Source of the DNA: an uncultured Bacteroidia bacterium | Lineage (GTDB): Bacteria; Bacteroidota; Bacteroidia; Bacteroidales; UBA932 | DNA: 64,000 nucleotides | Assembly: GCA_902778855.1 (NCBI GenBank) | Contig: CACYZM010000005.1 | Location: 1-64,000, forward strand | Direction: 5' to 3' | Translations under genes and position numbers: made by a program | Shown: piece after piece, positions 1-64,000 of the stretch | How the letters are laid out: each line of letters starts with the position of its first letter | Numbering within the stretch: the first letter of the stretch is position 1 | The notes under the pieces: model-generated | Told to the model about the DNA's origin: nothing | The model's input: the letters and a program-made list of their open reading frames with translations, nothing else | Databases searched by the model: none

Positions 1-459
1 GAGAACGGCATGGCCGACGTGGCCTGGGACCTGCTCTTCCAGCGGAAGAACCCCAGCTGGCTGTACTCGGTGGACAACGGCGCCACCACCATCTGGGAGC
101 GCTGGAACAGCTATATGCTGGAAAAAGGCATGGGACCCAACGGAATGAACAGCTTCAACCACTATGCCTACGGCTGCGTCTGCCAGTGGCTCTGGGAAAC
201 CGCCGCCGGCATCTGCGCCGACCCGGCCGAACCCGGCTTCCGGCACATCCTGCTCCGGCCCGTTCCCGACAAGCGGCTGGGCAGCCTCCACGCCGAATAC
301 GCCTCTGCCGCCGGCCTGATCAAGAGCGACTGGAAATACGACGGCGACCGGTGGACCTGGACCTTCACCGTTCCGGAAGGCGCCACCGCCACCGTCACCC
401 TTCCCGGCGAATCCGAAAGCAAGGATTATGCGGCCGGGACTTATACCATTGAACGTTGA
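1..459 (+). CDS. Alpha-L-rhamnosidase, C-terminal fragment (GH78)
   Basis: The open frame enters from the left edge and ends at TGA 457-459, so only the last 152 codons are present. Residues such as NGATTIWERWNSY and SFNHYAYGCVCQWLWE match the end of the (alpha/alpha)6 catalytic barrel of bacterial GH78 rhamnosidases. They are followed by a short beta-sandwich tail (LLRPVPDKRLGSLHAEY, then WTFTVPEGATATVTLP). GH78 enzymes release terminal alpha-L-rhamnose from plant glycans and glycosides. That role fits the rhamnose catabolic genes 5 kb downstream on the other strand, although the helicase and peptidase genes lie between. The start, the signal peptide and the catalytic acids lie outside the window, so the exact specificity cannot be judged. 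Confidence 0.85.
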   Translation, partial: ENGMADVAWDLLFQRKNPSWLYSVDNGATTIWERWNSYMLEKGMGPNGMNSFNHYAYGCVCQWLWETAAGICADPAEPGFRHILLRPVPDKRLGSLHAEYASAAGLIKSDWKYDGDRWTWTFTVPEGATATVTLPGESESKDYAAGTYTIER

Positions 460-489
460 ACGAAAGATTTGATTGCAGATTGATTTGAT

Positions 490-2880
490 ATGAACACCGA
501 CCTGTTCGAGGGGTTGAACAGCGCGCAGAAAGCCGCTGTCCTGTGCACGGAAGGGCCTTCGCTCATCATCGCGGGGGCCGGTTCCGGAAAGACCCGGGTG
601 CTTACCTGCCGGGTTGCGCACATACTGGAAGGAGACTGCAGGCCCGGAGAAGTTTTGGCCCTGACTTTTACCAAGAAGGCCGCCGGGGAGATGAAGGAGC
701 GCGTCGCGCTCCTGGTGGGAGCACAGAAGGCCCGCTGGATCCAGATGGGCACGTTCCATTCGATTTTCATCCGTTTCCTTCGGGAATACGCCGACCTGCT
801 CGGCTATCCCGAACACTTCACCATCTACGACCAGACCGATTCCCGCAGCATTCTCAAGCAATGCGTCAAGGAACTGGAACTGGACGAGAAGAACTACAAG
901 CCGGGCATGGTCCAGAGCATCATCTCCAAGGCCAAGAACAGCCTGCTGACTGTGGCTGGCTACCGGGCCGATCCCGAGATCACGGAGGCCGACCGCGCCG
1001 CCCGCCGGCCGCGGATGGCCGACGTCTACGAGCTGTACCAGAAAAAATGCCGGGAAGCCGGAGCGATGGACTTCGACGACATCCTGCTCAACATGAACAT
1101 CCTGCTCAAGCGGTTCCCGGAGGCGTGCGCGGCCATTGCCGCCCGCTTCCGCTACATCCTCGTCGACGAGTACCAGGACACGAACCACGCGCAGTATGTG
1201 ATCCTGCGCCGGCTGGCCGAACCGCACCACAACATCTGCGTGGTGGGCGACGATTCCCAGAGCATCTACGGGTTTCGCGGCGCGCGGGTCGAGAACATCC
1301 TCCGGTTCCGGAAAGACTATCCCGAAGCGAAGGAATTCCGGCTGGAGCAGAACTACCGCTCCACCCAGAACATCGTGGGCGCGGCCAACAGCCTGATCGC
1401 CCACAATGAACGCCGGCTCAAGAAGGAGTGCTTCTCCAAGGCCGGGGCCGGCGAAAAGATCGGCGTGATCAAGGCCTACACCGAAAGCGAAGAAGCCCAT
1501 CTGATCGCCACCTCGATCGTCGAGCGCATCTATTCCGACAAGGCCTCCTACGACAGTTTCGCAATCCTCTACCGGACGAACGCCCAGTCCCGGGCGCTCG
1601 AGGAGGCCCTGCGCAAGCGGAATCTCCCCTACCGCATCTACGGCAGCCATTCGTTCTACGAACGGGCGGAGATCAAGGACCTGCTGGCCTATTTCAAGCT
1701 GACGGTCAACCCGCAGGACAACGAATCGTTCCGCCGGGTGATCAACGTGCCCGCCCGCGGCATCGGCGACACCACGATCGACCGGCTGGCGGCCGCAGCG
1801 GCGGCGGCCGGCTGCCCGCTCTACAACGCACCGCTGCTCGAGAACGAGAAACTCTACGCCGTCGGCCTGAAAGACGCCGCCATCAAGAAACTGCGCGACT
1901 TCGTGGCGATGCTGGAACCGCTCTGCGAAAAGACCGAGACGGCCGACTGCTACGGCCTGGCCCTGGAAATCGGAGACAGATCCGGTTATCTGGCCGCCCT
2001 CCGGGCCGACACCTCGCCCGAAGGCATCGCCCGCTTCGAGAATGCCGAAGAACTCTTCAGCAGCATCAAGGAATACCTCGAGGAGGAAAGCGAAATGCGG
2101 CAGATCCTGTCGGAAGACGGCGAAGCGCCCGTCGCCACCCTCGTCACGCTCAGCGACTATCTCGAAAACATCTACCTGCTGAGCGAAGCCGAAAAAGACG
2201 ACACCCAGGATCCCGACAAGGACCAGACCAACAAGATCACCCTGATGACGGTCCACGCCGCCAAAGGCCTGGAGTTTCCCTATGTCTACGTGGCCGGCAT
2301 GGAAGAGAATCTCTTCCCTTCGGAAAGCATGAACGACACGCCCGACAAGATCGAGGAGGAACGCCGGCTCTTCTATGTCGCCCTGACCCGGGCGCAGAAA
2401 GTCGTCACGGTCTCCTACGCCCAGAACCGCCGGAAATGGGGCAGCGAAGAGTCGAACCGCCCTTCCCGCTTCCTGCGGGAAATCGATCGCCAGTATTACG
2501 CCGTCGAGCCCGACACCGACCAGAACCGCTACGATCCCTTCCCCCAGACCCGTTTCCGCCGCTCCGACTTCGAGACGTACCGGCAACCCGGGCGGCAGCA
2601 GAGCTGGCAACGGCCGGCGCAGCCGCAGCAGCGCCCGGCCGCCGCACCCCCGCGGCCGGTTCCGGCTTCGCCGGCCCCGGCCCACACGCCTTCGCCCGGT
2701 TTCGCGCCATCGCCCGTGGCCGCCCTCCAGGTCGGCCAGCGGGTCGAGCACGACCGCTTCGGCTACGGCACCATCCTCTCGCTGGAAGGCGACGGACCCA
2801 ACCGCAAAGCGGTTGTTTCCTTCGACGCCAGCGGGCAGAAAACACTTTTGCTGAAATTTGCTAAACTCCGCATAGTTTAG
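490..2880 (+). CDS. pcrA: ATP-dependent DNA helicase, UvrD/PcrA (superfamily 1A)
   Basis: This is a 796-residue protein with the complete SF1A helicase motif set. The Walker A motif GAGSGKT lies at about residues 29-35 and Walker B is DEYQDT. Motif III is VGDDSQSIYGFRG, followed by QNYRST (motif IV), VHAAKGLEF (motif V) and EERRLFYVALTRA (motif VI). A Pro/Ala/Gln-rich linker at about residues 690-745 leads to a C-terminal Tudor-like module (VGQRVEHDRFGYGTI), as in PcrA/UvrD. It translocates 3'-5' on single-stranded DNA in nucleotide excision and mismatch repair and in removing replication obstacles. The length is close to that of other Bacteroidetes PcrA proteins. The gene starts 30 bases after the rhamnosidase stop and looks independent of the sugar genes. 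Confidence 0.93.
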   Translation: MNTDLFEGLNSAQKAAVLCTEGPSLIIAGAGSGKTRVLTCRVAHILEGDCRPGEVLALTFTKKAAGEMKERVALLVGAQKARWIQMGTFHSIFIRFLREYADLLGYPEHFTIYDQTDSRSILKQCVKELELDEKNYKPGMVQSIISKAKNSLLTVAGYRADPEITEADRAARRPRMADVYELYQKKCREAGAMDFDDILLNMNILLKRFPEACAAIAARFRYILVDEYQDTNHAQYVILRRLAEPHHNICVVGDDSQSIYGFRGARVENILRFRKDYPEAKEFRLEQNYRSTQNIVGAANSLIAHNERRLKKECFSKAGAGEKIGVIKAYTESEEAHLIATSIVERIYSDKASYDSFAILYRTNAQSRALEEALRKRNLPYRIYGSHSFYERAEIKDLLAYFKLTVNPQDNESFRRVINVPARGIGDTTIDRLAAAAAAAGCPLYNAPLLENEKLYAVGLKDAAIKKLRDFVAMLEPLCEKTETADCYGLALEIGDRSGYLAALRADTSPEGIARFENAEELFSSIKEYLEEESEMRQILSEDGEAPVATLVTLSDYLENIYLLSEAEKDDTQDPDKDQTNKITLMTVHAAKGLEFPYVYVAGMEENLFPSESMNDTPDKIEEERRLFYVALTRAQKVVTVSYAQNRRKWGSEESNRPSRFLREIDRQYYAVEPDTDQNRYDPFPQTRFRRSDFETYRQPGRQQSWQRPAQPQQRPAAAPPRPVPASPAPAHTPSPGFAPSPVAALQVGQRVEHDRFGYGTILSLEGDGPNRKAVVSFDASGQKTLLLKFAKLRIV

Positions 2881-2965
2881 ACGATTGCATTAAAATTGAC
2901 TGGCATATGTTTTGCAATTATACGCTCGAAGTTTTTCATAGTTTAAGTTTAAGTTTAGGTTAGTA

Positions 2966-2998
2966 GACGGGTCGGGCGCCGGTAGCACCCGGCCCGTC
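2966..2998 (+). other. GC-rich 11-bp hairpin in the leader of the M14 peptidase gene
   Basis: GACGGGTCGGG (2966-2976) pairs with CCCGGCCCGTC (2988-2998) with a single T-G wobble and an 11-base loop. No T-run follows, so it is not a standard terminator. It sits 14 bases before the ATG of the peptidase gene and after a short direct repeat of AGTTTA units (2939-2960). It could be the end of the helicase transcript or a leader structure. Confidence 0.5.
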
Positions 2999-3011
2999 GA
3001 ATTGTATTGAT

Positions 3012-5417
3012 ATGAAACACTTTCTTCTCCGTCTGACCCTGGTCTGCGCCGCCTGGCTGCTGACCGCGGCGCCCCGGCTGGGGGCGCAACCCGCCCAGAA
3101 TCTCCTGTCCCCGCAAGACTATCTCGGATTCGAACTCGACGCCCGGATGGCCGACTGGGGCGACATCCTCTCCTATGCGGACTACCTGGCCACCCACTCC
3201 GACCGCGTGAGCGTCAAACGCTTCGGCCGGACCTATGAGCGCCGTCCCTTCATCCAGGTCGCCATCACCTCCCCGGCCAACCAGAACCGGCTGGAGGAAA
3301 TCCGCCGGGAACATCTGAAAGTCACGGATGCTTCCGTCTCGGGAACCCTCGACCTCGCGAAAATGCCGCTGGTCATCGACCTGCGCGGCACCATCCACGG
3401 CAATGAGATTTCCGGCGCCCAGGGCCTGCTCTCCCTGATGTATTACTACGCCGCTTCCGAAGACCCGGCCGTCACGGAGATGCTCGAGCAGACCGTCCTG
3501 CTGGTGGTTCCGGCCCAGAATCCCGACGGCATGAGCCGCTTCGCGATGTGGGTCAACGGCAATGCGAGTATCCACCCTTTCCTCGACAACCAAGCCCGCG
3601 AATACCACGAGCCGAGCCCCTCTTCCCGGGCCAACCACTACTGGATGGACACCAACCGCGACTGGCTTACCGCCCAGTATCCCGAAGGAAAGAATCTGGT
3701 GACGATGTATGAATACTGGATGCCGAACGTCCTGCTCGACCTCCACGAGATGGGCAGCTCGCGCAGCGGCCTGTATTATTTCAGCCCGGGTGACCCGAAC
3801 CGCACCTTCGCCTACATCCCGCAGCGGAACCAGGACCTGACCCTGGCCATCAGCCAATCCACCCGGCGCGCGCTCGATTCGCTCGGCGTGTCGTACTTCA
3901 CGGGCCGCGGCTATGACGATTACTTCATCGGAAAAGGCGCGTGCTACGGCGACATCCAGGGCTCCGTGTGCATTCTCCACGAATTGTCCTCCACCCGCGG
4001 CCATATCCGCGACTATGGCGACCAGGGCATCCATACCTTCGGAGAAACGGTGCAATGGCAATACAGCAGCGCCATCGCCGTGGTCAACGGAGCCGTCTCC
4101 AACGCCCGGGAACTGAAGGAATACCAACGCGATTTCTTCCGCGACGCCGCCCGGGCCGCCGCCGCCGATCCGGTGAAAGGCTATGTGTTCGACGCGCGGG
4201 GCAACCGGGGTCTGGCTTTCCTGTTCCTCGAGAACCTGCGTCTCCACGAAATCGAGGTTTACCCCGTGGCCGGGCAGGAAGGGAGCTATTTCGTCCCCTT
4301 CCGGCAGAAGCATTATTACAAGATCAAAGGCATCTTCGAAGACATTACGGAATTCCAGGACAGCCATTTCTACGACATCTCCACCTGGTCGCCCACACGT
4401 GCCTGGAACCTGAATGTCCGGACCGTGACGGAAGAACCCGCCCTCGGCGAATGCATCGGGAAACCGGTCCTGCAGCAAGGCAAGGGCCCGGCCGCCCCTT
4501 CGGCCGCCGGCTATACCTTCCAGCCCGACGAATTCTACACGCCCCGCCTGGTCACCGAACTCCAGCGGCGCGGCGTCACCGTCCAGGTCGACCCGGCCAC
4601 AGGCACCTTCTTCGTGCCGGCCGGAGAAAAGCCGGCCGACGGGGAAGACCTCTGCGCCCTGCTGACCACGCTGGCCGGCCAATACGCGGTTGACGTAACG
4701 GCCCGTCCTGAGACGGTGAAGAAACGCAATCGCCAGCCGGAACCCGGCTGGAAGCCCGTCCGCCAGCCCCGGACGGCCCTAATCACCGATCTCGGCGGTT
4801 CGAGCCAGCAAGGATCCATCTGGCACATGCTCGACGAGCATTTCGCCATGAATCACTCGCTCGTGGACTTCCGCACGTTTACCGGCCGCAACTTCGACAT
4901 CAACCGGTATGACGCCATGATCTTCGCTGGCCCCGTCCAGATGGACGGAACCAATCCGGAGGCCTGGAAGAGGCTGAAAGCCTGGGTGGAAGCCGGAGGT
5001 ACGCTGATCCTGCTGGGTCCGGCGCACACCGTATCGGGCACCATCGGTTCCGACAGCATCTCCTCCCAGAACGGAAGCGGCGTCAGCGGCCTGGTGCTCA
5101 ACGCCGAGTTCGCGGCCGAAAGCCCGCTGTTCTGGGGCTACCGCCAGCGCGACATCGATATCTTCAAAGGGAACGCCCAGGTCTGGAAAGTGGCAGACGA
5201 CGCGCAGGTCGTGCTGCGTTACAGCGTCGACCCCTATCGTTCAGGCTACGTGACCGATGAAAACCTCGCCAAGTTCAAGGGGGCGCCCGTGGCCGCCGTC
5301 AAGCACGCGGGCAAGGGATGCATCCTGTATATCCAGGAAGATCTCTCTTACCGGGCCTACTGGCTGGGAACCAATCACATCCTGACCAACGCCCTGCTAT
5401 TCGGCAACCTGCTGTAA
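3012..5417 (+). CDS. Secreted M14-family zinc carboxypeptidase with C-terminal glutamine-amidotransferase-like domain
   Basis: This is an 801-residue protein. A signal peptide (about residues 1-25, ending LGAQ) is followed by an M14 zinc peptidase domain. The paired ligands are seen in RGTIHGNEISG (HxxE), the third ligand is probably the His of LLDLHEMG, and the likely catalytic Glu is in ILHELSS. The last third (from about residue 595, TALITDLGGSS to LILLGPAHTVSG) resembles the class-I glutamine amidotransferase-like or ThuA-like fold often fused to M14 enzymes in Bacteroidetes. It is probably periplasmic or surface-exposed and would trim peptides or modified proteins; the substrate is unknown. 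It ends 6 bases from the convergent rhaD gene. Confidence 0.82.
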   Translation: MKHFLLRLTLVCAAWLLTAAPRLGAQPAQNLLSPQDYLGFELDARMADWGDILSYADYLATHSDRVSVKRFGRTYERRPFIQVAITSPANQNRLEEIRREHLKVTDASVSGTLDLAKMPLVIDLRGTIHGNEISGAQGLLSLMYYYAASEDPAVTEMLEQTVLLVVPAQNPDGMSRFAMWVNGNASIHPFLDNQAREYHEPSPSSRANHYWMDTNRDWLTAQYPEGKNLVTMYEYWMPNVLLDLHEMGSSRSGLYYFSPGDPNRTFAYIPQRNQDLTLAISQSTRRALDSLGVSYFTGRGYDDYFIGKGACYGDIQGSVCILHELSSTRGHIRDYGDQGIHTFGETVQWQYSSAIAVVNGAVSNARELKEYQRDFFRDAARAAAADPVKGYVFDARGNRGLAFLFLENLRLHEIEVYPVAGQEGSYFVPFRQKHYYKIKGIFEDITEFQDSHFYDISTWSPTRAWNLNVRTVTEEPALGECIGKPVLQQGKGPAAPSAAGYTFQPDEFYTPRLVTELQRRGVTVQVDPATGTFFVPAGEKPADGEDLCALLTTLAGQYAVDVTARPETVKKRNRQPEPGWKPVRQPRTALITDLGGSSQQGSIWHMLDEHFAMNHSLVDFRTFTGRNFDINRYDAMIFAGPVQMDGTNPEAWKRLKAWVEAGGTLILLGPAHTVSGTIGSDSISSQNGSGVSGLVLNAEFAAESPLFWGYRQRDIDIFKGNAQVWKVADDAQVVLRYSVDPYRSGYVTDENLAKFKGAPVAAVKHAGKGCILYIQEDLSYRAYWLGTNHILTNALLFGNLL

Positions 5418-5423
5418 ACGGCC

Positions 5424-6236
5424 CTATTTCGGCAGATGGAAAGCGACGCTCAGCTCCCGCAGCTGGGCGTCGCTCATTCCTTCGGGCTCGAAGCCCATTC
5501 CCTTGGCGGCCAGATAGATCTGGGCCGCCTTGTTGAGCACGTCGACCTGGTCGAAAGCGTCCATAATGTCGACGTCTACGGCGAAGACGCCGTGTTTTTC
5601 CCACATCACCACGTCGTAGCCGTCGGCCAGCGTACGGAGGGTGGCTTCGGCCAGTTCCACGCTGGAAGGGAGCATATAGGGGACGATGCCCAGGCCGCGG
5701 GGGCAGAAGGCCTTGGTCTCGGGAATCATCGACCAGAGCATCCGCGTGGCGGCGTCTTTTTCGAGCCAGGGCCGGCCGTGGGTCAGCGCGACCAATTCGA
5801 TGGGGTGCGTATGGAGGGATGCGCGGTACGGGCTGCCGGTGGCGATCAGCCAGTCGTGGACCGCCAGGTGGGACGGCAATTCGGAGGTCGGCGTCACAGG
5901 CGCGTCGGCGACGATTTCGTAGGCGTCGCCGGCGGGCAGGATGCGGATGAGGGAGCCGTTGGCCATGGGGGCGCGGGCCAGGTCACGCATGCGGCGGCCG
6001 GTGCCTTTGCAGTAGAACCAGCAGTCCGCCAGGCGCGGGAGGGTCTGGCCGATGGGCCGCGCCGGGCTGATGGCCGGCATGGCCCGCAGGGCGTCGTCCA
6101 CGAGTTCCGTGACGTTGACCGTGATGTTGCCGCCGTTTCGTTCGGCCCATCCCTTCTGCCAAAGATATCCGGCCACTTCAGCCACCTTATCGATTTCGGC
6201 CTTCAGGGCCGGTCTCATCGATAGAATACTATTCAT
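5424..6236 (-). CDS. rhaD: L-rhamnulose-1-phosphate aldolase
   Basis: This 270-residue class II (zinc) aldolase cleaves L-rhamnulose 1-phosphate into dihydroxyacetone phosphate and L-lactaldehyde. The pattern is typical of RhaD: an N-terminal GWAERNGGNITVN segment, then GTGRRM, and the zinc-binding histidines in SLHTHPIELVALTH, with the third metal ligand probably in the EKHGVFAVD stretch. The length matches RhaD (about 270 residues). It is the last gene of the minus-strand cluster and begins one base after the rhaT stop. Rhamnulokinase (RhaB), which would supply its substrate, is not in the window. Confidence 0.92.
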   Translation of the reverse strand: MNSILSMRPALKAEIDKVAEVAGYLWQKGWAERNGGNITVNVTELVDDALRAMPAISPARPIGQTLPRLADCWFYCKGTGRRMRDLARAPMANGSLIRILPAGDAYEIVADAPVTPTSELPSHLAVHDWLIATGSPYRASLHTHPIELVALTHGRPWLEKDAATRMLWSMIPETKAFCPRGLGIVPYMLPSSVELAEATLRTLADGYDVVMWEKHGVFAVDVDIMDAFDQVDVLNKAAQIYLAAKGMGFEPEGMSDAQLRELSVAFHLPK

Positions 6237-6237
6237 A

Positions 6238-7254
6238 TCAAATCAATTGAGGAAGGAAGGTGCTGAAGATCAGGACGGCGAGGCCGATGAGGAGGACGAG
6301 GACCGTCTTTCGGGAGGCGCCTTTCCATTCTTTGAGGAGGATGCCCCAGACGTTGCTGAAGACGACGTTGAGGGCCATCAGGATGCACCAGCTGAAGGTG
6401 ATCAGCACCGGGTAGCCGGCGAGGAAGCCCTTGCCGAGGCTCAGGCCGAAGAACTGGCTGTACCAGAGGAGACCGGCCAGGCAGCAGAACAGCAGGTTGT
6501 GCACCCAGAGGGACTTCTGGCGGTAATCGCCCCAGGTCTTGTTGCGGGCGTTCTGGAACAGGCAGTAGCCGGCATTGGTCAGGAAGCCGCCGAAGGTCAC
6601 GAGCATCGTGGCCGGAAGCGTCTGGAAGATGGGGCGGGTTCCGGGCAGGAACAGGTCCTGGCCGAAGTTCAGGCCGATGTTGAAGCAGGCGCTCATGAAA
6701 CCGGCCAGCAGCGCCACCGCGATGCCCTTGCCGAAATTGAAGTCCTTGACCGCTTTCTTCTTCTCCGCTTCGGGCTGCGCCGCCGCCTTCATGGCGCCGG
6801 CCACCCCGATGATGGCGATGCCCACGAGCGTCACGACCACGCCGATGATCACGGCGCTGGTCAGGTCACCGGCATGGCCGGTGAAGACCGGGCCCAGGAT
6901 GGCGCCCAGGGCCGAACAGGTACCCAGCGCGATGCTCTGGCCCAGCGCCACGCCGAGATAGCGCATGCTCAGGCCGAACGTGAGGCCGCCGACACCCCAG
7001 AGGGCGCCGAAGAGAATGGTCAGCCAGGTGGCCTTGGGATTCGCACCCATCAGGCCGAGCAGATCGCCGAAGCTGCCGCCGGTGCCCGACACCGACAGGA
7101 TGGCGCCGACCAGCGGAAAGACCAGCCAGGCAAAAACGCCCTGGATGAGCCAGTAGCTTTCCCAGCTCCAGGCCTTGATCTTGTTGATCGGAACATAGCT
7201 GCTGCTCTGGCAGAACGCCCCGATGGCGATGATGAGCAAACCCAGGACTAGCAT
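6238..7254 (-). CDS. rhaT: L-rhamnose/proton symporter
   Basis: This 338-residue integral membrane protein of the drug/metabolite-transporter superfamily has about ten hydrophobic segments over its whole length. Diagnostic RhaT stretches are present: KAWSWESYWLIQGVFAWLVFP near the N-terminus, WGVGGLTFGLSMRYLGVALGQ in the middle and WGILLKEWKG near the end. It imports L-rhamnose across the inner membrane with protons. The start overlaps the end of rhaA by 7 bases, which suggests translational coupling, and rhaD follows after one base. The order rhaA-rhaT-rhaD is the usual Bacteroides arrangement. Confidence 0.92.
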   Translation of the reverse strand: MLVLGLLIIAIGAFCQSSSYVPINKIKAWSWESYWLIQGVFAWLVFPLVGAILSVSGTGGSFGDLLGLMGANPKATWLTILFGALWGVGGLTFGLSMRYLGVALGQSIALGTCSALGAILGPVFTGHAGDLTSAVIIGVVVTLVGIAIIGVAGAMKAAAQPEAEKKKAVKDFNFGKGIAVALLAGFMSACFNIGLNFGQDLFLPGTRPIFQTLPATMLVTFGGFLTNAGYCLFQNARNKTWGDYRQKSLWVHNLLFCCLAGLLWYSQFFGLSLGKGFLAGYPVLITFSWCILMALNVVFSNVWGILLKEWKGASRKTVLVLLIGLAVLIFSTFLPQLI

Positions 7255-8501
7255 CGCTTCGCAGTTACTTCGTTTTCATACCGTTCAATCTCCGGAATGA
7301 AGGCCTCGCCCACGGGCACGCCGTTCTTGAGATTGAAATAATCGAACACGGCGCCGAAAGGCAGCGTCTTCGCCTCTTCCAGCAGCGCCAGGCGTTGGAA
7401 GCCCTTGCCCGCGTCTTCGTATTCGCGCAGTTTCGCCAGCGGCTCGAGCAGGGCGCTCAGCAGGCACTTCTGCGTGGCGCGCGAACCGATCACATACGCG
7501 CCGATCCGGTTGATCGAGGCGTCGAAATAGTCGAGTCCGATGTGGGCGCGGTGCAGGGCGCCGGCGCGGACGATCTCCTTGAACAGGTCGAGCGTGGGAT
7601 CGTTCATAATCGTCACGTGATCGGAGTCCCAGCGCACCGGCCGGCTGACGTGTAGCATCAGCTCCGGGACGAAAAGCAGCAGGGATGCGACCTTGTCGGA
7701 GACGTTCTCCGTCGGCTCGTAATGGCCCGTGTCGAGCGTATAGATGACCTTGCGCGAGGCGCAGTAGCCTTCGAAGAAATCCATCGACCCCACGGTATAG
7801 CTTTCCAACCCGATGCCGAAGAGCTTCGCTTCGACGCAGGACTTCATATCGGGCAGTTTTTCCGCCAGGATCTCGTCGAGCGCGGCGGCCAACAGTTCAC
7901 GGTAGCGGTAGCGCTCCACGGTGAGATCCTTCGATCCGTCGTGGACCCAGATGTTCATGATGCAGGGATCGCCCTGGGCCTTGCCCATCGCGTCGGCGAT
8001 GCGGCGGCAGCGCTTGGTATGCTCGATCCAGAACGCCCGGATGGCCGGATCGGGGTTGGCCAGCGACAGGTCGCCGCTCTTGGGATGGCCGAACGACGTG
8101 GAGTTGAAATCGAGTTTCATCCCGTTCTCCTTCGCCCACTGGATCCAGCTCTCGAAGTAGCGGACGTCCACCTGGTCGCGGTCCACGAATTTGCCGCCGA
8201 AATCGCCGTAGATTTCGTGCAGATTGAGGCGGTGGTTGCCGGCGATGAGGCTTTTGGCGAAGAGCACGTCGGCGCGCACCTCATCGATGTTGCGGGCCCG
8301 GCCCGGATAGTTGCCGGTGGTCTGGATGCCGCCGGACAGGCCGGCCGCGCTCTCGAAGCCGATGACGTCGTCGGTCTGCCAGCAATGCAGGGAAATGGGC
8401 GTCTGCTCCAGGATGGCGATGGCTTTGTCGGTGTCCACGCCCAGGGCAGCATAGCGCTCGCGGGCGTAGGCGTAACTGTTGAGAATATCGGATTCTTTCA
8501 T
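7248..8501 (-). CDS. rhaA: L-rhamnose isomerase
   Basis: This 417-residue enzyme converts L-rhamnose to L-rhamnulose, the first step of catabolism. Family signatures include ISLHCWQTDDVIGFE near the N-terminus, FGGKFVDRDQVDVRYFESW, LDFNSTSFGHPKS, NIWVHDGSKD and YTLDTGHYEPTE, which carry the metal- and substrate-binding Asp, Glu and His residues. The length equals that of Bacteroides RhaI-type isomerases. It is transcribed after the GH94 gene (20-base gap) and overlaps rhaT. The ATG at 8501 gives the standard N-terminus (MKESDILNSYAYARERYAALG). Confidence 0.93.
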   Translation of the reverse strand: MKESDILNSYAYARERYAALGVDTDKAIAILEQTPISLHCWQTDDVIGFESAAGLSGGIQTTGNYPGRARNIDEVRADVLFAKSLIAGNHRLNLHEIYGDFGGKFVDRDQVDVRYFESWIQWAKENGMKLDFNSTSFGHPKSGDLSLANPDPAIRAFWIEHTKRCRRIADAMGKAQGDPCIMNIWVHDGSKDLTVERYRYRELLAAALDEILAEKLPDMKSCVEAKLFGIGLESYTVGSMDFFEGYCASRKVIYTLDTGHYEPTENVSDKVASLLLFVPELMLHVSRPVRWDSDHVTIMNDPTLDLFKEIVRAGALHRAHIGLDYFDASINRIGAYVIGSRATQKCLLSALLEPLAKLREYEDAGKGFQRLALLEEAKTLPFGAVFDYFNLKNGVPVGEAFIPEIERYENEVTAKRC

Positions 8502-8521
8502 ACCAAAGAGATTATATCGGA

Positions 8522-10918
8522 TTACAATTCAATGTCAAGGACTTGTTTACCGGGGACATAGGGGATGAAATGGCTGCCGCCGCTGCCGGTGCAGCGGATG
8601 GTCAGGTCGTACTCCGCCTCCCGGAAACGCCGGTGTACCCGGTACGTTCCGTAGCGCAGCGGCAGGCAGGGTTCGACGAGCAGCCCGTCGAACTGCGGCT
8701 TGATGCCGAGAATGAATTCGCTGACCGCCTTCCAGGTCCAGGCAGCCGTGCCGGTGAGCCAGCTGTTCTTCCCTTCGCCGGGGCGGAAGGCGTCTTTGCC
8801 GGCCACCATCTGGCAGAACACATACGGTTCCACCTTGCGCAGGGCCTGGTCCTTGCCGAAGGCCGGGGTGATCTGGCAATAGTGGCGCCAGGCATCCTCC
8901 CGGCGGCCGGCCATCGCCTCGCCGATGATGACCCAAGGGTTATTGTGGCAGAAGATGCCGGCGTTTTCCTTATAGCCCTGCGGGTAGGAGCTGATCTCGC
9001 CGTATTCCTTCAGGTAACGCGTGTAGGCAGGCGTGTTGAGCACCAGACCGTGCTCGCACTCCAGATAGCGCACGGCCGAATCAAGGGCTTTGTCGCAAAG
9101 CCCCTCCTCCGCCCCGATGCGGGCCATGGTGCACCAGCCCTGGCTTTCGATGAAGATCTTGCCTTCCTCGTTCTCGTGCGAGCCGATCTTGTTGCCGTAG
9201 AAGTCGTACGCCCGCAGGAACCATTCGCCGTCCCAGCCGTATTGCCGGACTGCGGCTTCCATCGCCGCCACGGCGGTCCGCACGCTTTCGACATAGGCCG
9301 GATCGGCCGCCACGCGGGGATGGGCCAGCAGTTCGGCGAAATCGCGGCCTTCGGCCACGAAGAGGCCGGCGATCATCAGCGATTCGGCCTGGCTGCCCTC
9401 CGTCTTGTTCTCGGTGGTCTGGAACGACTCGTCGGGGTTGTCAGAGAAGCAGTTCAGGTTGAGGCAGTCGTTCCAGTCGGCGCGGCCGATGAGCGGCAGG
9501 CCGTGCGGCCCGAGGTTGTCGGTCACGTGGCGGAAACTGATCTTGAGATGCGCCAGCAGCGGGACTTCGGTACCCGGCCGGTTATCGAACGGCACGGGCT
9601 CCTGCAGAATGCTGAAATCGCCCGTCTCGCGGATGTAGGCCACCGTGCCGAAAATGAGCCAGAGCGGATCGTCGTTGAACCCGCCGCCGATGTCGTTGTT
9701 GCCGCGCTTGGTGAGAGGCTGGTACTGGTGGTAGCAGCCGCCGTCGGGGAACTGCGTGGCGGCAATGTCGAGAATGCGCTCCCGGGCGCGTTCCGGAATC
9801 AGGTGGACGATGCCGGCCAGGTCCTGGTTGGAGTCGCGGAAGCCCATGCCCCGCCCGATGCCGCTCTCGAAATAGCTGGCGCTGCGGCTCATGAAGAACG
9901 TGATCATGCACTGGTACTGGTTCCACACGTTGACGGTCCGGTCGAGTTCGGGCACGGCGGAAGCCACGGTGAAGCGGCTCAAAAGGTCATCCCAGAAGGC
10001 ACGCAGTTCCGCAAAGGCGGCATCCACCTGCGCACCCGTGGCATAAGCCTGCATCATCGCCCGGGCAGGCGCCTTGTTGATGACGGCGGGTGCCGTGAAT
10101 TTGGCCTCGGGCGGATTCTCCACATAGCCGAGCACGAAGACCAACTCTTCGGACTGGCCGGGATCGAGCGTCAGGTCGAAACGCGGCGCGGCGACCGGGC
10201 TCCAGCCGTGGGCTACGGACTGGCCCGACGTGCCGGCCAGCACCTGCTGCGGCGCGTCGAACCCGTTGTACATCCCGAGGAAGGTTTCGCGGTCCGTGTC
10301 GAAGCCGTCGAAGGGGCGGTTGACGCCGTAGAAGGCATAATGGTCGCGGCGTTCGCGGTATTCCGTCTTATGATACAGGGCGTCGGGCTCCACTTCCACC
10401 TCGCCGGTCGAGAGATTGCGCTGGAAGTTCTCCATATCGGTCGACGCGTTCCACAGGCACCATTCCAGGAAAGCATACAGCTGGAAGGTTTTCTTTTCCG
10501 GGCCGTTGTTCGTCAGGCGGACCCGATGGATTTCGCAGCGATGGCCCAGCGGGACAAAGAAGAGCACATCAGCCCGCAGGCCGGCTTTCTCGCCCACCAC
10601 GCGGGTATAGCCCATGCCGTGCCGGCATTCGTAGAAATCCAGGGGCGTCCGGCAGGGTTTCCAGCCCGGGTTCCAGACCTGGTCGCCGTCCTTGATATAG
10701 AAATACCGGCCGCCGGCGTCCATCGGCACGCCGTTGTAGCGGTAGCGGAGGATGCGCCGGAACTTGGCGTCGCGGCAGAAGCAGTAGCCGCCTGCGGTGT
10801 TGGAAATCAGGGAAAAGAAATCCCGGGTGCCCATATAGTTGATCCAGGGCCAGGGAGTGTCGGGGCGGGTGATCACATATTCCCGCGACGCATCGTCAAA
10901 ATGTCCGAAAGTCGTCAT
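8522..10918 (-). CDS. GH94 glycoside phosphorylase, cellobiose phosphorylase type
   Basis: This is a 798-residue cytoplasmic protein with no signal peptide. The start, MTTFGHFDDASREYVITRPDTP with PWINYMG and NTAGGYCF, and the catalytic segment GRADWNDCLNLNC (general acid Asp) are hallmarks of GH94 cellobiose-type phosphorylases. ESQGWCTMARIGAEEG and SSYPQGYKENAGIFCHNNPW lie in the (alpha/alpha)6 barrel and phosphate site. The enzyme would cleave a beta-linked glucose disaccharide with phosphate to alpha-glucose 1-phosphate plus the acceptor sugar, saving one ATP. The motifs favour cellobiose, but related specificities (laminaribiose, or glucosyl-rhamnose linkages given the neighbours) cannot be excluded. 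It lies 16 bases after the GH3 gene, so a shared transcript is likely. Confidence 0.87.
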   Translation of the reverse strand: MTTFGHFDDASREYVITRPDTPWPWINYMGTRDFFSLISNTAGGYCFCRDAKFRRILRYRYNGVPMDAGGRYFYIKDGDQVWNPGWKPCRTPLDFYECRHGMGYTRVVGEKAGLRADVLFFVPLGHRCEIHRVRLTNNGPEKKTFQLYAFLEWCLWNASTDMENFQRNLSTGEVEVEPDALYHKTEYRERRDHYAFYGVNRPFDGFDTDRETFLGMYNGFDAPQQVLAGTSGQSVAHGWSPVAAPRFDLTLDPGQSEELVFVLGYVENPPEAKFTAPAVINKAPARAMMQAYATGAQVDAAFAELRAFWDDLLSRFTVASAVPELDRTVNVWNQYQCMITFFMSRSASYFESGIGRGMGFRDSNQDLAGIVHLIPERARERILDIAATQFPDGGCYHQYQPLTKRGNNDIGGGFNDDPLWLIFGTVAYIRETGDFSILQEPVPFDNRPGTEVPLLAHLKISFRHVTDNLGPHGLPLIGRADWNDCLNLNCFSDNPDESFQTTENKTEGSQAESLMIAGLFVAEGRDFAELLAHPRVAADPAYVESVRTAVAAMEAAVRQYGWDGEWFLRAYDFYGNKIGSHENEEGKIFIESQGWCTMARIGAEEGLCDKALDSAVRYLECEHGLVLNTPAYTRYLKEYGEISSYPQGYKENAGIFCHNNPWVIIGEAMAGRREDAWRHYCQITPAFGKDQALRKVEPYVFCQMVAGKDAFRPGEGKNSWLTGTAAWTWKAVSEFILGIKPQFDGLLVEPCLPLRYGTYRVHRRFREAEYDLTIRCTGSGGSHFIPYVPGKQVLDIEL

Positions 10919-10934
10919 TCCGGTCGGTTATTCG

Positions 10935-13055
10935 TCAGTATTTGTAATTGATTTTCTGCAGGGCGGCATCGGCCGAAGAGTCTCCCACCAGGAGTTCATA
11001 GTTGCCCCGGCAAGGCGCCATATCCTGCCGGGCCGCATCCCACCAGCAGAAGGTGTCGGGAGTGAGCGGGAACTGGACCTGTGCCGTTTCACCGGCGGCC
11101 AGGTCCACGCGCTGGAAGCCGCGGAGCGTCTTGAGCGGGCCTTCCGCATCGTCGGGCCGGCGGACATAGAGCTGGACCACCGCCGTTCCGGCGCAGGAGC
11201 CGGTGTTGGTCACCGAAACGGTCAGGCGCTTTCCTTTCACCTTCGGTTCGCCGAAGGCGAAGGAAGTGTAGCTCAGGCCATAGCCGAACGGATACAGCGG
11301 CTCGCCGCGGAAATAGCGATAGGTGTGGCCCTCCATATTGTAGTCTTCCACCTCGGGGAGCTGCTCCACATTCTTGTAGAAAGTCACCGGGAGTTTGCCG
11401 GAAGGATTGACGTCGCCGAAAAGGACGTCGGCGATGGCCGTGCCGCCGTCCTGGCCGGGATACCAGGCTTGGAGGATGGCGTCGCAGGTCTCCGTTTCCG
11501 GCACCAGGCCGATGGCGGAGCCGGAGAAGTTCACCAGCACCACCTGCTTGCCGGCTTCGTGCAGGATGCCGAGCAGCCGGCGCTGCACTTCGGGCAGCTC
11601 GATGTCGGTGCGATCGCCGCCGGCGAAGCCCGGCACGGCGACCGGCATCTCCTCCCCTTCCAGGCGCGGCGAAATGCCGCCGGCGAAGACCACGACATCC
11701 ACGCCGTCCAGTTTCCGGAGCACGTCGGCCGGATCCAGGGATACCGGATCCACCAAGTCGCAGGCCCGGTCATAGACCAGGTCGGGCACCCGCGTGCGGA
11801 ACGCATCGAGCAGCGTCACCGTAGATTTGGGAATCGGATTGTAGTTGCCCCACTGCATCGCCGCGTCATCGGCATTCGGGCCGATGAGGGCGATTTTCTG
11901 CCCGGCCTTCAGCGGCAGAATACCGCGGTTGTGCAGCAGCACCATCGATTCGTGCGCAATCGATAGCGACAGAGCCCGGTGTTCGGGGCCTTCCACGATG
12001 GCCGGATCCAGGTCGTCCCACGGGGACGCCCCGTCCATCTCGCCCAGGCGGAAACGCTCGGTGAGCGCCCGGAGCAGGTTCCGGTCGAGGTATTCTTCTT
12101 TCAGCAGGCCCGAAGCGACGGCTTCGGGAATGCTGCGGTACGAAGAGCCGCACTCCACGTCCACGCCGTTTTCAACGGCCGCGGCCGCGGCGGCCGCCTC
12201 GGTGGGCACATACCCGTGCCGGCCCTCCACGAAAAAGTCGGGAATGGCCCAGCAGTCGGAAACGATCATGCCCGCATATTTCCATTCGCCCCGCAGGATG
12301 TCTTTCACCAGATAGTCGGAAGCGGCGCAAGGCTTGCCGCGGAAACGATTGTAGGCCGTCATCACCTCCTTGACGCCGGCTTTGGTCACCAGGTCCTTGA
12401 ACGCCGGCAGATAGGTTTCACGCAGGTCGCGTTCGCTGACCTGGGCGTCGAACTGATGCCGGTTGCTCTCCAGGCCCGAATGCACGGCGAAGTGCTTGGC
12501 GCAGGCGTGGGCTTTCAGCACGGGCGCCTTGGGATCGCCCTGCAGGCCGCGCACGACCGCCATGCCCAGCTGGCCGGTGAGATACGGGTCTTCGCCGTAG
12601 GTTTCCATCCCGCGGCCCCAGCGCGGGTCGCGGAAGATGTTGATGTTGGGCGTCCAGAACGTAAGTCCCTGATACTGCCCCACCGTTCCCGATTCGCGGG
12701 CCGCGCGGTTCTTGACCCGGGCCTCGTCGGAAACGGCCGTGAACACGGCTTCGATCTTTTCCGTATCGAACGAGGCGGCCATGCCGATGGGCTGCGGGAA
12801 TACCGTGGCGCTGCCGTTGCGGGCTACGCCGTGCAGCGCTTCGTTCCACCAGTTGTAGGCAGGGATGCCGAGCCGCGGGATGGCCTGGGATTCATACTGG
12901 ACCAGGGCCGTCTTCTCCTCGAGCGTCAGCTTCGAGAGCAGGTCGGCCGCCCGCACTTCGGCAGGCAGGGTCTTGTCGAGATAGGAAACTTCCTTGGGGG
13001 CGTTGCAGGCCGGCAGCAGCGCCAGCGGCAACAGGAGCAGAAACAGACGTTTCAT
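10935..13055 (-). CDS. GH3 beta-glycosidase lipoprotein (beta-glucosidase/beta-xylosidase type)
   Basis: This is a 706-residue protein with a lipoprotein signal (LLPAC lipobox, Cys17), so it is probably anchored in the periplasm or at the cell surface. The GH3 TIM-barrel has NWWNEALHGVAR, FPQPIGMAASFD, DPRWGRGMETYGEDPYL and the KHFAVHSGLE motif. The catalytic nucleophile is probably Asp267 in GMIVSDCW. The alpha/beta-sandwich domain (IALIGPNADD) and a C-terminal fibronectin-III-like domain (SYTSFAFGEPKV onwards) follow. It would remove non-reducing beta-linked sugars and feed the cytosolic GH94 phosphorylase. Its start overlaps the methyltransferase stop by 4 bases. The NWWNEALHG motif is shared with beta-xylosidases, so xylosidase activity is an alternative. 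Confidence 0.88.
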   Translation of the reverse strand: MKRLFLLLLPLALLPACNAPKEVSYLDKTLPAEVRAADLLSKLTLEEKTALVQYESQAIPRLGIPAYNWWNEALHGVARNGSATVFPQPIGMAASFDTEKIEAVFTAVSDEARVKNRAARESGTVGQYQGLTFWTPNINIFRDPRWGRGMETYGEDPYLTGQLGMAVVRGLQGDPKAPVLKAHACAKHFAVHSGLESNRHQFDAQVSERDLRETYLPAFKDLVTKAGVKEVMTAYNRFRGKPCAASDYLVKDILRGEWKYAGMIVSDCWAIPDFFVEGRHGYVPTEAAAAAAAVENGVDVECGSSYRSIPEAVASGLLKEEYLDRNLLRALTERFRLGEMDGASPWDDLDPAIVEGPEHRALSLSIAHESMVLLHNRGILPLKAGQKIALIGPNADDAAMQWGNYNPIPKSTVTLLDAFRTRVPDLVYDRACDLVDPVSLDPADVLRKLDGVDVVVFAGGISPRLEGEEMPVAVPGFAGGDRTDIELPEVQRRLLGILHEAGKQVVLVNFSGSAIGLVPETETCDAILQAWYPGQDGGTAIADVLFGDVNPSGKLPVTFYKNVEQLPEVEDYNMEGHTYRYFRGEPLYPFGYGLSYTSFAFGEPKVKGKRLTVSVTNTGSCAGTAVVQLYVRRPDDAEGPLKTLRGFQRVDLAAGETAQVQFPLTPDTFCWWDAARQDMAPCRGNYELLVGDSSADAALQKINYKY

Positions 13056-14137
13056 GGCAGTTTGGTATGGATGCGACGGTTGGACGGTAACAGGGAATTG
13101 GTGCGGTTGCCCAGGTTCTTGACAAAGCCCAGGCCGAGCCCCTCGCAGGTAAGCAGCAGATAGCCCCGGGGCGCGTCGGGAAGCACGAGCGCTTCTTTCG
13201 ACAGGAAGCGCAGAGCTTCCTCCCGCGAGACGGGATATTCTTCATATGCCAGGCCTTCCACGAGTGCACGGCGGACGGCCAGGGCAAAATCGGCTTCCGG
13301 AACGAGGTCGCGGCCCTTGCGCGTGGCCACGGCCGTGCCGGAAGCGATGACCTTCAGCCGCTTCTCCAGCGTCGGGAGCGCGGCGGCCAGGGGTTCGTCC
13401 ACCTGTTTGAGGAGCTCTTTTCGTTCGACCAGCGGCATAGGATCAGGGTTTATGGGGGCGGGCCACACGTCGGCCAGGATCCGCCGCTGGCGCGCAGCGC
13501 AGAGGCGGACGGTGTCGGGCGACCACTCCGCCACGGCCCGGGGATCCTTGCGGAACATCCCTTCGCCCGAGCAGGGAGCGTCGACCAGGACGAAATCGAA
13601 GAAATCTTTCAGGGTCGTGAACGCGGCCGGGTCGGAGGACGTGACGGCCACGTTGGAACAGCCCCAGCGGGCGACGTTTTCGGCCAGCACCGTGGCCCGC
13701 GCGGGCACCACTTCATTGGCGACCAGCAGCGAGGATGGGTCGAGATGCGAAAGCAGCTGGGTTGTCTTGCCGCCCGGCGCCGCACACAGGTCGAGCACGC
13801 GGATGCCGCCGCGGCCGCCCATTTCCCGGACGGCCTGCTCGAACAGGCTTCCCACATACATCGAAGAGGCCTCCTGCACATAATAGGCGCCGGCGTGGAA
13901 CAGCGGGTCGAAGGTGAAGGAAGGCCGGTCGTTCAAGTAGAAGCCTTCCTCAGGCGCCCACCCGACCGGATCGCCGGCCAGGGGGCCGAAATGGTCACGC
14001 AAAGCGGCGAGCGTCATCTTGAACGGATTGACGCGCACCGAAACCGCCGGCTCGCCGGCCAGGGCGGAAAGCACCTTCTCCGCGCGGTCGGCGCCGAGTC
14101 TTTCCGTCAAACCGTTGACAAATTCCGGAGGAAACAT
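13052..14137 (-). CDS. RsmF-like rRNA cytosine-C5 methyltransferase, internally deleted
   Basis: This is a 361-residue NOL1/NOP2/Sun-family protein. The N-terminal RNA-binding part (PAVSVRVNPFK) and SAM motifs are intact: VLDLCAAPGGKTTQL, then VANEVVPARA, then DFVLVDAPCSGEGMF with the PC cysteine. After CAARQRRILADVWPA the sequence jumps to INPDPMPLVERK at about position 13,430-13,460. The expected stretch with GG-x-YSTCT, which holds the nucleophilic cysteine, is missing, as are about 90 further residues. The C-terminal PUA-like end (GLGLGFVKNLGNRTN) is present and in frame. The protein could bind RNA and SAM but should not methylate. I chose the ATG at 14137, because a -7 box (TATCTTTG on the minus strand, 14161-14168) would place the transcript start between it and the earlier ATG at 14161. 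Confidence 0.8.
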   Translation of the reverse strand: MFPPEFVNGLTERLGADRAEKVLSALAGEPAVSVRVNPFKMTLAALRDHFGPLAGDPVGWAPEEGFYLNDRPSFTFDPLFHAGAYYVQEASSMYVGSLFEQAVREMGGRGGIRVLDLCAAPGGKTTQLLSHLDPSSLLVANEVVPARATVLAENVARWGCSNVAVTSSDPAAFTTLKDFFDFVLVDAPCSGEGMFRKDPRAVAEWSPDTVRLCAARQRRILADVWPAPINPDPMPLVERKELLKQVDEPLAAALPTLEKRLKVIASGTAVATRKGRDLVPEADFALAVRRALVEGLAYEEYPVSREEALRFLSKEALVLPDAPRGYLLLTCEGLGLGFVKNLGNRTNSLLPSNRRIHTKLP

Positions 14138-14168
14138 TATTTTTGTGACCGCATTTGTCACAAAGATA
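14138..14168. promoter_or_regulatory. Overlapping divergent promoters with a TTTGTGAC palindrome
   Basis: TTTGTGAC (14142-14149) and GTCACAAA (14157-14164) form a perfect 8-bp inverted repeat with a 7-base spacer. TATTTTTG at 14138-14145 reads as a plus-strand -7 box for the Nudix gene. CAAAGATA at 14161-14168 is a minus-strand -7 box for the methyltransferase gene. The palindrome therefore spans both promoters and is placed to be an operator. No regulator gene is adjacent. Confidence 0.5.
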
Positions 14169-14175
14169 GCAAAAA

Positions 14176-14652
14176 ATGCAGAACGTTTATTTCGAGCGGG
14201 AACGCGTCGCGGTCGATGACGCGAGTTTCGCGGAATTCTGCGCCCGGTTCCGGGAAATCCCGGCCGGCGGCGGCCTCGTCCGCAACAAGGAAGGCCAATA
14301 TCTCCTCATCTGCCGTCACCAGCTCTGGGACCTGCCCAAAGGCAAGCAGGAGCCCGATGAAAACATCGAAACCTGCGCCCTGCGCGAGGTCGAGGAAGAG
14401 ACCGGCCTGAAGAACCTGCGCCTGGGCGAACTCATCTGCGTCACCCACCACACCTACCGGGTATTCGGCGAGGACTGCCTCAAGCATACCTGGTGGTTCC
14501 GGATGTACGACGACGCGGAAGAATCGCTCGTCCCGCAGGAGGAGGAGGACATCACCGCCGCCCGCTGGGTAAAAAAAGAGTGCCTCCCGGAATACCTGGA
14601 AGGCACTTATCCCTCGATTCGCGAAGTGTTTATTTCCGCAGGTCTGTTATGA
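14176..14652 (+). CDS. Nudix hydrolase
   Basis: This 158-residue protein has a perfect Nudix box (GX5EX7REUXEEXGU) at about residues 56-78: GKQEPDENIETCALREVEEE followed by TGL. The box binds Mg2+ and cleaves a nucleoside diphosphate linked to another moiety. The preceding segment GGGLVRNKEGQYLLICRHQLWDLPKGK is typical of small house-cleaning Nudix enzymes related to MutT and diadenosine polyphosphate hydrolases. The substrate cannot be told from the sequence. The gene diverges from the methyltransferase gene across the palindromic promoter region. Its last 23 bases overlap the end of the convergent LolA-like gene. Confidence 0.88.
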   Translation: MQNVYFERERVAVDDASFAEFCARFREIPAGGGLVRNKEGQYLLICRHQLWDLPKGKQEPDENIETCALREVEEETGLKNLRLGELICVTHHTYRVFGEDCLKHTWWFRMYDDAEESLVPQEEEDITAARWVKKECLPEYLEGTYPSIREVFISAGLL

Positions 14653-15058
14653 TGGTGTCGTCCCCGAAAATGGCGGGGTCGATGATGAAGAACGTGGCGG
14701 ACCAGGCTTCCGGTTTTTCCTGGATGTCCGTCAGCGTAATCGTGTAGGTATCGTACAGCACCACGGCCGTACGGTCGGCGGCTTTGCTCACCTTGATTTC
14801 CTTGAGGAACGACACGTCGTTGTTCTCGATCACCATCTCGTCGCTGCCGGGCGAATAGATCCAGCGGTCCTTGCCGTTGCAGTAGACCTGCATCCAATCC
14901 GTTTCCAGCCGGTAGGACTCGTCCTGGACATAGCCCTTGCCTTCGGCGACCGTCTTGCCGGTCGTGTTGTCGACCATCTTGAACTGGCAGGAGAAGCGCT
15001 GCTGCGCACCGGCTGCGGTGCAGAGCAGGATCGTAAGCAGAAGAATCACCCGTTTCAT
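14630..15058 (-). CDS. LolA-like outer-membrane lipoprotein carrier protein
   Basis: This 142-residue protein starts with a cleavable signal peptide (MKRVILLLTILLCTAAGAQQ). It then has the half-barrel pattern of Bacteroidetes LolA-like proteins: FSCQFKMVDNTTGKTVAEGK, YRLETDWMQVYCNGKDRWIY and DEMVIENNDVSFL. It would ferry lipoproteins or other lipids through the periplasm. It lies 13 bases downstream of ftsK on the same strand, an order common in this phylum. It is shorter than E. coli LolA (about 180 residues mature) but normal for the Bacteroidetes form. Confidence 0.75.
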   Translation of the reverse strand: MKRVILLLTILLCTAAGAQQRFSCQFKMVDNTTGKTVAEGKGYVQDESYRLETDWMQVYCNGKDRWIYSPGSDEMVIENNDVSFLKEIKVSKAADRTAVVLYDTYTITLTDIQEKPEAWSATFFIIDPAIFGDDTIITDLRK

Positions 15059-15071
15059 AGCACGTTCTTTT

Positions 15072-17558
<2,487 letters not shown>

Positions 17559-17564
17559 CGTCTG

Positions 17565-18203
17565 CTATTTCTTGCGCTTCCAGTTGCGGTTCTTGCGGTT
17601 GTTGCCGTAGCCCTGGCCGTTCTGGGCAGCGTTCTGCCCCGGCCGGGCAAAATTGGCGTTCTGGGAAATGGCGCCCAGATGGACGTCGGCGGGCACTTTG
17701 AGTTTGCCGTCGGAGAGGCGTTCAATGTCGGCGAAGATCGTCTCTTCGGCCACGTTGTCCTTGTTCCAGATAAGGTATTGCTGACGCATATACAGGGCCA
17801 GCACGCGGATCATCTCCTTCTTGGTGTCGTCTTCCTCGCGGTCGGCGATCAGGGCGATCATATTCTCGATGTTGCGGCCGTAGCAGGCGGCCTTGATGGG
17901 CCGCTCGGGCAGGCTGATCACGTCGGGACGCTCTTCGAACTGCTGGGGCGTCGGGGCGGGGAACGGCGCGTCGATGTCCAGGTCGAAGCCGCCGATCACG
18001 TGGGCGTGGTCCCAGAGCTTATGCTTGTAGTCGTTGAATTCGCGGATCTGCGGATTGAGGATGCCCATCACCTGGACCACGGCGCGCATCTGCTGGCTGC
18101 GCTTCTCCTTGTCCTCGATGGCCTTCACCTGCTCGATCATCTTCTGTACGTGGCGGCCGTATTCGGGCAGCACCAACTTCTCTCTCTGCGTATTGTAATC
18201 CAT
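17565..18203 (-). CDS. DUF4290 family protein
   Basis: This 212-residue soluble protein begins MDYNTQREKLVLPEYGRHVQKMIEQ, the conserved opening of DUF4290, a family restricted to Bacteroidetes and usually encoded just upstream of ftsK. The body is mainly helical (residues 20-150) with conserved NPQIREFNDYKHKLWDH and YGRNIENMI blocks. The last 30 residues are basic and rich in Asn and Gly, suggesting nucleic-acid contact. Function is unknown; the gene order suggests a link with division or chromosome handling, but this is inference. A -7 type box (TATCTTTG, minus strand, 18232-18239) lies upstream. Confidence 0.82.
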   Translation of the reverse strand: MDYNTQREKLVLPEYGRHVQKMIEQVKAIEDKEKRSQQMRAVVQVMGILNPQIREFNDYKHKLWDHAHVIGGFDLDIDAPFPAPTPQQFEERPDVISLPERPIKAACYGRNIENMIALIADREEDDTKKEMIRVLALYMRQQYLIWNKDNVAEETIFADIERLSDGKLKVPADVHLGAISQNANFARPGQNAAQNGQGYGNNRKNRNWKRKK

Positions 18204-18276
18204 ATTCGCGGTTTTGTGTCAAATTAACTTACAAAGATACTTTAATAATCTTAACTTTGCATAAATTTTTACGACG

Positions 18277-19146
18277 ATGCAGAAAGTCTTGATCACGGGC
18301 GCTTTTGGCCAGCTGGGTACGGAACTTCAATTGCTTGCGGACGGACGGTCCGAATTCATTTTCACCGACATCCGGGCCGAAGGTCCGGTGCAGGCGCTCG
18401 ACATCTGCGACGCCGCGGCCGTGGAGCGCTTCGTGGCGGAAAACAACGTGGGCGCCATCGTCAACTGCGCCGCCTACACCGACGTGAACCGCGCCGAAAG
18501 CGACACGGCCCTCTGCCAGGCCATCAACGCCGACGGGCCGGCCAACCTGGCGCGCAGCGCCCGGCGGCACGGCGCCGCCCTGGTCCAGATCTCCACGGAA
18601 TACGTGTTCGACGGCCGGCGCCGCAGCGGCGGCTACGTGGAGACCGACCGCCGGCACCCCCTGTCGGCCTACGGCCGCAGCAAGCGCGACGGCGAAGACC
18701 GCGTCCGCCGCAGCGGCTGCCGCGGCGTAATCATCCGCACGTCGTGGCTGTATTCCCCGTTCGGCAAGAACTTCGTGAAAACCATGCTCCGTCTGGGCGC
18801 CGAGAAGGAAGAAATCGGCGTGGTGCGCGACCAGGTCGGTTCCCCGACCTACGCCCGCAACCTGGCCCGGGCCATTCTGACCATCCTTCCCCAAATCGGC
18901 GACCGCCGCGGCGAAATCTATCATTTCACCGACGGGGGCACCTGCGCCTGGTCGGACTTCGCCGCCGCCATTATGGAAGAGGCGGGGCTGCCGTGCCGGG
19001 TCAAGCCCATCACGACCGCCGAATACCCCACCCCGGCCGTCCGGCCGGCGTGCTCCGTGATGTCCAAGGATAAAATCCGCCGCGATTTCGGGATCACGCC
19101 CGTTCCCTGGCGGGATTCGCTCAAAGACTGTCTGCGGCGTCTTTGA
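18277..19146 (+). CDS. rfbD: dTDP-4-dehydrorhamnose reductase
   Basis: This 289-residue extended SDR enzyme has the Rossmann fingerprint TGAFGQLG at residues 6-13. It also has VNCAAYTDVNRAE and QISTEYVFDG, and its catalytic YxxxK is probably YGRSK in LSAYGRSKRDGED. It reduces dTDP-6-deoxy-L-lyxo-4-hexulose to dTDP-L-rhamnose with NAD(P)H for surface polysaccharide. Its final 26 bases overlap the convergent rfbC gene, so the two last enzymes of dTDP-rhamnose synthesis are encoded tail to tail. A TAACTTTG -7 box lies at 18252-18259, 18 bases before the ATG. Confidence 0.92.
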   Translation: MQKVLITGAFGQLGTELQLLADGRSEFIFTDIRAEGPVQALDICDAAAVERFVAENNVGAIVNCAAYTDVNRAESDTALCQAINADGPANLARSARRHGAALVQISTEYVFDGRRRSGGYVETDRRHPLSAYGRSKRDGEDRVRRSGCRGVIIRTSWLYSPFGKNFVKTMLRLGAEKEEIGVVRDQVGSPTYARNLARAILTILPQIGDRRGEIYHFTDGGTCAWSDFAAAIMEEAGLPCRVKPITTAEYPTPAVRPACSVMSKDKIRRDFGITPVPWRDSLKDCLRRL

Positions 19147-19684
19147 AAACGTCCCGGAAAAGGGGCGCGCGCGCATCTTTGGCAGACAGGATCACTGCTT
19201 CGGGCGAAATGCCCCAGTCGATGGCGATGGTCGGATCGCTCCACAGGAAGGAGCCTTCCGCCTCGGGCGCATAGTAGTTGTCGCATTTATACTGGAATAT
19301 CGTATCGTCCTCCAGCACCAGGAATCCGTGGGCGAAGCCGCGCGGAATGAAAAACTGACGCTTGTTCTCGCCGCTCAGTTCCACCGTCACATACTTTCCG
19401 AAGGTCGGGGAGCCGGGACGGATGTCGACCGCCACGTCGAGCACCCGGCCGCGCACCACGCGCAGCAGTTTGGCCTGGGCCGCCTCCCCTTTCTGGAAAT
19501 GCATCCCCCGCAGCACGCCGCGGCGCGCCGACCAGGATTCGTTGTCCTGCACGAAGTGGACGGGACCGGCGTGCGCCTCGAAATCGCCACGGGAGAAAGA
19601 TTCGAAGAAATAGCCGCGGTTGTCGCCGAAAACCCTGGGTTCGAGGATCAGCGGGCCGTCGATGTCAGTTTGTAGGTAATTCAT
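19121..19684 (-). CDS. rfbC: dTDP-4-dehydrorhamnose 3,5-epimerase
   Basis: This 187-residue cupin-fold enzyme inverts C3 and C5 of dTDP-4-dehydro-6-deoxyglucose. The signature runs PRVFGDNRGYFFESFS, FVQDNESWS, GVLRGMHFQKG (active-site His), DVAVDIRPGSPTFGKY and FIPRGFAHGFLVLED, then the FQYKCDNYYAPEAEG block. I placed the start at 19684 (MNYLQTDIDG), the conserved N-terminus, rather than 12 codons upstream, because a -7 box on the minus strand (CAAAGATA at 19707-19714) lies between. It overlaps rfbD by 26 bases at the 3' ends. RfbA and RfbB are not in the window. Confidence 0.92.
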   Translation of the reverse strand: MNYLQTDIDGPLILEPRVFGDNRGYFFESFSRGDFEAHAGPVHFVQDNESWSARRGVLRGMHFQKGEAAQAKLLRVVRGRVLDVAVDIRPGSPTFGKYVTVELSGENKRQFFIPRGFAHGFLVLEDDTIFQYKCDNYYAPEAEGSFLWSDPTIAIDWGISPEAVILSAKDARAPLFRDVFKDAADSL

Positions 19685-19758
19685 CGGAAAATGCTTAACA
19701 ACCGTACAAAGATAGCGCAATTTTCATAACTTTGTTGAGATAATGCCAACGATCCATT

Positions 19759-22700
19759 ATGTACAAGATAGCCTCCCACCCCATCCTGGACATCCCCGAA
19801 GAGGATCTCCATACTTTTACCTATGAAGGACAGCCGGTCACCGGCCAGAAAGGCCAGACCATCGCCGCCGCCCTGCACCAGGCCGGCTTCCCGGTCCACC
19901 ACCACAGCCTGAAAGACCGCAAACGCACCATGGAGTGCGGCATCGGCAAGTGCGGCGCCTGCGAAATGCTGGTCGACGGCCACATCCGCCGCATCTGCAT
20001 CACCAAGATCGACGGCATCCGCGAGGTCCGTCGCGTCGGCAAGGAGAGCTTCTCGATGGTCGACAGCAGCGCCACCGTCCAGCAGGACAAGAAAAAGGTC
20101 TACCGCACCGCCGTGGCCATCATCGGCGCCGGGCCGGCCGGCCTGGCCGTCCGCGAAGAGCTGAACAAGGCGGGCGTCGACAACCTGGTGCTCGACAACA
20201 ACGACGCCATCGGCGGCCAGTTCCAGATGCAGACCCACCAGTTCTTCTTCTTCGAAAAAGAGCAGAAATTCGGCGGCATGCGCGGCTTCGACATTGCCAA
20301 GACGCTGGCCGGCGATTCCCACGAGGGGATCCTGCTCAACTGCGTGGTGTGGGACATCCTGGAAGGAAAACGGCTTGCCGTGAAGAACGTGGCCACCCAG
20401 GAAATCTTCTACGTGGACGCGGAGCAGCTGGTCGTGGCGGCCGGCGCCCTCCCCTTCATGCCCGCCTTCAAGAACGACGACCTGCCGGGCGTCTACACCG
20501 CGGCCGTCTTCCAGCGGATGATGAACAAGGAATTCACCCTCCTGGGCAAGAACGTCCTCACCGTGGGAGCCGGCAACATCGGCTACCTGACTTCCTACCA
20601 GGCCATGCAGGCCGGCGCCAACGTCAAGGCCATCATCGAGGCCATGCCCCACGAAGGCGGCTTCCCCGTCCAGGCCAACCGCCTGCGCCGCCTCGGCGTG
20701 CCGATCATGACTTCCTACACGCTGGTAGAGGCCGTCCCCAATGAGGACTGGACCGGCGTGACCGGCGCCATCATCGCCCAATGCGAGAACTTCAAGCCGA
20801 TTCCCGGCACCGAGGTGCGCCTCGACGGGATCGACTGCATCAATATCTGCACCGGCCTGCTGCCCGACAGCCAGCTGCTGCGCAAGGGCGCCGAAGTGTT
20901 CGGCCCGGCCTGCCACGGCGTCGGCGACGCCGTGCGCATCGGCGAAGGCACTTCGGCCGTGCTCCGCGGCCGCCAGTGCGCCTACGAGATCCAGCAGGCC
21001 CTCGGCCGGCGGATCGACTACAACGCCTACCTGACCGTCTCCAAGGAATACATCGACTCGCAGCAGCGGCCGCAACGCCTGCTCGACGAGCCGCGCGTCC
21101 CGTCGAAGGAACGGATGCGCAAGGGCGGGTTCGTCGTCGCCGACTGCCTCTATGGCTTCGCCTGCAACCCTTGCTCGTTCGCCTGCAAGCAGGGCGCCAT
21201 CACCAAGAGCTCCACGTCGGTCACCCCGACCATCGATTTCGACAAATGCATCGGCTGCATGGAGTGCGTGGCCCACTGCCCGGGCCTGGCCATCTTCGGC
21301 TACCGGCCTGACAAGCGGGAGATCTTCCTCCCCGTCGAATTCGACGTGAAAGCCGGCACCGAGGTGTTCCTGGTCGACGACAACGGCGGCAAGGTGGGCG
21401 AAGGCACCATCGCCCGCATCATCCGCAAGCCCAACAAGACCCACGTGGCCGTGGTCAAGGCCGAGAAGATCTACGCCGGCGACACCGACGAGGCCCTGCT
21501 CACCGCCCACGGCTTCATTGCCAAGGACAAGTATCCCGAGCCGCTCGAACTGACGCCCACCGAGCTCAACGACGACTTCACCTATATCTGCCACTGCGAA
21601 GACGTGCGCCTGCGCGACCTGCTTGCCCTGCTCAAAGGCCGCACCAGCATCACGGCGCAGGAACTCAAGCATATCTCCCGCCTGGGCATGGGCCCGTGCC
21701 GCGGTACGCGCTGCCTGCCGCGCGCCAAGCAGGCCCTCCGGCCTTACGGCATCGAGATCACGGGCGACTTCACGCCCCGTGGCCCGATGGCCAACCTCGT
21801 GGAGATCGGCAACGTCACCAACCCGTCGCGCCAGGTGGAACTCATCACCAACCCCAAGTGCACCGACGTGGAAATCCGCCGCGTCGGCGCCTTCGTCGCC
21901 GGTGGCGGCATGGCCGGTACGGCCCTGTTCCGCTATCTGGCGGAAGCCGGGTTCAAGCCGGTGATGGTCAACAACGAGCACGGCAGTTCGTGGCGCTGCA
22001 TCGCCGGCGGCCGGCCCGCCTTCTCGCTCCCGGCCCTGGCCGACATCGCCACGCACAACCTGGAGATCTTCCGCAGCGTGCAGGCCCTGCGCAACATCGA
22101 CCTGAAGATGACGCGCTACGTCAACTTCGTCCACGACGACGAGACCTACCGTTCGCTCGACGCCTCCCGCGCCTGGTCCGACGCCTATATGATCGACAAG
22201 AAGGATTTCGCCAAGGAGATCTCTCCGTATATCAATCCCAACCTCAACCTCTACAGCCACGCGCTCATCTCCAACGACTGCTGGCAGGCTACGCCGGGCA
22301 AGACCATCGACACCGTTCGCCAGCTCGGCATCGCGGCCGGCGGCCAGGTGTTCGAAGACACCGAAGTCATCCACGTCGAGAAAAACGGCGCGATGTACCG
22401 CGTCACCGTCCGCAACCGCCAGGGCCGCTACGTCCGCTACGAGACGGAGGTCTTCGTCAACGCGATGGGCGCCGGCGCCGAGAAGTTCGCCCGCCAGCTT
22501 GGCATCGAGACGGGCCTCTATCCGGTGCGCCACCAGGCCTTCATCACCAAGCGCCTGCCGCTCATCGGCAAGGACGGCGATTCGCTCGACATGCTCATCG
22601 ACCGCCGGCACTACAAGGGCTTCTCGGCCGTGTACGGCCAGCAGCTGGCCGAGACCGGCCAGATCATCGGCTGCGCCTCCCCGGCCCAGGACGCCACCGA

Positions 22701-23007
22701 CGCCGCGAAGAACTTGAAGGTCAACACGCAGGAATTCCTCGAGATCGCCTCGGAAGTCTTTACGGAATGGATCCCGCAGCTCAAGGGTATGAGTTTCCAA
22801 GCCACGTGGTGCGGCTACTACACCGAACCGCGCTACATCATCGACCCGTCGCTCGGCCTCTTCGTGGGTATGCGCGGCCACGGCTTCATGCTGTCGCAGT
22901 ACATCGCCAAACTCTACGTCGACGCCCTGATGGGCCGCGAAGTCCCCGACTACTTCAAAGACCTGGCCCTCGGCGGCCCGGGCCTGTCGGAGCAGGCGTT
23001 CAAATAA
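19759..23007 (+). CDS. Multi-domain iron-sulfur flavoprotein, probable all-in-one proline (or hydroxyproline) dehydrogenase
   Basis: This 1082-residue fusion has, in order, five parts. A 2Fe-2S domain (Cys60, 65, 68, 80) is followed by an NAD(P)H/FAD oxidoreductase domain (first Rossmann GAGPAG at 123-128, second VGAGNIG near 270). A ferredoxin-like cysteine cluster comes next (Cys463 region and CIGCMECVAHC at 497-507), then a BFD-like 2Fe-2S domain (CHC at 611-613, Cys647, Cys652). Last is a D-amino-acid-oxidase/glycine-oxidase fold with its own FAD site (GGGMAG 715-720). In archaeal proline dehydrogenase, HcnABC and sarcosine oxidase these modules are separate subunits. The P5C dehydrogenase gene that faces it suggests the C-terminal domain oxidises proline or hydroxyproline and passes electrons to the N-terminal NAD(P)H or quinone side. 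Substrate is inferred, not proven. Confidence 0.75.
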   Translation: MYKIASHPILDIPEEDLHTFTYEGQPVTGQKGQTIAAALHQAGFPVHHHSLKDRKRTMECGIGKCGACEMLVDGHIRRICITKIDGIREVRRVGKESFSMVDSSATVQQDKKKVYRTAVAIIGAGPAGLAVREELNKAGVDNLVLDNNDAIGGQFQMQTHQFFFFEKEQKFGGMRGFDIAKTLAGDSHEGILLNCVVWDILEGKRLAVKNVATQEIFYVDAEQLVVAAGALPFMPAFKNDDLPGVYTAAVFQRMMNKEFTLLGKNVLTVGAGNIGYLTSYQAMQAGANVKAIIEAMPHEGGFPVQANRLRRLGVPIMTSYTLVEAVPNEDWTGVTGAIIAQCENFKPIPGTEVRLDGIDCINICTGLLPDSQLLRKGAEVFGPACHGVGDAVRIGEGTSAVLRGRQCAYEIQQALGRRIDYNAYLTVSKEYIDSQQRPQRLLDEPRVPSKERMRKGGFVVADCLYGFACNPCSFACKQGAITKSSTSVTPTIDFDKCIGCMECVAHCPGLAIFGYRPDKREIFLPVEFDVKAGTEVFLVDDNGGKVGEGTIARIIRKPNKTHVAVVKAEKIYAGDTDEALLTAHGFIAKDKYPEPLELTPTELNDDFTYICHCEDVRLRDLLALLKGRTSITAQELKHISRLGMGPCRGTRCLPRAKQALRPYGIEITGDFTPRGPMANLVEIGNVTNPSRQVELITNPKCTDVEIRRVGAFVAGGGMAGTALFRYLAEAGFKPVMVNNEHGSSWRCIAGGRPAFSLPALADIATHNLEIFRSVQALRNIDLKMTRYVNFVHDDETYRSLDASRAWSDAYMIDKKDFAKEISPYINPNLNLYSHALISNDCWQATPGKTIDTVRQLGIAAGGQVFEDTEVIHVEKNGAMYRVTVRNRQGRYVRYETEVFVNAMGAGAEKFARQLGIETGLYPVRHQAFITKRLPLIGKDGDSLDMLIDRRHYKGFSAVYGQQLAETGQIIGCASPAQDATDAAKNLKVNTQEFLEIASEVFTEWIPQLKGMSFQATWCGYYTEPRYIIDPSLGLFVGMRGHGFMLSQYIAKLYVDALMGREVPDYFKDLALGGPGLSEQAFK

Positions 23008-23041
23008 AAAGAAAAGCGGCCCGCAAGCCGCTTTTCTTTTT
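23006..23041. terminator. Bidirectional intrinsic terminator
   Basis: AAAAAGAAAAGCGGC (23006-23020) pairs with GCCGCTTTTCTTTTT (23027-23041) around a 6-base loop, giving A-runs and T-runs on both sides. It can stop the flavoprotein transcript and the convergent P5C dehydrogenase transcript. Confidence 0.9.
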
Positions 23042-23044
23042 GTC

Positions 23045-23070
23045 ATGCCCGGCTTGGCCGGGCATCTTTT
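23045..23070. terminator. Second terminator hairpin
   Basis: ATGCCCGGC (23045-23053), loop TTG, GCCGGGCAT (23057-23065), then CTTTTT on the plus strand. It is placed immediately after the first terminator and ends at the stop codon of the convergent gene. Confidence 0.75.
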
Positions 23071-24695
23071 TATTTCATATACGGATACTTGAAGCCGCGG
23101 GCGGGGACGAGCGTCTCCTTGATGGCGCGCGGGATGACCCAGCGGATGAGGTTGAACTCGCCGCCGGCCTTGTCGTTGGTACCCGAAGCGCGGGAACCGC
23201 CGAACGGCTGCATGCCGACCACGGCGCCCGTGGGCTTGTCGTTGATGTAGAAGTTGCCGGCGGCGTAGCGGAGCCGGTCGGCGACCCGCTGGACCATCAT
23301 CCGGTCCTGTCCGAACACGGCGCCGGTCAGGCCGTACGGCGAGGTGGTGTCGCAGAGCTCCACGGCGGCGTCCATGTCGGCGTCTTCATATACGTAGACG
23401 GTCAGCACGGGGCCGAAGATCTCTTCTTCCATCGTCTTGAAGTGCGGGTTGGTGGTCACGATGACCGTCGGCTCGACGAAGTAGCCTTTCTTCTTGTCAT
23501 AGCCGCCGCCCAGCACGACCTCGGCTTCCGGAGAATTCTTCGCGTACTCGATGTTGGCGGCGATGTTGTCGAACGACGCCTCGTCGATCACGGCGTTGAT
23601 GAAGTTGTCGGGATCGCAGACGTCGCCCATCCGCGCCTCGGTGGCGAAGTCTTTCATCTCGGAGAGGACTTTCGGCCAGAGCGACTTGGGAATGTACATA
23701 CGCGAAGCGGCCGAGCATTTCTGGCCCTGGAATTCGAAGGCGCCGCAGAAAGCGGCCGTGGAGACGTCTTCCGCCACGGCGGTCGGGGTGACGAAGATGA
23801 AGTCCTTGCCGCCCGTTTCGCCAACCAGGCGCGGGAAGCTGATGTAGTTCTCGAGGTTCTCGCCCACCTGTTTCCAGAGGGTGTTGAACGTGGCGGAGGA
23901 GCCGGTGAAGTGCACGCCGGCCAGGTACTTCGAGGCGAAGATCTCTTTGCCGATCACCGAGCCCTGGCCCGGGATAAAGTTCACCACGCCGTCGGGAAGG
24001 CCGGCTTCCTTGTAGATCTGCATCAGGTAGTAGTTCGACAGGATGGCCGTGGTGGACGGTTTCCACACGGTGACGTTGCCCATCAGCACGGGCGACATGG
24101 TGAGGTTGGAGGCGATGGAGGTAAAGTTGAACGGCGTGAGCGCGAACACGAAACCTTCGAGGGCGCGGTATTCCACGGTGTTGATCTGGCCCTTGGCGCT
24201 CTTGGGCTGGAAGCCGTAGATTTCGGAGGCGAAGTGGGCGTTGTAGCGGAGGAAGTCGATAAGCTCGCAGGTGGAGTCGATCTCGGCCTGGTAGAAGTTC
24301 TTGCTCTGGCCCAGCATCGTGGCGGCGTTCATCAGGGCGCGGTACTTGGTGGAGATGAGTTCCGCGATCTTGAGCAGGATGGAGGCGCGGACCGTCCAGT
24401 CGGTCTCGGACCACTGCTTGTGGGCGGCCATGGCGGCGTCGATGGCCATCCGGACCTCGGCCGGACCGGCCTTGTGGTAGGTAGCCAGCACGTGCTGATG
24501 GTCGTGCGGCATGACCACTTTGCCCGTGTTGCCCGTACGGACTTCCTTGCCGCCGATGATCAGCGGGATTTCGATTTCAATGGAACTCTGGCGTTTGAGC
24601 TCCTTCTCGAGGGCCTCGCGCTCGGGGGATCCTTTCAGGTAGGTTTTGACCGGCTCGTTGGCCGGATCCGGAAATGCATAGATCGCGTCTCTCAT
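23070..24695 (-). CDS. L-glutamate gamma-semialdehyde (1-pyrroline-5-carboxylate) dehydrogenase
   Basis: This 541-residue aldehyde dehydrogenase starts MRDAIYAFPDPANEPVKTYL, the conserved start of P5C dehydrogenases; an open frame extends 50 codons upstream but has no family similarity. NAD-binding FALTPFNFTS, GVHFTGSS and the general-base glutamate region LVGETGGKDFIFV are followed by the catalytic cysteine in FQGQKCSAASR and EEIFGPVLTVYVY. It oxidises glutamate gamma-semialdehyde to glutamate with NAD+. The gene converges with the multi-domain flavoprotein, which would provide P5C, and shares two terminators with it. The length (about 540) equals that of mammalian-type and Bacteroidetes P5CDH. 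Confidence 0.92.
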   Translation of the reverse strand: MRDAIYAFPDPANEPVKTYLKGSPEREALEKELKRQSSIEIEIPLIIGGKEVRTGNTGKVVMPHDHQHVLATYHKAGPAEVRMAIDAAMAAHKQWSETDWTVRASILLKIAELISTKYRALMNAATMLGQSKNFYQAEIDSTCELIDFLRYNAHFASEIYGFQPKSAKGQINTVEYRALEGFVFALTPFNFTSIASNLTMSPVLMGNVTVWKPSTTAILSNYYLMQIYKEAGLPDGVVNFIPGQGSVIGKEIFASKYLAGVHFTGSSATFNTLWKQVGENLENYISFPRLVGETGGKDFIFVTPTAVAEDVSTAAFCGAFEFQGQKCSAASRMYIPKSLWPKVLSEMKDFATEARMGDVCDPDNFINAVIDEASFDNIAANIEYAKNSPEAEVVLGGGYDKKKGYFVEPTVIVTTNPHFKTMEEEIFGPVLTVYVYEDADMDAAVELCDTTSPYGLTGAVFGQDRMMVQRVADRLRYAAGNFYINDKPTGAVVGMQPFGGSRASGTNDKAGGEFNLIRWVIPRAIKETLVPARGFKYPYMK

Positions 24696-24789
24696 GTCGT
24701 TATGATTTGTGTTTGATTGTTTCGTAATCCGTAAAATTACGAAAAAAATTATGTAACTTCGCAAATCAACCTGATAAATCGTTACCCTG

Positions 24790-25404
24790 ATGCATATCGG
24801 AATCGCCGGCAACATCGGCAGCGGCAAGACCACTCTCACCCGCATGCTCGCCCAGCACTATGGATGGACCCCGAAATACGAGGCCGTGACCCACAATCCC
24901 TTCCTCGAAGACTATTACAAGGACATCCAGCGCTGGTCGTTCAACCTCGAGGTGTACTTCCTCACCCAGCGTTTCAAGGACGTGATGGAGATCGCCCGCA
25001 GTTCCGAGACCATCATCCAGGACCGCACCATCTTCGAGGGCGTCTACGTGTTCGTGGCCAACAACGTGGCCCAGGGCAATCTCTCCCAGCGCGACTTCGA
25101 CGCCTATATGGACCTGTTCCAGGTGATGATGCAGATGGTCAAGCTTCCCGACCTGCTGATCTATCTCCGCTGCTCGATCCCGCATCTGGTGGCCCAGATC
25201 CAGAAGCGCGGCCGCGACTACGAGCAGGCCATGAGCCTCGAATACCTCGGCGGCCTGAACAACCGCTACGAAGAATTCATCTACAAGGAATACAAAGGCG
25301 ACGTCCTGACCATCGACGCCGACCACCTCGACTTCGAGAACAATCCCGAGGACTTCGCCTCGATCACCGACAAGATCGACGCCAGGCTGTTCGGCCTGTT
25401 CTAA
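24790..25404 (+). CDS. Deoxynucleoside kinase
   Basis: This 204-residue P-loop kinase of the dNK/dGK family begins MHIGIAGNIGSGKTTLTRML, with Walker A at residues 6-14. YKDIQRWSFNLEVYFLTQRFK carries substrate-binding Gln and Tyr positions. The ERS/DRY region is replaced by TIIQDRTIFEGVYVF, and the LID contains IQKRGRDYEQ. It phosphorylates deoxyadenosine, deoxyguanosine or deoxycytidine for salvage; the base cannot be told here. It diverges from the P5C dehydrogenase gene and is followed directly by a strong terminator. Confidence 0.88.
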   Translation: MHIGIAGNIGSGKTTLTRMLAQHYGWTPKYEAVTHNPFLEDYYKDIQRWSFNLEVYFLTQRFKDVMEIARSSETIIQDRTIFEGVYVFVANNVAQGNLSQRDFDAYMDLFQVMMQMVKLPDLLIYLRCSIPHLVAQIQKRGRDYEQAMSLEYLGGLNNRYEEFIYKEYKGDVLTIDADHLDFENNPEDFASITDKIDARLFGLF

Positions 25405-25440
25405 AAAAAGAAAAGCGGCTCGCGGGCCGCTTTTCCTTTT
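25405..25440. terminator. Intrinsic terminator
   Basis: GAAAAGCGGC (25410-25419) pairs with GCCGCTTTTC (25426-25435) around TCGCGG, with A-run before and CTTTT after. It lies between the convergent kinase and peptidase genes and nearly matches the terminator at 23006, including the AAAAGCGGC stem. Confidence 0.88.
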
Positions 25441-27358
25441 ACAGGTAATCCTCGAAATACATCGTGACCTTGTCCATCAGATGGACGCGGTCGACGCCGC
25501 GGACGTTGTGGGGATGGGTCGGGTACGGGAAATAGTCCACCTGGACCTTGTTCTTGATGCAGCTTTCCACGAAGCTCAGGCTGTGCTCCCACACCACGGT
25601 GTCGTCGATGGCGCCCTGGCAGATAAGGAGTTTCGCCTTCAGGTCTTTCGCGCGGGGGATCAGCGAAGTCTTCGCGAAGCCTTCCGGGTTCGTGGCCTCC
25701 GTATCCATATAGCGCTCACCGTACATCACTTCATACCATTTCCAGTCGATCACCGGGCCGCCGGCCACCGCCACCTTGAACACGTCGGGGTAGTTGACCG
25801 CCAGCGAGATGGTCATGAATCCGCCGTAGCTCCAGCCGTGGACGCCGATGCGGTCGCAGTCCACCCAGGGGTGCGACATCAGCCATTTCATGCCTTCCAT
25901 CTGGTCGGCCATTTCGGCCTGGCCGCACTGGCCGTGAATGGCCTTCTCGTATTCGGCGCCGTGGTTGGGCGTACCGCGGTTGTCCATCGTGAAGACGATG
26001 TAGCCGTGCTGGGCCATATAGATGTCCCAGCGCGACATGCCGCCCTGATAGACGTCGCGGATGAGCTGCGTATGCGGACCGCCATAGACGTAGAGGATCA
26101 CGGGATACTTCTTAGACGGATCGAAGTCGATGGGATACACCAGGCCGTAATGGTTATCATACTTGCCGTCGGCGCTCTTGACGGTTCCCATTTCGATCTT
26201 GCAGCTGGTCAGCAGGGGGCTCGGTTCCGGAGCCCGCCAGAGTTCCGTGAACTTCTTGCCGTCGGTGGTCCCCCAGCCCATCACGCGGGGCTCGTTGAGC
26301 GAGGACCAGGTATCCATGAAATATTTGCCGTCAGGCGAGATCTGGCACATATGCCAGCCTTCCCCGCGCGTCAGCCGCTGCTTCTTGCCCGTCTTGAGGT
26401 CTACCCGGAACAGATGGTTCTCCACGGGCGAGACTTCGGCCGAATAGTAGTAGACGTAGCGGCCGCGCTGTGTCACGTACGAGCAGTCGGCGTCCACGTC
26501 GGTCAGGCGCTTGGGTGCGAACTTGCCGCTGGCCGAGCAGAGATAGTAGTTCTTGAAGCCGTCGCGGTTGTCGGTGAAATACAGGAACTGGTCGGGATCA
26601 CTCTCCAGGAAGACCAGCGGCTCCTGCGGCTCCACCCAGCGGCTGTTCTCTTCAGTGAGAAGCGTACCGAGGCATTTGCCGTCGGCCACGTCATAGACGT
26701 TCAGGTGGACGTGCTTCTGGGGACGGTCGAGCACCTGGATGTAGATCCGGTCACTGCCCGGGCCCCAGGTGATGTTGGTCAGGTAGCGCTCGTCGTCGAA
26801 GTCGGTGACGTCCATCCACACCGTCGTGCCTTTGGCAATGTCATACACGCCCAGGGCGATGTGCTCGGAGGCCATGCCGTTCATCGGGTAGCGGATTTCA
26901 CGCAGGGTGCCCGTGCGGGTCGTGATGTCGAGCAGGGGGAAGAGCGTGACGGCGCGCTCGTCCTTGCGGTAGAACGCGATCTTGCTGCTGTCGGGCGACA
27001 CGAAGATGCCGCCGTTGATGCCGAATTCGTTGCGGCTCACGCTCGTGCCGCAGACGATGCCGGGGTTCTGATAGGCCGTGATGGCGTGCTCGACGCCGGC
27101 CGCATCGCGGTAATACAGATTGTTGTCACGGGTATAGGCGAAGGGCTCGGGACGGGAACCGCGCATCGGGCGGGCAGCGGGCGTTTCGTCGAGGGCGACG
27201 ACCGTCTTGTCGCCGGTCCAGTGCCAGCCGGGCGAGGAGATTGCCAGGCCGCGGCCCAGCACGGCTTCTTCCATGGTCATGATTCGCCGCGCATCCTGGG
27301 CGAATGAAAGCGGCCCCGCAAGCAGCAGAGCCAGCAAGACAAAGCTGATTTTTTTCAT
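25439..27358 (-). CDS. Dipeptidyl-peptidase IV-like serine peptidase (S9)
   Basis: This 639-residue exported protein starts MKKISFVLLALLLAGPLSFAQ at 27358; the open frame runs 20 codons further but the signal peptide fixes the start. An eight-bladed beta-propeller (about residues 40-390) precedes the alpha/beta hydrolase domain. The Ser nucleophile lies in HGWSYGGFM, the Asp in GAIDDTVVWEH and the His in THPHNVRG. The family removes Xaa-Pro dipeptides in the periplasm, as in other asaccharolytic or proteolytic Bacteroidales. A proline-releasing peptidase close to a proline-oxidising pair is suggestive but not proof of a pathway. Confidence 0.88.
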   Translation of the reverse strand: MKKISFVLLALLLAGPLSFAQDARRIMTMEEAVLGRGLAISSPGWHWTGDKTVVALDETPAARPMRGSRPEPFAYTRDNNLYYRDAAGVEHAITAYQNPGIVCGTSVSRNEFGINGGIFVSPDSSKIAFYRKDERAVTLFPLLDITTRTGTLREIRYPMNGMASEHIALGVYDIAKGTTVWMDVTDFDDERYLTNITWGPGSDRIYIQVLDRPQKHVHLNVYDVADGKCLGTLLTEENSRWVEPQEPLVFLESDPDQFLYFTDNRDGFKNYYLCSASGKFAPKRLTDVDADCSYVTQRGRYVYYYSAEVSPVENHLFRVDLKTGKKQRLTRGEGWHMCQISPDGKYFMDTWSSLNEPRVMGWGTTDGKKFTELWRAPEPSPLLTSCKIEMGTVKSADGKYDNHYGLVYPIDFDPSKKYPVILYVYGGPHTQLIRDVYQGGMSRWDIYMAQHGYIVFTMDNRGTPNHGAEYEKAIHGQCGQAEMADQMEGMKWLMSHPWVDCDRIGVHGWSYGGFMTISLAVNYPDVFKVAVAGGPVIDWKWYEVMYGERYMDTEATNPEGFAKTSLIPRAKDLKAKLLICQGAIDDTVVWEHSLSFVESCIKNKVQVDYFPYPTHPHNVRGVDRVHLMDKVTMYFEDYL

Positions 27359-27429
27359 AAAGTAAAGGTAATCATTTTTTATCTTTGTCCTGCCATTTGC
27401 AGCCCAATGCCCCACCAAAACCGACAGCT

Positions 27430-28155
27430 ATGGTCAAAAACGCGAAAAGAATCCAGACTTCCTTCCTCAACGGTATCGAACGAAAAGCCCTCGTCTGGCT
27501 GGCCAACCGCCAGCCGAAATGGGTCACCTCCGACCTGCTGACCTGGACCGGAACAGTGGGCGCCGCCCTCTTCGCGCTGGGGTACATCCTCACCTACCTG
27601 AACATCAACTGGCTTTGGCTCAGCACCTTCGGGCTGATCGTCAACTGGTATGGCGACTCGCTCGACGGCACACTGGCCCGTGTGCGCAAAACCCAGCGGC
27701 CCATCTATGGCTACTATCTCGACCACACGGTCGACGGCATCAACGAGACCTTGATGTTCCTGGGCCTCGGCCTCTCCCCGCTGATGAACCTGTACCTGGC
27801 CCTGGCCATGCTGGTGGTGTATCTCCAGCTCACGCTCAACGTGAGCATGAACGCACACCTCAAATCCGAATTCAAACTGACCTACGCCGGCCTCGGCCCC
27901 ACGGAGTTCCGGGTGCTGGCCATCCTCCTCAATACCCTGCTGATCTTCATCACGCCCTGGCGGCAATTTGAACAGGTGTGCACGATCTTCGGCAAGACGG
28001 TCTTCCTCCACGCCCTGGATTATCCCGGTTTCGTCATCCTGGCCGCCTTGTGCCTGATCTATGGGGTGACCGTCTGGCGGGACGCCCGTTACTACGCCAA
28101 GATCGACCCGATGCCCGGGCCGGAAGACGATTCTCAAACGAAAGCGCGCGAATAA
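27430..28155 (+). CDS. CDP-alcohol phosphatidyltransferase family protein
   Basis: This 241-residue membrane protein has the CDP-alcohol phosphotransferase motif DSLDGTLAR, nine residues, then GYYLDHTVD (about residues 76-102), which binds Mg2+ and the CDP moiety. About six hydrophobic helices follow. It would attach an alcohol or inositol-type head group to a CDP-activated lipid. I chose the ATG at 27430 (MVKNAKRIQ); a -7 box (TATCTTTG at 27380-27387) is upstream. The stop codon shares a base with the next gene's ATG, so it is coupled to the acyltransferase and both likely act in phospholipid or sulfonolipid-type synthesis. Confidence 0.83.
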   Translation: MVKNAKRIQTSFLNGIERKALVWLANRQPKWVTSDLLTWTGTVGAALFALGYILTYLNINWLWLSTFGLIVNWYGDSLDGTLARVRKTQRPIYGYYLDHTVDGINETLMFLGLGLSPLMNLYLALAMLVVYLQLTLNVSMNAHLKSEFKLTYAGLGPTEFRVLAILLNTLLIFITPWRQFEQVCTIFGKTVFLHALDYPGFVILAALCLIYGVTVWRDARYYAKIDPMPGPEDDSQTKARE

Positions 28156-29009
28156 TGCCCGTCGTCACCGCCAAGGAACTGCAGCAACTGATTCCGAAAC
28201 TCCAAGGGGAGCGCGGGGAACGCCTCATCGCCCGGATGATGCACTGGTTCTCGGCCGACAAGGTCAACGACCTGTACGACCGGACCTGCCATTTGCAGGG
28301 CGCCGACTGCGCCGGCGCGATGATGCGCGACATCGGCGTCGATTACCAGGTCGGCTATGCGGAACGGCTCGAATCCCTGCCGGAAGGCGCTTTCATCACG
28401 GTCAGCAACCATCCCTACGGCCATATCGACGGGATGATGCTCATCGACCTGATGGGGCACGTCCGGCCGGACTACAAAGTGATGGTCAATGAATTCCTGG
28501 CCCGGATCCGCACCCTTTCGCCCAATTTCATCAGCGTGGTACCTAAAGGAAACGAGGAGACAGGGCCCCAGGCCACCAGCCTGGGCGGCATCCGCGAGAC
28601 GCTCGCCCGGCTGCGCGACGGTCATCCGGTCGGGTTCTTCCCGTCCGGCGCCGTTTCCGACCTGAGCCTGAAGGAGCACTGCGTCCGCGACCGGGAATGG
28701 CAGACGCCGCTGCTGCGGGTCATCCAGAAGGCGAACGTGCCCGTGGTTCCCATCCGTTTTTTCGACGGCAATTCGAAAACCTACTACCGGCTCGGCCTGA
28801 TTCATTGGAAAGTCCGGCTGCTGAAGCTGTTGAGCGAAGTGTTCAACAAGCGCGGCGCGACCGTCCGCCTCGGCATCGGCGAGCCCATCCCGCCCGAGCG
28901 GCAGGCCGCCTGCGGGAGCGTCGAGGAACTCGGCGCGCTGCTGCGCGGCAGCGTCTACGACATGCCGCTGCCCGATACATTCAAAAAACGAAGTGAATTC
29001 CCTTTCTGA
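28155..29009 (+). CDS. Lysophospholipid-type acyltransferase
   Basis: This 284-residue protein has the acyltransferase block ITVSNHPYGHIDGMML and a downstream FFPSGAVSDL (substrate pocket) and PVVPIRFFDGN block. The His-to-Asp spacing is five rather than the classic four residues. The NHPxGxxDG form belongs to the hemolysin/OlsA-like lineage that makes acyl-oxyacyl amino-acid lipids in Bacteroidetes. It overlaps the CDP-alcohol transferase stop by one base (TAATG). It probably works at the inner face of the cytoplasmic membrane; acyl donor and acceptor are unknown. Confidence 0.8.
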   Translation: MPVVTAKELQQLIPKLQGERGERLIARMMHWFSADKVNDLYDRTCHLQGADCAGAMMRDIGVDYQVGYAERLESLPEGAFITVSNHPYGHIDGMMLIDLMGHVRPDYKVMVNEFLARIRTLSPNFISVVPKGNEETGPQATSLGGIRETLARLRDGHPVGFFPSGAVSDLSLKEHCVRDREWQTPLLRVIQKANVPVVPIRFFDGNSKTYYRLGLIHWKVRLLKLLSEVFNKRGATVRLGIGEPIPPERQAACGSVEELGALLRGSVYDMPLPDTFKKRSEFPF

Positions 29010-29012
29010 ACG

Positions 29013-30620
29013 ATGAACCGGTTCTGTCAATCCCTTCTTATGCTGGCCTGCCTGCTGCTGCCCTGTCTCGCTTCGGCGCAGGTGCGGTTTGACGGCAATT
29101 TCGAAGGCAGCGCCTTCGGAAGCGCCGAGCTGCTCGATTCGGCGCGCCTCGTCGTCGCCCCGGGCGACACGGTCGAACACCTGTCCTTCCTGATCAACGG
29201 AAAATACGATCCCGACAACCCCATCGACACGACGCTGGAGCCCAGCGCGAACTGGTACTATTTCCGGATGACGGGCGTCAAGGGCAAACAGATCTATCTC
29301 ACCCAGAAAGACAACGGCGTGGCCCGGACTTCCTATTCCTACGACGGAAAAAACTGGGATCATCTCCCGCTGGCGGAATCGCAGCGCCGCCGCATCGACA
29401 AGCGGTTTACCCGCGACACGGTTTACATCGCCCTGTATACGCCTTATACCTACAGCTATCATCAGGAACGGCTCAAGACCTGGTGCGCCCGGCCCGACGT
29501 GACGCTCGACACCATCGGCTTCAGCCACGAAGGCCGCCCGCTGCAGCTGCTGCACATTACCGACCCCACGGTCCCCGCTGAAAAGAAAGCCCGCATCTGG
29601 ATCCACGGCCGGATCCATCCTTCCGAGTCGCCCGGCTCCTATCTGGTCGACGGCCTGGTCGAATCGCTGACCGGCGACACGCCCCAGGCACGCGCGCTCC
29701 GGCAGCAGATCGACGCCTACATCCTGCCCTTCGCCAACCCCGACGGCGTGGCGAACGGCCTCTCGCGCTCCAACGCGATCGGCGTGAATCAGGAGATCAA
29801 CTTTGGACGGTCCGACGACAGCACCGTGGTGGAAGTCAAGGCCATCAAACGGAAACTTGCGGAACTCACCCGCGAACGGCCCTTCGACATCGTCCTCAAC
29901 AGCCATTCGCAACTGGCCGAATCGGCCACCTTCTGGATGCACCGCGGGCGGACTACCACCCCGTCGTATTTCCGGAAACTCTGGACCTTCACCGGGCTGG
30001 TCTGCAGTTTCAACCCCTGCATCCGCCCCGAAGACATGAACTTCTCCGATATGGCCCCGCGCTACGTCGAAGGCTGGATGTGGGACCATTTCGGTGAGAA
30101 AACCCTGGCCCTGACCATCGAGACCACCTACAACTGCTACTCCTTCGACCGCGACGGCCTGTGGACCGACAACGACAATATCCGGTTGTTCGGCGAACGG
30201 ACCCTGGAGGCCATCGCCGAATATCTCGGCTTCTCCGTCCCCGGCCGCTATCTGATTGAAACTCCTGCCCGGATGAAGGCAGGCTGGGAGCCGTATCGGG
30301 GCAATGACCGGTCCTTCCTCGGCGCGGAAGCCTGGAAGGCCACCCGCGACGGCGCGAAAGTCACCTATCAGCTCGGCCATCTGCCGGCCGGACATTATGC
30401 GCTCTACCGCTTCGTCGCCGGCGACTGCGTCGAGCCCGACCGCTACGACCTGCGCGACCCGAAAACGGGCGACTGGATCGATCCGGGCGTCCACGGCTGG
30501 GTCTATGAGGGAACCGTCGTCCAGGCGCACGACGGTCGCTTCCACTACACCCGGAAAGCGGCCGCAGGCGAACTGGCCGACGCGGTGCTCCTCATCCGCT
30601 GCGACACCTCCGACAAATAA
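29013..30620 (+). CDS. Exported M14-family carboxypeptidase (AGBL/cytosolic carboxypeptidase-like)
   Basis: This 535-residue protein has a signal peptide (about residues 1-22, ending SASAQ) and an N-terminal beta domain (FRMTGVKGKQIYLTQKDNG, then YIALYTPYTYSYHQER). This domain is typical of the AGBL-like M14 branch. The zinc site is RIHPSESPGSYLVDG (HxxE), the third ligand is probably NSHSQ, and the catalytic Glu is ETTYN. A C-terminal beta domain (from about residue 440) follows. It begins 4 bases after the acyltransferase and may be co-transcribed. It is distinct from the M14 protein at 3012, with little similarity outside the zinc motif. Substrate unknown. Confidence 0.8.
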   Translation: MNRFCQSLLMLACLLLPCLASAQVRFDGNFEGSAFGSAELLDSARLVVAPGDTVEHLSFLINGKYDPDNPIDTTLEPSANWYYFRMTGVKGKQIYLTQKDNGVARTSYSYDGKNWDHLPLAESQRRRIDKRFTRDTVYIALYTPYTYSYHQERLKTWCARPDVTLDTIGFSHEGRPLQLLHITDPTVPAEKKARIWIHGRIHPSESPGSYLVDGLVESLTGDTPQARALRQQIDAYILPFANPDGVANGLSRSNAIGVNQEINFGRSDDSTVVEVKAIKRKLAELTRERPFDIVLNSHSQLAESATFWMHRGRTTTPSYFRKLWTFTGLVCSFNPCIRPEDMNFSDMAPRYVEGWMWDHFGEKTLALTIETTYNCYSFDRDGLWTDNDNIRLFGERTLEAIAEYLGFSVPGRYLIETPARMKAGWEPYRGNDRSFLGAEAWKATRDGAKVTYQLGHLPAGHYALYRFVAGDCVEPDRYDLRDPKTGDWIDPGVHGWVYEGTVVQAHDGRFHYTRKAAAGELADAVLLIRCDTSDK

Positions 30621-30632
30621 TGACCTTGAATT

Positions 30633-31415
30633 ATGGAAAATCTCAACGATAAACAAGTCCTGATCACGGGCGCGAGCTCCGGCATCGGTGCCGCCATCGC
30701 CCGGGAATTCGCCCGCTACGGGGCCGGCCTGATCCTGCTGGCCCGGAACCGGGAGCGGCTGGAGGCCGTCCGGGCCGAATGCCTCCGGCTCGGCGCCGGC
30801 GAAGTCCGCCTCGTCGAAGCCGACACCACCGACTACGCCGCCATCGACACCTTCGCGGCGGCCCTGGAAGGGCACGTCGACTATCTGGTCCTCAACGCCG
30901 GCATCTCCCAGCGTTCGCTCGCCGTCGAAACGGCGGAAGACGTCGACCGCAAGGTCATGGAAGTCGACTTCTTCGCCCCCGTCCATCTGACCAAGGCGCT
31001 GTATGCCGCCGGCAAATGGGACAAGACCACCCACATCGCCGCCACCTCCTCCATCTCCGGCCTGTTCGGCTTCCCGCAGCGTTCGGCCTACTGTGCCGCC
31101 AAGCACGCCATCAAAGGCTTCTACGAAGCCCTCCGCCTCGAGATGGGCATGCCCGTGACGCTGATCTACCCCGGCCGCATCAACACGCCCATCAGCCTGA
31201 GCGCCCTCGAAGGAAACGGTCAGGCCCACGGCAAAATGGATCCCGGCCAGGCCGGCGGCATGGATGCTGACGCCTGCGCCCGCAAATGCGTCCGCGGCAT
31301 CCTCCGCGGCAAACGCCAGGTCCTCGTGGGCGGGAAAGAGATGATCTCCTGCTTCCTGTACAAATGGTTCCCGGGCATCTTTTTCAAGTTCATCGGAAAG
31401 GCCTCGACCGTTTAA
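30633..31415 (+). CDS. Short-chain dehydrogenase/reductase
   Basis: This 260-residue classical SDR has the cofactor motif TGASSGIG at residues 12-19, LNAGIS (NAG motif), the catalytic Ser in ATSSISG and YCAAKHAIKGF (YxxxK). The C-terminus has a hydrophobic helix (FLYKWFPGIFFKFIG), as in membrane-associated DHRS7-like members. Cofactor choice and substrate are not clear; neighbouring lipid enzymes make a lipid or retinol-like substrate plausible, but this is inference. It is the last gene before the tRNA pair and ends 12 bases before an A/T-rich promoter. Confidence 0.87.
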   Translation: MENLNDKQVLITGASSGIGAAIAREFARYGAGLILLARNRERLEAVRAECLRLGAGEVRLVEADTTDYAAIDTFAAALEGHVDYLVLNAGISQRSLAVETAEDVDRKVMEVDFFAPVHLTKALYAAGKWDKTTHIAATSSISGLFGFPQRSAYCAAKHAIKGFYEALRLEMGMPVTLIYPGRINTPISLSALEGNGQAHGKMDPGQAGGMDADACARKCVRGILRGKRQVLVGGKEMISCFLYKWFPGIFFKFIGKASTV

Positions 31416-31435
31416 TTCACAATCGAACGATTTTT

Positions 31436-31467
31436 TTTGGTCGCAAACGGAAAATTATCTACATTTG
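31436..31467 (+). promoter_or_regulatory. Bacteroidetes promoter for the tRNA pair
   Basis: TTTG at 31436-31439 and TACATTTG at 31460-31467 are spaced by 20 bases and match the -33/-7 consensus. The tRNA-Pro begins 11 bases after the -7 box. Confidence 0.7.
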
Positions 31468-31477
31468 CGGTCCACTT

Positions 31478-31550
31478 CTGGATGTGGCGCAGTTGGTAGC
31501 GCACCTGGTTAGGGACCAGGAGGTCGCTGGTTCAAGTCCAGTCATCCAGA
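31478..31550 (+). tRNA. tRNA-Pro (anticodon AGG)
   Basis: A complete 73-base cloverleaf: acceptor CTGGATG/CATCCAG with C1-G72 and A73, D-stem GCGC/GCGC, and anticodon stem CCTGG/CCAGG with loop TTAGGGA. The T-stem is GCTGG/CCAGT with loop TTCAAGT. The anticodon 31511-31513 is AGG with G37. The C1-G72 pair, A73 and G37 agree with bacterial proline tRNAs. CCA is not encoded. An A in the wobble position is unusual for a bacterial proline tRNA. Confidence 0.9.
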
Positions 31551-31556
31551 CCCAGC

Positions 31557-31590
31557 AAGCATGGCGGCCCCTTTCGCCGACATGCTTTTT
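31557..31590 (+). terminator. Terminator-like hairpin between the two tRNAs
   Basis: AAGCATG (31557-31563) and CGGC (31565-31568) pair with GCCG (31576-31579) and CATGCTT (31581-31587), with one G/A mismatch, followed by TTT. It may end the tRNA-Pro transcript or act as a processing structure. Confidence 0.65.
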
Positions 31591-31608
31591 TGAATTTAAC
31601 CGGTAACC

Positions 31609-31695
31609 GGTGAGTTGTCCGAGTGGTTGAAGGAGCCTGCCTCGAAAACAGGTGTGCGGGTGACCGTACCGGGGGTTCGAATCCCTCACTCACCG
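31609..31695 (+). tRNA. tRNA-Ser (anticodon CGA)
   Basis: An 87-base class II tRNA: acceptor GGTGAGT/ACTCACC with discriminator G, and anticodon loop CTCGAAA giving CGA. A long variable arm (TGTGCGGGTGACCGTACC) and the T-arm GGGGGTTCGAATCCC follow. The anticodon stem has one C31-A39 mismatch. CCA is not encoded. Its 3' end is the edge of a large inverted repeat, and its last 38 bases recur inverted at 33629-33668. Confidence 0.93.
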
Positions 31696-31830
31696 CAAAG
31701 CAGAATGGCATCGCAGCGTAGCTGCGGTGCTTTTTTGTTGAAAGGGGCGTCAAGAGCTAGCTCTTGTAAGACCCTTTCGGCAAAAAAGCACCAGAGGGCC
31801 GTAGGCCCGGGATGCCATTCAATGCTTTGC
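31695..31830 (+). repeat. 136-base multibranch inverted-repeat element abutting the tRNA-Ser 3' end
   Basis: An 18-bp outer stem (31695-31712 with 31811-31830, one 2-base bulge) encloses three hairpins. GCAGC-GTA-GCTGC lies at 31713-31725. A long arm pairs 31726-31737 with 31781-31792, 31740-31746 with 31772-31778 and 31751-31757 with 31760-31766. GGGCC-GTA-GGCCC lies at 31796-31808. It carries no coding signal. It begins exactly at the discriminator base of the tRNA. It may be a mobile-element end, a structured RNA or an attachment structure. Confidence 0.8.
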
Positions 31831-32020
31831 AAGGGCCCCTCCGGCGAGGAGCCAGGGACCTGAGGCCCTTGGGCCGAAAGCAGCGACCGCAGGGAGCTAA
31901 TGCGCAGGGCCTCCGGCCCGAGCACAATCCCTATCCCTCTGGAGGACATATTCCTAACAGTCAGCAAGTTACAACAAGTCGCCCCGCCCAACAAAGGGAG
32001 GGCGACTTTACATTATACGC
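31831..32020 (+). repeat. Direct repeat copy 1 (about 190 bp, partner at 33713)
   Basis: The first 78 bases (31831-31908) match 33713-33790 at 77 of 78 positions. Then comes a hairpin whose stem sequence differs (GGGCC-TCC-GGCCC, 31907-31919) but whose flanks (CTAATGCGCA before, GAGCACAATCC after) are the same. The similarity continues, more diverged, through the CTGGAGGA block and the AAGTCGCCC/GGGCGACTT hairpin at 31976-32007. A 7-bp stem AAGGGCC (31831-31837)/GGCCCTT (31864-31870) encloses CTCC/GGAG. Confidence 0.85.
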
Positions 32021-32162
32021 TACCCGTCAGCCAGTTACCCTCCAAGCTACCCCCACTTTTGCCACGACAGGATTGCAAGGGGCGCATTCGATCCTGTGGC
32101 GGCAGCATTTTTAACGAAAACGCCACTTTTACCGCCACGACAGGACTGCCCCACAACCCTGG

Positions 32163-32310
32163 AATCCTGTCGCGCCAGAAGTCTCAAGCCATTGGGTACG
32201 GACCGCTGGAGGACAACTGCCTGAAAATCGATAAGTTACAACAAGCCGCCCCACCCAACAAAGGGAGGGCGGCTTTACGTTATACGCTATCCGCCAGCCA
32301 GTTACCCTTC
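32163..32310 (+). repeat. Dispersed hairpin repeat, copy B
   Basis: This segment resembles 31938-32040 (copy A) and 50645-50795 (copy D). It has ATCCTGTCGCG, AGAAGTCTCAAGCC, CCGCTGGAGGA, AAGTTACAACAAG and then the hairpin AAGCCGCCC/GGGCGGCTT. Compared with copy A, one T-A pair of the stem has become C-G with both sides changed. The stretch between copies A and B (32041-32162) holds a further ACAGGAT/ATCCTGT pairing and no gene. Confidence 0.8.
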
Positions 32311-32322
32311 AGGCAATGGGGA

Positions 32323-32502
32323 CTATTTGCGTTTGATCACTCTTCCTTCTTTGTCTTTGAAATCGCCGCAGAGGATGATGATCCAGTCAACGATGACCCA
32401 GATGCCAAAACCGCCCAGGGTGAGAAGCATGGCGATGGCGGAGCCGGTTTTGCCGACGTAGAACCGGTGTATGCCAAAGACGCCCAGGAACCAGCAGAGC
32501 AA
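32323..32502 (-). CDS. TM2-domain membrane protein, N-terminus uncertain
   Basis: The frame ends at TAG 32323-32325 and reads FLGVFGIHRFYVGKTG, then AIAMLLTLGGFGIWVIVDW and IIILCGDFKDKEGRVIKRK. This is the two-helix TM2 domain with its conserved FLGxxGxHRFY turn and DW at the end of helix 2. TM2 proteins are small inner-membrane proteins of unknown role. No ATG precedes the domain in frame: the frame is closed by TAG at 32548-32550, and the only near start is TTG at 32502. An ATG at about 32595 lies in another frame. The gene is therefore either TTG-initiated or decayed at its 5' end. It lies inside the repeat region. Confidence 0.6.
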   Translation of the reverse strand: MLCWFLGVFGIHRFYVGKTGSAIAMLLTLGGFGIWVIVDWIIILCGDFKDKEGRVIKRK

Positions 32503-32639
32503 AAAGCGGCCGCCAAACGAAAGAAGCTTGCTAAAAGCGAAGATGAGCTAATTTAATACTGGAAAACGCCTCCCCGGGGTAGGAGAAGCGTTCCATCTTA
32601 TCATTTTGTGATAAACTGACTACCTTGAGAATAAAACAC

Positions 32640-33155
32640 TCACTTTCTGCTAAAGGTGATGTCCCCGATTTTTACCTGTCCATCGCTTAGGAATGAAATG
32701 GGAGTCCCTTCATCAAATTCTCCGGAGCCTTCCTCGAGTACATCGGGAGAACAGTTGATGAATGCCCCCATAGGTAATTCACGATAGAGTATCCCGCTCT
32801 CAATTCTGTATTGGAGTGGTTTTCCTATGACTTCCCTGGGATTATCCAAAAAGAAGGTCGTGAAAACATCCTTCCCGTTCTGCCGGAAAAAGCGGATTCC
32901 CGTTATCTTCATGGAGTTATCATACTTCACGTCAGGGTTGTTTTTGCCCACCATCACCATCGGAATTACTCCATGCTCGTCGACAGAGCCATCAAAAGAG
33001 TAAGTGTATGTAGCATCTTCATAACTACCGCAGGCGTATACGGGTTTCCACCTGCCTTGCAAACCTTGCAAACTATCAGGCGAAACTTTTTCACAACCGA
33101 CCGAAAGCAGCAGACCGGCGAAAAGCATTAGAACTATGCGAATTTTCATTTTCAA
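32640..33155 (-). CDS. Lipoprotein, lipocalin-like, function unknown
   Basis: This 171-residue protein has a lipoprotein signal (LLLSVGCEK lipobox, Cys21). The remainder is predicted beta-rich, beginning GLQGRWKPVYACGSYED, where GRW is the kind of start seen in Bacteroidetes lipocalin-like and DUF5004-type lipoproteins. It ends with VKIGDITFSRK. No catalytic residues are evident. It stands alone between the TM2 gene and a small hypothetical gene on the same strand; base composition is lower in GC than the core genes. Function is not assigned. Confidence 0.6.
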   Translation of the reverse strand: MKMKIRIVLMLFAGLLLSVGCEKVSPDSLQGLQGRWKPVYACGSYEDATYTYSFDGSVDEHGVIPMVMVGKNNPDVKYDNSMKITGIRFFRQNGKDVFTTFFLDNPREVIGKPLQYRIESGILYRELPMGAFINCSPDVLEEGSGEFDEGTPISFLSDGQVKIGDITFSRK

Positions 33156-33213
33156 AGTAACGGATTTCTATATGGACCTACCTTATAAACACAAAGATAT
33201 GCAAAATACTGCA

Positions 33214-33450
33214 TCAAATATTCACTTTTTTTTGAGAAGCTACGATAATACCCCTACGAATCACGCATTTGGCGTTCCGAAAGGGCTTTTCCTCGTTGAT
33301 GCCGTAGTTCCGGAGATAGGCGTACCCGACCCCGAGGGCATCCTTGTCCCAGTGGTCACAGAGGGCTTTTAGGTTCCCGTAGTAGTAATGATGACCGCCT
33401 ATCTCGAGATGCACGACCATCCTTTCCTGTTTTCCATTTACATTTGCCAT
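33214..33450 (-). CDS. Small hypothetical protein
   Basis: This 78-residue protein starts at the ATG 33450 (MANVNGKQERMVVHLEIGG); an earlier in-frame ATG at 33477 is less likely. It contains HHYYYGNLKALCDHWDKD and a basic end (NAKCVIRRGIIVASQKK). A one-domain protein with an aromatic HHYYYG start is all that can be seen, and I do not recognise a family with confidence. It lies in an AT-rich pocket between a lipoprotein gene and the tRNA-Ser fragment. The coding call rests on an uninterrupted frame with plausible composition. Confidence 0.45.
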   Translation of the reverse strand: MANVNGKQERMVVHLEIGGHHYYYGNLKALCDHWDKDALGVGYAYLRNYGINEEKPFRNAKCVIRRGIIVASQKKVNI

Positions 33451-33628
33451 CGTTCCGCTATGTTGTTGTAGGGACAAAGGTACAGATTACGGTCGAAGAT
33501 TGCAAATATTAAAAATAATCCGCCAAAAGCTTGCATATATTAAACGGAAGCTGTAACTTAGCTATGGATAAAGGAAACAGGTAGTAATCATCTTTACCCA
33601 CCAGCGTCTGCTTTCCGCAGACGCTTGA

Positions 33629-33668
33629 TGCGGTGAGTGAGGGATTCGAACCCCCGGTACGGTCACCC
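33629..33668 (-). pseudogene. Inverted fragment of tRNA-Ser (3' end)
   Basis: The minus strand here carries 40 bases identical to plus-strand 31658-31697. They cover part of the variable arm, the whole T-arm, the 3' acceptor strand, the discriminator and two bases beyond. The 5' half of the tRNA is absent; instead CCCCTCTCC/GGAGAGGGG (33673-33681/33685-33693) follows. It cannot form a tRNA. A 9-bp hairpin AGCGTCTGC/GCAGACGCT (33603-33625) lies on its 3' side. Confidence 0.85.
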
Positions 33669-33712
33669 CAAACCCCTCTCCTCGGGAGAGGGGCTTTGTC
33701 GCTTCGCTCCGA

Positions 33713-33935
33713 AAGGGCCCCTCCGGCGAGGAGCCAAGGACCTGAGGCCCTTGGGCCGAAAGCAGCGACCGCAGGGAGCTAATGCGCAGGCAGCTTGCTG
33801 CCGAGCACAATCCCCAGCCTGCTGGAGGATATATCGCTGACAATCAACAAATTGCAACAAGTCGCCCCGACCGACTGGTGGAGGGCGACCTTAGATAATG
33901 CGCTATAAATCAAAGACTTGTCGTCCAGCGCAAAA
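33713..33935 (+). repeat. Direct repeat copy 2 with hairpin-repeat copy C
   Basis: Bases 33713-33790 match 31831-31908 except at one position. The following hairpin is GGCAGC-TT-GCTGCC (33789-33802), different in sequence from copy 1 but at the same place. Copy C of the dispersed module follows (CTGGAGGATATATCG, then AAGTCGCCC and GGGCGAC, 33820-33892). Its tail, TAAATCAAAGACTTGTCGTCC (33905-33925), is shared with copy D at 50645 but not with A or B. No coding frame is supported in 33451-33972. Confidence 0.82.
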
Positions 33936-33972
33936 ATCGGCCGCTAAGCGGAAGAAGCGCTCTATTGAACCG

Positions 33973-34455
33973 TCATTCAAACAAGTTCTGCAGACTTTTC
34001 AAGATGGCATCTCGAAGCTTGTCGGAATCTGTTTTTAACCCGCCTGAGGCTGCAGTCGTGCTGGCGACCAATTCATACGTTGAGGCATCGATGAACTGAA
34101 TGGTCACTTCGGCAATATTTCCCCGGTGGTGGCCGCTTTCCCCATACGAGACAAGCAGCGTTTTAACGGCTTGCTCTTTGTCCAATGTGGGCGCACGAAT
34201 GAAACCTTTCTTCATCAGGTACCCGATAATCACATCGGAGGGATTGAAGGCATTGATATAAGTATTTGCGCTTGCATTTCCGAGTTCATCCGCAAGTCCG
34301 ACCCTTGAGTCTATGGACACCATTCCGTTGGTTCCAAGCACATAGAAATACTTGTAACCTTCGATGGGAGCAACCTTATTGACTGAAGAGTGTCTCGAAG
34401 CGGCACACCCACATAATGCAAGGGCGCAGACCAATATGGACAGAAACTGTTTCAT
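33973..34455 (-). CDS. Lipoprotein of unknown function
   Basis: This 160-residue protein has a lipoprotein signal (LALCGCAASRH, Cys16). The mature part begins VNKVAPIEGYKYFYVLGTNG and contains GYLMKKGFI and TLLVSYGESG, then IQFIDASTYELVASTTAAS and DAILKSLQNLF. The alternating pattern and the end (SDKLRDAILKSL) resemble small periplasmic lipoproteins that carry a DUF4136-like or CsgG-like fold, but the match is not firm. It lies alone at the border of the repeat region and is transcribed away from the BlaI operon. Confidence 0.6.
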   Translation of the reverse strand: MKQFLSILVCALALCGCAASRHSSVNKVAPIEGYKYFYVLGTNGMVSIDSRVGLADELGNASANTYINAFNPSDVIIGYLMKKGFIRAPTLDKEQAVKTLLVSYGESGHHRGNIAEVTIQFIDASTYELVASTTAASGGLKTDSDKLRDAILKSLQNLFE

Positions 34456-34653
34456 GATACCGTTCCTTATTTCTTAATGAAACAACGAATAAACATAGGC
34501 GGATCCAGCAAAAATCATTCCGTGGACAGGCCTACGAAAGGCAGGCCACTTTTTGCAGATTACTTGGCCTCCGGGGGAAAACTACTAAAAAATTAGGAGA
34601 TATGAGAAAATGACCGTAATTTTATCCCCGGAAACAGAAATACACTATCCATC

Positions 34654-35013
34654 ATGAGGAAACTGACGAATAAAGAAGAAGATATTATGCGCATATTATG
34701 GGCGCATGGCGACCTGTTCATCCAGGACCTCGCGAAATACTATCCAGATCCCAAACCGCACCACAATACCCTGGCCACGCAGCTGGGTTTTCTCGAAGAG
34801 AAAGGCTATGTCGCCCGGGAGAAGTTCGCAAATGCCTATCGCTACCACGCGCTCGTGCCGGAAAGCGACTTTGCCGGCCAGGCCGTCGACCTGCTGGTCC
34901 AGAAGTTTTATGACAGTTCCTATGCCCGGATGGTCTCCCGCTTCGTGAAGGAAGAAAAGATGGACCTGGCGGAACTCAAAGCATTGATTGCCGAAATCGA
35001 AAGGGAAGGATAA
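34654..35013 (+). CDS. BlaI/MecI/CopY-family transcriptional repressor
   Basis: This 119-residue winged-helix repressor begins MRKLTNKEEDIMRILWAHGD. It has the recognition helix region PHHNTLATQLGFLEEKGYVAREKF and a C-terminal dimerisation helix pair. BlaI-type repressors bind inverted repeats and are cut by an M56 protease when the cell senses a signal. The gene ends in TAATG and overlaps the sensor-protease gene by one base, the usual BlaI-BlaR1 arrangement. The downstream genes are not beta-lactamases, so the regulated function is envelope transport rather than drug resistance. Confidence 0.9.
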   Translation: MRKLTNKEEDIMRILWAHGDLFIQDLAKYYPDPKPHHNTLATQLGFLEEKGYVAREKFANAYRYHALVPESDFAGQAVDLLVQKFYDSSYARMVSRFVKEEKMDLAELKALIAEIEREG

Positions 35014-36179
35014 TGGCAGGATTCCTAACATACCTGCTGCGGAGCGCACTTTACTTGCTTGTCTTCTACGCCTTCTTCCTGTTGGTGTTGCGTCGCAGCA
35101 GCGCGTTCCGGTTCAACCGGTTCGCCTTGCTGGGCGGCACGGTCGTCTGCCTGCTGCTTCCGCTTCTACATATCGAGATAAACGGGCCGACACTCTTTTC
35201 CGCGCTGGCCGACCGGCTGTCGGCATCGGCCGGGACCGGCAATGGCGAGGCGATTGTCAGTACTGGCGTACAGGAAGCATCCGGAACAAGGGTCGTGCTT
35301 TTGCTCTATGTCGCCGGAGCCGCTTCAGTACTGGCCGTAGAAGCGAGGTCTTATCTGCGGATGTTCCGGCTGCTTCGCCGGACTCCGTACGAGCTGCACG
35401 AAGGTTGTCGGCTTTATCTGCTGGACGGCGATGTCCCATCGTTCAGTTGGATGCACAACATCCTGATGAGCCGCAGCGATTATGAAAACCTGCCGGCCAT
35501 TCTGACGCACGAATTGGCGCACGTCCGCTGCGGACATTCCTGGGACCTGCTATTTTTCAGCTTCCTCAGTATCTTTCAATGGTTCAATCCGCTGGTCTGG
35601 ATCTGCCAGGGAGAACTCAAGCTGCTGCACGAATACGAAGCCGATCATGCCGTGCTGCAGCAGGGCATCGATGGCATACAGTATCAGAAGCTGCTGATCC
35701 GCAAAGCCATCGGCGAGTCGCAGTTCCAGCAGGCCAATGGCTTCAACCACGCGCAGCTGAAACTGCGCATCCGGCAGATGCGCAGGCCTGCAACCCCAGT
35801 CTGGCAGCGTGCCCTGCTCCTGCTGGTCCTGCCTTTGCTGGGCGGTACAACGCTGTTGCTGGCCGAGCGCACACGTCCCCTGCTGATTCATAACGGAGTA
35901 GAATTCACCCAATGGCTCTATCAGGAAGTCCGGTATCCGAAAGAGTGTCGCGACAAGGGTCTGGAAGGACGAATCATCCTGAGTTTCAAAGTTGACGAGA
36001 ACGGATATCTGCAAAACCCAAAACTGATGGGAAAGACACATCCAAGACTGGAAACTGAAATCCTGCGGGCCATGCAGGCTTCGCCGCAGTGGATTCCGAT
36101 GGAACGCGACGGAAAGAAGGTTCCCATCATCTATACTTGTTCTTTTGACATCAACCCCACGCACTATGAAAAGCAATAA
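35013..36179 (+). CDS. M56-family (BlaR1-like) membrane protease with C-terminal TonB domain
   Basis: This 388-residue protein has helices at about residues 5-27 and 35-55 and a third near 95-110. The zinc protease motif THELAHVRCGH (HELAH 166-170) follows, then EYEAD with a likely third ligand, and further helices at 180-198 and 264-284. The C-terminal part (about 296-388, VEFTQWLYQEVRYPKECRDKGLEG to ILRAMQASPQW) is a TonB C-terminal domain in place of the penicillin-binding sensor of BlaR1. It could both read the state of a TonB-dependent receptor and cleave the BlaI repressor. It overlaps the GLPGLI gene by 14 bases. Confidence 0.88.
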   Translation: MAGFLTYLLRSALYLLVFYAFFLLVLRRSSAFRFNRFALLGGTVVCLLLPLLHIEINGPTLFSALADRLSASAGTGNGEAIVSTGVQEASGTRVVLLLYVAGAASVLAVEARSYLRMFRLLRRTPYELHEGCRLYLLDGDVPSFSWMHNILMSRSDYENLPAILTHELAHVRCGHSWDLLFFSFLSIFQWFNPLVWICQGELKLLHEYEADHAVLQQGIDGIQYQKLLIRKAIGESQFQQANGFNHAQLKLRIRQMRRPATPVWQRALLLLVLPLLGGTTLLLAERTRPLLIHNGVEFTQWLYQEVRYPKECRDKGLEGRIILSFKVDENGYLQNPKLMGKTHPRLETEILRAMQASPQWIPMERDGKKVPIIYTCSFDINPTHYEKQ

Positions 36180-37044
36180 TCTTCCTTTCTGCCTGATTCT
36201 TACGCTGGCACTGCTGGTGCCGTTCCCTTTGTGGACGACACCGGCAGGAGCACAAAACATCCGCTGCACCTACACGCACCAGAAAAAAGACGATCCGGAT
36301 AAAGGATATAAAACCTATCCTGATATGCTTCTGGACATCTGCGAGGGGCGTTCACTATTCTATAACGAGCGAGAATTCGTGTACGATTCTTTGTTCTCGC
36401 TCTCTTTCGACGAGAACGGAAAGATGCTGCAAAACGAAGCCGCGGAGAAACTTTCCCGCGCGAGAAAGGCCTTCAACTGGATGACAGCCCTGGATTATCC
36501 GGCAGGAGCTTTTACGCAGTATTACGTTTTTTTTCAGACCATCATCGGAAACGGCGTGCTGGAGATGCCCGCCTGGAAACTGACAGACGAAGAGAAAGGA
36601 ATCGCCGGCTATGTCTGCCGGAAAGCGACGGCACACTATCTCGGGCGGGACTGGACGGCCTGGTTTACGGAAGAAGTTCCTTCACAGGCAGGCCCCTGGC
36701 TGCTCTGGGGCCTGCCGGGGCTGATTGTCGAAGCCCAGGATGCTGACCATTATATCCTTTTCAAGCTGACCGGCGTTGAGCCGCTGAACGACAACCATCG
36801 GGCTGTATTTCTCACGCATTGGCTGAGAAGCTACACGAACCGGTCGCATAACGTCTTTGAATACGAACTCGCGGAGGCGGAATCCGTCTATACGAAGATG
36901 CGCAGCGACATTTCCTTTGCCGTCCATATGTCGAATCCGGGCGCGAAACTAATGACAAAAGACAAGACGGGCAATATGGTTCCGCTCGAGGCGCCGCCCT
37001 ATATTCCGATGATTCCGACAGAATATTGGAAAAGCCGTAAATAA
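36166..37044 (+). CDS. GLPGLI-family exported protein
   Basis: This 292-residue protein starts at the ATG 36166 (MKSNNLPFCLILTLALL); an upstream frame extension lacks a signal sequence. The signal peptide ends near AGAQN. The family name motif appears in GPWLLWGLPGLIVEAQD, preceded by GYVCRKATAHYLGRDWTAWF as in other members. Function is unknown; the family is confined to Bacteroidetes and often sits beside TonB-dependent receptors. Its start is inside the end of the sensor-protease gene and the receptor gene follows 21 bases later, so the four genes form one operon. Confidence 0.88.
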   Translation: MKSNNLPFCLILTLALLVPFPLWTTPAGAQNIRCTYTHQKKDDPDKGYKTYPDMLLDICEGRSLFYNEREFVYDSLFSLSFDENGKMLQNEAAEKLSRARKAFNWMTALDYPAGAFTQYYVFFQTIIGNGVLEMPAWKLTDEEKGIAGYVCRKATAHYLGRDWTAWFTEEVPSQAGPWLLWGLPGLIVEAQDADHYILFKLTGVEPLNDNHRAVFLTHWLRSYTNRSHNVFEYELAEAESVYTKMRSDISFAVHMSNPGAKLMTKDKTGNMVPLEAPPYIPMIPTEYWKSRK

Positions 37045-37065
37045 CCGTTTAAAACGTTTCTAATC

Positions 37066-39684
37066 GTGTTGAAACGTTTTATCTGCCTGTTGCCGGCCCT
37101 GCTTGTCGGCTGCTGGTTTGCCGCCTTCGCCCAGACCACCGTGACGGGCGTCGTGCGCGACAAGCAGACGAAGGAACCCGTCGTAGGCGCCTTTGTCCTG
37201 GGCTTGTCCGGCCAGCAGCAGAAGTCCTACGGCTACAGCGACGGCGAGGGATATTTCAGCCTGAAAGTACCTGAGGGCGTAACGCTCCATCAACTGCGGG
37301 TGTCGATGATGGGTTTCGCTACGGAAACGCTTTCGTTGACGGCCGGAAAAACGGATGGAATCGTAGTGGAGCTCACGGAAAAACGAGCCGAACTGCGGGC
37401 GGCGCAAGTGACGGCAAGTGTCGTAGAGGAACGCGGCGACACGCTGGCCTATACGGCCGGGGCATTCAAGGACGGCACGGAACGCTCGATGGGCGAGCTG
37501 CTGGAAAAACTTCCGGGTATTACGGTCACCGCCTCCGGCGGCATCCAACACAACGGCAAATACATAGGAAAGCTATATGTGGAAGGGCTCGATCTGATGG
37601 GGGCGCAATACGGCACCGTGACCAAGAATCTGTCGGCCGATGCCATCGCCCGGGTGGAAGTCTATCAGAACCACCAGCCCATCCAGGCCTTGCAGGACCT
37701 TTCGCCGAGTGACCGGAGTGCCATCAACATCATCCTGAAGGAGAGTGTCCGAAGCACCTGGATGTTTTCGGGGGATGCTGCGATCGGCTTGCCCCCCTTC
37801 CCGCTTTTCGAGGCGCGGGCCATGCTGACCCATTTTGGCAAGAAGCGCCAGAGCCTGTTCCTTGTGAAAGGAAACAACGACGGCGGCGACATTCTCCAGG
37901 AGTTGCAGCGCCAGTCCATCCTGGGCCGCGGCCCCGGGGCCTATCTCATTACGCCGGGTGAAGTGGACGCTGACATGCGCTCCCGGTTGAATCCCGGCCG
38001 CAACTACCTGCCGTTACCCAAGGAATACTGGTACGACAATCTTTCCGGGCTGGGCACTTTCAACCACCTGGTGAAACTGGGCGAGACGCGGCAATTCAGG
38101 CTCGTGACCCAAGTGGCAGGCGAGCGGTACAACGAGGCATCCGAAAGCCTGGACGAAATTCGTTTTGCAGACGGATCCTCGCTCGCCATCCGGGAAGTGC
38201 GCCAGATGGACGACCGGCGCGGCTACTTCTCCGGCACCCTCGCCTACGAAGACAACGCGCCGCAGCACTATGTCAGCGACGAACTGACCGTCGCGGGGCA
38301 GTTGCGGGCCAACAACGCCCAGATGCTCGGCAACAGCCATCCTTATACAGAGCATTTTGATCTGCCGACGCTCAAACTGGAAAACAACCTTAAGGTAGTG
38401 CGCAGGCCGTCGGAGCGGCGGGCCCTCGAAATCAACAGCGACAGCCAGTACCGCAGCGGGCAGCACGAAGCGGTTTATACGACGGAGGGGCGGGAATACG
38501 GCCAGCATTTGCTCTTCCACGACTTTTCGGCCGATGTCCGCACCGCGCAGAACTGGAGCCGGGGAAGCCATCGCATCAGCCTGACAGGAACAGCGGCCTT
38601 GGCATATACCGGACGGGAAGCCAAGGCCAGGAACCTGCCGCTGCCGGAACCGCTCGCCGGCGTCAAGACGGAAGGATCTCTTTCTGCACTGGCCTTGCGG
38701 CCCTCAGCGCGTATTTCCGATCAAATGACGATCGGAAAGGCCGATCTTACCCTGACCCTGCCCGCCACCTTGCATTATCTGATCCTGCAAGGTAGGGACA
38801 ATGTGCTATATCCCACGGTCAACCCCTCCTTTGCGCTTCGTTGGAAGCTCTCGCAGCAAACCGAGTTGTCGGCATCGACTTCCTATGCGCTGACTCGCTC
38901 AGACACGGAGTCCTTATTGGACGCGGCGGTGATGACCTCCTGGCGGTCACTGTCCAAGGCAGACAGTCTGCGGCGCAGCGCACGCTGGAACACCCAGGCC
39001 ACCCTTCGCTGGAGTGATATGCCGACGATGTTTTTCGCCACCCTGTCGGGCTCTTACTCGGCAGGCGGCGGCAACCGGTCTTCCGCCAGCATCTGGACGG
39101 AAACGCTCTCCTACCAGTATTATCTGCCTTTGGCGACGACCACCTCGGGCTGGAGTGTCAGCGGCTCCCTGAAAAAGTACTTCGGCCTTAAAGCCTTCGT
39201 AGTGGAGTTTCAGGGCAGTTGGATGGACAACCGTATGCAGGAATATCTACAGGGCGTGCCGCTTGATTACCGGAGTTCCCAGTTGCACACGCAACTGGAT
39301 TTCACGAGCAATCCCGTGTGGTGGTTCTCGACCGTTGTTTCCAGCCGATTCGACATCAACTACGTGAACGGGGACTCTCAGCGACGGACGCGGATGACGC
39401 AAGTCGAAGGCTCGCTGCGCCTGAAGCCTGTCAAGGCGCTGTCGCTGGACGCTACGACCCATTGGCTCTGGTATGAGATCCCCGGCGTGACGGTCTCCAA
39501 CACGCCGCTGATCAAAGTCTCCGCCAGCTGGGCGCTGAAAAACGCCACGCTCTTCGTCGAGTGCCGCAATCTGCTGAACGCAACCGAATACAGCCGGGAA
39601 AGCATCTCCACCTACCACACCATCACCTCCGTCACCACCCTCCGCGGCCGGACGTTCCTCGCCGGCATCCGGATGACCCGGTAA
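37066..39684 (+). CDS. TonB-dependent receptor-like outer-membrane beta-barrel protein
   Basis: This 872-residue protein starts at GTG 37066 (or TTG 37069). A signal peptide ends near FAQTT. A carboxypeptidase-regulatory-like beta sandwich (VTGVVRDKQTKEPVVGAFVL) follows at residues 25-105. A plug-like domain (LLEKLPGITVTASGGIQHNGK, VEVYQNHQPIQAL) comes next, then a long beta-barrel. It belongs to the group that lacks a SusD partner. With the M56/TonB protease upstream it would import a small ligand, possibly a peptide or metal complex; the substrate is not apparent. It closes the BlaI operon. Confidence 0.85.
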   Translation: MLKRFICLLPALLVGCWFAAFAQTTVTGVVRDKQTKEPVVGAFVLGLSGQQQKSYGYSDGEGYFSLKVPEGVTLHQLRVSMMGFATETLSLTAGKTDGIVVELTEKRAELRAAQVTASVVEERGDTLAYTAGAFKDGTERSMGELLEKLPGITVTASGGIQHNGKYIGKLYVEGLDLMGAQYGTVTKNLSADAIARVEVYQNHQPIQALQDLSPSDRSAINIILKESVRSTWMFSGDAAIGLPPFPLFEARAMLTHFGKKRQSLFLVKGNNDGGDILQELQRQSILGRGPGAYLITPGEVDADMRSRLNPGRNYLPLPKEYWYDNLSGLGTFNHLVKLGETRQFRLVTQVAGERYNEASESLDEIRFADGSSLAIREVRQMDDRRGYFSGTLAYEDNAPQHYVSDELTVAGQLRANNAQMLGNSHPYTEHFDLPTLKLENNLKVVRRPSERRALEINSDSQYRSGQHEAVYTTEGREYGQHLLFHDFSADVRTAQNWSRGSHRISLTGTAALAYTGREAKARNLPLPEPLAGVKTEGSLSALALRPSARISDQMTIGKADLTLTLPATLHYLILQGRDNVLYPTVNPSFALRWKLSQQTELSASTSYALTRSDTESLLDAAVMTSWRSLSKADSLRRSARWNTQATLRWSDMPTMFFATLSGSYSAGGGNRSSASIWTETLSYQYYLPLATTTSGWSVSGSLKKYFGLKAFVVEFQGSWMDNRMQEYLQGVPLDYRSSQLHTQLDFTSNPVWWFSTVVSSRFDINYVNGDSQRRTRMTQVEGSLRLKPVKALSLDATTHWLWYEIPGVTVSNTPLIKVSASWALKNATLFVECRNLLNATEYSRESISTYHTITSVTTLRGRTFLAGIRMTR

Positions 39685-39805
39685 TCCGGTAATCGGCAGA
39701 ACGGGACATCAACGACTGGGGCAACTACTATTGGGCACTAACTGGGGCCTAACTGTGTCGTCGCGAGGATCCTGCGGTTTTATCTCTATTTCTTGAAACA
39801 TTTTG

Positions 39806-39863
39806 TTTGTTTGTTTCATTTTAATCCTTATCTTTGCAAAAAGATGTGAATAATTCACATCTT
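39806..39863 (+). promoter_or_regulatory. Promoter plus 23-base palindrome upstream of the AbiL-like pair
   Basis: TTTG (39806-39809), a 19-base spacer and TATCTTTG (39829-39836) match the Bacteroidetes promoter. Starting 5 bases later, AAGATGTGAAT (39841-39851), one central A, and ATTCACATCTT (39853-39863) form a perfect palindrome at and just after the expected transcript start, 22 bases before the ATG. This is the position of a repressor operator or of a 5' hairpin in the mRNA. Confidence 0.7.
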
Positions 39864-39885
39864 GATGCAAAATATCTATTTAGCC

Positions 39886-41277
39886 ATGTTACTACGATAC
39901 ACCGTTGAAAACTTTTTATCATTTAATGGGCGTGCTGTATTCTCAATGATTCCCGGAAAAGGATCCTTGAAAAAAGACCATCGATCAACACCGATTAATG
40001 ATATCTCTGCTTTGAAAGCGAGTATTATTCTGGGTGCCAATGCTTCTGGAAAATCTAACTTGATAAAGGCGATTGATTTTGGCCGAAGAATGGTTGTTAG
40101 AGGACAAAAAGATGGTCAAATACTCGATTATAAAAAGTATCGGCTTGATACAGATTCTGCCGAGAAGGACTCACGTATGGAGTTTGAGATTCAGGCAGCA
40201 GGGAAGAACTATGCATATGGTTTTGTGTTTAACAATCAATTCATTGTAGAAGAATGGCTGTACGAAATTTCACGTCGCTCTCAAAAAATGATTTTCGAGC
40301 GTAGCATGAAGAGTGATCCTATCTTTAATTTAACTCCGATGCTGAAAAAAAATGAAAAGGAGGAGGATCAGCAATTTATTCGCTTTGTAGCAAAAGGGAC
40401 TCCCGATAATCAACTTTTCCTCACAGAACTGCGAACTCGTAAAGTACAAGATAACGTATCTGACATTCAAGATGCTATGAATGTCTACAATTGGTTTTTC
40501 AATCAATTGAAAGTAATCTTCCCTAGCACTAGATACAAAGAGGGCATTCAATCAGAGATAACTGATAATGAGAAACTTCATGCCATTTATGAGGAGTTGC
40601 TTAAGTACTTCGGAACTGGTATTAGTGGCGTCAGATTAACCGAGATAGAACAAGAAAAAATGAGTATTCCCTTGGCAGCGATCGAAGACATCAAGGAGAA
40701 TTTACTTAATCTTAAATCTGAAGGAGTAAGAACAATTCTTACTGTAGATAAACTTGGTCTAAGAGATACATATATAATATCTAGAAACAGGCACAGGAAT
40801 GACATTAAGGTCGAAAAGTTTATGACAGAGCACAAAACCCAGCAAGGAGATATTGAGGTTTTTGATACTGGTGATGAATCAGACGGGACTAATCGCATTA
40901 TTGACTTTATACCGCTTATCATAGACTTACTTAAAGGTGACAATGTTTTCATCATTGATGAAATGGAGCGGAGTCTCCATCCCAATTTAACCTATGATAT
41001 TTTTGATTTGTTTTTGGATTTTGCAGCTGAAAGGAATAGCCAATTGATAGCGACTACACATGAATCTTCTCTACTTACGCAGAAACTATTTCGTAAGGAT
41101 GAAATATGGTTTGTGGTAAAAGATGATAGAGGCGCAAGTCGTATATACTCACTCGAAGACTATAATGTGCGTTTCGATAAAGAAATTCGTAGAGATTATT
41201 TGCTTGGGCGTTTCAAAGCTATCCCTCGTATTGGGAATAGGTATGAACTATCATTAAATCCTGCCGATAATGCCTAG
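39886..41277 (+). CDS. AAA-family ATPase, AbiLi/RloA-like defence protein
   Basis: This 463-residue protein starts at the ATG 39886 (MLLRYTVENFLSFNGRAVFSM). Walker A is LGANASGKSN (about residues 52-61). A long insert (about 100-330) separates it from Walker B (DNVFIIDEMERSLHP) and the switch His (IATTHESSLL), the arrangement of SMC-like AAA_15 ATPases. Paired with the RloB-like gene that overlaps it by 8 bases, it matches the two-gene AbiL abortive-infection system. The protein would sense a phage or nucleic-acid cue and activate its partner. Base composition is clearly lower in GC than the core genome, consistent with acquisition by transfer. Confidence 0.85.
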   Translation: MLLRYTVENFLSFNGRAVFSMIPGKGSLKKDHRSTPINDISALKASIILGANASGKSNLIKAIDFGRRMVVRGQKDGQILDYKKYRLDTDSAEKDSRMEFEIQAAGKNYAYGFVFNNQFIVEEWLYEISRRSQKMIFERSMKSDPIFNLTPMLKKNEKEEDQQFIRFVAKGTPDNQLFLTELRTRKVQDNVSDIQDAMNVYNWFFNQLKVIFPSTRYKEGIQSEITDNEKLHAIYEELLKYFGTGISGVRLTEIEQEKMSIPLAAIEDIKENLLNLKSEGVRTILTVDKLGLRDTYIISRNRHRNDIKVEKFMTEHKTQQGDIEVFDTGDESDGTNRIIDFIPLIIDLLKGDNVFIIDEMERSLHPNLTYDIFDLFLDFAAERNSQLIATTHESSLLTQKLFRKDEIWFVVKDDRGASRIYSLEDYNVRFDKEIRRDYLLGRFKAIPRIGNRYELSLNPADNA

Positions 41278-41953
41278 AGAGTTTATCCCTTTGATTCGCC
41301 GAGGTGGTTTTGAAAGTGCGGAGAAATTCTATATTCTTGCCTTTGAGGGTACCGTTACTGAAAGAAAGTATTTTGAGGATCTTCGAGCCTCGGAATACTT
41401 CAATGACTCAGGATTAATAGAGACAATCCCGCTTCGACGAGGGCGGCGAGATGGTAATAGCCCTGTCGATGTAAAGGCTTTACTGTCAAAAACGAAACGA
41501 GAGTACAATTTTCGTCCGACAGATGAGTTTTGGCTGATTATCGATAGAGATGATTGGGAACAAATCCACAAAATAGACCTGGACACAGTTGTGGAAGAAT
41601 GCCGTAAAGAGAATAACTTTTATATGGCATTGAGTAATCCATGTTTCGAAATATGGCTCATACTGCATTTGTCTAAACTATCCGATTTCACCGAAGAGGT
41701 GCAACAGAAGATATTTGAAAATGCTCCGGTCAGTTATAAAAAGAACTTTATAGATGTGGTACTGGCCGACCTAATCGGCGATGGTAGAGGTTATAATAAA
41801 CGTCCCAATCCGGAGGTGTTTCTTCCTCGTGTGTATGATGCAATAGCACATGCCGAAGAAATAGCGGATAACGAATCTTCATATCCAAAAGGGTTAGGAA
41901 CGGATGTATATGTGCTCGTCAAGAGAATAACAAAACAAAGAGAGACGATATAG
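41270..41953 (+). CDS. RloB/AbiLii-like effector protein
   Basis: This 227-residue protein of the RloB family has ILAFEGTVTERKYFEDLR (the Toprim-like ExxxTExxYF start), FWLIIDRDDWE (acidic DRD motif) and ALSNPCFEIWLILHLS (SNPxFExWLLLH). These acidic residues form a Toprim-like nuclease core in the family, so the protein is the probable effector of the AbiL-like pair. Its start codon lies within the end of the ATPase gene, giving translational coupling. It is AT-rich like its partner. Actual cleavage of nucleic acid is inferred from family knowledge. Confidence 0.85.
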   Translation: MPREFIPLIRRGGFESAEKFYILAFEGTVTERKYFEDLRASEYFNDSGLIETIPLRRGRRDGNSPVDVKALLSKTKREYNFRPTDEFWLIIDRDDWEQIHKIDLDTVVEECRKENNFYMALSNPCFEIWLILHLSKLSDFTEEVQQKIFENAPVSYKKNFIDVVLADLIGDGRGYNKRPNPEVFLPRVYDAIAHAEEIADNESSYPKGLGTDVYVLVKRITKQRETI

Positions 41954-41981
41954 AAAACACAAATTAAGAGAAAGAAAAATA

Positions 41982-42013
41982 TTTGCAACCAGCGCATAAA
42001 TGTTCTATATTTG
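41982..42013 (+). promoter_or_regulatory. Bacteroidetes promoter
   Basis: TTTG at 41982-41985, a 20-base spacer and TATATTTG at 42006-42013, 20 bases before the ATG of the next gene. That gene is therefore transcribed independently of the AbiL-like pair. Confidence 0.75.
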
Positions 42014-42033
42014 CAAAAAAATAACACACTCCT

Positions 42034-42423
42034 ATGGGATACAGGATCTTAAGTGCTAGTAGATTTGTAAGCAAATTGAAGGCAACGGTTCACACTTCCG
42101 GAAAGCTCGGCTTTTCAGAAGTCACAGCAAAAGAACTTGGGTTATTTAAAAACGAGGAGCACTTTGTGCAATTTGCACAAGACACCGAAGACCCATCTGT
42201 TTTATACCTAATTAACGAAACTGAAGATAACAAAGACTCCTTCAAGGTATGCAAATCAGGCGCATATTACTACATTAACGCAAAGCTAATGTTCGATTCA
42301 CTCGGTGTGGATTATACAAACAAAACCATTATTTACGACATGATTAAATCCCAAAACGAAGAAGGAGACGTTTATAGAATGACAAAGAGAGAGCTCCCAA
42401 AGTCAAAGAAGGAAGAAAAATAA
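42034..42423 (+). CDS. Hypothetical protein of a Bacteroidetes-type small family
   Basis: This 129-residue soluble protein begins SASRFVSKLKATVHTSGKLG followed by FSEVTAKELGLFKNEE. It then has DPSVLYLINE and the conserved-looking KSGAYYYINAKLMFDSLGVDYTNKTIIYD, and ends in a Lys/Glu-rich tail. The pattern (two beta-rich halves, one with a GKLGFS turn) resembles small proteins seen near accessory genes in this phylum. I know no assigned function. It has its own promoter and a hairpin (GGAGGATG/CATCCCCC, one mismatch) after the stop. Its composition matches the island, not the core genome. Confidence 0.65.
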   Translation: MGYRILSASRFVSKLKATVHTSGKLGFSEVTAKELGLFKNEEHFVQFAQDTEDPSVLYLINETEDNKDSFKVCKSGAYYYINAKLMFDSLGVDYTNKTIIYDMIKSQNEEGDVYRMTKRELPKSKKEEK

Positions 42424-42564
42424 AAACAGGAGGATGCATTGCTGACTGCCATCCCCCTGCATATGAAAAGAAATTATAAGCTTGGACACCTTTAATTTCT
42501 TTTCAAAAATAGGCATTTTCCGCCTAATTTCCAAGCAGTCGGCGTAACTTTTAATTCTTTTTAT

Positions 42565-42774
42565 ATGTATAAAAAGTATTATGTTAATGCCGTTCCTCAA
42601 GCGAACGGGGACCATGAGGTTCATTGCGAGGGCTGCTATTGGATGCCCTCAATTACTAACCGAATCTATCTGGGCTATTTTTCGTCCAGCCGAGAAGCGT
42701 TGGCTGCTGCTCGTTTGCGGTATCCTACTGCAGATGGCTGTGCGTTCTGTTGCCCGGAGATTCACAAGCACTAA
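42565..42774 (+). CDS. Small cysteine-rich hypothetical protein
   Basis: This 69-residue protein has four cysteines arranged as HCEGCYWMP (CxxC) and CAFCCPEIHKH (CxxCC). They are separated by NRIYLGYFSSSREALAAARLR, which looks like a short treble-clef or zinc-ribbon-like fold with a helix between the metal-binding knuckles. Zinc binding is inferred. It precedes the DUF2188 gene by 5 bases; such pairs of tiny proteins recur in mobile or defence-associated loci of Bacteroidetes. No promoter was identified with confidence. Confidence 0.6.
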   Translation: MYKKYYVNAVPQANGDHEVHCEGCYWMPSITNRIYLGYFSSSREALAAARLRYPTADGCAFCCPEIHKH

Positions 42775-42779
42775 TCGTT

Positions 42780-43001
42780 ATGGGTAAAAACCAACATGTT
42801 GTTCCTCATAACGGCAAGTGGGCCGTTAGAGGAGAGGGTAACAGTAGAGTTACCAGAATGTATGAAACACAGCGTCAAGCTCAATCTGCTGCGCGAGCAA
42901 TCGCGATTAAGGAGAAAAGTGAAGTTGTGATTCATAGAGCTAATGGTCAAATCCGTGACAAGGATAGTTACGGGAATGACCCTTATCCCCCCAGAGGATA
43001 A
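42780..43001 (+). CDS. DUF2188 family protein
   Basis: This 73-residue protein starts at ATG 42780 (MGKNQHVVPHNGKWAVRGEG). It matches DUF2188: HVVPHNGKWAVRGEGNSRVT, then AQSAARAIAIKEKSEVVIHRANGQIRDKDSYGNDP, the HxxDGxIRxKDSYGxDP-type ending. The fold is a small beta-alpha-beta unit; function is unknown, with members common on plasmids and genomic islands. It begins 5 bases after the cysteine-rich gene and is followed by a perfect terminator. Confidence 0.82.
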   Translation: MGKNQHVVPHNGKWAVRGEGNSRVTRMYETQRQAQSAARAIAIKEKSEVVIHRANGQIRDKDSYGNDPYPPRG

Positions 43002-43007
43002 ATCTCC

Positions 43008-43041
43008 TAATCGAGGGCGGTTTTATAATCGCCCTCGATTA
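43008..43041. terminator. Perfect 12-bp terminator hairpin
   Basis: TAATCGAGGGCG (43008-43019) pairs with CGCCCTCGATTA (43030-43041) around GTTTTATAAT. It is followed by AAA rather than a T-run on the plus strand, so it may act mainly as a processing or bidirectional stop. Confidence 0.75.
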
Positions 43042-43101
43042 AAACCCTCATACTTAACTACATCAATCCTGGCACAATTTGATAAATAAAACCAGACCAC
43101 T

Positions 43102-44376
43102 ATGAGTATTATCAAATCTATCCGATATCATTTTTCTCAGGAAGAGCCACATTCTTTAGCCTCCCTGAAACAAACTGTCTCCATTCTTTCTCACGACAAT
43201 GAGTTTGTGGACAAAGTTCTCGACTGTTTTTCGATAATGACTGATGAAAAAACTATGAAAATACCGCTTCAAATCGGTAATGTCAGGCATCTATTGGAAG
43301 ACATCTCAAAACTCGATCAACAAACAAAGAAAATCGATGTCATCATAAACTTAAAAGACATCTATCTTGAAAGAGTTTTGGATAATGACCACGTACTTTT
43401 CCATTTATACGGTATCACTGATCCTGAGCTAATTAAAGCGATCAAAGCTGATCACATAATTGTTGAATCGCAATATTCCGCTCGAACGGATATAATGGAG
43501 TACTATCAGTTTAGCAAATTCGCCAGTTTCTTGCATACGAACAATATGGACGGGTTTGCTCAACTTATATGGGAGAAGATTCGTGTCCATGCGAACAGGG
43601 AAAAGAAATGCATGGCCAGACTCATTTATCATATTGCAGAAGACAAGTATTACATCAGGGCAGTAGCCTCTGAAAGTGGGTACAAAAAATATGGCGTAAA
43701 CTTCTCTGCCCTAGTCGCCCTCCTTGCTGTAGACAAATATGTCAAAGACCATCAAGAACAAGCATTTATAGAGAGCTACGAAATTGATGACTCCCATATT
43801 ATGATGTCCATCCAATTCAATCGAAAAATACTATTGGAGGACGACATGTACTTGACGCTCAATCTCGCACTGGCGAATGACGAGATCCGCCAATCATCTG
43901 TCACACTAAACGCAGAGTTTCGAGTTGTCTATAAAAAGGACGATAAAGAGAGTGATATTATCCTCAAGCCTACTTCATATCAAAAAGAGCACGGTACCTA
44001 TTCGGAAGACATGTTGACATATTCTCATGGTATGAACGTCGAAACTGCCATTGAGAGGATCTCCGACCTTCCTGCGCTGATTGACAAGTACATCACTCTT
44101 ATCTCGAAAAATGCCATCGCAATCAAGTCCATAAAGAATCCGAAACAAGTCAAGGACTTCATCCAGCAAAGAATTCAACTCTCACGAAAAGAAGAGTTCA
44201 TTGGATACAAAGCGGCCGTTGTACAAAAGTTGGCAAGCATTGAGGTTAATTCCATTTTCGATTTGTTTGAGTTATTGAGGAGTGTCGAGGAACTCTTCGG
44301 AGATGATATCAAATCGAAAAGTTTCTGGCGTCAGAAATTGTACGATGCTCTAATAAATCGGGGCAAAGACGACTAG
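43102..44376 (+). CDS. Hypothetical protein, 424 residues, island-encoded
   Basis: The protein is soluble and without signal peptide or clear motif. The N-terminal 100 residues are helical (SLASLKQTVSILSHDNEFVDK). A central part has ESQYSARTDIMEYYQFSKFA and AEDKYYIRAVASESGYKKYG, then a beta-rich stretch (MYLTLNLALANDEIRQSSVTLN), and the C-terminus is helical (ELLRSVEELFGDDIKSKSFW). I do not recognise the family. The AT-rich composition matches the AbiL-like pair upstream, and a large hairpin follows at 44416. A phage-related or defence role is possible only by location. Confidence 0.65.
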   Translation: MSIIKSIRYHFSQEEPHSLASLKQTVSILSHDNEFVDKVLDCFSIMTDEKTMKIPLQIGNVRHLLEDISKLDQQTKKIDVIINLKDIYLERVLDNDHVLFHLYGITDPELIKAIKADHIIVESQYSARTDIMEYYQFSKFASFLHTNNMDGFAQLIWEKIRVHANREKKCMARLIYHIAEDKYYIRAVASESGYKKYGVNFSALVALLAVDKYVKDHQEQAFIESYEIDDSHIMMSIQFNRKILLEDDMYLTLNLALANDEIRQSSVTLNAEFRVVYKKDDKESDIILKPTSYQKEHGTYSEDMLTYSHGMNVETAIERISDLPALIDKYITLISKNAIAIKSIKNPKQVKDFIQQRIQLSRKEEFIGYKAAVVQKLASIEVNSIFDLFELLRSVEELFGDDIKSKSFWRQKLYDALINRGKDD

Positions 44377-44415
44377 TCCTTAATCTTTCTTCCCTCATGT
44401 TTTAGCGGCATAACA

Positions 44416-44462
44416 GATGCGCAAGTTTGCCAACCGCAAGCGGTCCGGTAAACTTGCGCATC
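44416..44462. other. 16-bp nested hairpin after the island gene
   Basis: GATGCGCAAGTTTGCC (44416-44431) pairs with GGTAAACTTGCGCATC (44447-44462) with one mismatch, and ACCGC-AA-GCGGT (44433-44444) nests inside. There is no T-run. The rest of 44377-44671 holds CGAGCGC-GTA-GCGCTCG (44558-44574) and no supported gene. Confidence 0.7.
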
Positions 44463-44671
44463 CAATTGGGATCTCACAACCGCGATGGACAGTCGCAAAT
44501 CGATAATTGTATCAGTCATTACCAGCACCACGGACAACTAGACGACCACCGTGCGGTCGAGCGCGTAGCGCTCGCGATCAACGGCGAAGCGCTGTCGTAG
44601 CCTGCGTGGAACATCAGGCCGGAGGTTACGCCTGCATCAATCCGTCTCGCACATCCTATGAGCTACTAACC

Positions 44672-45007
44672 TTACTTTACAGGTGGCATTCTGTCGAGTG
44701 CTGCCCGGACGGCTTTTTCCCATTCTTCGGAATTGTCCATGTCAAAAGCGTTCTGTTTGGGAGCACGATGAAACAGTTTATAGACAAAACGTCGAATGGG
44801 ATACCGTCGTAAATCTTCTGCTTTCAACAATGCGTAAAAGCAGCGCTCCGTCCCATCTTCAGTATATGGGAACCGTAGTGTAATCCCCCTAAAGTTTGCT
44901 GTAATGATTTCTCCTTCTTTACATTCATTTTGGTCGTTGAGTTCGGCGCCCACACTAAAGAGCAGAGAGTGACGACCATACCAAGTGGAATCATCTTTAA
45001 TACTCAT
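44672..45007 (-). CDS. Hypothetical protein
   Basis: This 111-residue protein begins MSIKDDSTWYGRHSLLFSVG and ends EEWEKAVRAALDRMPPVK. It is soluble, with a beta-rich middle (GEIITANFRGITLRFPYTEDG) and a basic helix (LRRYPIRRFVYKLFHRAP). I see no family. It lies 22 bases upstream of nothing related on its strand; the receptor gene at 45030 is transcribed in the same direction but ends before this gene begins, so this gene would be read through from the receptor. Coding status rests on the intact frame and island-like composition. Confidence 0.5.
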   Translation of the reverse strand: MSIKDDSTWYGRHSLLFSVGAELNDQNECKEGEIITANFRGITLRFPYTEDGTERCFYALLKAEDLRRYPIRRFVYKLFHRAPKQNAFDMDNSEEWEKAVRAALDRMPPVK

Positions 45008-45029
45008 ATTTGTTGTTTTCTGTGGTCAT

Positions 45030-47144
45030 TTACAAGCGTCCGTTCTCTTCCTGGTTGGACCTTGAGGCTTGCGGTGTGCGTTTTTTCCAGTTTCCGAAGC
45101 GCCAGGAGACGGTCAGGAGCAGGGAGCGGGTGTCGAGATAGTTGTTGTAGTGGAGTGTGACGCCGTCGCTCGTGTAGGTGTAGGGCGAGTCGGCGGTTCT
45201 GAAGATGTCGGTGGCTTCGAGCGTGACCCGCAGGCCGGATCGACTGTGGTAGTATTCGGCCGACAGTTCCATCTGGAAGGAGTTGTTGCGGCGGCGGTAG
45301 TTGTAGAAGCCGGGCAGGTTGTCGCTGATATCGCAGGTGATAGAGAACGACTTGCCCAACTGTACATTCTGTGTCAGGCGCAGGAATGCGCCGAAGCCGT
45401 GGGTCGAGGGAAATTCCGGACGGATGGAGCGGTCCCATTCATAGTCCAAGTTTCCGCGGGCGATGGCCACGTAGCGTTCTCCGCCCTGGAAGAGGCAGTA
45501 GATGCTCCAGGCCAGGCGGTCGACGTCCAGGAAGTTGCCGTACTGCTCGACCTGCAGGAAGGGCTGTTCGGCATTGAGCAGGACCAGGCTGCCCACCTGC
45601 CCTTTCTGGTGCGCCCAACTGATGTCGGTCTTGAAGCTGCGGCCTTCCATCAGCGAGATTTCCGTGATATAAAGACGGGAAGGCTCCAGGTACGGGTCGC
45701 CCAGCGAGTAGCTGTAGGGCGTAAGGTACCAGCGGAAAGGATTCAGGGCGCTAAAGGAGGGGCGACTGATACGACTGGAGTGCTGCAGTGTGGCTGACCA
45801 CGCCTTCCTGAACCGACGCGTGACACTGATTGTCGGGAATAGGTCACCGTAATGGTTATTGACGGTTGCCTGCGTCCAGGTGAATTCGCCGCGAAGTCCA
45901 CCATAGAGCATCCATTTGCCCAGCGAGGCGTCGGCGGAGGCGTAAAGGGCAGCAACCTGCTCGGCGTAGTCGAAATGGCCGGAAGGGACAATATCGGCCG
46001 AAAAGCTGTTCTCAGCGACAGAACGGACCGATGAGAACTTGGCTCCCGTTGTAATGCGCCAGCGGCCTTTGGGAATCACCACGTCGGTCTTGGCCGTTAA
46101 GACATCGTGCCGGAAAGTGCCGGTGGATTTGTAATCTGCTTCCGGCTGGATGATGCCACCGGTTTCAGTATGGGAGCGGAAGGAACGGTCGCGGTCCACG
46201 TCGCGGGTTAGCCATGCGGCTGATGCAGACCAGGTTGCCTTGGAAGGAAATTGATGGCGATAGTAGAGGCTGTAGTCCTGCGTGATCATCTGCGAAGTCG
46301 TGGCACCTCCGGCGTAGAGTGTAGAAGCTGGCCCCGATGCGCCTTCAGCGGGTGTCCAGCGGGTTGTGTTCTCCAAGTCGGCGACGCGTGAACGACTGGC
46401 GGGAATCCGGATGTCCGCGATCAGCAGGTCTCGATCCGTGATGAGCCAGCCTACGGAAAGACTTCCGGACAGGGACTGGGTGTGCCATTTCATCGGATTG
46501 TTCACATCCATCTTACCTGTAGGGTAGTCGGCCGAGTAGCGCGTGTGGCGGAGATTCTTGAGGTTATCGGCCGAGAAGTTGCCGCTGATAAAGCTCTTCC
46601 TTCCGTTGTACTCCAGGAATGCGGAACCCATCTCCGACAGGTAGCTGTTCAGGCCCAGGCTGCCGGAGAGATTGCCCCGGAACCCCACCGTCGGATCCTT
46701 TTGGCGCGTGAGGCGGATGACACCCACGTTGCCGGAGGCACTGTGCTCAGCTGTCGGGAGGGTCTGCACCTCGATGCGGTCAATCTCCCCAGCTGGAAGT
46801 GCTGACAGATAGTCGGCCAGCGCCTGGCCAGACATCCGCACGGGACGGCCATCGATGTAAACCTTGATACTGCGGCGTCCGTCCATCTTGACAGAATGGT
46901 TGTTCACATTGAGCGAGGGCAGATATTTGAGCACATCGAGAGCCTTAGCATCTTTCGATATCGGCAAGTCTGCCACCCGGACAGCATAGCCTCCTGGGAC
47001 GGGTTTGATCTGTTCGCGGTAAGCCAGCACACGGGCAGCGGTCAGGCTGTCCTGTGCGAATGTGGTGTCACGATCTTGAGCGGAAGTAGAAAAACAAACC
47101 GCAAAGATTATAAGCAAAACGGCAATTGGGTGTTGTGGTTTCAT
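45030..47144 (-). CDS. Outer-membrane beta-barrel receptor (TonB-dependent receptor-like)
   Basis: This 704-residue protein starts MKPQHPIAVLLIIFAVCFS with a signal peptide ending near TSAQD. A plug domain follows directly (ALDVLKYLPSLNVNNHSVKMDG, then VYIDGRPVRMSGQALADYLSA and IDRIEVQTLPTAEHSASGNVGV), then an OMP beta-barrel. Unlike the receptor at 37066 there is no carboxypeptidase-regulatory domain before the plug. No SusD-like, regulator or TonB gene adjoins it, so substrate is unknown. It ends 22 bases before the hypothetical gene at 44672. Confidence 0.83.
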   Translation of the reverse strand: MKPQHPIAVLLIIFAVCFSTSAQDRDTTFAQDSLTAARVLAYREQIKPVPGGYAVRVADLPISKDAKALDVLKYLPSLNVNNHSVKMDGRRSIKVYIDGRPVRMSGQALADYLSALPAGEIDRIEVQTLPTAEHSASGNVGVIRLTRQKDPTVGFRGNLSGSLGLNSYLSEMGSAFLEYNGRKSFISGNFSADNLKNLRHTRYSADYPTGKMDVNNPMKWHTQSLSGSLSVGWLITDRDLLIADIRIPASRSRVADLENTTRWTPAEGASGPASTLYAGGATTSQMITQDYSLYYRHQFPSKATWSASAAWLTRDVDRDRSFRSHTETGGIIQPEADYKSTGTFRHDVLTAKTDVVIPKGRWRITTGAKFSSVRSVAENSFSADIVPSGHFDYAEQVAALYASADASLGKWMLYGGLRGEFTWTQATVNNHYGDLFPTISVTRRFRKAWSATLQHSSRISRPSFSALNPFRWYLTPYSYSLGDPYLEPSRLYITEISLMEGRSFKTDISWAHQKGQVGSLVLLNAEQPFLQVEQYGNFLDVDRLAWSIYCLFQGGERYVAIARGNLDYEWDRSIRPEFPSTHGFGAFLRLTQNVQLGKSFSITCDISDNLPGFYNYRRRNNSFQMELSAEYYHSRSGLRVTLEATDIFRTADSPYTYTSDGVTLHYNNYLDTRSLLLTVSWRFGNWKKRTPQASRSNQEENGRL

Positions 47145-47339
47145 TCTTTAATAGTGCTTTTATTTACAAGTGGATGAAGTCGTATATATAGGGTAATGAT
47201 AAATTCCCAATAAACCTTTTCAACTTCACATCGATAGGAGTCAGGAGTATTCGGATTCCCGGTTTTAATGGTATTCAAAGCAAAATGGAAATTCCGCTGC
47301 AAAGTGACCCCCTGGTCTTAAAAGAGAAATCCTAAATAG

Positions 47340-47456
47340 AATGCAGGCTAGTGCGGTTTTTCATCCCTACAGCCTGCATTTCAAATCATGATGAAAGAAA
47401 AAGATAAAGGGGGTAATTAGGTGCGGATTGAGGGGGTCAATTTAGTGCGGATTCTC
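47340..47456. mobile_element. Possible insertion-sequence end remnant
   Basis: GTGCGGATT occurs twice (47421-47429 and 47445-47453) with GAGGGGGTCAATTTA between, and GTGACCCCCTGGTC lies upstream at 47304. GGGGGTCA-type repeats next to short repeated ends recall IS21-family termini, but no transposase gene is in the window. AATGCAGGCT (47340-47349) and AGCCTGCATT (47371-47380) form a 10-bp hairpin beside it. The 3' end of the C39 peptidase gene runs into this segment. The rest of 47145-47339 shows no gene. Confidence 0.45.
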
Positions 47457-47697
47457 CACAAGGCATCGGCATCTCATCGCGCAATTGCTCCCAGGTGATC
47501 TTTACCCCGGTGGTCCGAAAGCCGATGAATTCGGCCGCATCACTGATGCCCAACAAGGAAACCCCCTCCCTGGTGATATGGCACCGCTCGCGCAGGGACT
47601 GCAGTGAATAGCTGCGCCCGTAGAACTTGGCCACCATTCGGAGACAGGTAGGACCGCAGTCCATTGCGTCGAGTTGAGTCAGGGAGGGGAATTTCAT
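47437..47697 (-). pseudogene. Truncated C39-type peptidase (exporter leader-peptidase domain)
   Basis: Starting at ATG 47697, the 86-residue frame begins MKFPSLTQLDAMDCGPTCLRMVAKFYG, with the catalytic Cys in DCGPTCL. It continues SLQSLRERCHITREGVSLLG and GFRTTGVKITWEQL, the N-terminal part of C39 peptidases of bacteriocin ABC exporters. The frame ends soon after MPMPC in ESALN, inside the GTGCGGATT repeat segment. The catalytic His and Asp of the C39 domain and any ABC-transporter part are missing. It would not be active as it stands. It is 4 bases downstream of the outer-membrane protein gene. Confidence 0.75.
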
Positions 47698-47701
47698 TGC
47701 G

Positions 47702-48259
47702 TTAGAATCTGAATCCAACTGTCATTGCAATACCGTGACCACCACCGCCAGTAAGGGAGAATCCTTGTTGACATCCCCAAATAAGGTTGAGCCCCACATT
47801 GACGCCAAGATTGTTGTGAATTCCGAAGTCAAAGCCGAGTTTCCCATTCAGATAAGGGAACAAACGCTGTGTATCCGTAGTTAATGGCAATTTCTTTATA
47901 TAATAGGCACCCCCAGCTTCCATACCCAAATAAAAAGAGGTTCGTTGGTGTTTGGCAAACGGGTAATACCGAATATAGTCGGCAAAAAGGGGGATTGCCG
48001 GTACGAACCCGTTTGAATAATCCGGGCCGTCACTGCTTGTTCTTTTTAGCCAGTGGCATCCCGTTCCAAGTCCGAGAAAGCGTTTCTCGTTGAAACGCCA
48101 ACCCAGAGAAAAGTCAGCCGTATAGTGAGGATCCCAGTATATGCCTGGGAGTGCACTACCTTTTACATTTCCTTGAAAGTGCCCTCTTGATGATGCGGTA
48201 CAAGGGATGGCTATACAAACAATAAAAGCTATTATTACCGGAGAATATCTGCATTTCAT
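47702..48259 (-). CDS. Small outer-membrane beta-barrel protein
   Basis: This 185-residue protein has a signal peptide (about residues 1-22, ending CTASS). The beta-rich body has repeated aromatic strands (DFSLGWRFNEKRFLGLGTG, SFYLGMEAGGAYYIKKL, FPYLNGKLGFDFG, NNLGVNVGLNLIWG) and ends MTVGFRF with a terminal phenylalanine, the outer-membrane insertion signature. No SusCD or channel family was recognised. It lies between the small peptide gene and the C39 remnant, so it may take part in export or reception of the peptide; this is inference from order. Confidence 0.72.
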   Translation of the reverse strand: MKCRYSPVIIAFIVCIAIPCTASSRGHFQGNVKGSALPGIYWDPHYTADFSLGWRFNEKRFLGLGTGCHWLKRTSSDGPDYSNGFVPAIPLFADYIRYYPFAKHQRTSFYLGMEAGGAYYIKKLPLTTDTQRLFPYLNGKLGFDFGIHNNLGVNVGLNLIWGCQQGFSLTGGGGHGIAMTVGFRF

Positions 48260-48315
48260 AACAAAAAATATTATAGATAAGCTATCCTTCTGACAAAGGC
48301 AAAAGGATAGTTACA

Positions 48316-48465
48316 TTATTGGACATAACTAACTCTATTATTCTGAGCGTGATAAGAAATGTCATACGGGGTCGGTATCTCATCTCCTTTGGTAAACCCT
48401 GAAATGGCAAAACTGTTGGAAAGGGCCACAAATAAAGTGGCACAGAATACGATAATTTTTCTCAT
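48316..48465 (-). CDS. Short secreted peptide (49 residues)
   Basis: The open frame from ATG 48465 to TAA 48316 encodes a 49-residue peptide. It has a clear signal sequence: basic RK, a hydrophobic core of IIVFCATLFVALS, and an SNSFA cleavage site. The 29-residue mature part begins ISGFTKGDEIPTPYD and ends NRVSYVQ. A TAATTTTG -7 box lies at 48490-48497 on the minus strand. There is no double-glycine leader, so it would leave by the Sec route. It is directly preceded by three GTAAGA palindromes and followed by an outer-membrane protein and a C39 peptidase fragment. Signalling or toxin roles are inferred. Confidence 0.65.
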   Translation of the reverse strand: MRKIIVFCATLFVALSNSFAISGFTKGDEIPTPYDISYHAQNNRVSYVQ

Positions 48466-48520
48466 AATTGTTGCGTTTTTTGTTCACTGCAAAATTATGA
48501 GAAGAACCAAAGCGAATTAC

Positions 48521-48544
48521 GTAAGACGCAAAATCCGGTCTTAC
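48521..48544. promoter_or_regulatory. GTAAGA palindrome 1
   Basis: GTAAGAC (48521-48527) and GTCTTAC (48538-48544) form a perfect 7-bp inverted repeat with a 10-base spacer, upstream of the small peptide gene. Confidence 0.6.
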
Positions 48545-48608
48545 AGTTTGGGTAAAAAGCAAAATCGTAAATGCGTGATATTAAACACGTTACGAGGACA
48601 GCTTTCAA

Positions 48609-48632
48609 GTGTAAGAAAAGTTTTTCTTACAC
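48609..48632. promoter_or_regulatory. GTAAGA palindrome 2
   Basis: GTGTAAGAAAA (48609-48619), GT, TTTTCTTACAC (48622-48632): a perfect 11-bp inverted repeat with the same GTAAGA core as palindrome 1. Confidence 0.6.
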
Positions 48633-48720
48633 ATTGTTTTCAATCAAGACCGCAGCCTTATAACCTGCTGAAAATCAATAATACACCCCCCCCTATAGCA
48701 TAAAGAGAGGCTTCCAAAAC

Positions 48721-48736
48721 TGTAAGATTCTTTACA
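48721..48736. promoter_or_regulatory. GTAAGA palindrome 3
   Basis: TGTAAGATTCTTTACA is near-palindromic (TGTAA/TTACA arms) and carries the GTAAGA core. It lies 27 bases from the stop of the regulator gene. The remainder of 48466-48762 shows no coding frame. Confidence 0.5.
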
Positions 48737-48762
48737 ATTCGCTGAATATCTGATAAATGCAA

Positions 48763-50490
48763 CTACAGTACCCGCAGATACTCGTCTTTATAGGGAGAAT
48801 TAAGCTGACGGATGCGTTCTCTTAAGCGCGAGCGCTTGGTGTAAACATTCGAGAGAGACAAGTTGAGCAGTGTTGCAACAATGTTTGGATCAAAGCCGGC
48901 AATCGTATAACAGATAAAGCGTGAGTCTTCATCACTAACCTTGCCCAAATCGGCTTTCAAACGAGCTACGACGTTGTTGAGGTCACGGTTGATCTGCTCC
49001 TCAAAAAGAGCATGCTGCTTTTTCTCTCTCCCGATGAAATAAATAATGTCCTTGACTTTTCCATATACTGCAGTCTTTCTGGCATCTTCTGACTTCTCTC
49101 GAAACTTCAGATAGGTTTTACATAGTGAGCTAACCGTATCGAACTGTCCCTTGAATAACTGGATATAAGACTGCTGCAGGGAAGAGATCTTGGACTGATA
49201 CTCCACGGAAGCTTTACGCCCGGCGGACTCCATCTCTTCAACCTGTGCCTCCAACGCAGACTTGGATTGGAGCAACAAAGCATTTGTTTCTTCGGCAATT
49301 CTGATCAGATTATCTGCAGCTATGCGTTCTTTCTCACTTCTCCGGATAGAAGTGATGATGATTGCGCCAAATAATAGAATCAGGCCCAATATGAGCACAA
49401 CAAAAGACAAGCGCTGAACTTGCGTTTGACGCTTTGATTCAATAGCCTGATTCTGATAATAATCCTGAAGAATGGTCGTAATCGAGTTGTTGAGCATTCT
49501 GTCCACATTCTTATCTTGTTCACTGTAGATATCTGTCAACAAATCGATAGTGCGCGAGTACTCTCCTCTATATTTAGAAATCAAAAAATCATAGTAACGT
49601 GTCTCTTTACGACGTATATCCGGCTGATTATCCAAAAAAGCCTGTATAGCATCACAAGTTTTATCATCCCCAACAAGTACAGAAGCATATGCGTATATAC
49701 CATACACCTTGAGTGGAAAGTTTAACTTATACTCCAATCGAGCTCGATTTAGCAGATCTATGGCCTCATGCGGTTTAGGATCAGGTTGAAGGACCATCAT
49801 TGTGGCATAATGTACAAGAAACATCCTCATTGCGGCTGTATCCCTTGTAGACAATTCAATCCCTTTTCGAAATAATGAATCAGCAATTGCCCATTCTTTT
49901 TTTTCTTGGTAGGACATAGCGAGTCGTCCGTATGAAAGATTATAATGAGCAGAATCATTCGCCGCATGAAAGAATTCCATCCCTTTTTCTATATATTCTC
50001 GTTCTTTGTCTGCGAAATGGGCACTTTTGTAAATATCAGCCATTGCCATAGATAAAAGGCCTTTAAAACAATCGTCATACGAATCAATTGATGCATCCTC
50101 GGCTTGAGTATAAGAGATGATTGCTGAATTTTGATTATGCCCATTCACATAAATACGCCCCAGATAGTAGTACGCCTTCATCTTCTGGTCAGCCGTTCCG
50201 TGCTTGGCATAATAATCCACCGCCGGCATCACAACGTTCACATCGGTCGTGTCGATCCAGTTCTTGTCGAGCGCCATCGCATGCAGCAAGGCATAGTGTG
50301 CGCGAAGGCTGCGGGTAGTCAGCATGGTAGTATCTATGGCGCGGATAGTGGCGAGGGCACTGTCAGGACGAGCCTGAATGTAGGTCTCTATATCATTGAG
50401 GGTCGCAGCGGTCTGGCGGCCGGCACAGGAGGCGAGAATAAGGGTGGCCAGTGTAAGGAATATGGGGAGGAGTATATGAGGACGTAACAT
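48763..50490 (-). CDS. TPR-containing membrane sensor with C-terminal HTH (regulator)
   Basis: This 575-residue protein has a lipoprotein-like signal (ILASCAGRQT) and TPR-like helices across about residues 30-330 (KMKAYYYLGRIYVNGHNQNSA and similar). A transmembrane segment lies near 350-378 (RLSFVVLILGLILLFGAIIIT), and a coiled coil at about 385-450 (ALEAQVEEMESAGRKASVEYQ). The cytoplasmic end (FICYTIAGFDPNIVATLLNLSLSNVYTKRSRLRERI) is a LuxR/sigma-like HTH. The Bacteroidetes TPR-HTH regulators of this type span the inner membrane and sense periplasmic cues. It lies upstream of the small peptide gene on the same strand, so it is the natural candidate to bind the GTAAGA palindromes. A TATATTTG -7 box lies at 50518-50525 on the minus strand. 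Confidence 0.8.
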   Translation of the reverse strand: MLRPHILLPIFLTLATLILASCAGRQTAATLNDIETYIQARPDSALATIRAIDTTMLTTRSLRAHYALLHAMALDKNWIDTTDVNVVMPAVDYYAKHGTADQKMKAYYYLGRIYVNGHNQNSAIISYTQAEDASIDSYDDCFKGLLSMAMADIYKSAHFADKEREYIEKGMEFFHAANDSAHYNLSYGRLAMSYQEKKEWAIADSLFRKGIELSTRDTAAMRMFLVHYATMMVLQPDPKPHEAIDLLNRARLEYKLNFPLKVYGIYAYASVLVGDDKTCDAIQAFLDNQPDIRRKETRYYDFLISKYRGEYSRTIDLLTDIYSEQDKNVDRMLNNSITTILQDYYQNQAIESKRQTQVQRLSFVVLILGLILLFGAIIITSIRRSEKERIAADNLIRIAEETNALLLQSKSALEAQVEEMESAGRKASVEYQSKISSLQQSYIQLFKGQFDTVSSLCKTYLKFREKSEDARKTAVYGKVKDIIYFIGREKKQHALFEEQINRDLNNVVARLKADLGKVSDEDSRFICYTIAGFDPNIVATLLNLSLSNVYTKRSRLRERIRQLNSPYKDEYLRVL

Positions 50491-50644
50491 AATAGAAGGA
50501 TTGTGGATTCATCTTTACAAATATACTCAATAATTGTAGATGCGATTCAAGAGCCACCTTAGAACTCAAGGTCTATTAGCCAACCTTTGTTGTTTTGGCG
50601 ATAGTCACCCTTGTTGGTCGGAGGATGACTGATGCGGCCGTTGC

Positions 50645-50795
50645 GATCCTGTCGCGGCAGAAGTCTCAAGCCATCAGGTTCGGGCCGCTGGAGGATACTC
50701 GACTGACAATCAATAAGTTGCGATAAGTCACCCCGCCCGGCAGAGGGAGGGCGACTTTGGATAATATGCTGTAAATCAAAGACTTATCATCCAGG
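50645..50795 (+). repeat. Dispersed hairpin repeat, copy D
   Basis: ATCCTGTCGCGGCAGAAGTC, CAAGCCATC, GGGCCGCTGGAGGATA, TGACAATCAATAAGTTG, AAGTCACCC and GGGCGACTT (one mismatch in the stem), and TAAATCAAAGACTTATCATCC follow the order of copies B and C. A degenerate fifth copy (AGTCACCC to GGATGACT) precedes it at 50603. The whole gap 50491-50855 has no supported gene. Confidence 0.8.
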
Positions 50796-50855
50796 GCAAT
50801 ATCGAGATCTGCGGTTCTTGGCCGATTCTGGGGTTTTTCGTAAATTCGCAGTGAA

Positions 50856-51884
50856 ATGAACCGGTTTTCTCTCTTTATTCTGATACTGCTGCTGGGTTTG
50901 TCCGCGTGTACGGGCAGGCAGTCGCTGGACAGCGTTTCGCTGGAAGTCCTTTCTTCGGAGTTCGTCTATGATTCGGCCGCTTTCCCGTCGTGCCACGCCT
51001 CGACTTTGGTGGAGACGGAGGATGGGCTGCTGGCCGCCTGGTTCGGCGGGAGCTACGAGAGTCATCCGGATGTGAGCATCTATTGCGCCGCCTATGACGG
51101 CAGCCATTGGTCGGCCCCGAGCCTCGCGGCCGACGGCGTCGTGTCGGATTCCCTGCGGTTTCCTTGCTGGAATCCTGTCCTTTTCCGGCTGCCCGGCGGG
51201 GAGATTGCGCTCTACTATAAAGTCGGTCCGAGCCCGCGGGAATGGTGGGGCGAGTACAAACTGTCGACCGACGAAGGAAAGACCTGGGGGCCGAAAACCG
51301 CACTGCCGGAAGGAATCCTGGGGCCCATCAAGAACAAGCCGCTGGGCCTGCCGGACGGGACGGTTCTCTACCCTACCAGCGTCGAATACACGCCGGACTG
51401 CTGGCGGGTTTTCATCGAGCGGTCGAAAGGGGATCTGACCGGATGGGAGACCCTCGCCATCGACAACAACGGCTTCAATGCCATCCAGCCCGCCCTGTTC
51501 TTCTACAAAGGCCGGCTGGAAATGCTCTGCCGCACCCAGGAAGGCGTCCTGGCGAAGGCTTCGTCCGACGACTTCGGCCAAACCTGGACACCCCTGCAGG
51601 AGACCAACCTGCAGAACAACAACTCCGGCATCGACGGGCTGGTGCTGAAAGACGGCCTGCGGCTGCTGGTCTGCAATCCGATCCGGCAGGGGCGCAACAA
51701 ACTGGACGTACTGGGGTCCTACGACGGCATCGAATGGAAATCGCTGTTCACGCTGGAAGACCAGCCGGAAGGCGAATTCAGCTACCCGGCCATCATCCAG
51801 CGGGAAAACGGGACCGTCGACGTCAGTTATACGTACAACCGCCAGAAAATCAAACACGTCAGCCTTTTTCCTCACATAAACTAA
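50856..51884 (+). CDS. Sialidase-fold (BNR-type) lipoprotein
   Basis: This 342-residue protein has a lipoprotein signal (LLGLSACTGRQ, Cys18). The body is a six-bladed propeller of the BNR_2 sialidase superfamily: FVYDSAAFPSCHASTLVE with an Asp-box-like DGLLAAWFGGS, then YKLSTDEGKTWGPK (Asp box) and SSDDFGQTWTP (Asp box). True sialic-acid hydrolysis is not certain; many BNR_2 proteins in Bacteroidetes act on other acidic glycans or only bind them. The gene is followed by the two-domain esterase after 7 bases and forms a short operon with it. Confidence 0.78.
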   Translation: MNRFSLFILILLLGLSACTGRQSLDSVSLEVLSSEFVYDSAAFPSCHASTLVETEDGLLAAWFGGSYESHPDVSIYCAAYDGSHWSAPSLAADGVVSDSLRFPCWNPVLFRLPGGEIALYYKVGPSPREWWGEYKLSTDEGKTWGPKTALPEGILGPIKNKPLGLPDGTVLYPTSVEYTPDCWRVFIERSKGDLTGWETLAIDNNGFNAIQPALFFYKGRLEMLCRTQEGVLAKASSDDFGQTWTPLQETNLQNNNSGIDGLVLKDGLRLLVCNPIRQGRNKLDVLGSYDGIEWKSLFTLEDQPEGEFSYPAIIQRENGTVDVSYTYNRQKIKHVSLFPHIN

Positions 51885-51891
51885 TCCGAAG

Positions 51892-53448
51892 ATGAACCGA
51901 TTCTTCCTCCTGCTCTCCTGCTGCCTCCTGATGGCCGTGCAGGGCCTGGCGGCTCCGCTTTTCCAGCCGGGAAGCGGTGTCGTCGCGTTTAACGCTTACA
52001 AGCCTTTCGCCGACAGGCCGGTCAATATCTATTACCACTTCCCGGAGACGGCCGATCCGGCCACGGCGCAGGTCCTGATGCTCATTCCCGGGGCAGGCCG
52101 GGATGCGAAACCGCTGCTGGATGCGGTCCGGGAGAAACTCGACCAGGTGAATGTCATCGCATTCTCCCTGGAGTTTCCGTCGGACACCTATCCGGTGCGG
52201 GAGTATCAGGAAGTGGGCATCCGCGACAAAGACGGGCACCTCAAGAAACCGGCCGACCGGACGGTGCAGCTGCCCGACCGGATTTTCGAATTCATCAAAG
52301 CGCATTCCGCCATCCAGGCAGCGCGGTATGACATGATCGGCCACTCGGCGGGCGGCCAGTTCATCCACCGGTTCCTCCTGTTCCACGACTCCCCGTATGT
52401 GGACCGCGCTGTCGTCGGGGCGCCGGGCTGGTTTACCTTCCCGGACCCGTCCCAGCCGTATCCCTACGGACTCAAGGATACGGACCGGGCCTCCGACGAA
52501 GTGATCGCCCGGTTCCTGGGCAAGAAGATGATCCTGCAGGTCGGCGCACTGGATACGGACCGCGGCGGCGTACTCCGCAAGACGCCCGAGGCCGATGCGC
52601 AGGGCATCAACCGGCTGGACCGGGCGCGAACTTTCTTCGCTTACCTGCGCCAGGAGGCGCAGCGCCTGGCGGTCCCGTTCAGCTGGACCTACTGTGAAGT
52701 TCCGGGCGTCGGACACGATTCCGGGCAGATGGCGGTCTATGCGATGGAAACCCTCTATTGCCCGGGTGCGGGCAACAGCGTCCTCGATAACAGCCGGTCC
52801 CACACGTCGTTGGCAGCCACGGTCCCCGTCAAGTATCTGGCTCGGAACGACTGGCTCCACCGCTACGACAAGGAAGTGGCGGCGCTCGGCACGCCGACGC
52901 CGGAGGAGGCGGCGTGTGACGTGCTGCTGCTGGGCAGTTCGTCCATCGTCCTCTGGAATACCGTGGCCGAAGACCTGGCACCGCTCAAGACGGTGCGCCG
53001 CGGCTACGGGGGTTCCACGCTCCGCGACCAGCTCGTGTATTTCGACCGGCTGACGGCCGGCTACCATCCGAAAGCGGTCGTTATCTATTGCGACAACGAC
53101 CTCTGCGGCAATGCCGACGACCTCACGCCGCTGCAGTATTGCGACCTGTACCGCGTCTTCTGCGGCAAACTGCAGGAAGTTTTCCCGGAAGCGCAGCTCT
53201 ATCTGCTCTCCATCAAATATGCGCCCTTGCAAAACAATACCTGGGGCAAGAAAGCCGTGGCCAACGAGTTGCTGAAGGAGTATGCCGCCCAGGAACGCGG
53301 CATCCATTTCGTCGACGTCACCACGCCGATGCTGGACGAAAACGGCCAGGCCCGTGACGAATTCTTCGCCGGCGACGCCCTCCACCTCAGCCCCAAGGGC
53401 TACGCGGTGTGGACCTCCGTCCTCCGCCCGCTGCTCATTAGACACTAG
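51892..53448 (+). CDS. Two-domain esterase: alpha/beta-hydrolase fused to an SGNH/GDSL esterase
   Basis: This 518-residue exported protein has a signal peptide ending near GLAAP and two unrelated hydrolase domains. The first (about 25-290) has MLIPGAGRD (oxyanion hole) and MIGHSAGGQF with Ser nucleophile. The second (about 330-518) begins CDVLLLGSSSIVLW (the SGNH Ser block), has YGGST and VIYCDNDL, and ends GDALHLSPKGYAVW with the Asp-x-x-His. It would remove esters such as acetyl groups from a polysaccharide in the periplasm. It follows the BNR protein and converges with the alpha/beta-hydrolase at 53445 by 4 bases. Confidence 0.8.
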   Translation: MNRFFLLLSCCLLMAVQGLAAPLFQPGSGVVAFNAYKPFADRPVNIYYHFPETADPATAQVLMLIPGAGRDAKPLLDAVREKLDQVNVIAFSLEFPSDTYPVREYQEVGIRDKDGHLKKPADRTVQLPDRIFEFIKAHSAIQAARYDMIGHSAGGQFIHRFLLFHDSPYVDRAVVGAPGWFTFPDPSQPYPYGLKDTDRASDEVIARFLGKKMILQVGALDTDRGGVLRKTPEADAQGINRLDRARTFFAYLRQEAQRLAVPFSWTYCEVPGVGHDSGQMAVYAMETLYCPGAGNSVLDNSRSHTSLAATVPVKYLARNDWLHRYDKEVAALGTPTPEEAACDVLLLGSSSIVLWNTVAEDLAPLKTVRRGYGGSTLRDQLVYFDRLTAGYHPKAVVIYCDNDLCGNADDLTPLQYCDLYRVFCGKLQEVFPEAQLYLLSIKYAPLQNNTWGKKAVANELLKEYAAQERGIHFVDVTTPMLDENGQARDEFFAGDALHLSPKGYAVWTSVLRPLLIRH

Positions 53449-54476
53449 AAGTCCAGGAAGAACTTCAGGATCGTCTCCTGCTCCCGGAGGCCGCAGTGAT
53501 GGCCGCCGTCGAAGAATTCCGTGCGGAGACGGGATTCACAGCCCGCAGCTTCATAGATCGTGTGAATCCGGTCGAAGGCTTCCTGCGAAGCTTCGGCCGG
53601 GAACAGGCGGTCGGTCCGCCCGTTCAGGAAAAGGAAAGGCTTGGGACACAGCCAGCGGGCGATGTCGGGAAAGTCGTAGCGCTCCCGAAGCAAGGGAATC
53701 ATCATCGAATAATCGGACGCCGTCGGCGGCTGGGCCTGGGTGGCCTTGAGCGTCATCCAGCAAAGGGCGACGCCGGACTTGACGGCATCGCAGAAGGCGG
53801 CCAGCAGCCACGCGCGATGGGCGCCCATCGACCAGCCGAAGCAGCCTACCCGGCCGGGGTCGACATAAGGCAGGGCGGCCAGCAGCCGCGCCGCGGCGGC
53901 ATCTTCGTTCAACGTCTGCTCCGCCCATACGATTCCGCTTCGGGCCAGACTGTCGTACACGGCACGCTGCCCTTCATAGACGGCCTGTTTCACAGCCCGG
54001 ATATCCTGGGAAGACGACGGCGTTTCGCCGAATTGCATCCTGCTCCATTGCCGGCACAGGTCCGTGCTGCGGGAGCCCCAGTACAAGGCATCGGGAACGA
54101 TGACCACAAAGCCCGCGGCAGCCAGCCGGTCGGCCAGGAAAACCCCGTCGAACCCATCCGCCACCCATTGGCGGGCAGAGGCCCGGATATGCGCGGGCGC
54201 CGAGGCCATCGGCCGGACCAACTTCTCCTTACCGATGTCGAAACGGGCCCCATGGTCGTGCAGGAGTACCAGCGCGGGGCACGGGTTCGCGGCGGAAGCC
54301 CCGTCGGGCACCAGCAGATACGACTGCACCCGCTCCGCGCCGACCGCATTGTATTCGATCAACTGGCAGGTATACCCGTCACGCCGCTCCGTTTCCACCA
54401 CGGTGGTCCGGGGTTCCACGGAAGGCCATAAATGAAGCGGCAGGGCCGCCGCCAACAACATCAGCAAGTGCAGCAT
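53445..54476 (-). CDS. Exported alpha/beta-hydrolase (acetyl-xylan esterase/dienelactone-hydrolase type)
   Basis: This 343-residue protein has a signal peptide (about 1-18). The hydrolase core has LVLLHDHGARFDIGKEK (oxyanion loop), FGWSMGAHRAW with the Ser nucleophile, an acid residue in FLNGRTDRLFP, and the His in FFDGGHHCGLR. The size and the GWSMGAHR context resemble the Abhydrolase_7/AXE1-like carbohydrate esterases. A promoter on the minus strand (CAAA at 54529-54532, 19-base spacer, CAAAGATA at 54502-54509) starts it 25 bases upstream. Confidence 0.78.
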   Translation of the reverse strand: MLHLLMLLAAALPLHLWPSVEPRTTVVETERRDGYTCQLIEYNAVGAERVQSYLLVPDGASAANPCPALVLLHDHGARFDIGKEKLVRPMASAPAHIRASARQWVADGFDGVFLADRLAAAGFVVIVPDALYWGSRSTDLCRQWSRMQFGETPSSSQDIRAVKQAVYEGQRAVYDSLARSGIVWAEQTLNEDAAAARLLAALPYVDPGRVGCFGWSMGAHRAWLLAAFCDAVKSGVALCWMTLKATQAQPPTASDYSMMIPLLRERYDFPDIARWLCPKPFLFLNGRTDRLFPAEASQEAFDRIHTIYEAAGCESRLRTEFFDGGHHCGLREQETILKFFLDF

Positions 54477-54501
54477 ACCGGAATGTCCTGTTTTCCGTTT
54501 C

Positions 54502-54532
54502 CAAAGATACGACAGCGGATTTGTATTTCAAA
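54502..54532 (-). promoter_or_regulatory. Promoter of the alpha/beta-hydrolase gene
   Basis: Read on the minus strand: TTTG (54529-54532), 19 bases, TATCTTTG (54502-54509). A second TATCTTTG at 54538-54545 on the plus strand serves the divergent esterase gene but lacks a well-spaced TTTG. Confidence 0.75.
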
Positions 54533-54551
54533 ATCATTATCTTTGTTGAGT

Positions 54552-55229
54552 ATGATGACTTCATTGTCCATAGAGAACAGGACCTGCAGGCTGTTCGGAT
54601 CAGACAATCCGGACTGTCTGCTGATCCAGCCTTCCGCCCGGCACGAAACGGCCACGCTGGAAGCGGAGGCCGCGCAGATTGCTGCCCTCTCGCAGACGCC
54701 GTTCGTGCTGGCGACCGTCGAACTCGAAGACTGGATCATCGACCTGATGCCCTGGCCCGACCGAAACATCTCCCGGGAGGAAGAGGCAGGCCGGCACGCG
54801 CCGGACACCCTGCACTACATCCTCGACGCGCTGATTCCCGAATTGAAACGACGCTTCGGCGACCGGCCGATTATCCTCGGCGGATACTCGCTGGGCGGCC
54901 TGTTCGCCCTGTGGGCGGCCGGGCAGACGGACGGGTTCAAGGCCCTTGCAGCGGCCTCCCCTTCCGTATGGATCCGGGAGTGGATTCCTTACGCTACAAA
55001 GCAGCCGCCGATGGCGGAAGCCATTTATCTGAGCCTCGGCGAACGGGAAGAGCACGTGAAGAACCGGGCCATCGCCCGCGTCGGCGACTGCCTCCGGGAA
55101 CAATATGCGCTCCTGCAACGCCAGATGGGCTCCGACCGCTGCACGCTGGTCTGGGAAGAAGGCAATCATTTCACCGACAACGAAGGCCGGCTGGCCCGCG
55201 CGTTCGCCTGGTGTCTGAACAGACCGTAA
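54552..55229 (+). CDS. Putative esterase (alpha/beta hydrolase)
   Basis: This 225-residue cytoplasmic protein starts at the ATG 54552 just after a -7 box (54538-54545); the open frame begins 40 codons earlier but that part lies before the promoter. The nucleophile motif is ILGGYSLGGLFALWAAG, and LSLGEREEHVKNR and WEEGNHFTDNEGR carry the probable acid and His. It belongs to the broad esterase-D-like group. Substrate is unknown. It is followed 45 bases later by the DUF389 gene on the same strand, so the two may be independent. Confidence 0.75.
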   Translation: MMTSLSIENRTCRLFGSDNPDCLLIQPSARHETATLEAEAAQIAALSQTPFVLATVELEDWIIDLMPWPDRNISREEEAGRHAPDTLHYILDALIPELKRRFGDRPIILGGYSLGGLFALWAAGQTDGFKALAAASPSVWIREWIPYATKQPPMAEAIYLSLGEREEHVKNRAIARVGDCLREQYALLQRQMGSDRCTLVWEEGNHFTDNEGRLARAFAWCLNRP

Positions 55230-55273
55230 GAATTCTTGGAATTTGTCGGTCTTTCATTATCTTTGTCTTTGAT

Positions 55274-56425
55274 ATGAACCGATTTACCCGCTACTTACGC
55301 AAGATCGTCTATCTGGAAGACGGCATCGACCGGGCCTCGGCGGCCAAGGCAATTACGAAGAATATCGCCTTCCGCGGCCCGAATGTCATCATTCTGGCCT
55401 GCGCCATCATCATTGCGTCGGTCGGCCTGAACGTCAACTCCATTCCCGTCATCATCGGCGCGATGCTCATCTCGCCCGTGATGGGGCCGATCCTCGGCGC
55501 CGGCCTCGCCCTGGGCACGAACGACACGGAGCTGCTCAAGAACGCCGCCAAGAATTTCATCGTGATGGTGGTCATCAGCATCGTCGTGGCCTGTCTCTAC
55601 TTCCTGATTTCCCCGCTCCGGCTGAGCAATCCCACGGAACTGCTGGCCCGTACGCGGCCGACCATCTACGACGTGCTGATCGCCCTGTTCGGCGGCACGG
55701 CGGGTATGCTGGAACACGCCCGCAAGGAGCGCGGCACCGTGATCTCCGGCGTGGCCATCGCCACGGCGCTGATGCCGCCGCTCTGTACGGTGGGTTACGG
55801 CATCGCGACCCTGAAGGTCAACTACATCTTCGGCGCGTTCTATCTGTTCCTGATCAACAGTTTCTTCATCACCATCGCTTCCTTCCTGGTGACCAAGTTC
55901 CTGGGCTTCGAAAGCGTGGCCATCGACGAGGTCCACAAACGCCGCAATCCGCGCATCATCGCCGCCGTCCTGCTGATCATGCTCGTACCCAGCATCATCT
56001 CGGCCATCGGTACCATCCGCGACAACAACTTCGCCATCAACGCCGAGCGCTTCGTGCAGAACAACAAGACCATCGGCTCGTGCTATATCTTCGACCACCA
56101 GGTCAACCTGAGCGGACGCCACCAGACCCTCGACCTCTACCTGGCCGGGGAAGCCCTCGACTACACCGCCAAACTGATCCTGCTCAAGAACGCCCAGAGT
56201 TACGGCCTGCACAGCGACCAGATCATCTTCCACGAAGAAGCCGCCGTCCAGCACTTCAACAAGAACGAGGTGATCCGCGACCTGAACAGCCACTACCTCA
56301 ACACCATCCAGGAACTGAACCAGCGGATCACGGAACTGGAAGTGGAACTGGCCAAATACAAAGGCGCCGAGAAGGCGGCCGAGAAAGCCGCCTCCGTCGG
56401 CGATACAGTGAAACACCAGCCGTAA
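55274..56425 (+). CDS. DUF389-family membrane protein
   Basis: This 383-residue protein starts at ATG 55274, shortly after a TATCTTTG box at 55258-55265. The N-terminal 250 residues are six hydrophobic helices with the DUF389 signature IPVIIGAMLISPVMGPILG, GGTAGMLEHARKERGTVISGVAIATALMPPLC and NSFFITIASFLV. The C-terminus (about residues 255-383) is soluble, including a coiled-coil-like segment (QELNQRITELEVELAKYKGAE). Function is unknown; the long soluble tail is characteristic of the Bacteroidetes branch. Confidence 0.88.
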   Translation: MNRFTRYLRKIVYLEDGIDRASAAKAITKNIAFRGPNVIILACAIIIASVGLNVNSIPVIIGAMLISPVMGPILGAGLALGTNDTELLKNAAKNFIVMVVISIVVACLYFLISPLRLSNPTELLARTRPTIYDVLIALFGGTAGMLEHARKERGTVISGVAIATALMPPLCTVGYGIATLKVNYIFGAFYLFLINSFFITIASFLVTKFLGFESVAIDEVHKRRNPRIIAAVLLIMLVPSIISAIGTIRDNNFAINAERFVQNNKTIGSCYIFDHQVNLSGRHQTLDLYLAGEALDYTAKLILLKNAQSYGLHSDQIIFHEEAAVQHFNKNEVIRDLNSHYLNTIQELNQRITELEVELAKYKGAEKAAEKAASVGDTVKHQP

Positions 56426-56435
56426 CGGCCGGCCG

Positions 56436-56783
56436 TCAGGCTTTCGGTTTCCGCACGCGGTGCGGGATCACCTCGGGCAACACCATCGACAATTCCATGA
56501 ATCCGGCGTAGTCGTCGCCGTCATACCACGGGCACTGGAAGATGAGCTTCTTGACGCCCTCCTTCTCCACGGTATAGACGTTCGTGCGCGGATGCGCCAG
56601 CATATCGGCCAGGAGCGACCGGGCCGGTTCCGGATGACAGTCGAGCACATTGGCCCCGAGGATATCGGGCTGGCCCGGCTTCAGGAACGTTTTGCGGGAT
56701 TTGGCATTCATATCGAGGATGGTTCCGTCCTTGGCGCAGACGGTGACGGCCACATCGGCCCCTTCGAAATAATCGCGTTTCAT
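56436..56783 (-). CDS. PAS-domain protein
   Basis: This 115-residue single-domain protein starts MKRDYFEGADVAVTVCAKDGTILDMN, the usual PAS opening, followed by NAKSRKTFLKPGQ and GANVLDCHPEPARSLLADML, and ends with GFMELSMVLPEV. It has no output domain, so it could be a ligand or redox sensor that acts on a partner. The stop codon of the upstream aldo/keto reductase lies 2 bases away on the same strand, suggesting co-transcription. It reads away from the DUF389 gene. Confidence 0.8.
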   Translation of the reverse strand: MKRDYFEGADVAVTVCAKDGTILDMNAKSRKTFLKPGQPDILGANVLDCHPEPARSLLADMLAHPRTNVYTVEKEGVKKLIFQCPWYDGDDYAGFMELSMVLPEVIPHRVRKPKA

Positions 56784-56785
56784 AT

Positions 56786-57808
56786 TCAGCGTTGATGGAT
56801 TTGAATGGGAAGCGACAGCCGCTCGATGGCGGCCAGCTCCTCTTCCGTAAAATGAATGTTTTCCAAAGCGCCCAGATTCTCTTTCAGCTGTGCGACGGAG
56901 CTGGCGCCGACCAGGACGGAAGTGACGCGCGGATCGGCCAGCAGCCAGGAAAGCGACATCTGGGCCAGGCTCTGGCCGCGCTGCTGCGCCAGGGCGTTCA
57001 GGCCGCGGAGCGCTTCCAGGAGCGCGGGCGTCAGGGTCTTCTCGGGCAGTGACGAGCCGCTGCGCGACATCCTGGAGCCGGCGGGTACGCCATCCAAATA
57101 GCGCGATGTCAGCAGGCCCTGCTGCAGCGGTGAAAAGGAAATGAAGCCCGAACCGTTGTCGCGGGCCAGGTCGAGCAGGCCGTCCTTTTCCGGCCAGCGG
57201 TCGATGATGTTATAGCGGTCCTGGAAAAGCAGGCAGGGCGTCTTGCTCTCCCGAAGATAGGCATAGGCCTTCCGGGCGGCAGCGTCCGGGTAGCGCGACA
57301 CGCCCACATACAGGGCTTTTCCCTGGCGGACGATGTCCACCAGCGCCTGCATCGTTTCCTCGATCGGCGTGGCCGGGTCGAAGCGGTGCGTGTAGAAAAG
57401 ATCCACGTAATCGAGCTTCATCCGCTTCAGGCTCTGGTCCAGGCTGGCCATGAGGTATTTCCGTGAGCCCCACTCTCCGTAGGGGCCCGGCCACATCAGA
57501 TAGCCGGCCTTGGAGGAGATGAAAAGCTCGTCGCGATAGGGCTTGAAGGAATCCTGCAGCAGCCGGCCGAAGTTCTCTTCGGCGGCGCCGGGAAGGGGGC
57601 CGTAGTTGTTGGCCAGGTCGAAATGGCAGATGCCCCGGTCGAAAGCGAAATGGGCGATTTCGCGGATCCGCTCCATCGGAGCTTCCGTGCCGAAATTCTG
57701 CCACAGGCCCAGGGAAACTGCCGGAATCAGGACGCCGGATTGGCCGCAACGGCGATACGGCATCGCGTCATAGCGGCCGGAAGCGGCGGTATAAGAAGTG
57801 TCGAACAT
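56786..57808 (-). CDS. Aldo/keto reductase (YghZ/GAP-reductase type)
   Basis: This 340-residue (alpha/beta)8 barrel has the catalytic tetrad: Asp in CHFDLANNYGP with Tyr, Lys in FISSKAGY, and His in DLFYTHRFD. Nucleotide binding is seen in VLVGASSVAQLKENLGAL near the C-terminus. The N-terminus YRRCGQSGVLIPAVSLGLWQNFG fits the YghZ/L-glyceraldehyde-3-phosphate reductase subgroup (AKR14). It detoxifies or reduces small aldehydes with NADPH. It is followed by the PAS gene after 2 bases. Confidence 0.9.
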   Translation of the reverse strand: MFDTSYTAASGRYDAMPYRRCGQSGVLIPAVSLGLWQNFGTEAPMERIREIAHFAFDRGICHFDLANNYGPLPGAAEENFGRLLQDSFKPYRDELFISSKAGYLMWPGPYGEWGSRKYLMASLDQSLKRMKLDYVDLFYTHRFDPATPIEETMQALVDIVRQGKALYVGVSRYPDAAARKAYAYLRESKTPCLLFQDRYNIIDRWPEKDGLLDLARDNGSGFISFSPLQQGLLTSRYLDGVPAGSRMSRSGSSLPEKTLTPALLEALRGLNALAQQRGQSLAQMSLSWLLADPRVTSVLVGASSVAQLKENLGALENIHFTEEELAAIERLSLPIQIHQR

Positions 57809-57833
57809 ATTGTATGAATCAGTTAATCAAAGT

Positions 57834-58613
57834 TTAATACGTGTGGACCGACGTGCTCCGCGCCGACGGCAGGTAGTTGATGCCCCACCAGCACATCTGC
57901 AGGCAGAGGAACGAGAACAGGAGCAGGATGAGCGCCGTACGCTTCTCCTGCGGGCGGGCCCGGCGGAAATGGATGTACAGCACATAGCACAGCCAGGTAA
58001 TGGCCGCCCAGGTCTCCTTGGGATCCCAGCCCCAGAAGCCGCCCCAGACCTCCTTGGCCCACAGCGCGCCGAAGAGCATGCCGAAGGTCAGGAACGTCAG
58101 GCCCACGTACACCAGATTGTCGGTCATCGCCATCTCGGCGTCGGTGGTCTTCTCGCGGCGGAAGAACAGCAGATACACGGCCATCACCGCCGAAGCGCCG
58201 AGGATCGCGTAGGAAAGCATATAGACGATCACGTGGGGCGCGAACCAGGGGCTCATCAGCGCCGGCATCATCGTCTTGTTGTGGATCTCCGGCTTGAAGA
58301 GGTTGACGCAGATGAAGACCAGCGCCAGGACCGTGGTGAAACTCAGGATCCACTTGTAGCGCCAGCGGCTGTAGACGATCACGCCGGCCAGCGGCAGGAA
58401 GAACGAGAACCACAGCCGCGTCTCGCCCTGCGTACGCAAGGGCGGGCGGTCGAGCGAGATCCAGAAACCGGTGATGAAAGCCGCATAAATCAGCAGACCC
58501 AGCAGGGTCAGCAGCAGCGTGGGCGTCCTGCGGTCTTTCCAGGCAAAGAAGGCGCCAAGCGCCCAGCAAAGGACCGCCGACAGGGCGAACCAGACAAAAA
58601 CATCCCAACTCAT
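57834..58613 (-). CDS. ccsA: Cytochrome c assembly protein CcsA (heme exporter/lyase)
   Basis: This 259-residue membrane protein starts at ATG 58613 (MSWDVFVWFALSAVLCW), overlapping the ResB stop by 4 bases. It has about eight helices and the tryptophan-rich WGGFWGWDPKETWAAITWL motif that binds heme at the periplasmic face, flanked by conserved His (WFAPHVIVYMLSY, YVLYIHFRR). With ResB it forms the System II heme delivery complex for c-type cytochromes. Confidence 0.9.
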   Translation of the reverse strand: MSWDVFVWFALSAVLCWALGAFFAWKDRRTPTLLLTLLGLLIYAAFITGFWISLDRPPLRTQGETRLWFSFFLPLAGVIVYSRWRYKWILSFTTVLALVFICVNLFKPEIHNKTMMPALMSPWFAPHVIVYMLSYAILGASAVMAVYLLFFRREKTTDAEMAMTDNLVYVGLTFLTFGMLFGALWAKEVWGGFWGWDPKETWAAITWLCYVLYIHFRRARPQEKRTALILLLFSFLCLQMCWWGINYLPSARSTSVHTY

Positions 58614-59506
58614 TGCTTGTCCTCCTTTTTCGGTCGCGGAGCCATGAAGAAGAAAAGGCACAGGGCGCCGGCCAGCATCATCAGGATTCCGGCCCGCACG
58701 AAGGGCTGCCAGGGTTCGCGGACCAGCTCAAAGACGCTGATTTCGCTTTCCGTCCCCTTTTCTTCGTCATAGTCGTATTGATAGATCTTCCACCCGTCGG
58801 TCTGCAGGGGCTTGTTGACCTCGATGACCGCGGGAATGGCTTCGCCTTTCTTCGTATGGACCGTCACCTCGGATGCGAAACGCTTGGGCATACGCATCTT
58901 CGCACCGGGCTGCAGCGGATACTCTTCCATGATGAAATCGTGCAGTTCGACAGACAGATCCAATGGGTGGACGTTGCCGGCTTCATCGGTCGCCTGGCAC
59001 GTGGTTTCTCCCTCCCGGGTGGTCATATGCAGGCGCTGTGTGTCCGGTGCGCCGAGCGCACCGCAGACCAGCGCCAGGAAAAGGCCCAGGTGGTTGAGCA
59101 GGAAAGGGATTTCCCGCACGCGGAAGTGCAGCAGATGGTTGAGCGTCGTCAGGCCGAGAATGGCCATCAGCCAGGCATAACTGAGCACGAAAGGCCAGAA
59201 ATCGAGCATCTGCGAGATCCAGGGGATGCCGCCGCCGTCCTCCCGCTGGGCCGTGAAGCCCATCACGAGCGTCAGTGCGAGGGCGTAGATGACCGCCGGC
59301 ACGGCGGCGTCGAGCCGCATCATCCACGCAAAAAAGGGAATCTTGCGGCGGAGCAGATACGCCGCCACAAGCAATCCCAGCGAGACAAGCAGCACGGTCA
59401 GGTTGACCGGAAACGCCAGCCATTCCCAGCGGAATGGCCCGACGCCGGCCTGCAGCAGCAGACCGGCGACGATCAGACCGGCTCCGATCAGGAAGCCTTT
59501 TTTCAT
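58610..59506 (-). CDS. ResB-like cytochrome c biogenesis protein
   Basis: This 298-residue protein has four transmembrane segments (about residues 5-22, 33-52, 66-85 and 105-125, then 135-155). They precede a periplasmic beta-rich domain with VELHDFIMEEYPLQPGAKM and EVNKPLQTDGWKIYQYDYDEEKG, as in ResB. A last helix near 275-292 is followed by a short basic tail. It stabilises apocytochrome and delivers heme with CcsA. It overlaps CcsA and the glutathione peroxidase gene by 4 bases each, so all three belong to one transcript. Confidence 0.85.
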   Translation of the reverse strand: MKKGFLIGAGLIVAGLLLQAGVGPFRWEWLAFPVNLTVLLVSLGLLVAAYLLRRKIPFFAWMMRLDAAVPAVIYALALTLVMGFTAQREDGGGIPWISQMLDFWPFVLSYAWLMAILGLTTLNHLLHFRVREIPFLLNHLGLFLALVCGALGAPDTQRLHMTTREGETTCQATDEAGNVHPLDLSVELHDFIMEEYPLQPGAKMRMPKRFASEVTVHTKKGEAIPAVIEVNKPLQTDGWKIYQYDYDEEKGTESEISVFELVREPWQPFVRAGILMMLAGALCLFFFMAPRPKKEDKQ

Positions 59507-60114
59507 AACAGCGCCTCAATCTGGCCGGCCAGCTCTGCCGGAGCCACGGTGGGCTCGAAGCGGGCGACCACGTGTCCCTTGCGGTCGACGAGGAACTTGG
59601 TGAAGTTCCACTTGATGTCCGGGTTGGCGGCGTAGTCGGAATCCATGCGGGAAAGCATTTGGTCCATGAACTTGCCCGTCTCGCTGTCGCCGAAGCCGGC
59701 GAACGGTTTCTCGGCGTAGAGCCACTTGAAGATCTCGTTGGCGTTTTCACCGTTCACATCGGATTTGTCCATCAGCGGGAAGGTGACGCCGTAGTTCACG
59801 CGGCAGAATTCAGCGATTTCGTCGTTGGTGCCGGGCTCCTGGTGTCCGAACTGGTCGCAGGGGAAACCGACGACCACCAGACCCCGGTCCTTGTATTGCT
59901 GATAAAGGGCCTCGAGGCCGTCATACTGCGGGGTGAAACCGCACTTGGACGCGGTGTTGACGATCAGCAGCACCTTGCCCTTGTAGTCGGCAAAGTTCAC
60001 TTCTTCGCCCGCGTTGGACGTGGCTTTGAAGGAGTAGATGGTGTTCTTGTCGGTGGAACAGCTGAGGGCGCACAGGAGGGCGCAGGCCAGCACGAGAAGT
60101 TTGCGGGTAAACAT
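59503..60114 (-). CDS. Glutathione peroxidase-family lipoprotein
   Basis: This 203-residue protein has a lipoprotein signal (LLCALSCSTD, Cys19). The thioredoxin-like GPx core has VLLIVNTASKCGFTPQYDGLE with the peroxidatic Cys, VGFPCDQFGHQEPG with a second Cys and the conserved Gln, and IKWNFTKFLVDRKG. The active site is Cys, not selenocysteine, as in bacterial GPx/BtuE enzymes that use thioredoxin. It reduces peroxides in the periplasm. It is a paralogue of the cytosolic protein at 60575. Confidence 0.9.
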   Translation of the reverse strand: MFTRKLLVLACALLCALSCSTDKNTIYSFKATSNAGEEVNFADYKGKVLLIVNTASKCGFTPQYDGLEALYQQYKDRGLVVVGFPCDQFGHQEPGTNDEIAEFCRVNYGVTFPLMDKSDVNGENANEIFKWLYAEKPFAGFGDSETGKFMDQMLSRMDSDYAANPDIKWNFTKFLVDRKGHVVARFEPTVAPAELAGQIEALL

Positions 60115-60122
60115 AGTTTTAT

Positions 60123-60578
60123 TTATTGATTCGTTTGTTTGTTTTGCAATTGGTGGATGATGCCGTCAAGCATGGCGTAAAGGCTGGGGATGGTCGCCGG
60201 CGTGACGCTTTCGCAAAGCAGGGAACTGCCGATGGCTTCGGGGACGTCGGCGAGTTTCTCCTGCAGGTCACGCCCCTTTTTCGTGAGTTTCACGATAATC
60301 TGGCGGGCGTCCTCACGCCCCCGGGAGCGCGTCAGGAAACCTTCGGTCTCCATCCGCTTGAGCAGCGGCGTGACCGTATTGGTCTCCAGCCGCAGCCGCT
60401 TGGCGATATCGTTGACGGGCTGCGCGTCCTTTTCCCACAGGACCATCAGGACGAGGTACTGCGGATAGGTTAGCCCCTGCTCCGCCAGCATCGGATGATA
60501 CGCCTGCGTGATCAGGCGCGATGCGGTGTAGAGCCGGAAACAGAGCTGGTTGTCGAGTTTGAACTGCGGCTTGATCAT
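60123..60578 (-). CDS. MarR-family regulator, OhrR-like
   Basis: This 151-residue winged-helix protein starts at ATG 60578 (MIKPQFKLDNQLCFRLYTAS), overlapping the upstream peroxidase stop by 4 bases. An open frame 35 codons longer lies within that gene and is not credible. The recognition region is NDIAKRLRLETNTVTPLLKRMETEGFLTRSRG. The N-terminal Cys in LDNQLCFRLY matches the peroxide-sensing Cys of OhrR. It would repress the peroxidase operon until oxidised; ATATCG palindromes at the promoter are candidate sites. Confidence 0.88.
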   Translation of the reverse strand: MIKPQFKLDNQLCFRLYTASRLITQAYHPMLAEQGLTYPQYLVLMVLWEKDAQPVNDIAKRLRLETNTVTPLLKRMETEGFLTRSRGREDARQIIVKLTKKGRDLQEKLADVPEAIGSSLLCESVTPATIPSLYAMLDGIIHQLQNKQTNQ

Positions 60579-61051
60579 AGCATGGCCACGATGTCCTTCT
60601 CCATCTTCTCCGGCGTCACGGTCGGGGCGAAGCGCTTGACGACGGTCCCGTCGCGGTTGATGAGGAACTTGGTGAAGTTCCATTTGATGGCATTGCCGAA
60701 CGTGCCTTTGGCCGCCGACTTCAGGTAGTTGTAGATGGGATGGGCCTTGTCGCCGTTGACCTCGATCTTGGCCATCAGCGGGAAGGTGACGCCGTGGTTG
60801 ATGCGGCAGAACTCGGCGATCTCCTCATTGGTGCCGGGTTCCTGGTGGGCGAACTGGTCGCAAGGGAAACCGACGATGACGAGCCCCTGCTCCTTATATT
60901 TCTGATAGAGGGCTTCGAGTCCGTCATACTGCGGGGTGAAACCGCATTTCGACGCGGTGTTGACAATCATCAGGACCTTGCCTTCATACTGTGCGAAATC
61001 TACTTCGATGCCCTTGTTGCTCAGGGCTTTAAAATCATAAATCTTGGCCAT
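60575..61051 (-). CDS. Glutathione peroxidase, cytosolic
   Basis: This 158-residue protein starts at ATG 61051 (MAKIYDFKALSNKGIEVDF), without signal peptide. It has NTASKCGFTPQYDGLEALYQ with the peroxidatic Cys, GFPCDQFAHQEPG and IKWNFTKFLINRDG. The sequence is close to the lipoprotein peroxidase downstream, so one arose by duplication and export signal gain or loss. It is the first gene of the operon peroxidase - OhrR-like regulator - lipoprotein peroxidase - ResB - CcsA, driven by the promoter at 61080-61110. Confidence 0.92.
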   Translation of the reverse strand: MAKIYDFKALSNKGIEVDFAQYEGKVLMIVNTASKCGFTPQYDGLEALYQKYKEQGLVIVGFPCDQFAHQEPGTNEEIAEFCRINHGVTFPLMAKIEVNGDKAHPIYNYLKSAAKGTFGNAIKWNFTKFLINRDGTVVKRFAPTVTPEKMEKDIVAML

Positions 61052-61064
61052 ATGCGTATTATTT

Positions 61065-61116
61065 ATATCGTTCACGATGCAAATATAGACATTCTTTTTT
61101 ATATCGCAAACGATAT
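61065..61116 (-). promoter_or_regulatory. Peroxidase operon promoter with two ATATCG palindromes
   Basis: On the minus strand, TTTG (61107-61110) and TATATTTG (61080-61087) are 19 bases apart. ATATCG-CAAA-CGATAT (61101-61116) encloses the -33 box. ATATCG-TTCA-CGAT (61065-61078) lies just after the expected transcript start. Two like half-sites at these positions fit repression by the operon's own MarR-family regulator. Confidence 0.75.
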
Positions 61117-61158
61117 TTTTAATTTTTTTCTCCCCGATTCATTATATTTGTACCCTCA

Positions 61159-61530
61159 ATGAGCGGAAACCGACACCAGCAAGCCCTCCGGAGCGCGATG
61201 ACGATGCTTTGCATCGCCGTCTTCCTCTTCAGCTATGTCAATGCCACGATGTTCTGGCACGGACACAGCCGGGCCGGGTACTGGGTTTTCCACTCCCACA
61301 TCGCTTCTGCGTCGCACCGCGCCGCACCGAGCGAAAACCCGCACAACGCCGCCGAACTGCTGCTGATCGAGGCTGCGAACCAAGCCTCCTTCACGGACGA
61401 AGTGATGCCTGCCTGCGATCTGGAGCCGCTCCGGATCATTCTGGGAACCGTCCAGACGCAGCCGGAGTCCGGTACCGGCATCTGCCTGCACGACCTCTCG
61501 CTCCTCCGCGGGCCGCCGGCACTTGTTTGA
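61159..61530 (+). CDS. Small His-rich exported or membrane protein ahead of the metal efflux genes
   Basis: This 123-residue protein has one hydrophobic segment (ALRSAMTMLCIAVFLFSYV) followed by a His-rich stretch (MFWHGHSRAGYWVFHSHI) that could bind metal, and a periplasmic-like tail (NPHNAAELLLIEAANQASFT). A TATATTTG box (61143-61150) is only 8 bases before the first ATG, so initiation may be at 61198 (MTMLCIAVFLF) instead. Such small His-rich proteins often precede CusB/CusA genes in Bacteroidetes. Function is unknown. Confidence 0.6.
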   Translation: MSGNRHQQALRSAMTMLCIAVFLFSYVNATMFWHGHSRAGYWVFHSHIASASHRAAPSENPHNAAELLLIEAANQASFTDEVMPACDLEPLRIILGTVQTQPESGTGICLHDLSLLRGPPALV

Positions 61531-61589
61531 TCGATGAACCGGGCTCGAAGAAGCCCGATTTCCCAAGTCAAACAAGTTAATCCCTTCTC

Positions 61590-62699
61590 ATGAAATACAG
61601 ATTGATTGCGCTGATGCTGCTCGCATCGGCCCTTTACGGATGCGGTACGCGCCACGGCGCGAACGGCGACGCCGCAGCCGGTCCGGGATTCACCTCGGAC
61701 GAAAACGGAGTCAGCATCGTCGCGGGCTCCCCGCTCGCGGCCAAGCTGAAACTGGCCGTTACCGCGCCCCAGACGCTGGACATCCAACTCACCACGACGG
61801 CTTCGGTCGGCCCCAAGTCGGGAAGCGTCGCCGAAATCGGCCTCCCGTTCGGAGGCCGTGTCGTACGCGCATTCGTCCGGCTGGGCGACCCGGTCCTGCG
61901 CGGCCAGGCCCTTTTCGAAGTCAGTTCTTCCGACTACCTGGAAGCGGTCCGGGATTACCTGGAAAGCCAAAGCGCCGCCGACCTGGCCACTGCCAACCGG
62001 AAACGGAAGGAGACCCTGCACCGGTCGGGGATGCTCTCCGACCGCGAATGGGAGGAAGTCTGCGCCGAGACCCGCAACGCCGAGAATGCCTGCGAACTCG
62101 CCCGCCGCTGCCTGGCCCTCTTCAACGTGGACGCCGCGTCCGTCAAACTGGGCGAACCCCTGCGGGTCGTCTCGCCGATTTCGGGCCGCGTCGTCCGCAA
62201 CGACCTGGTCATCGGGGGCTATCTCGGGGAAGAAGATGAAGCGCCGATGACCGTGGCCGACCTTTCGTCGGTCTGGGTCACGGCCAACGTGAAGGCCGCG
62301 CAAGTGGCCGGACTCGCAGCAGGCCAGCCCGTGGAGATCGATATCGACGCGGAGCACCGGGCCGCGGGACGGATCTTCTACGTGGGAGAAGTCCTCGATG
62401 AGAAGACCCGCACGCTGCCGGTAGTCATCGAGTGCGACAACACGCAGCGGCTGCTCAAACCCGGGATGTTCGTCACGGCCCGTTTTGCGCACCGGACGGC
62501 CGAAGTGCTGGCCATCCCCGCCTCCGCCGTCTTCCAGGGTGCGGATGCGAAATTCGTGTATGTGCAGGACAGCCCCAACCACTTCCAGCGGGTTCCCGTC
62601 CAGGTCGAAACCGTGGAGAAGGGGCTGCAGCGAGTGCTTTCAGGGCTGGCCGGCGGTGAGACGATCATCGCCGACGGCGGAATCTATCTGAGCGAATAG
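61590..62699 (+). CDS. Efflux RND periplasmic adaptor (CusB/CzcB type), lipoprotein
   Basis: This 369-residue protein has a lipoprotein signal (LLASALYGCGTRH, Cys18). The membrane-fusion core has a barrel-sandwich split by a helical hairpin: GRVVRAFVRLGDPVLRGQALFEV, then AAADLATANRKRK-type coiled coil, then RVVSPISGRVVRNDLVIGGYL. A beta-barrel (VWVTANVKAAQVAGLAAGQ) and membrane-proximal domain follow. It links the inner-membrane RND pump to an outer-membrane channel. The RND pump gene begins 4 bases after its stop. Confidence 0.9.
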   Translation: MKYRLIALMLLASALYGCGTRHGANGDAAAGPGFTSDENGVSIVAGSPLAAKLKLAVTAPQTLDIQLTTTASVGPKSGSVAEIGLPFGGRVVRAFVRLGDPVLRGQALFEVSSSDYLEAVRDYLESQSAADLATANRKRKETLHRSGMLSDREWEEVCAETRNAENACELARRCLALFNVDAASVKLGEPLRVVSPISGRVVRNDLVIGGYLGEEDEAPMTVADLSSVWVTANVKAAQVAGLAAGQPVEIDIDAEHRAAGRIFYVGEVLDEKTRTLPVVIECDNTQRLLKPGMFVTARFAHRTAEVLAIPASAVFQGADAKFVYVQDSPNHFQRVPVQVETVEKGLQRVLSGLAGGETIIADGGIYLSE

Positions 62700-62703
62700 C
62701 GCG

Positions 62704-64000
62704 ATGGAACGCCTCGTCAATTTCGCCCTCAAACGCAGAGGGCTCCTGGCCGTCATTTTCCTGGTCGTTTCGCTGTTCGGCATCTATTCCTGGACCCGGC
62801 TCTCCATCGACGCCTATCCCGACATTGCCGACGTGACCGTCCAGGTCGTCACCCAGGTGCCGGGCCTGGCCGCCGAGGAAGTCGAGCAGCAGATCACCAT
62901 CCCGCTCGAGCGCGCGCTCAACGGCATCCCGTCGCTCGACATAATGCGGAGCAAGAACGCTTTCGGCCTGTCCATCATCGTCCTGGTCTTCCAGGACGGA
63001 ACCGAGGACTACTGGGCGCGGCAGCGGGTACGCGAATGCATCGGCGACGTGGACCTGCCCTACGACGCCGTGCCGGAACTCAATCCCCTCACCTCTCCGA
63101 CCGGTGAGATCTACCGCTATGTACTCGTCGGCGAAGGCTATTCCCTCCGCGAACTGACCGAGATCAACAAGTGGACCGTCATTCCCCGGCTGCAGCAGAT
63201 CCAGGGTGTGGCGGCCGTGAGCAACTACGGCGGCCTGACCACGCAGTACCAGCTGGAACTCGATCCGCAGCGGCTGCTGGCCTACGACCTGTCAATCGCG
63301 GACGTGGAGGAAGCGCTGGAGAACAACAACGCCAATGCAGGCGGCAGCATGATCAGCCTGGGCGACGTCAGCTACGTCGTCCGCGGCGTGGGCCTGGTCC
63401 GGGAACTCGAGGACCTGGGCGACATCGTGGTCAAGAACGAGGACGGCGTCCCCGTTTTCCTGCGCGACCTGGGCGAACCCAAATACGGCAATCTGGAGCG
63501 GAAGGGCATCCTGGGCTACGTCGATGACGAGATTTCCATCGACGACGGCGTGGAAGGCATCGTCCAGATGCTGCGCTATCAGAATCCGTCCGAGGTATTG
63601 GAAAAGGTGCACCAGGCGGTCGATGACCTGAACCGGGACGGTCTGCCGGAAGGCGTCCAGATCCGGACCTTCCTCGACCGCACGAACCTGGTGGGCACCA
63701 CCCTCCACACGGTGGAACACACCCTGCTTTTCGGCATGCTCCTGGTCATCGGCATTCTGCTCATCTTCCTCGGAAGTCCGAAGAGCGCGCTGATCGTGGC
63801 CGCCACCATTCCCGTCTCGCTGCTGATCGCCTTCATCCTGATGCACCTGACCGGCATCCCGGCCAACCTGCTCAGCATCGGCGCCATCGACTTCGGCATC
63901 CTGGTCGACGGGGCCATCGTGATGACCGAGACCATCCTGAAACTGCGCGAGGAAGACCCGTCCAAGCCGCTTTCCGGAAAAGAGACCCTCCATCGGGTGC
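62704..64000 (+). CDS. CusA/CzcA-type RND efflux pump, N-terminal part
   Basis: The frame starts at ATG 62704 (MERLVNFALKRRGLLAVIF) and runs off the window after 432 residues. The first helix (GLLAVIFLVVSLFGIYSW) is followed by the porter domain (SIDAYPDIADVTVQVVTQVPGLA, EEVEQQITIPLERALNGIPS). Helices II-IV follow, with the proton-relay Asp in SIGAIDFGILVDGAIVMTE. Heavy-metal (HME) RND pumps of this type expel Cu, Ag, Co, Zn or Cd with a proton gradient. The metal-binding Met or His residues lie further on and are not visible, so the metal is unknown. No outer-membrane TolC-like gene is in the window. Confidence 0.92.
   Translation, partial: MERLVNFALKRRGLLAVIFLVVSLFGIYSWTRLSIDAYPDIADVTVQVVTQVPGLAAEEVEQQITIPLERALNGIPSLDIMRSKNAFGLSIIVLVFQDGTEDYWARQRVRECIGDVDLPYDAVPELNPLTSPTGEIYRYVLVGEGYSLRELTEINKWTVIPRLQQIQGVAAVSNYGGLTTQYQLELDPQRLLAYDLSIADVEEALENNNANAGGSMISLGDVSYVVRGVGLVRELEDLGDIVVKNEDGVPVFLRDLGEPKYGNLERKGILGYVDDEISIDDGVEGIVQMLRYQNPSEVLEKVHQAVDDLNRDGLPEGVQIRTFLDRTNLVGTTLHTVEHTLLFGMLLVIGILLIFLGSPKSALIVAATIPVSLLIAFILMHLTGIPANLLSIGAIDFGILVDGAIVMTETILKLREEDPSKPLSGKETLHRV

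Follow-up and report, generated by a model that had tools for sequence, protein, structure and literature searches.

What would a regulator with a predicted membrane helix control when a short peptide ORF, a barrel-like gene and the start of an exporter follow it on the same strand, and through which DNA sites would it act? The question is raised by four minus-strand genes in the window, the 64-kb stretch of DNA from a gut Bacteroidales bacterium analysed here: a 575-aa regulator of TPR, transmembrane and HTH type (50490-48763), a 49-aa ORF (48465-48316), a 185-aa barrel-like protein (48259-47702) and a C39 ORF (47688-47437). A sequence-only reading had described these as a regulator, a secreted peptide, an outer-membrane protein and a C39 peptidase in one direction, with a 297-base gap before the peptide that carries three inverted repeats with a GTAAGA core. 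The layout held up, as did the gap (297 nt measured between regulator and peptide ORF) and all three repeats, the third being imperfect, but the C39 ORF turned out to be a fragment. In the explanation that we consider best, with a probability of roughly 0.78, the locus would be a self-contained regulator-operator-cargo cassette, in which a one-component transmembrane regulator acts through TGTAAGA operators on a cargo operon.

The cargo genes and a truncated exporter

The small outer-membrane barrel-like protein (47702..48259, minus strand) has no Pfam match and appears barrel-like from homology to other such proteins and from inspection. Homologs occur in 10/149 genomes of the window's family (its own included); three related regulators (L151, L020 and L153) also have one behind them, at E 1e-4 to 1e-3. 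A search for the same gene order in relatives, which had been suggested as a check, did not recover regulator-peptide-barrel-C39 in nine annotated relative loci, five of them around barrel homologs (the barrel loci L134 and L135 were left out of this comparison); in those five, the barrel stands without such a regulator. A hairpin (CTATCC...GGATAG, 48282..48310, minus strand) separates the peptide and barrel genes. A TonB-receptor gene was rejected as a further operon member, with weak similarity only to a receptor near L013 (E 3e-05).

The last gene (47437..47688, minus strand; M at 47688 by homology, stop codon 47439-47437) is a fragment because it spans no more than positions 2-78 (of 133) in the Pfam C39 model and 1-78 (of 710) in an exporter model. 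Homology stops at residue 77 (47458) and the last 6 residues are foreign, so the proposed working peptidase finds no support, and what is left is the start of an exporter-type ABC transporter. The helper exporter is missing, as the sequence-only reading had it: no ABC domains lie at the locus. Its identity to full-length PCATs reaches 79%, the nearest of them adjoining a TIGR04149 RiPP precursor, but the 77-residue fragment lacks the complete C39 domain and the ABC membrane and ATPase domains of that class. When the nearest full-length homolog (L227, 580 aa of it) was compared with the window's own genome, it matched the C39 fragment at 79% identity over residues 1-80 and nothing else above 42%; the long ABC matches (contigs 64, 1 and 19), considered as the remainder of the stub, were rejected at 22-27% identity. 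Likewise rejected as a partner was an intact C39 ABC transporter outside the window (contig 5:76228-78297), which we regard as a separate system because it shares 37% identity with the fragment (over 62 residues) and 26% with the full-length homolog; it has its own GG-leader-like 68-aa ORF behind it. At the truncation point lies a tandem repeat resembling a mobile-element end (47409..47456), with two units of 23-24 bp, the second containing GGGGGTCAATTTAGTGCGGATT. Another such pair stands on contig 17 beside other genes, and a plasmid collection gave no useful match to a known mobile element. On the sequence, the exporter breaks off behind residue 77 at an end like that of a mobile element, leaving the operon damaged there.

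The first-gene slot

The 49-aa ORF (48316..48465, minus strand) has a signal-peptide-like start and occupies, behind the promoter, the slot that holds a DUF3244-like secreted protein in 23/41 related loci, with a C10 protease following in 8/41. This position suggests that the peptide could be the decayed remnant of a DUF3244-like protein, a member of a staphostatin-like family of C10-protease inhibitors, in an operon degenerating after loss of its protease or exporter. With the signal peptide included, a profile of 10 DUF3244-like proteins brings the peptide's N-terminus into register (E 0.008 across six query sequences), the operon end is visibly truncated, and by inspection L016 carries a broken DUF3244-like gene in the same position. 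On the other hand, the mature part alone is not significant against that profile (E 0.16), the peptide has no Pfam match (DUF3244 included), and ORF, promoter and regulator are all intact. Furthermore, short secreted ORFs followed by a barrel-like gene fill the same slot in L026 (61 aa) and L153 (41 aa), and three short versions in separate loci suggest that the short form may be functional. Taken together, we see decay as a real possibility, somewhat short of an even chance.

The coupling of such proteins to proteases has precedent in Bacteroides, where the operon descriptions of PMC3462683 pair secreted C10 proteases with small exported, staphostatin-like inhibitors (btp/bti and bfp/bfi), BT2221 being btiZ; a table in PMC10434189 lists BT2221 as 'DUF3244'. 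The window locus differs in having no C10 gene within 6 kb downstream and only the 49-aa ORF in the first-gene slot.

A regulator with its sensor domain predicted outside the membrane

The regulator (48763..50490, minus strand) has a lipobox with Cys22 (invariant in 17 aligned proteins), a TPR solenoid to about residue 310, a membrane helix at about 361-383, a coiled coil and a C-terminal HTH of LuxR/sigma-4-like type, whose recognition helix is predicted at about residues 546-561. A hydropathy peak strong enough for a membrane helix occurs in 39/39 full-length regulators. The HTH has no Pfam HTH match; its AlphaFold model (pLDDT 90) gave best Foldseek matches to FixJ, SigW, VqmA and EvgA, and further down to the ComA DNA-binding domain, all of them weak (E above 0.2, best E 0.27). 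Because of the lipobox, membrane helix and C-terminal HTH, the TPR domain is probably outside the cytoplasm. ToxR/CadC one-component regulators likewise combine an outside sensor and an inside DNA-binding domain through a single membrane helix; here the domains come in reverse order and the HTH is of another class.

The NF053779 profile matches the regulator over residues 12-560 (profile positions 8-545 of 563, E 1.6e-18) at 66.8 bits, far under the curated 940-bit cut-off, so that it is not a member of the BT3442 family itself; near end-to-end homology, including lipobox, TPR, membrane helix and C-terminal HTH, places it in the BT3442 superfamily on sequence grounds. Regulator homologs occur in 69/149 genomes of the window's family (own included). 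NF053779 matches at E<=0.001 in 108/119 Bacteroidales genomes are an upper bound, and many may rest on the TPRs, since none passes the cut-off and 3/14 control genomes outside Bacteroidetes match as well. We take the Ig-like B. thetaiotaomicron protein BT_3441 to be DUF3244. In the cluster that it belongs to, BT_3442-BT_3433, a TPR protein nearly full-length homologous to the window regulator precedes BT_3441, a homolog of BVU_0276 (PDB 3d33), and secreted cargo, as here; the passages on this cluster in PMC2954219 call BT_3442 a 'multi-domain TPR protein' and mention no operators.

The sequence-only reading saw in the locus the layout of a self-sensing peptide system. In such a system the secreted 49-aa product would act as ligand of the periplasmic TPR domain and turn on its own operon, an outward-facing version of streptococcal RopB-SIP-SpeB. 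RRNPP receptors work in the cytoplasm and carry their HTH at the N-terminus; the window regulator, with its lipobox, membrane helix and C-terminal HTH, departs on both points. Shared features, as the RopB-SIP-speB system is outlined in PMC10071013 and others, are a TPR sensor with an HTH, an adjacent target and a short peptide by the regulator, and in some relatives of the window locus the target is a C10 protease, as SpeB is, under a regulator of this kind (the eight loci above). Among the top PDB matches of the TPR model are the RRNPP receptors RapH, RapF, RapI and NprR with NprX (TM-scores 0.41 or less by query length), and the recurrence of a short secreted ORF with a barrel-like gene in two loci fits as well. 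However, ordinary TPR proteins (consensus TPR, LGN) match equally well, the slot more often holds a DUF3244-like protein, and the peptide, whose lack of conservation had been named as evidence to the contrary, matches nothing at E<=0.001 outside its own genome among the 149 family genomes searched (the next best, E 0.028, has two stops inside). Direct reading also bore out that a double-glycine leader is lacking and, as noted, there is no exporter, although the Sec-like N-terminus would suffice to reach the periplasm. TPR folds bind many other proteins besides peptides. We regard self-sensing by the peptide as unlikely.

Candidate operators in the gap

The three inverted repeats lie at 48521-48544, 48609-48632 and 48721-48736. 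Copy 1 (48609..48632), GTGTAAGAAAAGTTTTTCTTACAC, is a perfect palindrome with 11-bp arms and a 2-nt loop, of which the closest ortholog, L014 (73% identical), keeps 23/24 bases; there the middle site alone is still palindromic and the outer two are half-sites. The third, imperfect repeat, TGTAAGATTCTTTACA (48721..48736), is reduced in that ortholog to the half TGTAAGATT. Copy 2, a putative operator (48521..48545), reads GTAAGA-N12-TCTTAC from 48521 to 48544, with the half-site TGTAAGA on the minus strand (48545 to 48539); its second arm (48521-48526) is not kept in the ortholog. The distance to copy 1 is 86 bp, and a Bacteroidetes-type -7 box, TAATTTTG (48490..48497, minus strand; consensus TAnnTTTG), follows 48 bp downstream; the block TTCTTCTCATAATTTTGCA is identical in the ortholog. 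The gap also holds a G8 homopolymer (48686..48693, minus strand; C8 on the plus strand), a candidate slippage tract; poly-G/C tracts of 7 or more occur in 9/41 related gaps against a shuffle mean of 0.24.

GTAAGA/TCTTAC occurs 14 times in the window, five of them in the gap where about 0.04 would be expected. An inverted repeat with 11-bp arms arises in 5/2000 block shuffles of the gap, and with 6-bp arms there are 8, where the shuffles average 1.57 (maximum 10); counting against the sites, some 6-mer present five times was reached by 144/2000 gap shuffles. Across the whole 2.4-Mb assembly, GTAAGA-N2-14-TCTTAC is found in four places, two at this locus (reversed control, one). Of the remaining two, considered as possible regulon members, one lies inside an ATPase-like gene and one before a ParD-like gene (names by inspection). 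In the literature searched, we found no description of these operators and no target sites for regulator homologs. The three GTAAGA repeats occupy places kept in relatives and look like operators of the adjacent regulator.

Spacing and phasing across related loci

Gaps were compared behind 41 close regulators (the window's included), defined by a threshold of 450 bits or membership in the operator set; the selection began from 89 regulators with usable ends, dropped 48 that are more distant and put the full window copy in place of a duplicate of the window's regulator. In these gaps a 6-7 bp word tends to appear twice, most often at a separation of 72-77 or 86 bp. When 8-mer repeats were counted with 1 mismatch tolerated, 9, 11 and 7 loci had one at distances of 74, 76 and 86, against shuffle means of 2.5, 2.0 and 2.5 (maxima 7, 6 and 6); over the ten distances 72-77 and 83-86 the total is 46, against a mean of 23.7 and a maximum of 32 (40 shuffles), and the remaining distances match shuffles. 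Furthermore, the 22 loci with a strict -7 box contain 110 exact 6-mer repeats (mean 38, maximum 62, 200 shuffles).

Words were assigned by hand, giving 26 loci a word and 15/41 none, four of the latter showing repeats of other words. The promoter-proximal copy stands 38-40 bp before the -7 box in 12/26 loci and 48-49 bp in 12/26, two classes one helical turn apart; 2/26 have no such box, though L013 has a relaxed one at 49. Exceptions are spacings of 65 and 63 (L098, L119), a further copy at 85 (L149), one locus without copy 1 whose word was picked by promoter distance (L019, minus strand), and three loci whose copy-1 words match only 5/6. The word itself varies among paralogs (TGTAAG in the window, TGATAG, TGTTAG, GACAG, TGAAAG), but such privacy is incomplete because two paralogs of one MAG, L013 and L016, both use TGTAAGA. 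Distant BT3442 relatives (G252 and others) are mostly without such a repeat at the sensitivity used. Where the sequence-only reading had named missing palindromes in homologous loci as counter-evidence, sites instead recur at stereotyped positions behind homologous regulators.

Covariation with the recognition helix

Operator distance correlates with recognition-helix distance given TPR distance (partial Mantel r=0.35, 276/325 pairs usable, reached by 1/5000 permutations), against r=0.003 for TPR distance given the helix. For the word's central dinucleotide, residue 551 comes first among 547 columns, and first again among 549 when the set is cut to 12 representatives below 45% C-terminal identity; T pairs with TA (9/9), S with AC (3/3) and E or M with TT (6/6), but K with TA (L149) and V with five different dinucleotides speak against a full residue-to-base rule. 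Residue 547 takes fifth place among the 547 columns of the full set and falls outside the first 12 in the divergent one. In a sliding-window control, the highest operator correlations fell at coil residues 447-457, outside the helix, and the Mantel value drops to 0.23 given coil distance, so that ancestry of the C-terminal domain explains much of the covariation; the recognition helix is singled out only by the single-column test. Because site positions are stereotyped in homologs and site sequence follows the recognition helix, the assignment of the GTAAGA sites to this regulator is supported. That the repeats are instead RNA hairpins, a terminator or attenuator of the regulator transcript with no protein bound, is very improbable: the middle repeat folds perfectly and GC-rich terminator-like hairpins lie near the same place in distant relatives, but copy 2 is usually a lone half-site (a partner arm of 5 or more of 6 bases in only 2/26 loci), promoter spacing is phased by the helical turn, and the word covaries with a recognition-helix residue.

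Proposed mechanism and its meaning

Under the one-component reading, the lipidated N-terminal TPR domain, predicted to be periplasmic, would read a signal there, and the cytoplasmic HTH would bind TGTAAGA sites as a dimer in the gap that follows its own gene. The half-site nearer the promoter, phased to the -7 box like an activator site, would switch on an operon ordered peptide, barrel and (former) exporter, with the palindrome 86 bp further up as a second, cooperative site. Paralogs would use their own words, read partly by residue 551, perhaps 547. A far broader extension, which we hold doubtful, is a large, undescribed Bacteroidales family of outward-looking TPR regulators, each with its own paired operators and promoter phasing, a residue code (551, perhaps 547, against the central dinucleotide) and a secreted cassette (protease/inhibitor or peptide/barrel) whose first-gene product would be the periplasmic TPR ligand, an extracytoplasmic counterpart of RopB-SIP-SpeB.

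With regulator, operator and promoter meeting at one gap, and a partial residue-to-base match, targets may become assignable from sequence, and distinct regulator-operator pairs would form a set for the genetics of gut Bacteroidales. The locus also opens the question of whether Gram-negative gut bacteria may use periplasmic TPR domains to sense small proteins that they themselves secrete.

Architecture of the regulator

The best-supported reading of the locus is that its 575-aa regulator is an outward-sensing one-component activator that would act through its own paired operator. No Pfam family reached its cut-off with this protein, which is an outlying relative of NF053779. The lipobox cysteine (Cys22) is invariant in the 17 aligned proteins (ours and 16 relatives); among 41 close regulators, a lipobox-like pattern falls in the first 70 residues of 30 of the 39 full-length proteins, and all 39 have a hydropathy peak of membrane-helix strength, located here at residues 361–379 and followed by IRRSEKER. 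This lipobox and single helix with basic residues behind it would place the TPR domain outside and the HTH domain inside. A PDB profile search by sequence returned 38 sequences at E≤0.01, all TPR or other helical-repeat proteins, and the AlphaFold model (pLDDT 83), helical throughout, is made up of a solenoid of TPRs, a long helix that covers the membrane segment, a coiled coil and, at the C-terminus, an HTH. The top PDB matches of this model in Foldseek were TPR proteins, including the Rap and NprR peptide receptors, at TM-scores of at most 0.41 (query length), and the C-terminal domain alone (pLDDT 90) gave weak matches, all short of E≤0.001 and mostly to HTH proteins of the LuxR/NarL and sigma-4 types.

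A proposed paired operator behind the regulator gene

The regulator (50490–48763), a 49-aa ORF (48465–48316), a 185-aa barrel-like protein (48259–47702) and a C39 ORF (M at 47688) follow one another on the minus strand, all in one direction as the sequence-only reading had described; the gap before the 49-aa ORF measures the 297 nt claimed, and all three inverted repeats with a GTAAGA core lie where they had been placed. Five of the 14 occurrences of the core in the window fall in the gap (~0.04 expected there); an 11-bp-arm inverted repeat was reached in 5 of 2000 shuffles and a five-fold occurrence of one 6-mer in 144 of 2000. The 2.4-Mb assembly, whose completeness is 98%, has GTAAGA-N2-14-TCTTAC at four places, two of them at this locus, versus one for the reversed control. 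Elsewhere in the genome, a GTAAGAAATATTCTTAC palindrome (contig 54:1845–1861, L053) lies 27 bp before a gene named by inspection as ParD-like.

Regulator homologs are present in 69 of 149 family genomes (own included). Gaps were collected from 25 MAG loci and these 149 genomes, with part of the listed places taken; 89 regulators had usable ends, and the 41 close ones, including ours, were retained. Within these gaps one word tends to recur at a fixed distance, with repeats at 74, 76 and 86 bp in 9, 11 and 7 loci (shuffle means 2.5, 2.0 and 2.5). Operator words were assigned by eye to 26 of the 41 loci. The upstream copy 1 precedes the promoter-proximal copy 2 by 72–77 bp in 18 loci and by 86 bp in five, three loci deviating (65, 63, none); copy 2 precedes TAnnTTTG or a near form by 38–40 bp in 12 loci and by 48–49 bp in another 12, two having no box. 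An inverted partner (at least 5 of 6 bases, 8–23 bp on) accompanies copy 1 in 17 of 25 cases and copy 2 in 2 of 26 (raw counts), so copy 2 would act as a half-site; the repeat at 48521 is present as claimed, its palindromic form probably being in part a local feature. Between the window and L014, the closest regulator ortholog, the middle palindrome is the same in 23 of 24 bases, and the outer half-sites and promoter block agree too. The literature searched, largely non-subscription papers, yielded no description of these operators.

Two paralogs in MAG RGIG5938 (L013 and L016) have a common TGTAAGA at spacings of 86 and 73 bp, a difference that may help to keep them apart. Genome G129 holds further regulators (L152, L154, L155, L158) with TCAC-type words spaced 75–76 bp apart; the recognition helices of the last three have the form xLExTRxRK.

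Putative operator words and the predicted recognition helix

The word TGTAAG occurs at nine loci, all nine with Thr551; other words are GGTAAG (L149), TGATAG, TGTTAG, GACAG, TGAAAG, TGAGAG and TGCAAG. In partial Mantel tests the operator correlated with the predicted recognition helix given the TPR domain (r=0.35, reached by 1 of 5000 permutations) and given the coiled coil (0.23), versus 0.003 for the TPR domain given the helix. Against the helix, the 12-residue windows with the best operator correlation lie in the coil (447–457); the best before residue 400 reached 0.39. Among single columns compared with the operator dinucleotide, residue 551 ranked first of 547 (adjusted mutual information 0.62), 457 second and 547 fifth; across 12 divergent representatives 551 again ranked first (of 549) and 547 fell outside the first 12. 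Roughly one turn of the predicted recognition helix separates residues 547 and 551. DNA contact would give such a residue–dinucleotide pattern, but part of the signal is C-terminal ancestry.

Other elements in the regulator gaps

Homopolymer tracts of at least 7, of G (once C), occur in nine of the 41 gaps versus 0.24 expected (window 48686–48693, L012, L017, L019 (minus), L025, L030, L098, L100 and L104), T immediately following the G run in all except L025; such tracts could make expression phase-variable. The IHF-consensus-like element WWTCARNNNNTTR, which appears in forms such as TTGATTATCAAnnnnTTAC, has 29 forward occurrences in the first 250 nt of 21 of the 41 gaps (shuffle mean 2.2, maximum 7), possibly reflecting DNA bending or a second regulator.

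A truncated exporter gene

The claimed C39 peptidase gene proved to be a stub, covering positions 2–78 of 133 in Pfam C39 and 1–78 of 710 in the exporter model. Its 83-aa fragment is matched (E≤0.001) in 110 of 149 family genomes, own included; in the other genomes, the 21 top-ranking places are 64–79% identical, sit in open frames of 734–779 aa, and all give alignments ending at query residue 77. Ten of these 21 loci were annotated, and each has a long ORF matching the own genome's intact transporter over most of its length. The closest, L227, adjoins a TIGR04149 RiPP precursor (25.7 bits, cut-off 25); its first 80 residues are 79% identical at our locus, and the rest has no close match in the own genome, long matches being 22–27% identical. 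The C39 frame in the window ends at a pair of 23–24-bp repeats, and contig 17 has a similar pair with different neighbours. On our reading, a mobile-element end would have taken away the remainder of the exporter; an assembly mis-join is a possible alternative source of the truncation. With 13 nt between the barrel stop and the C39 start, an operon-like spacing, the exporter could formerly have been part of the barrel operon. Outside the window, behind an intact C39 ABC transporter, lies a 68-aa ORF that matches no family and whose start (ELHSSELLLRGGG) resembles a GG leader; the two genes (contig 5:76228–78578; L044:12228–14578) form a candidate separate peptide export system.

Cargo genes and the proposed signal

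Downstream regions of 128 to 6000 nt were searched for cargo. Two of four first-gene proteins tested against Pfam matched DUF3244, below cut-off; a profile built from ten DUF3244-like first-gene proteins matched 23 of the 41 regions, its sources included, and a C10 protease profile matched eight. According to PMC3462683, BT2221 (btiZ) is an inhibitor of the staphostatin-like kind with a link to C10 proteases, and PMC10434189 lists it as DUF3244, suggesting that the first gene often encodes a protease inhibitor. Weak homologs of the window barrel lie downstream of L151, L020 and L153. A 111-aa protein at 44672–45007, past a TonB-type receptor gene, has no Pfam or NCBIfam match; its homolog is the first gene after the regulator in L013 (64% identity, as L130) and, judged by eye, the second one after it in L014.

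At our locus the first-gene slot is occupied by the 49-aa ORF, whose mature part has no significant match in Pfam, the other family genomes or the DUF3244-like profile. The regulator would sense a signal outside the cytoplasm and activate through its own paired operator, the exported first-gene product being the natural candidate ligand.
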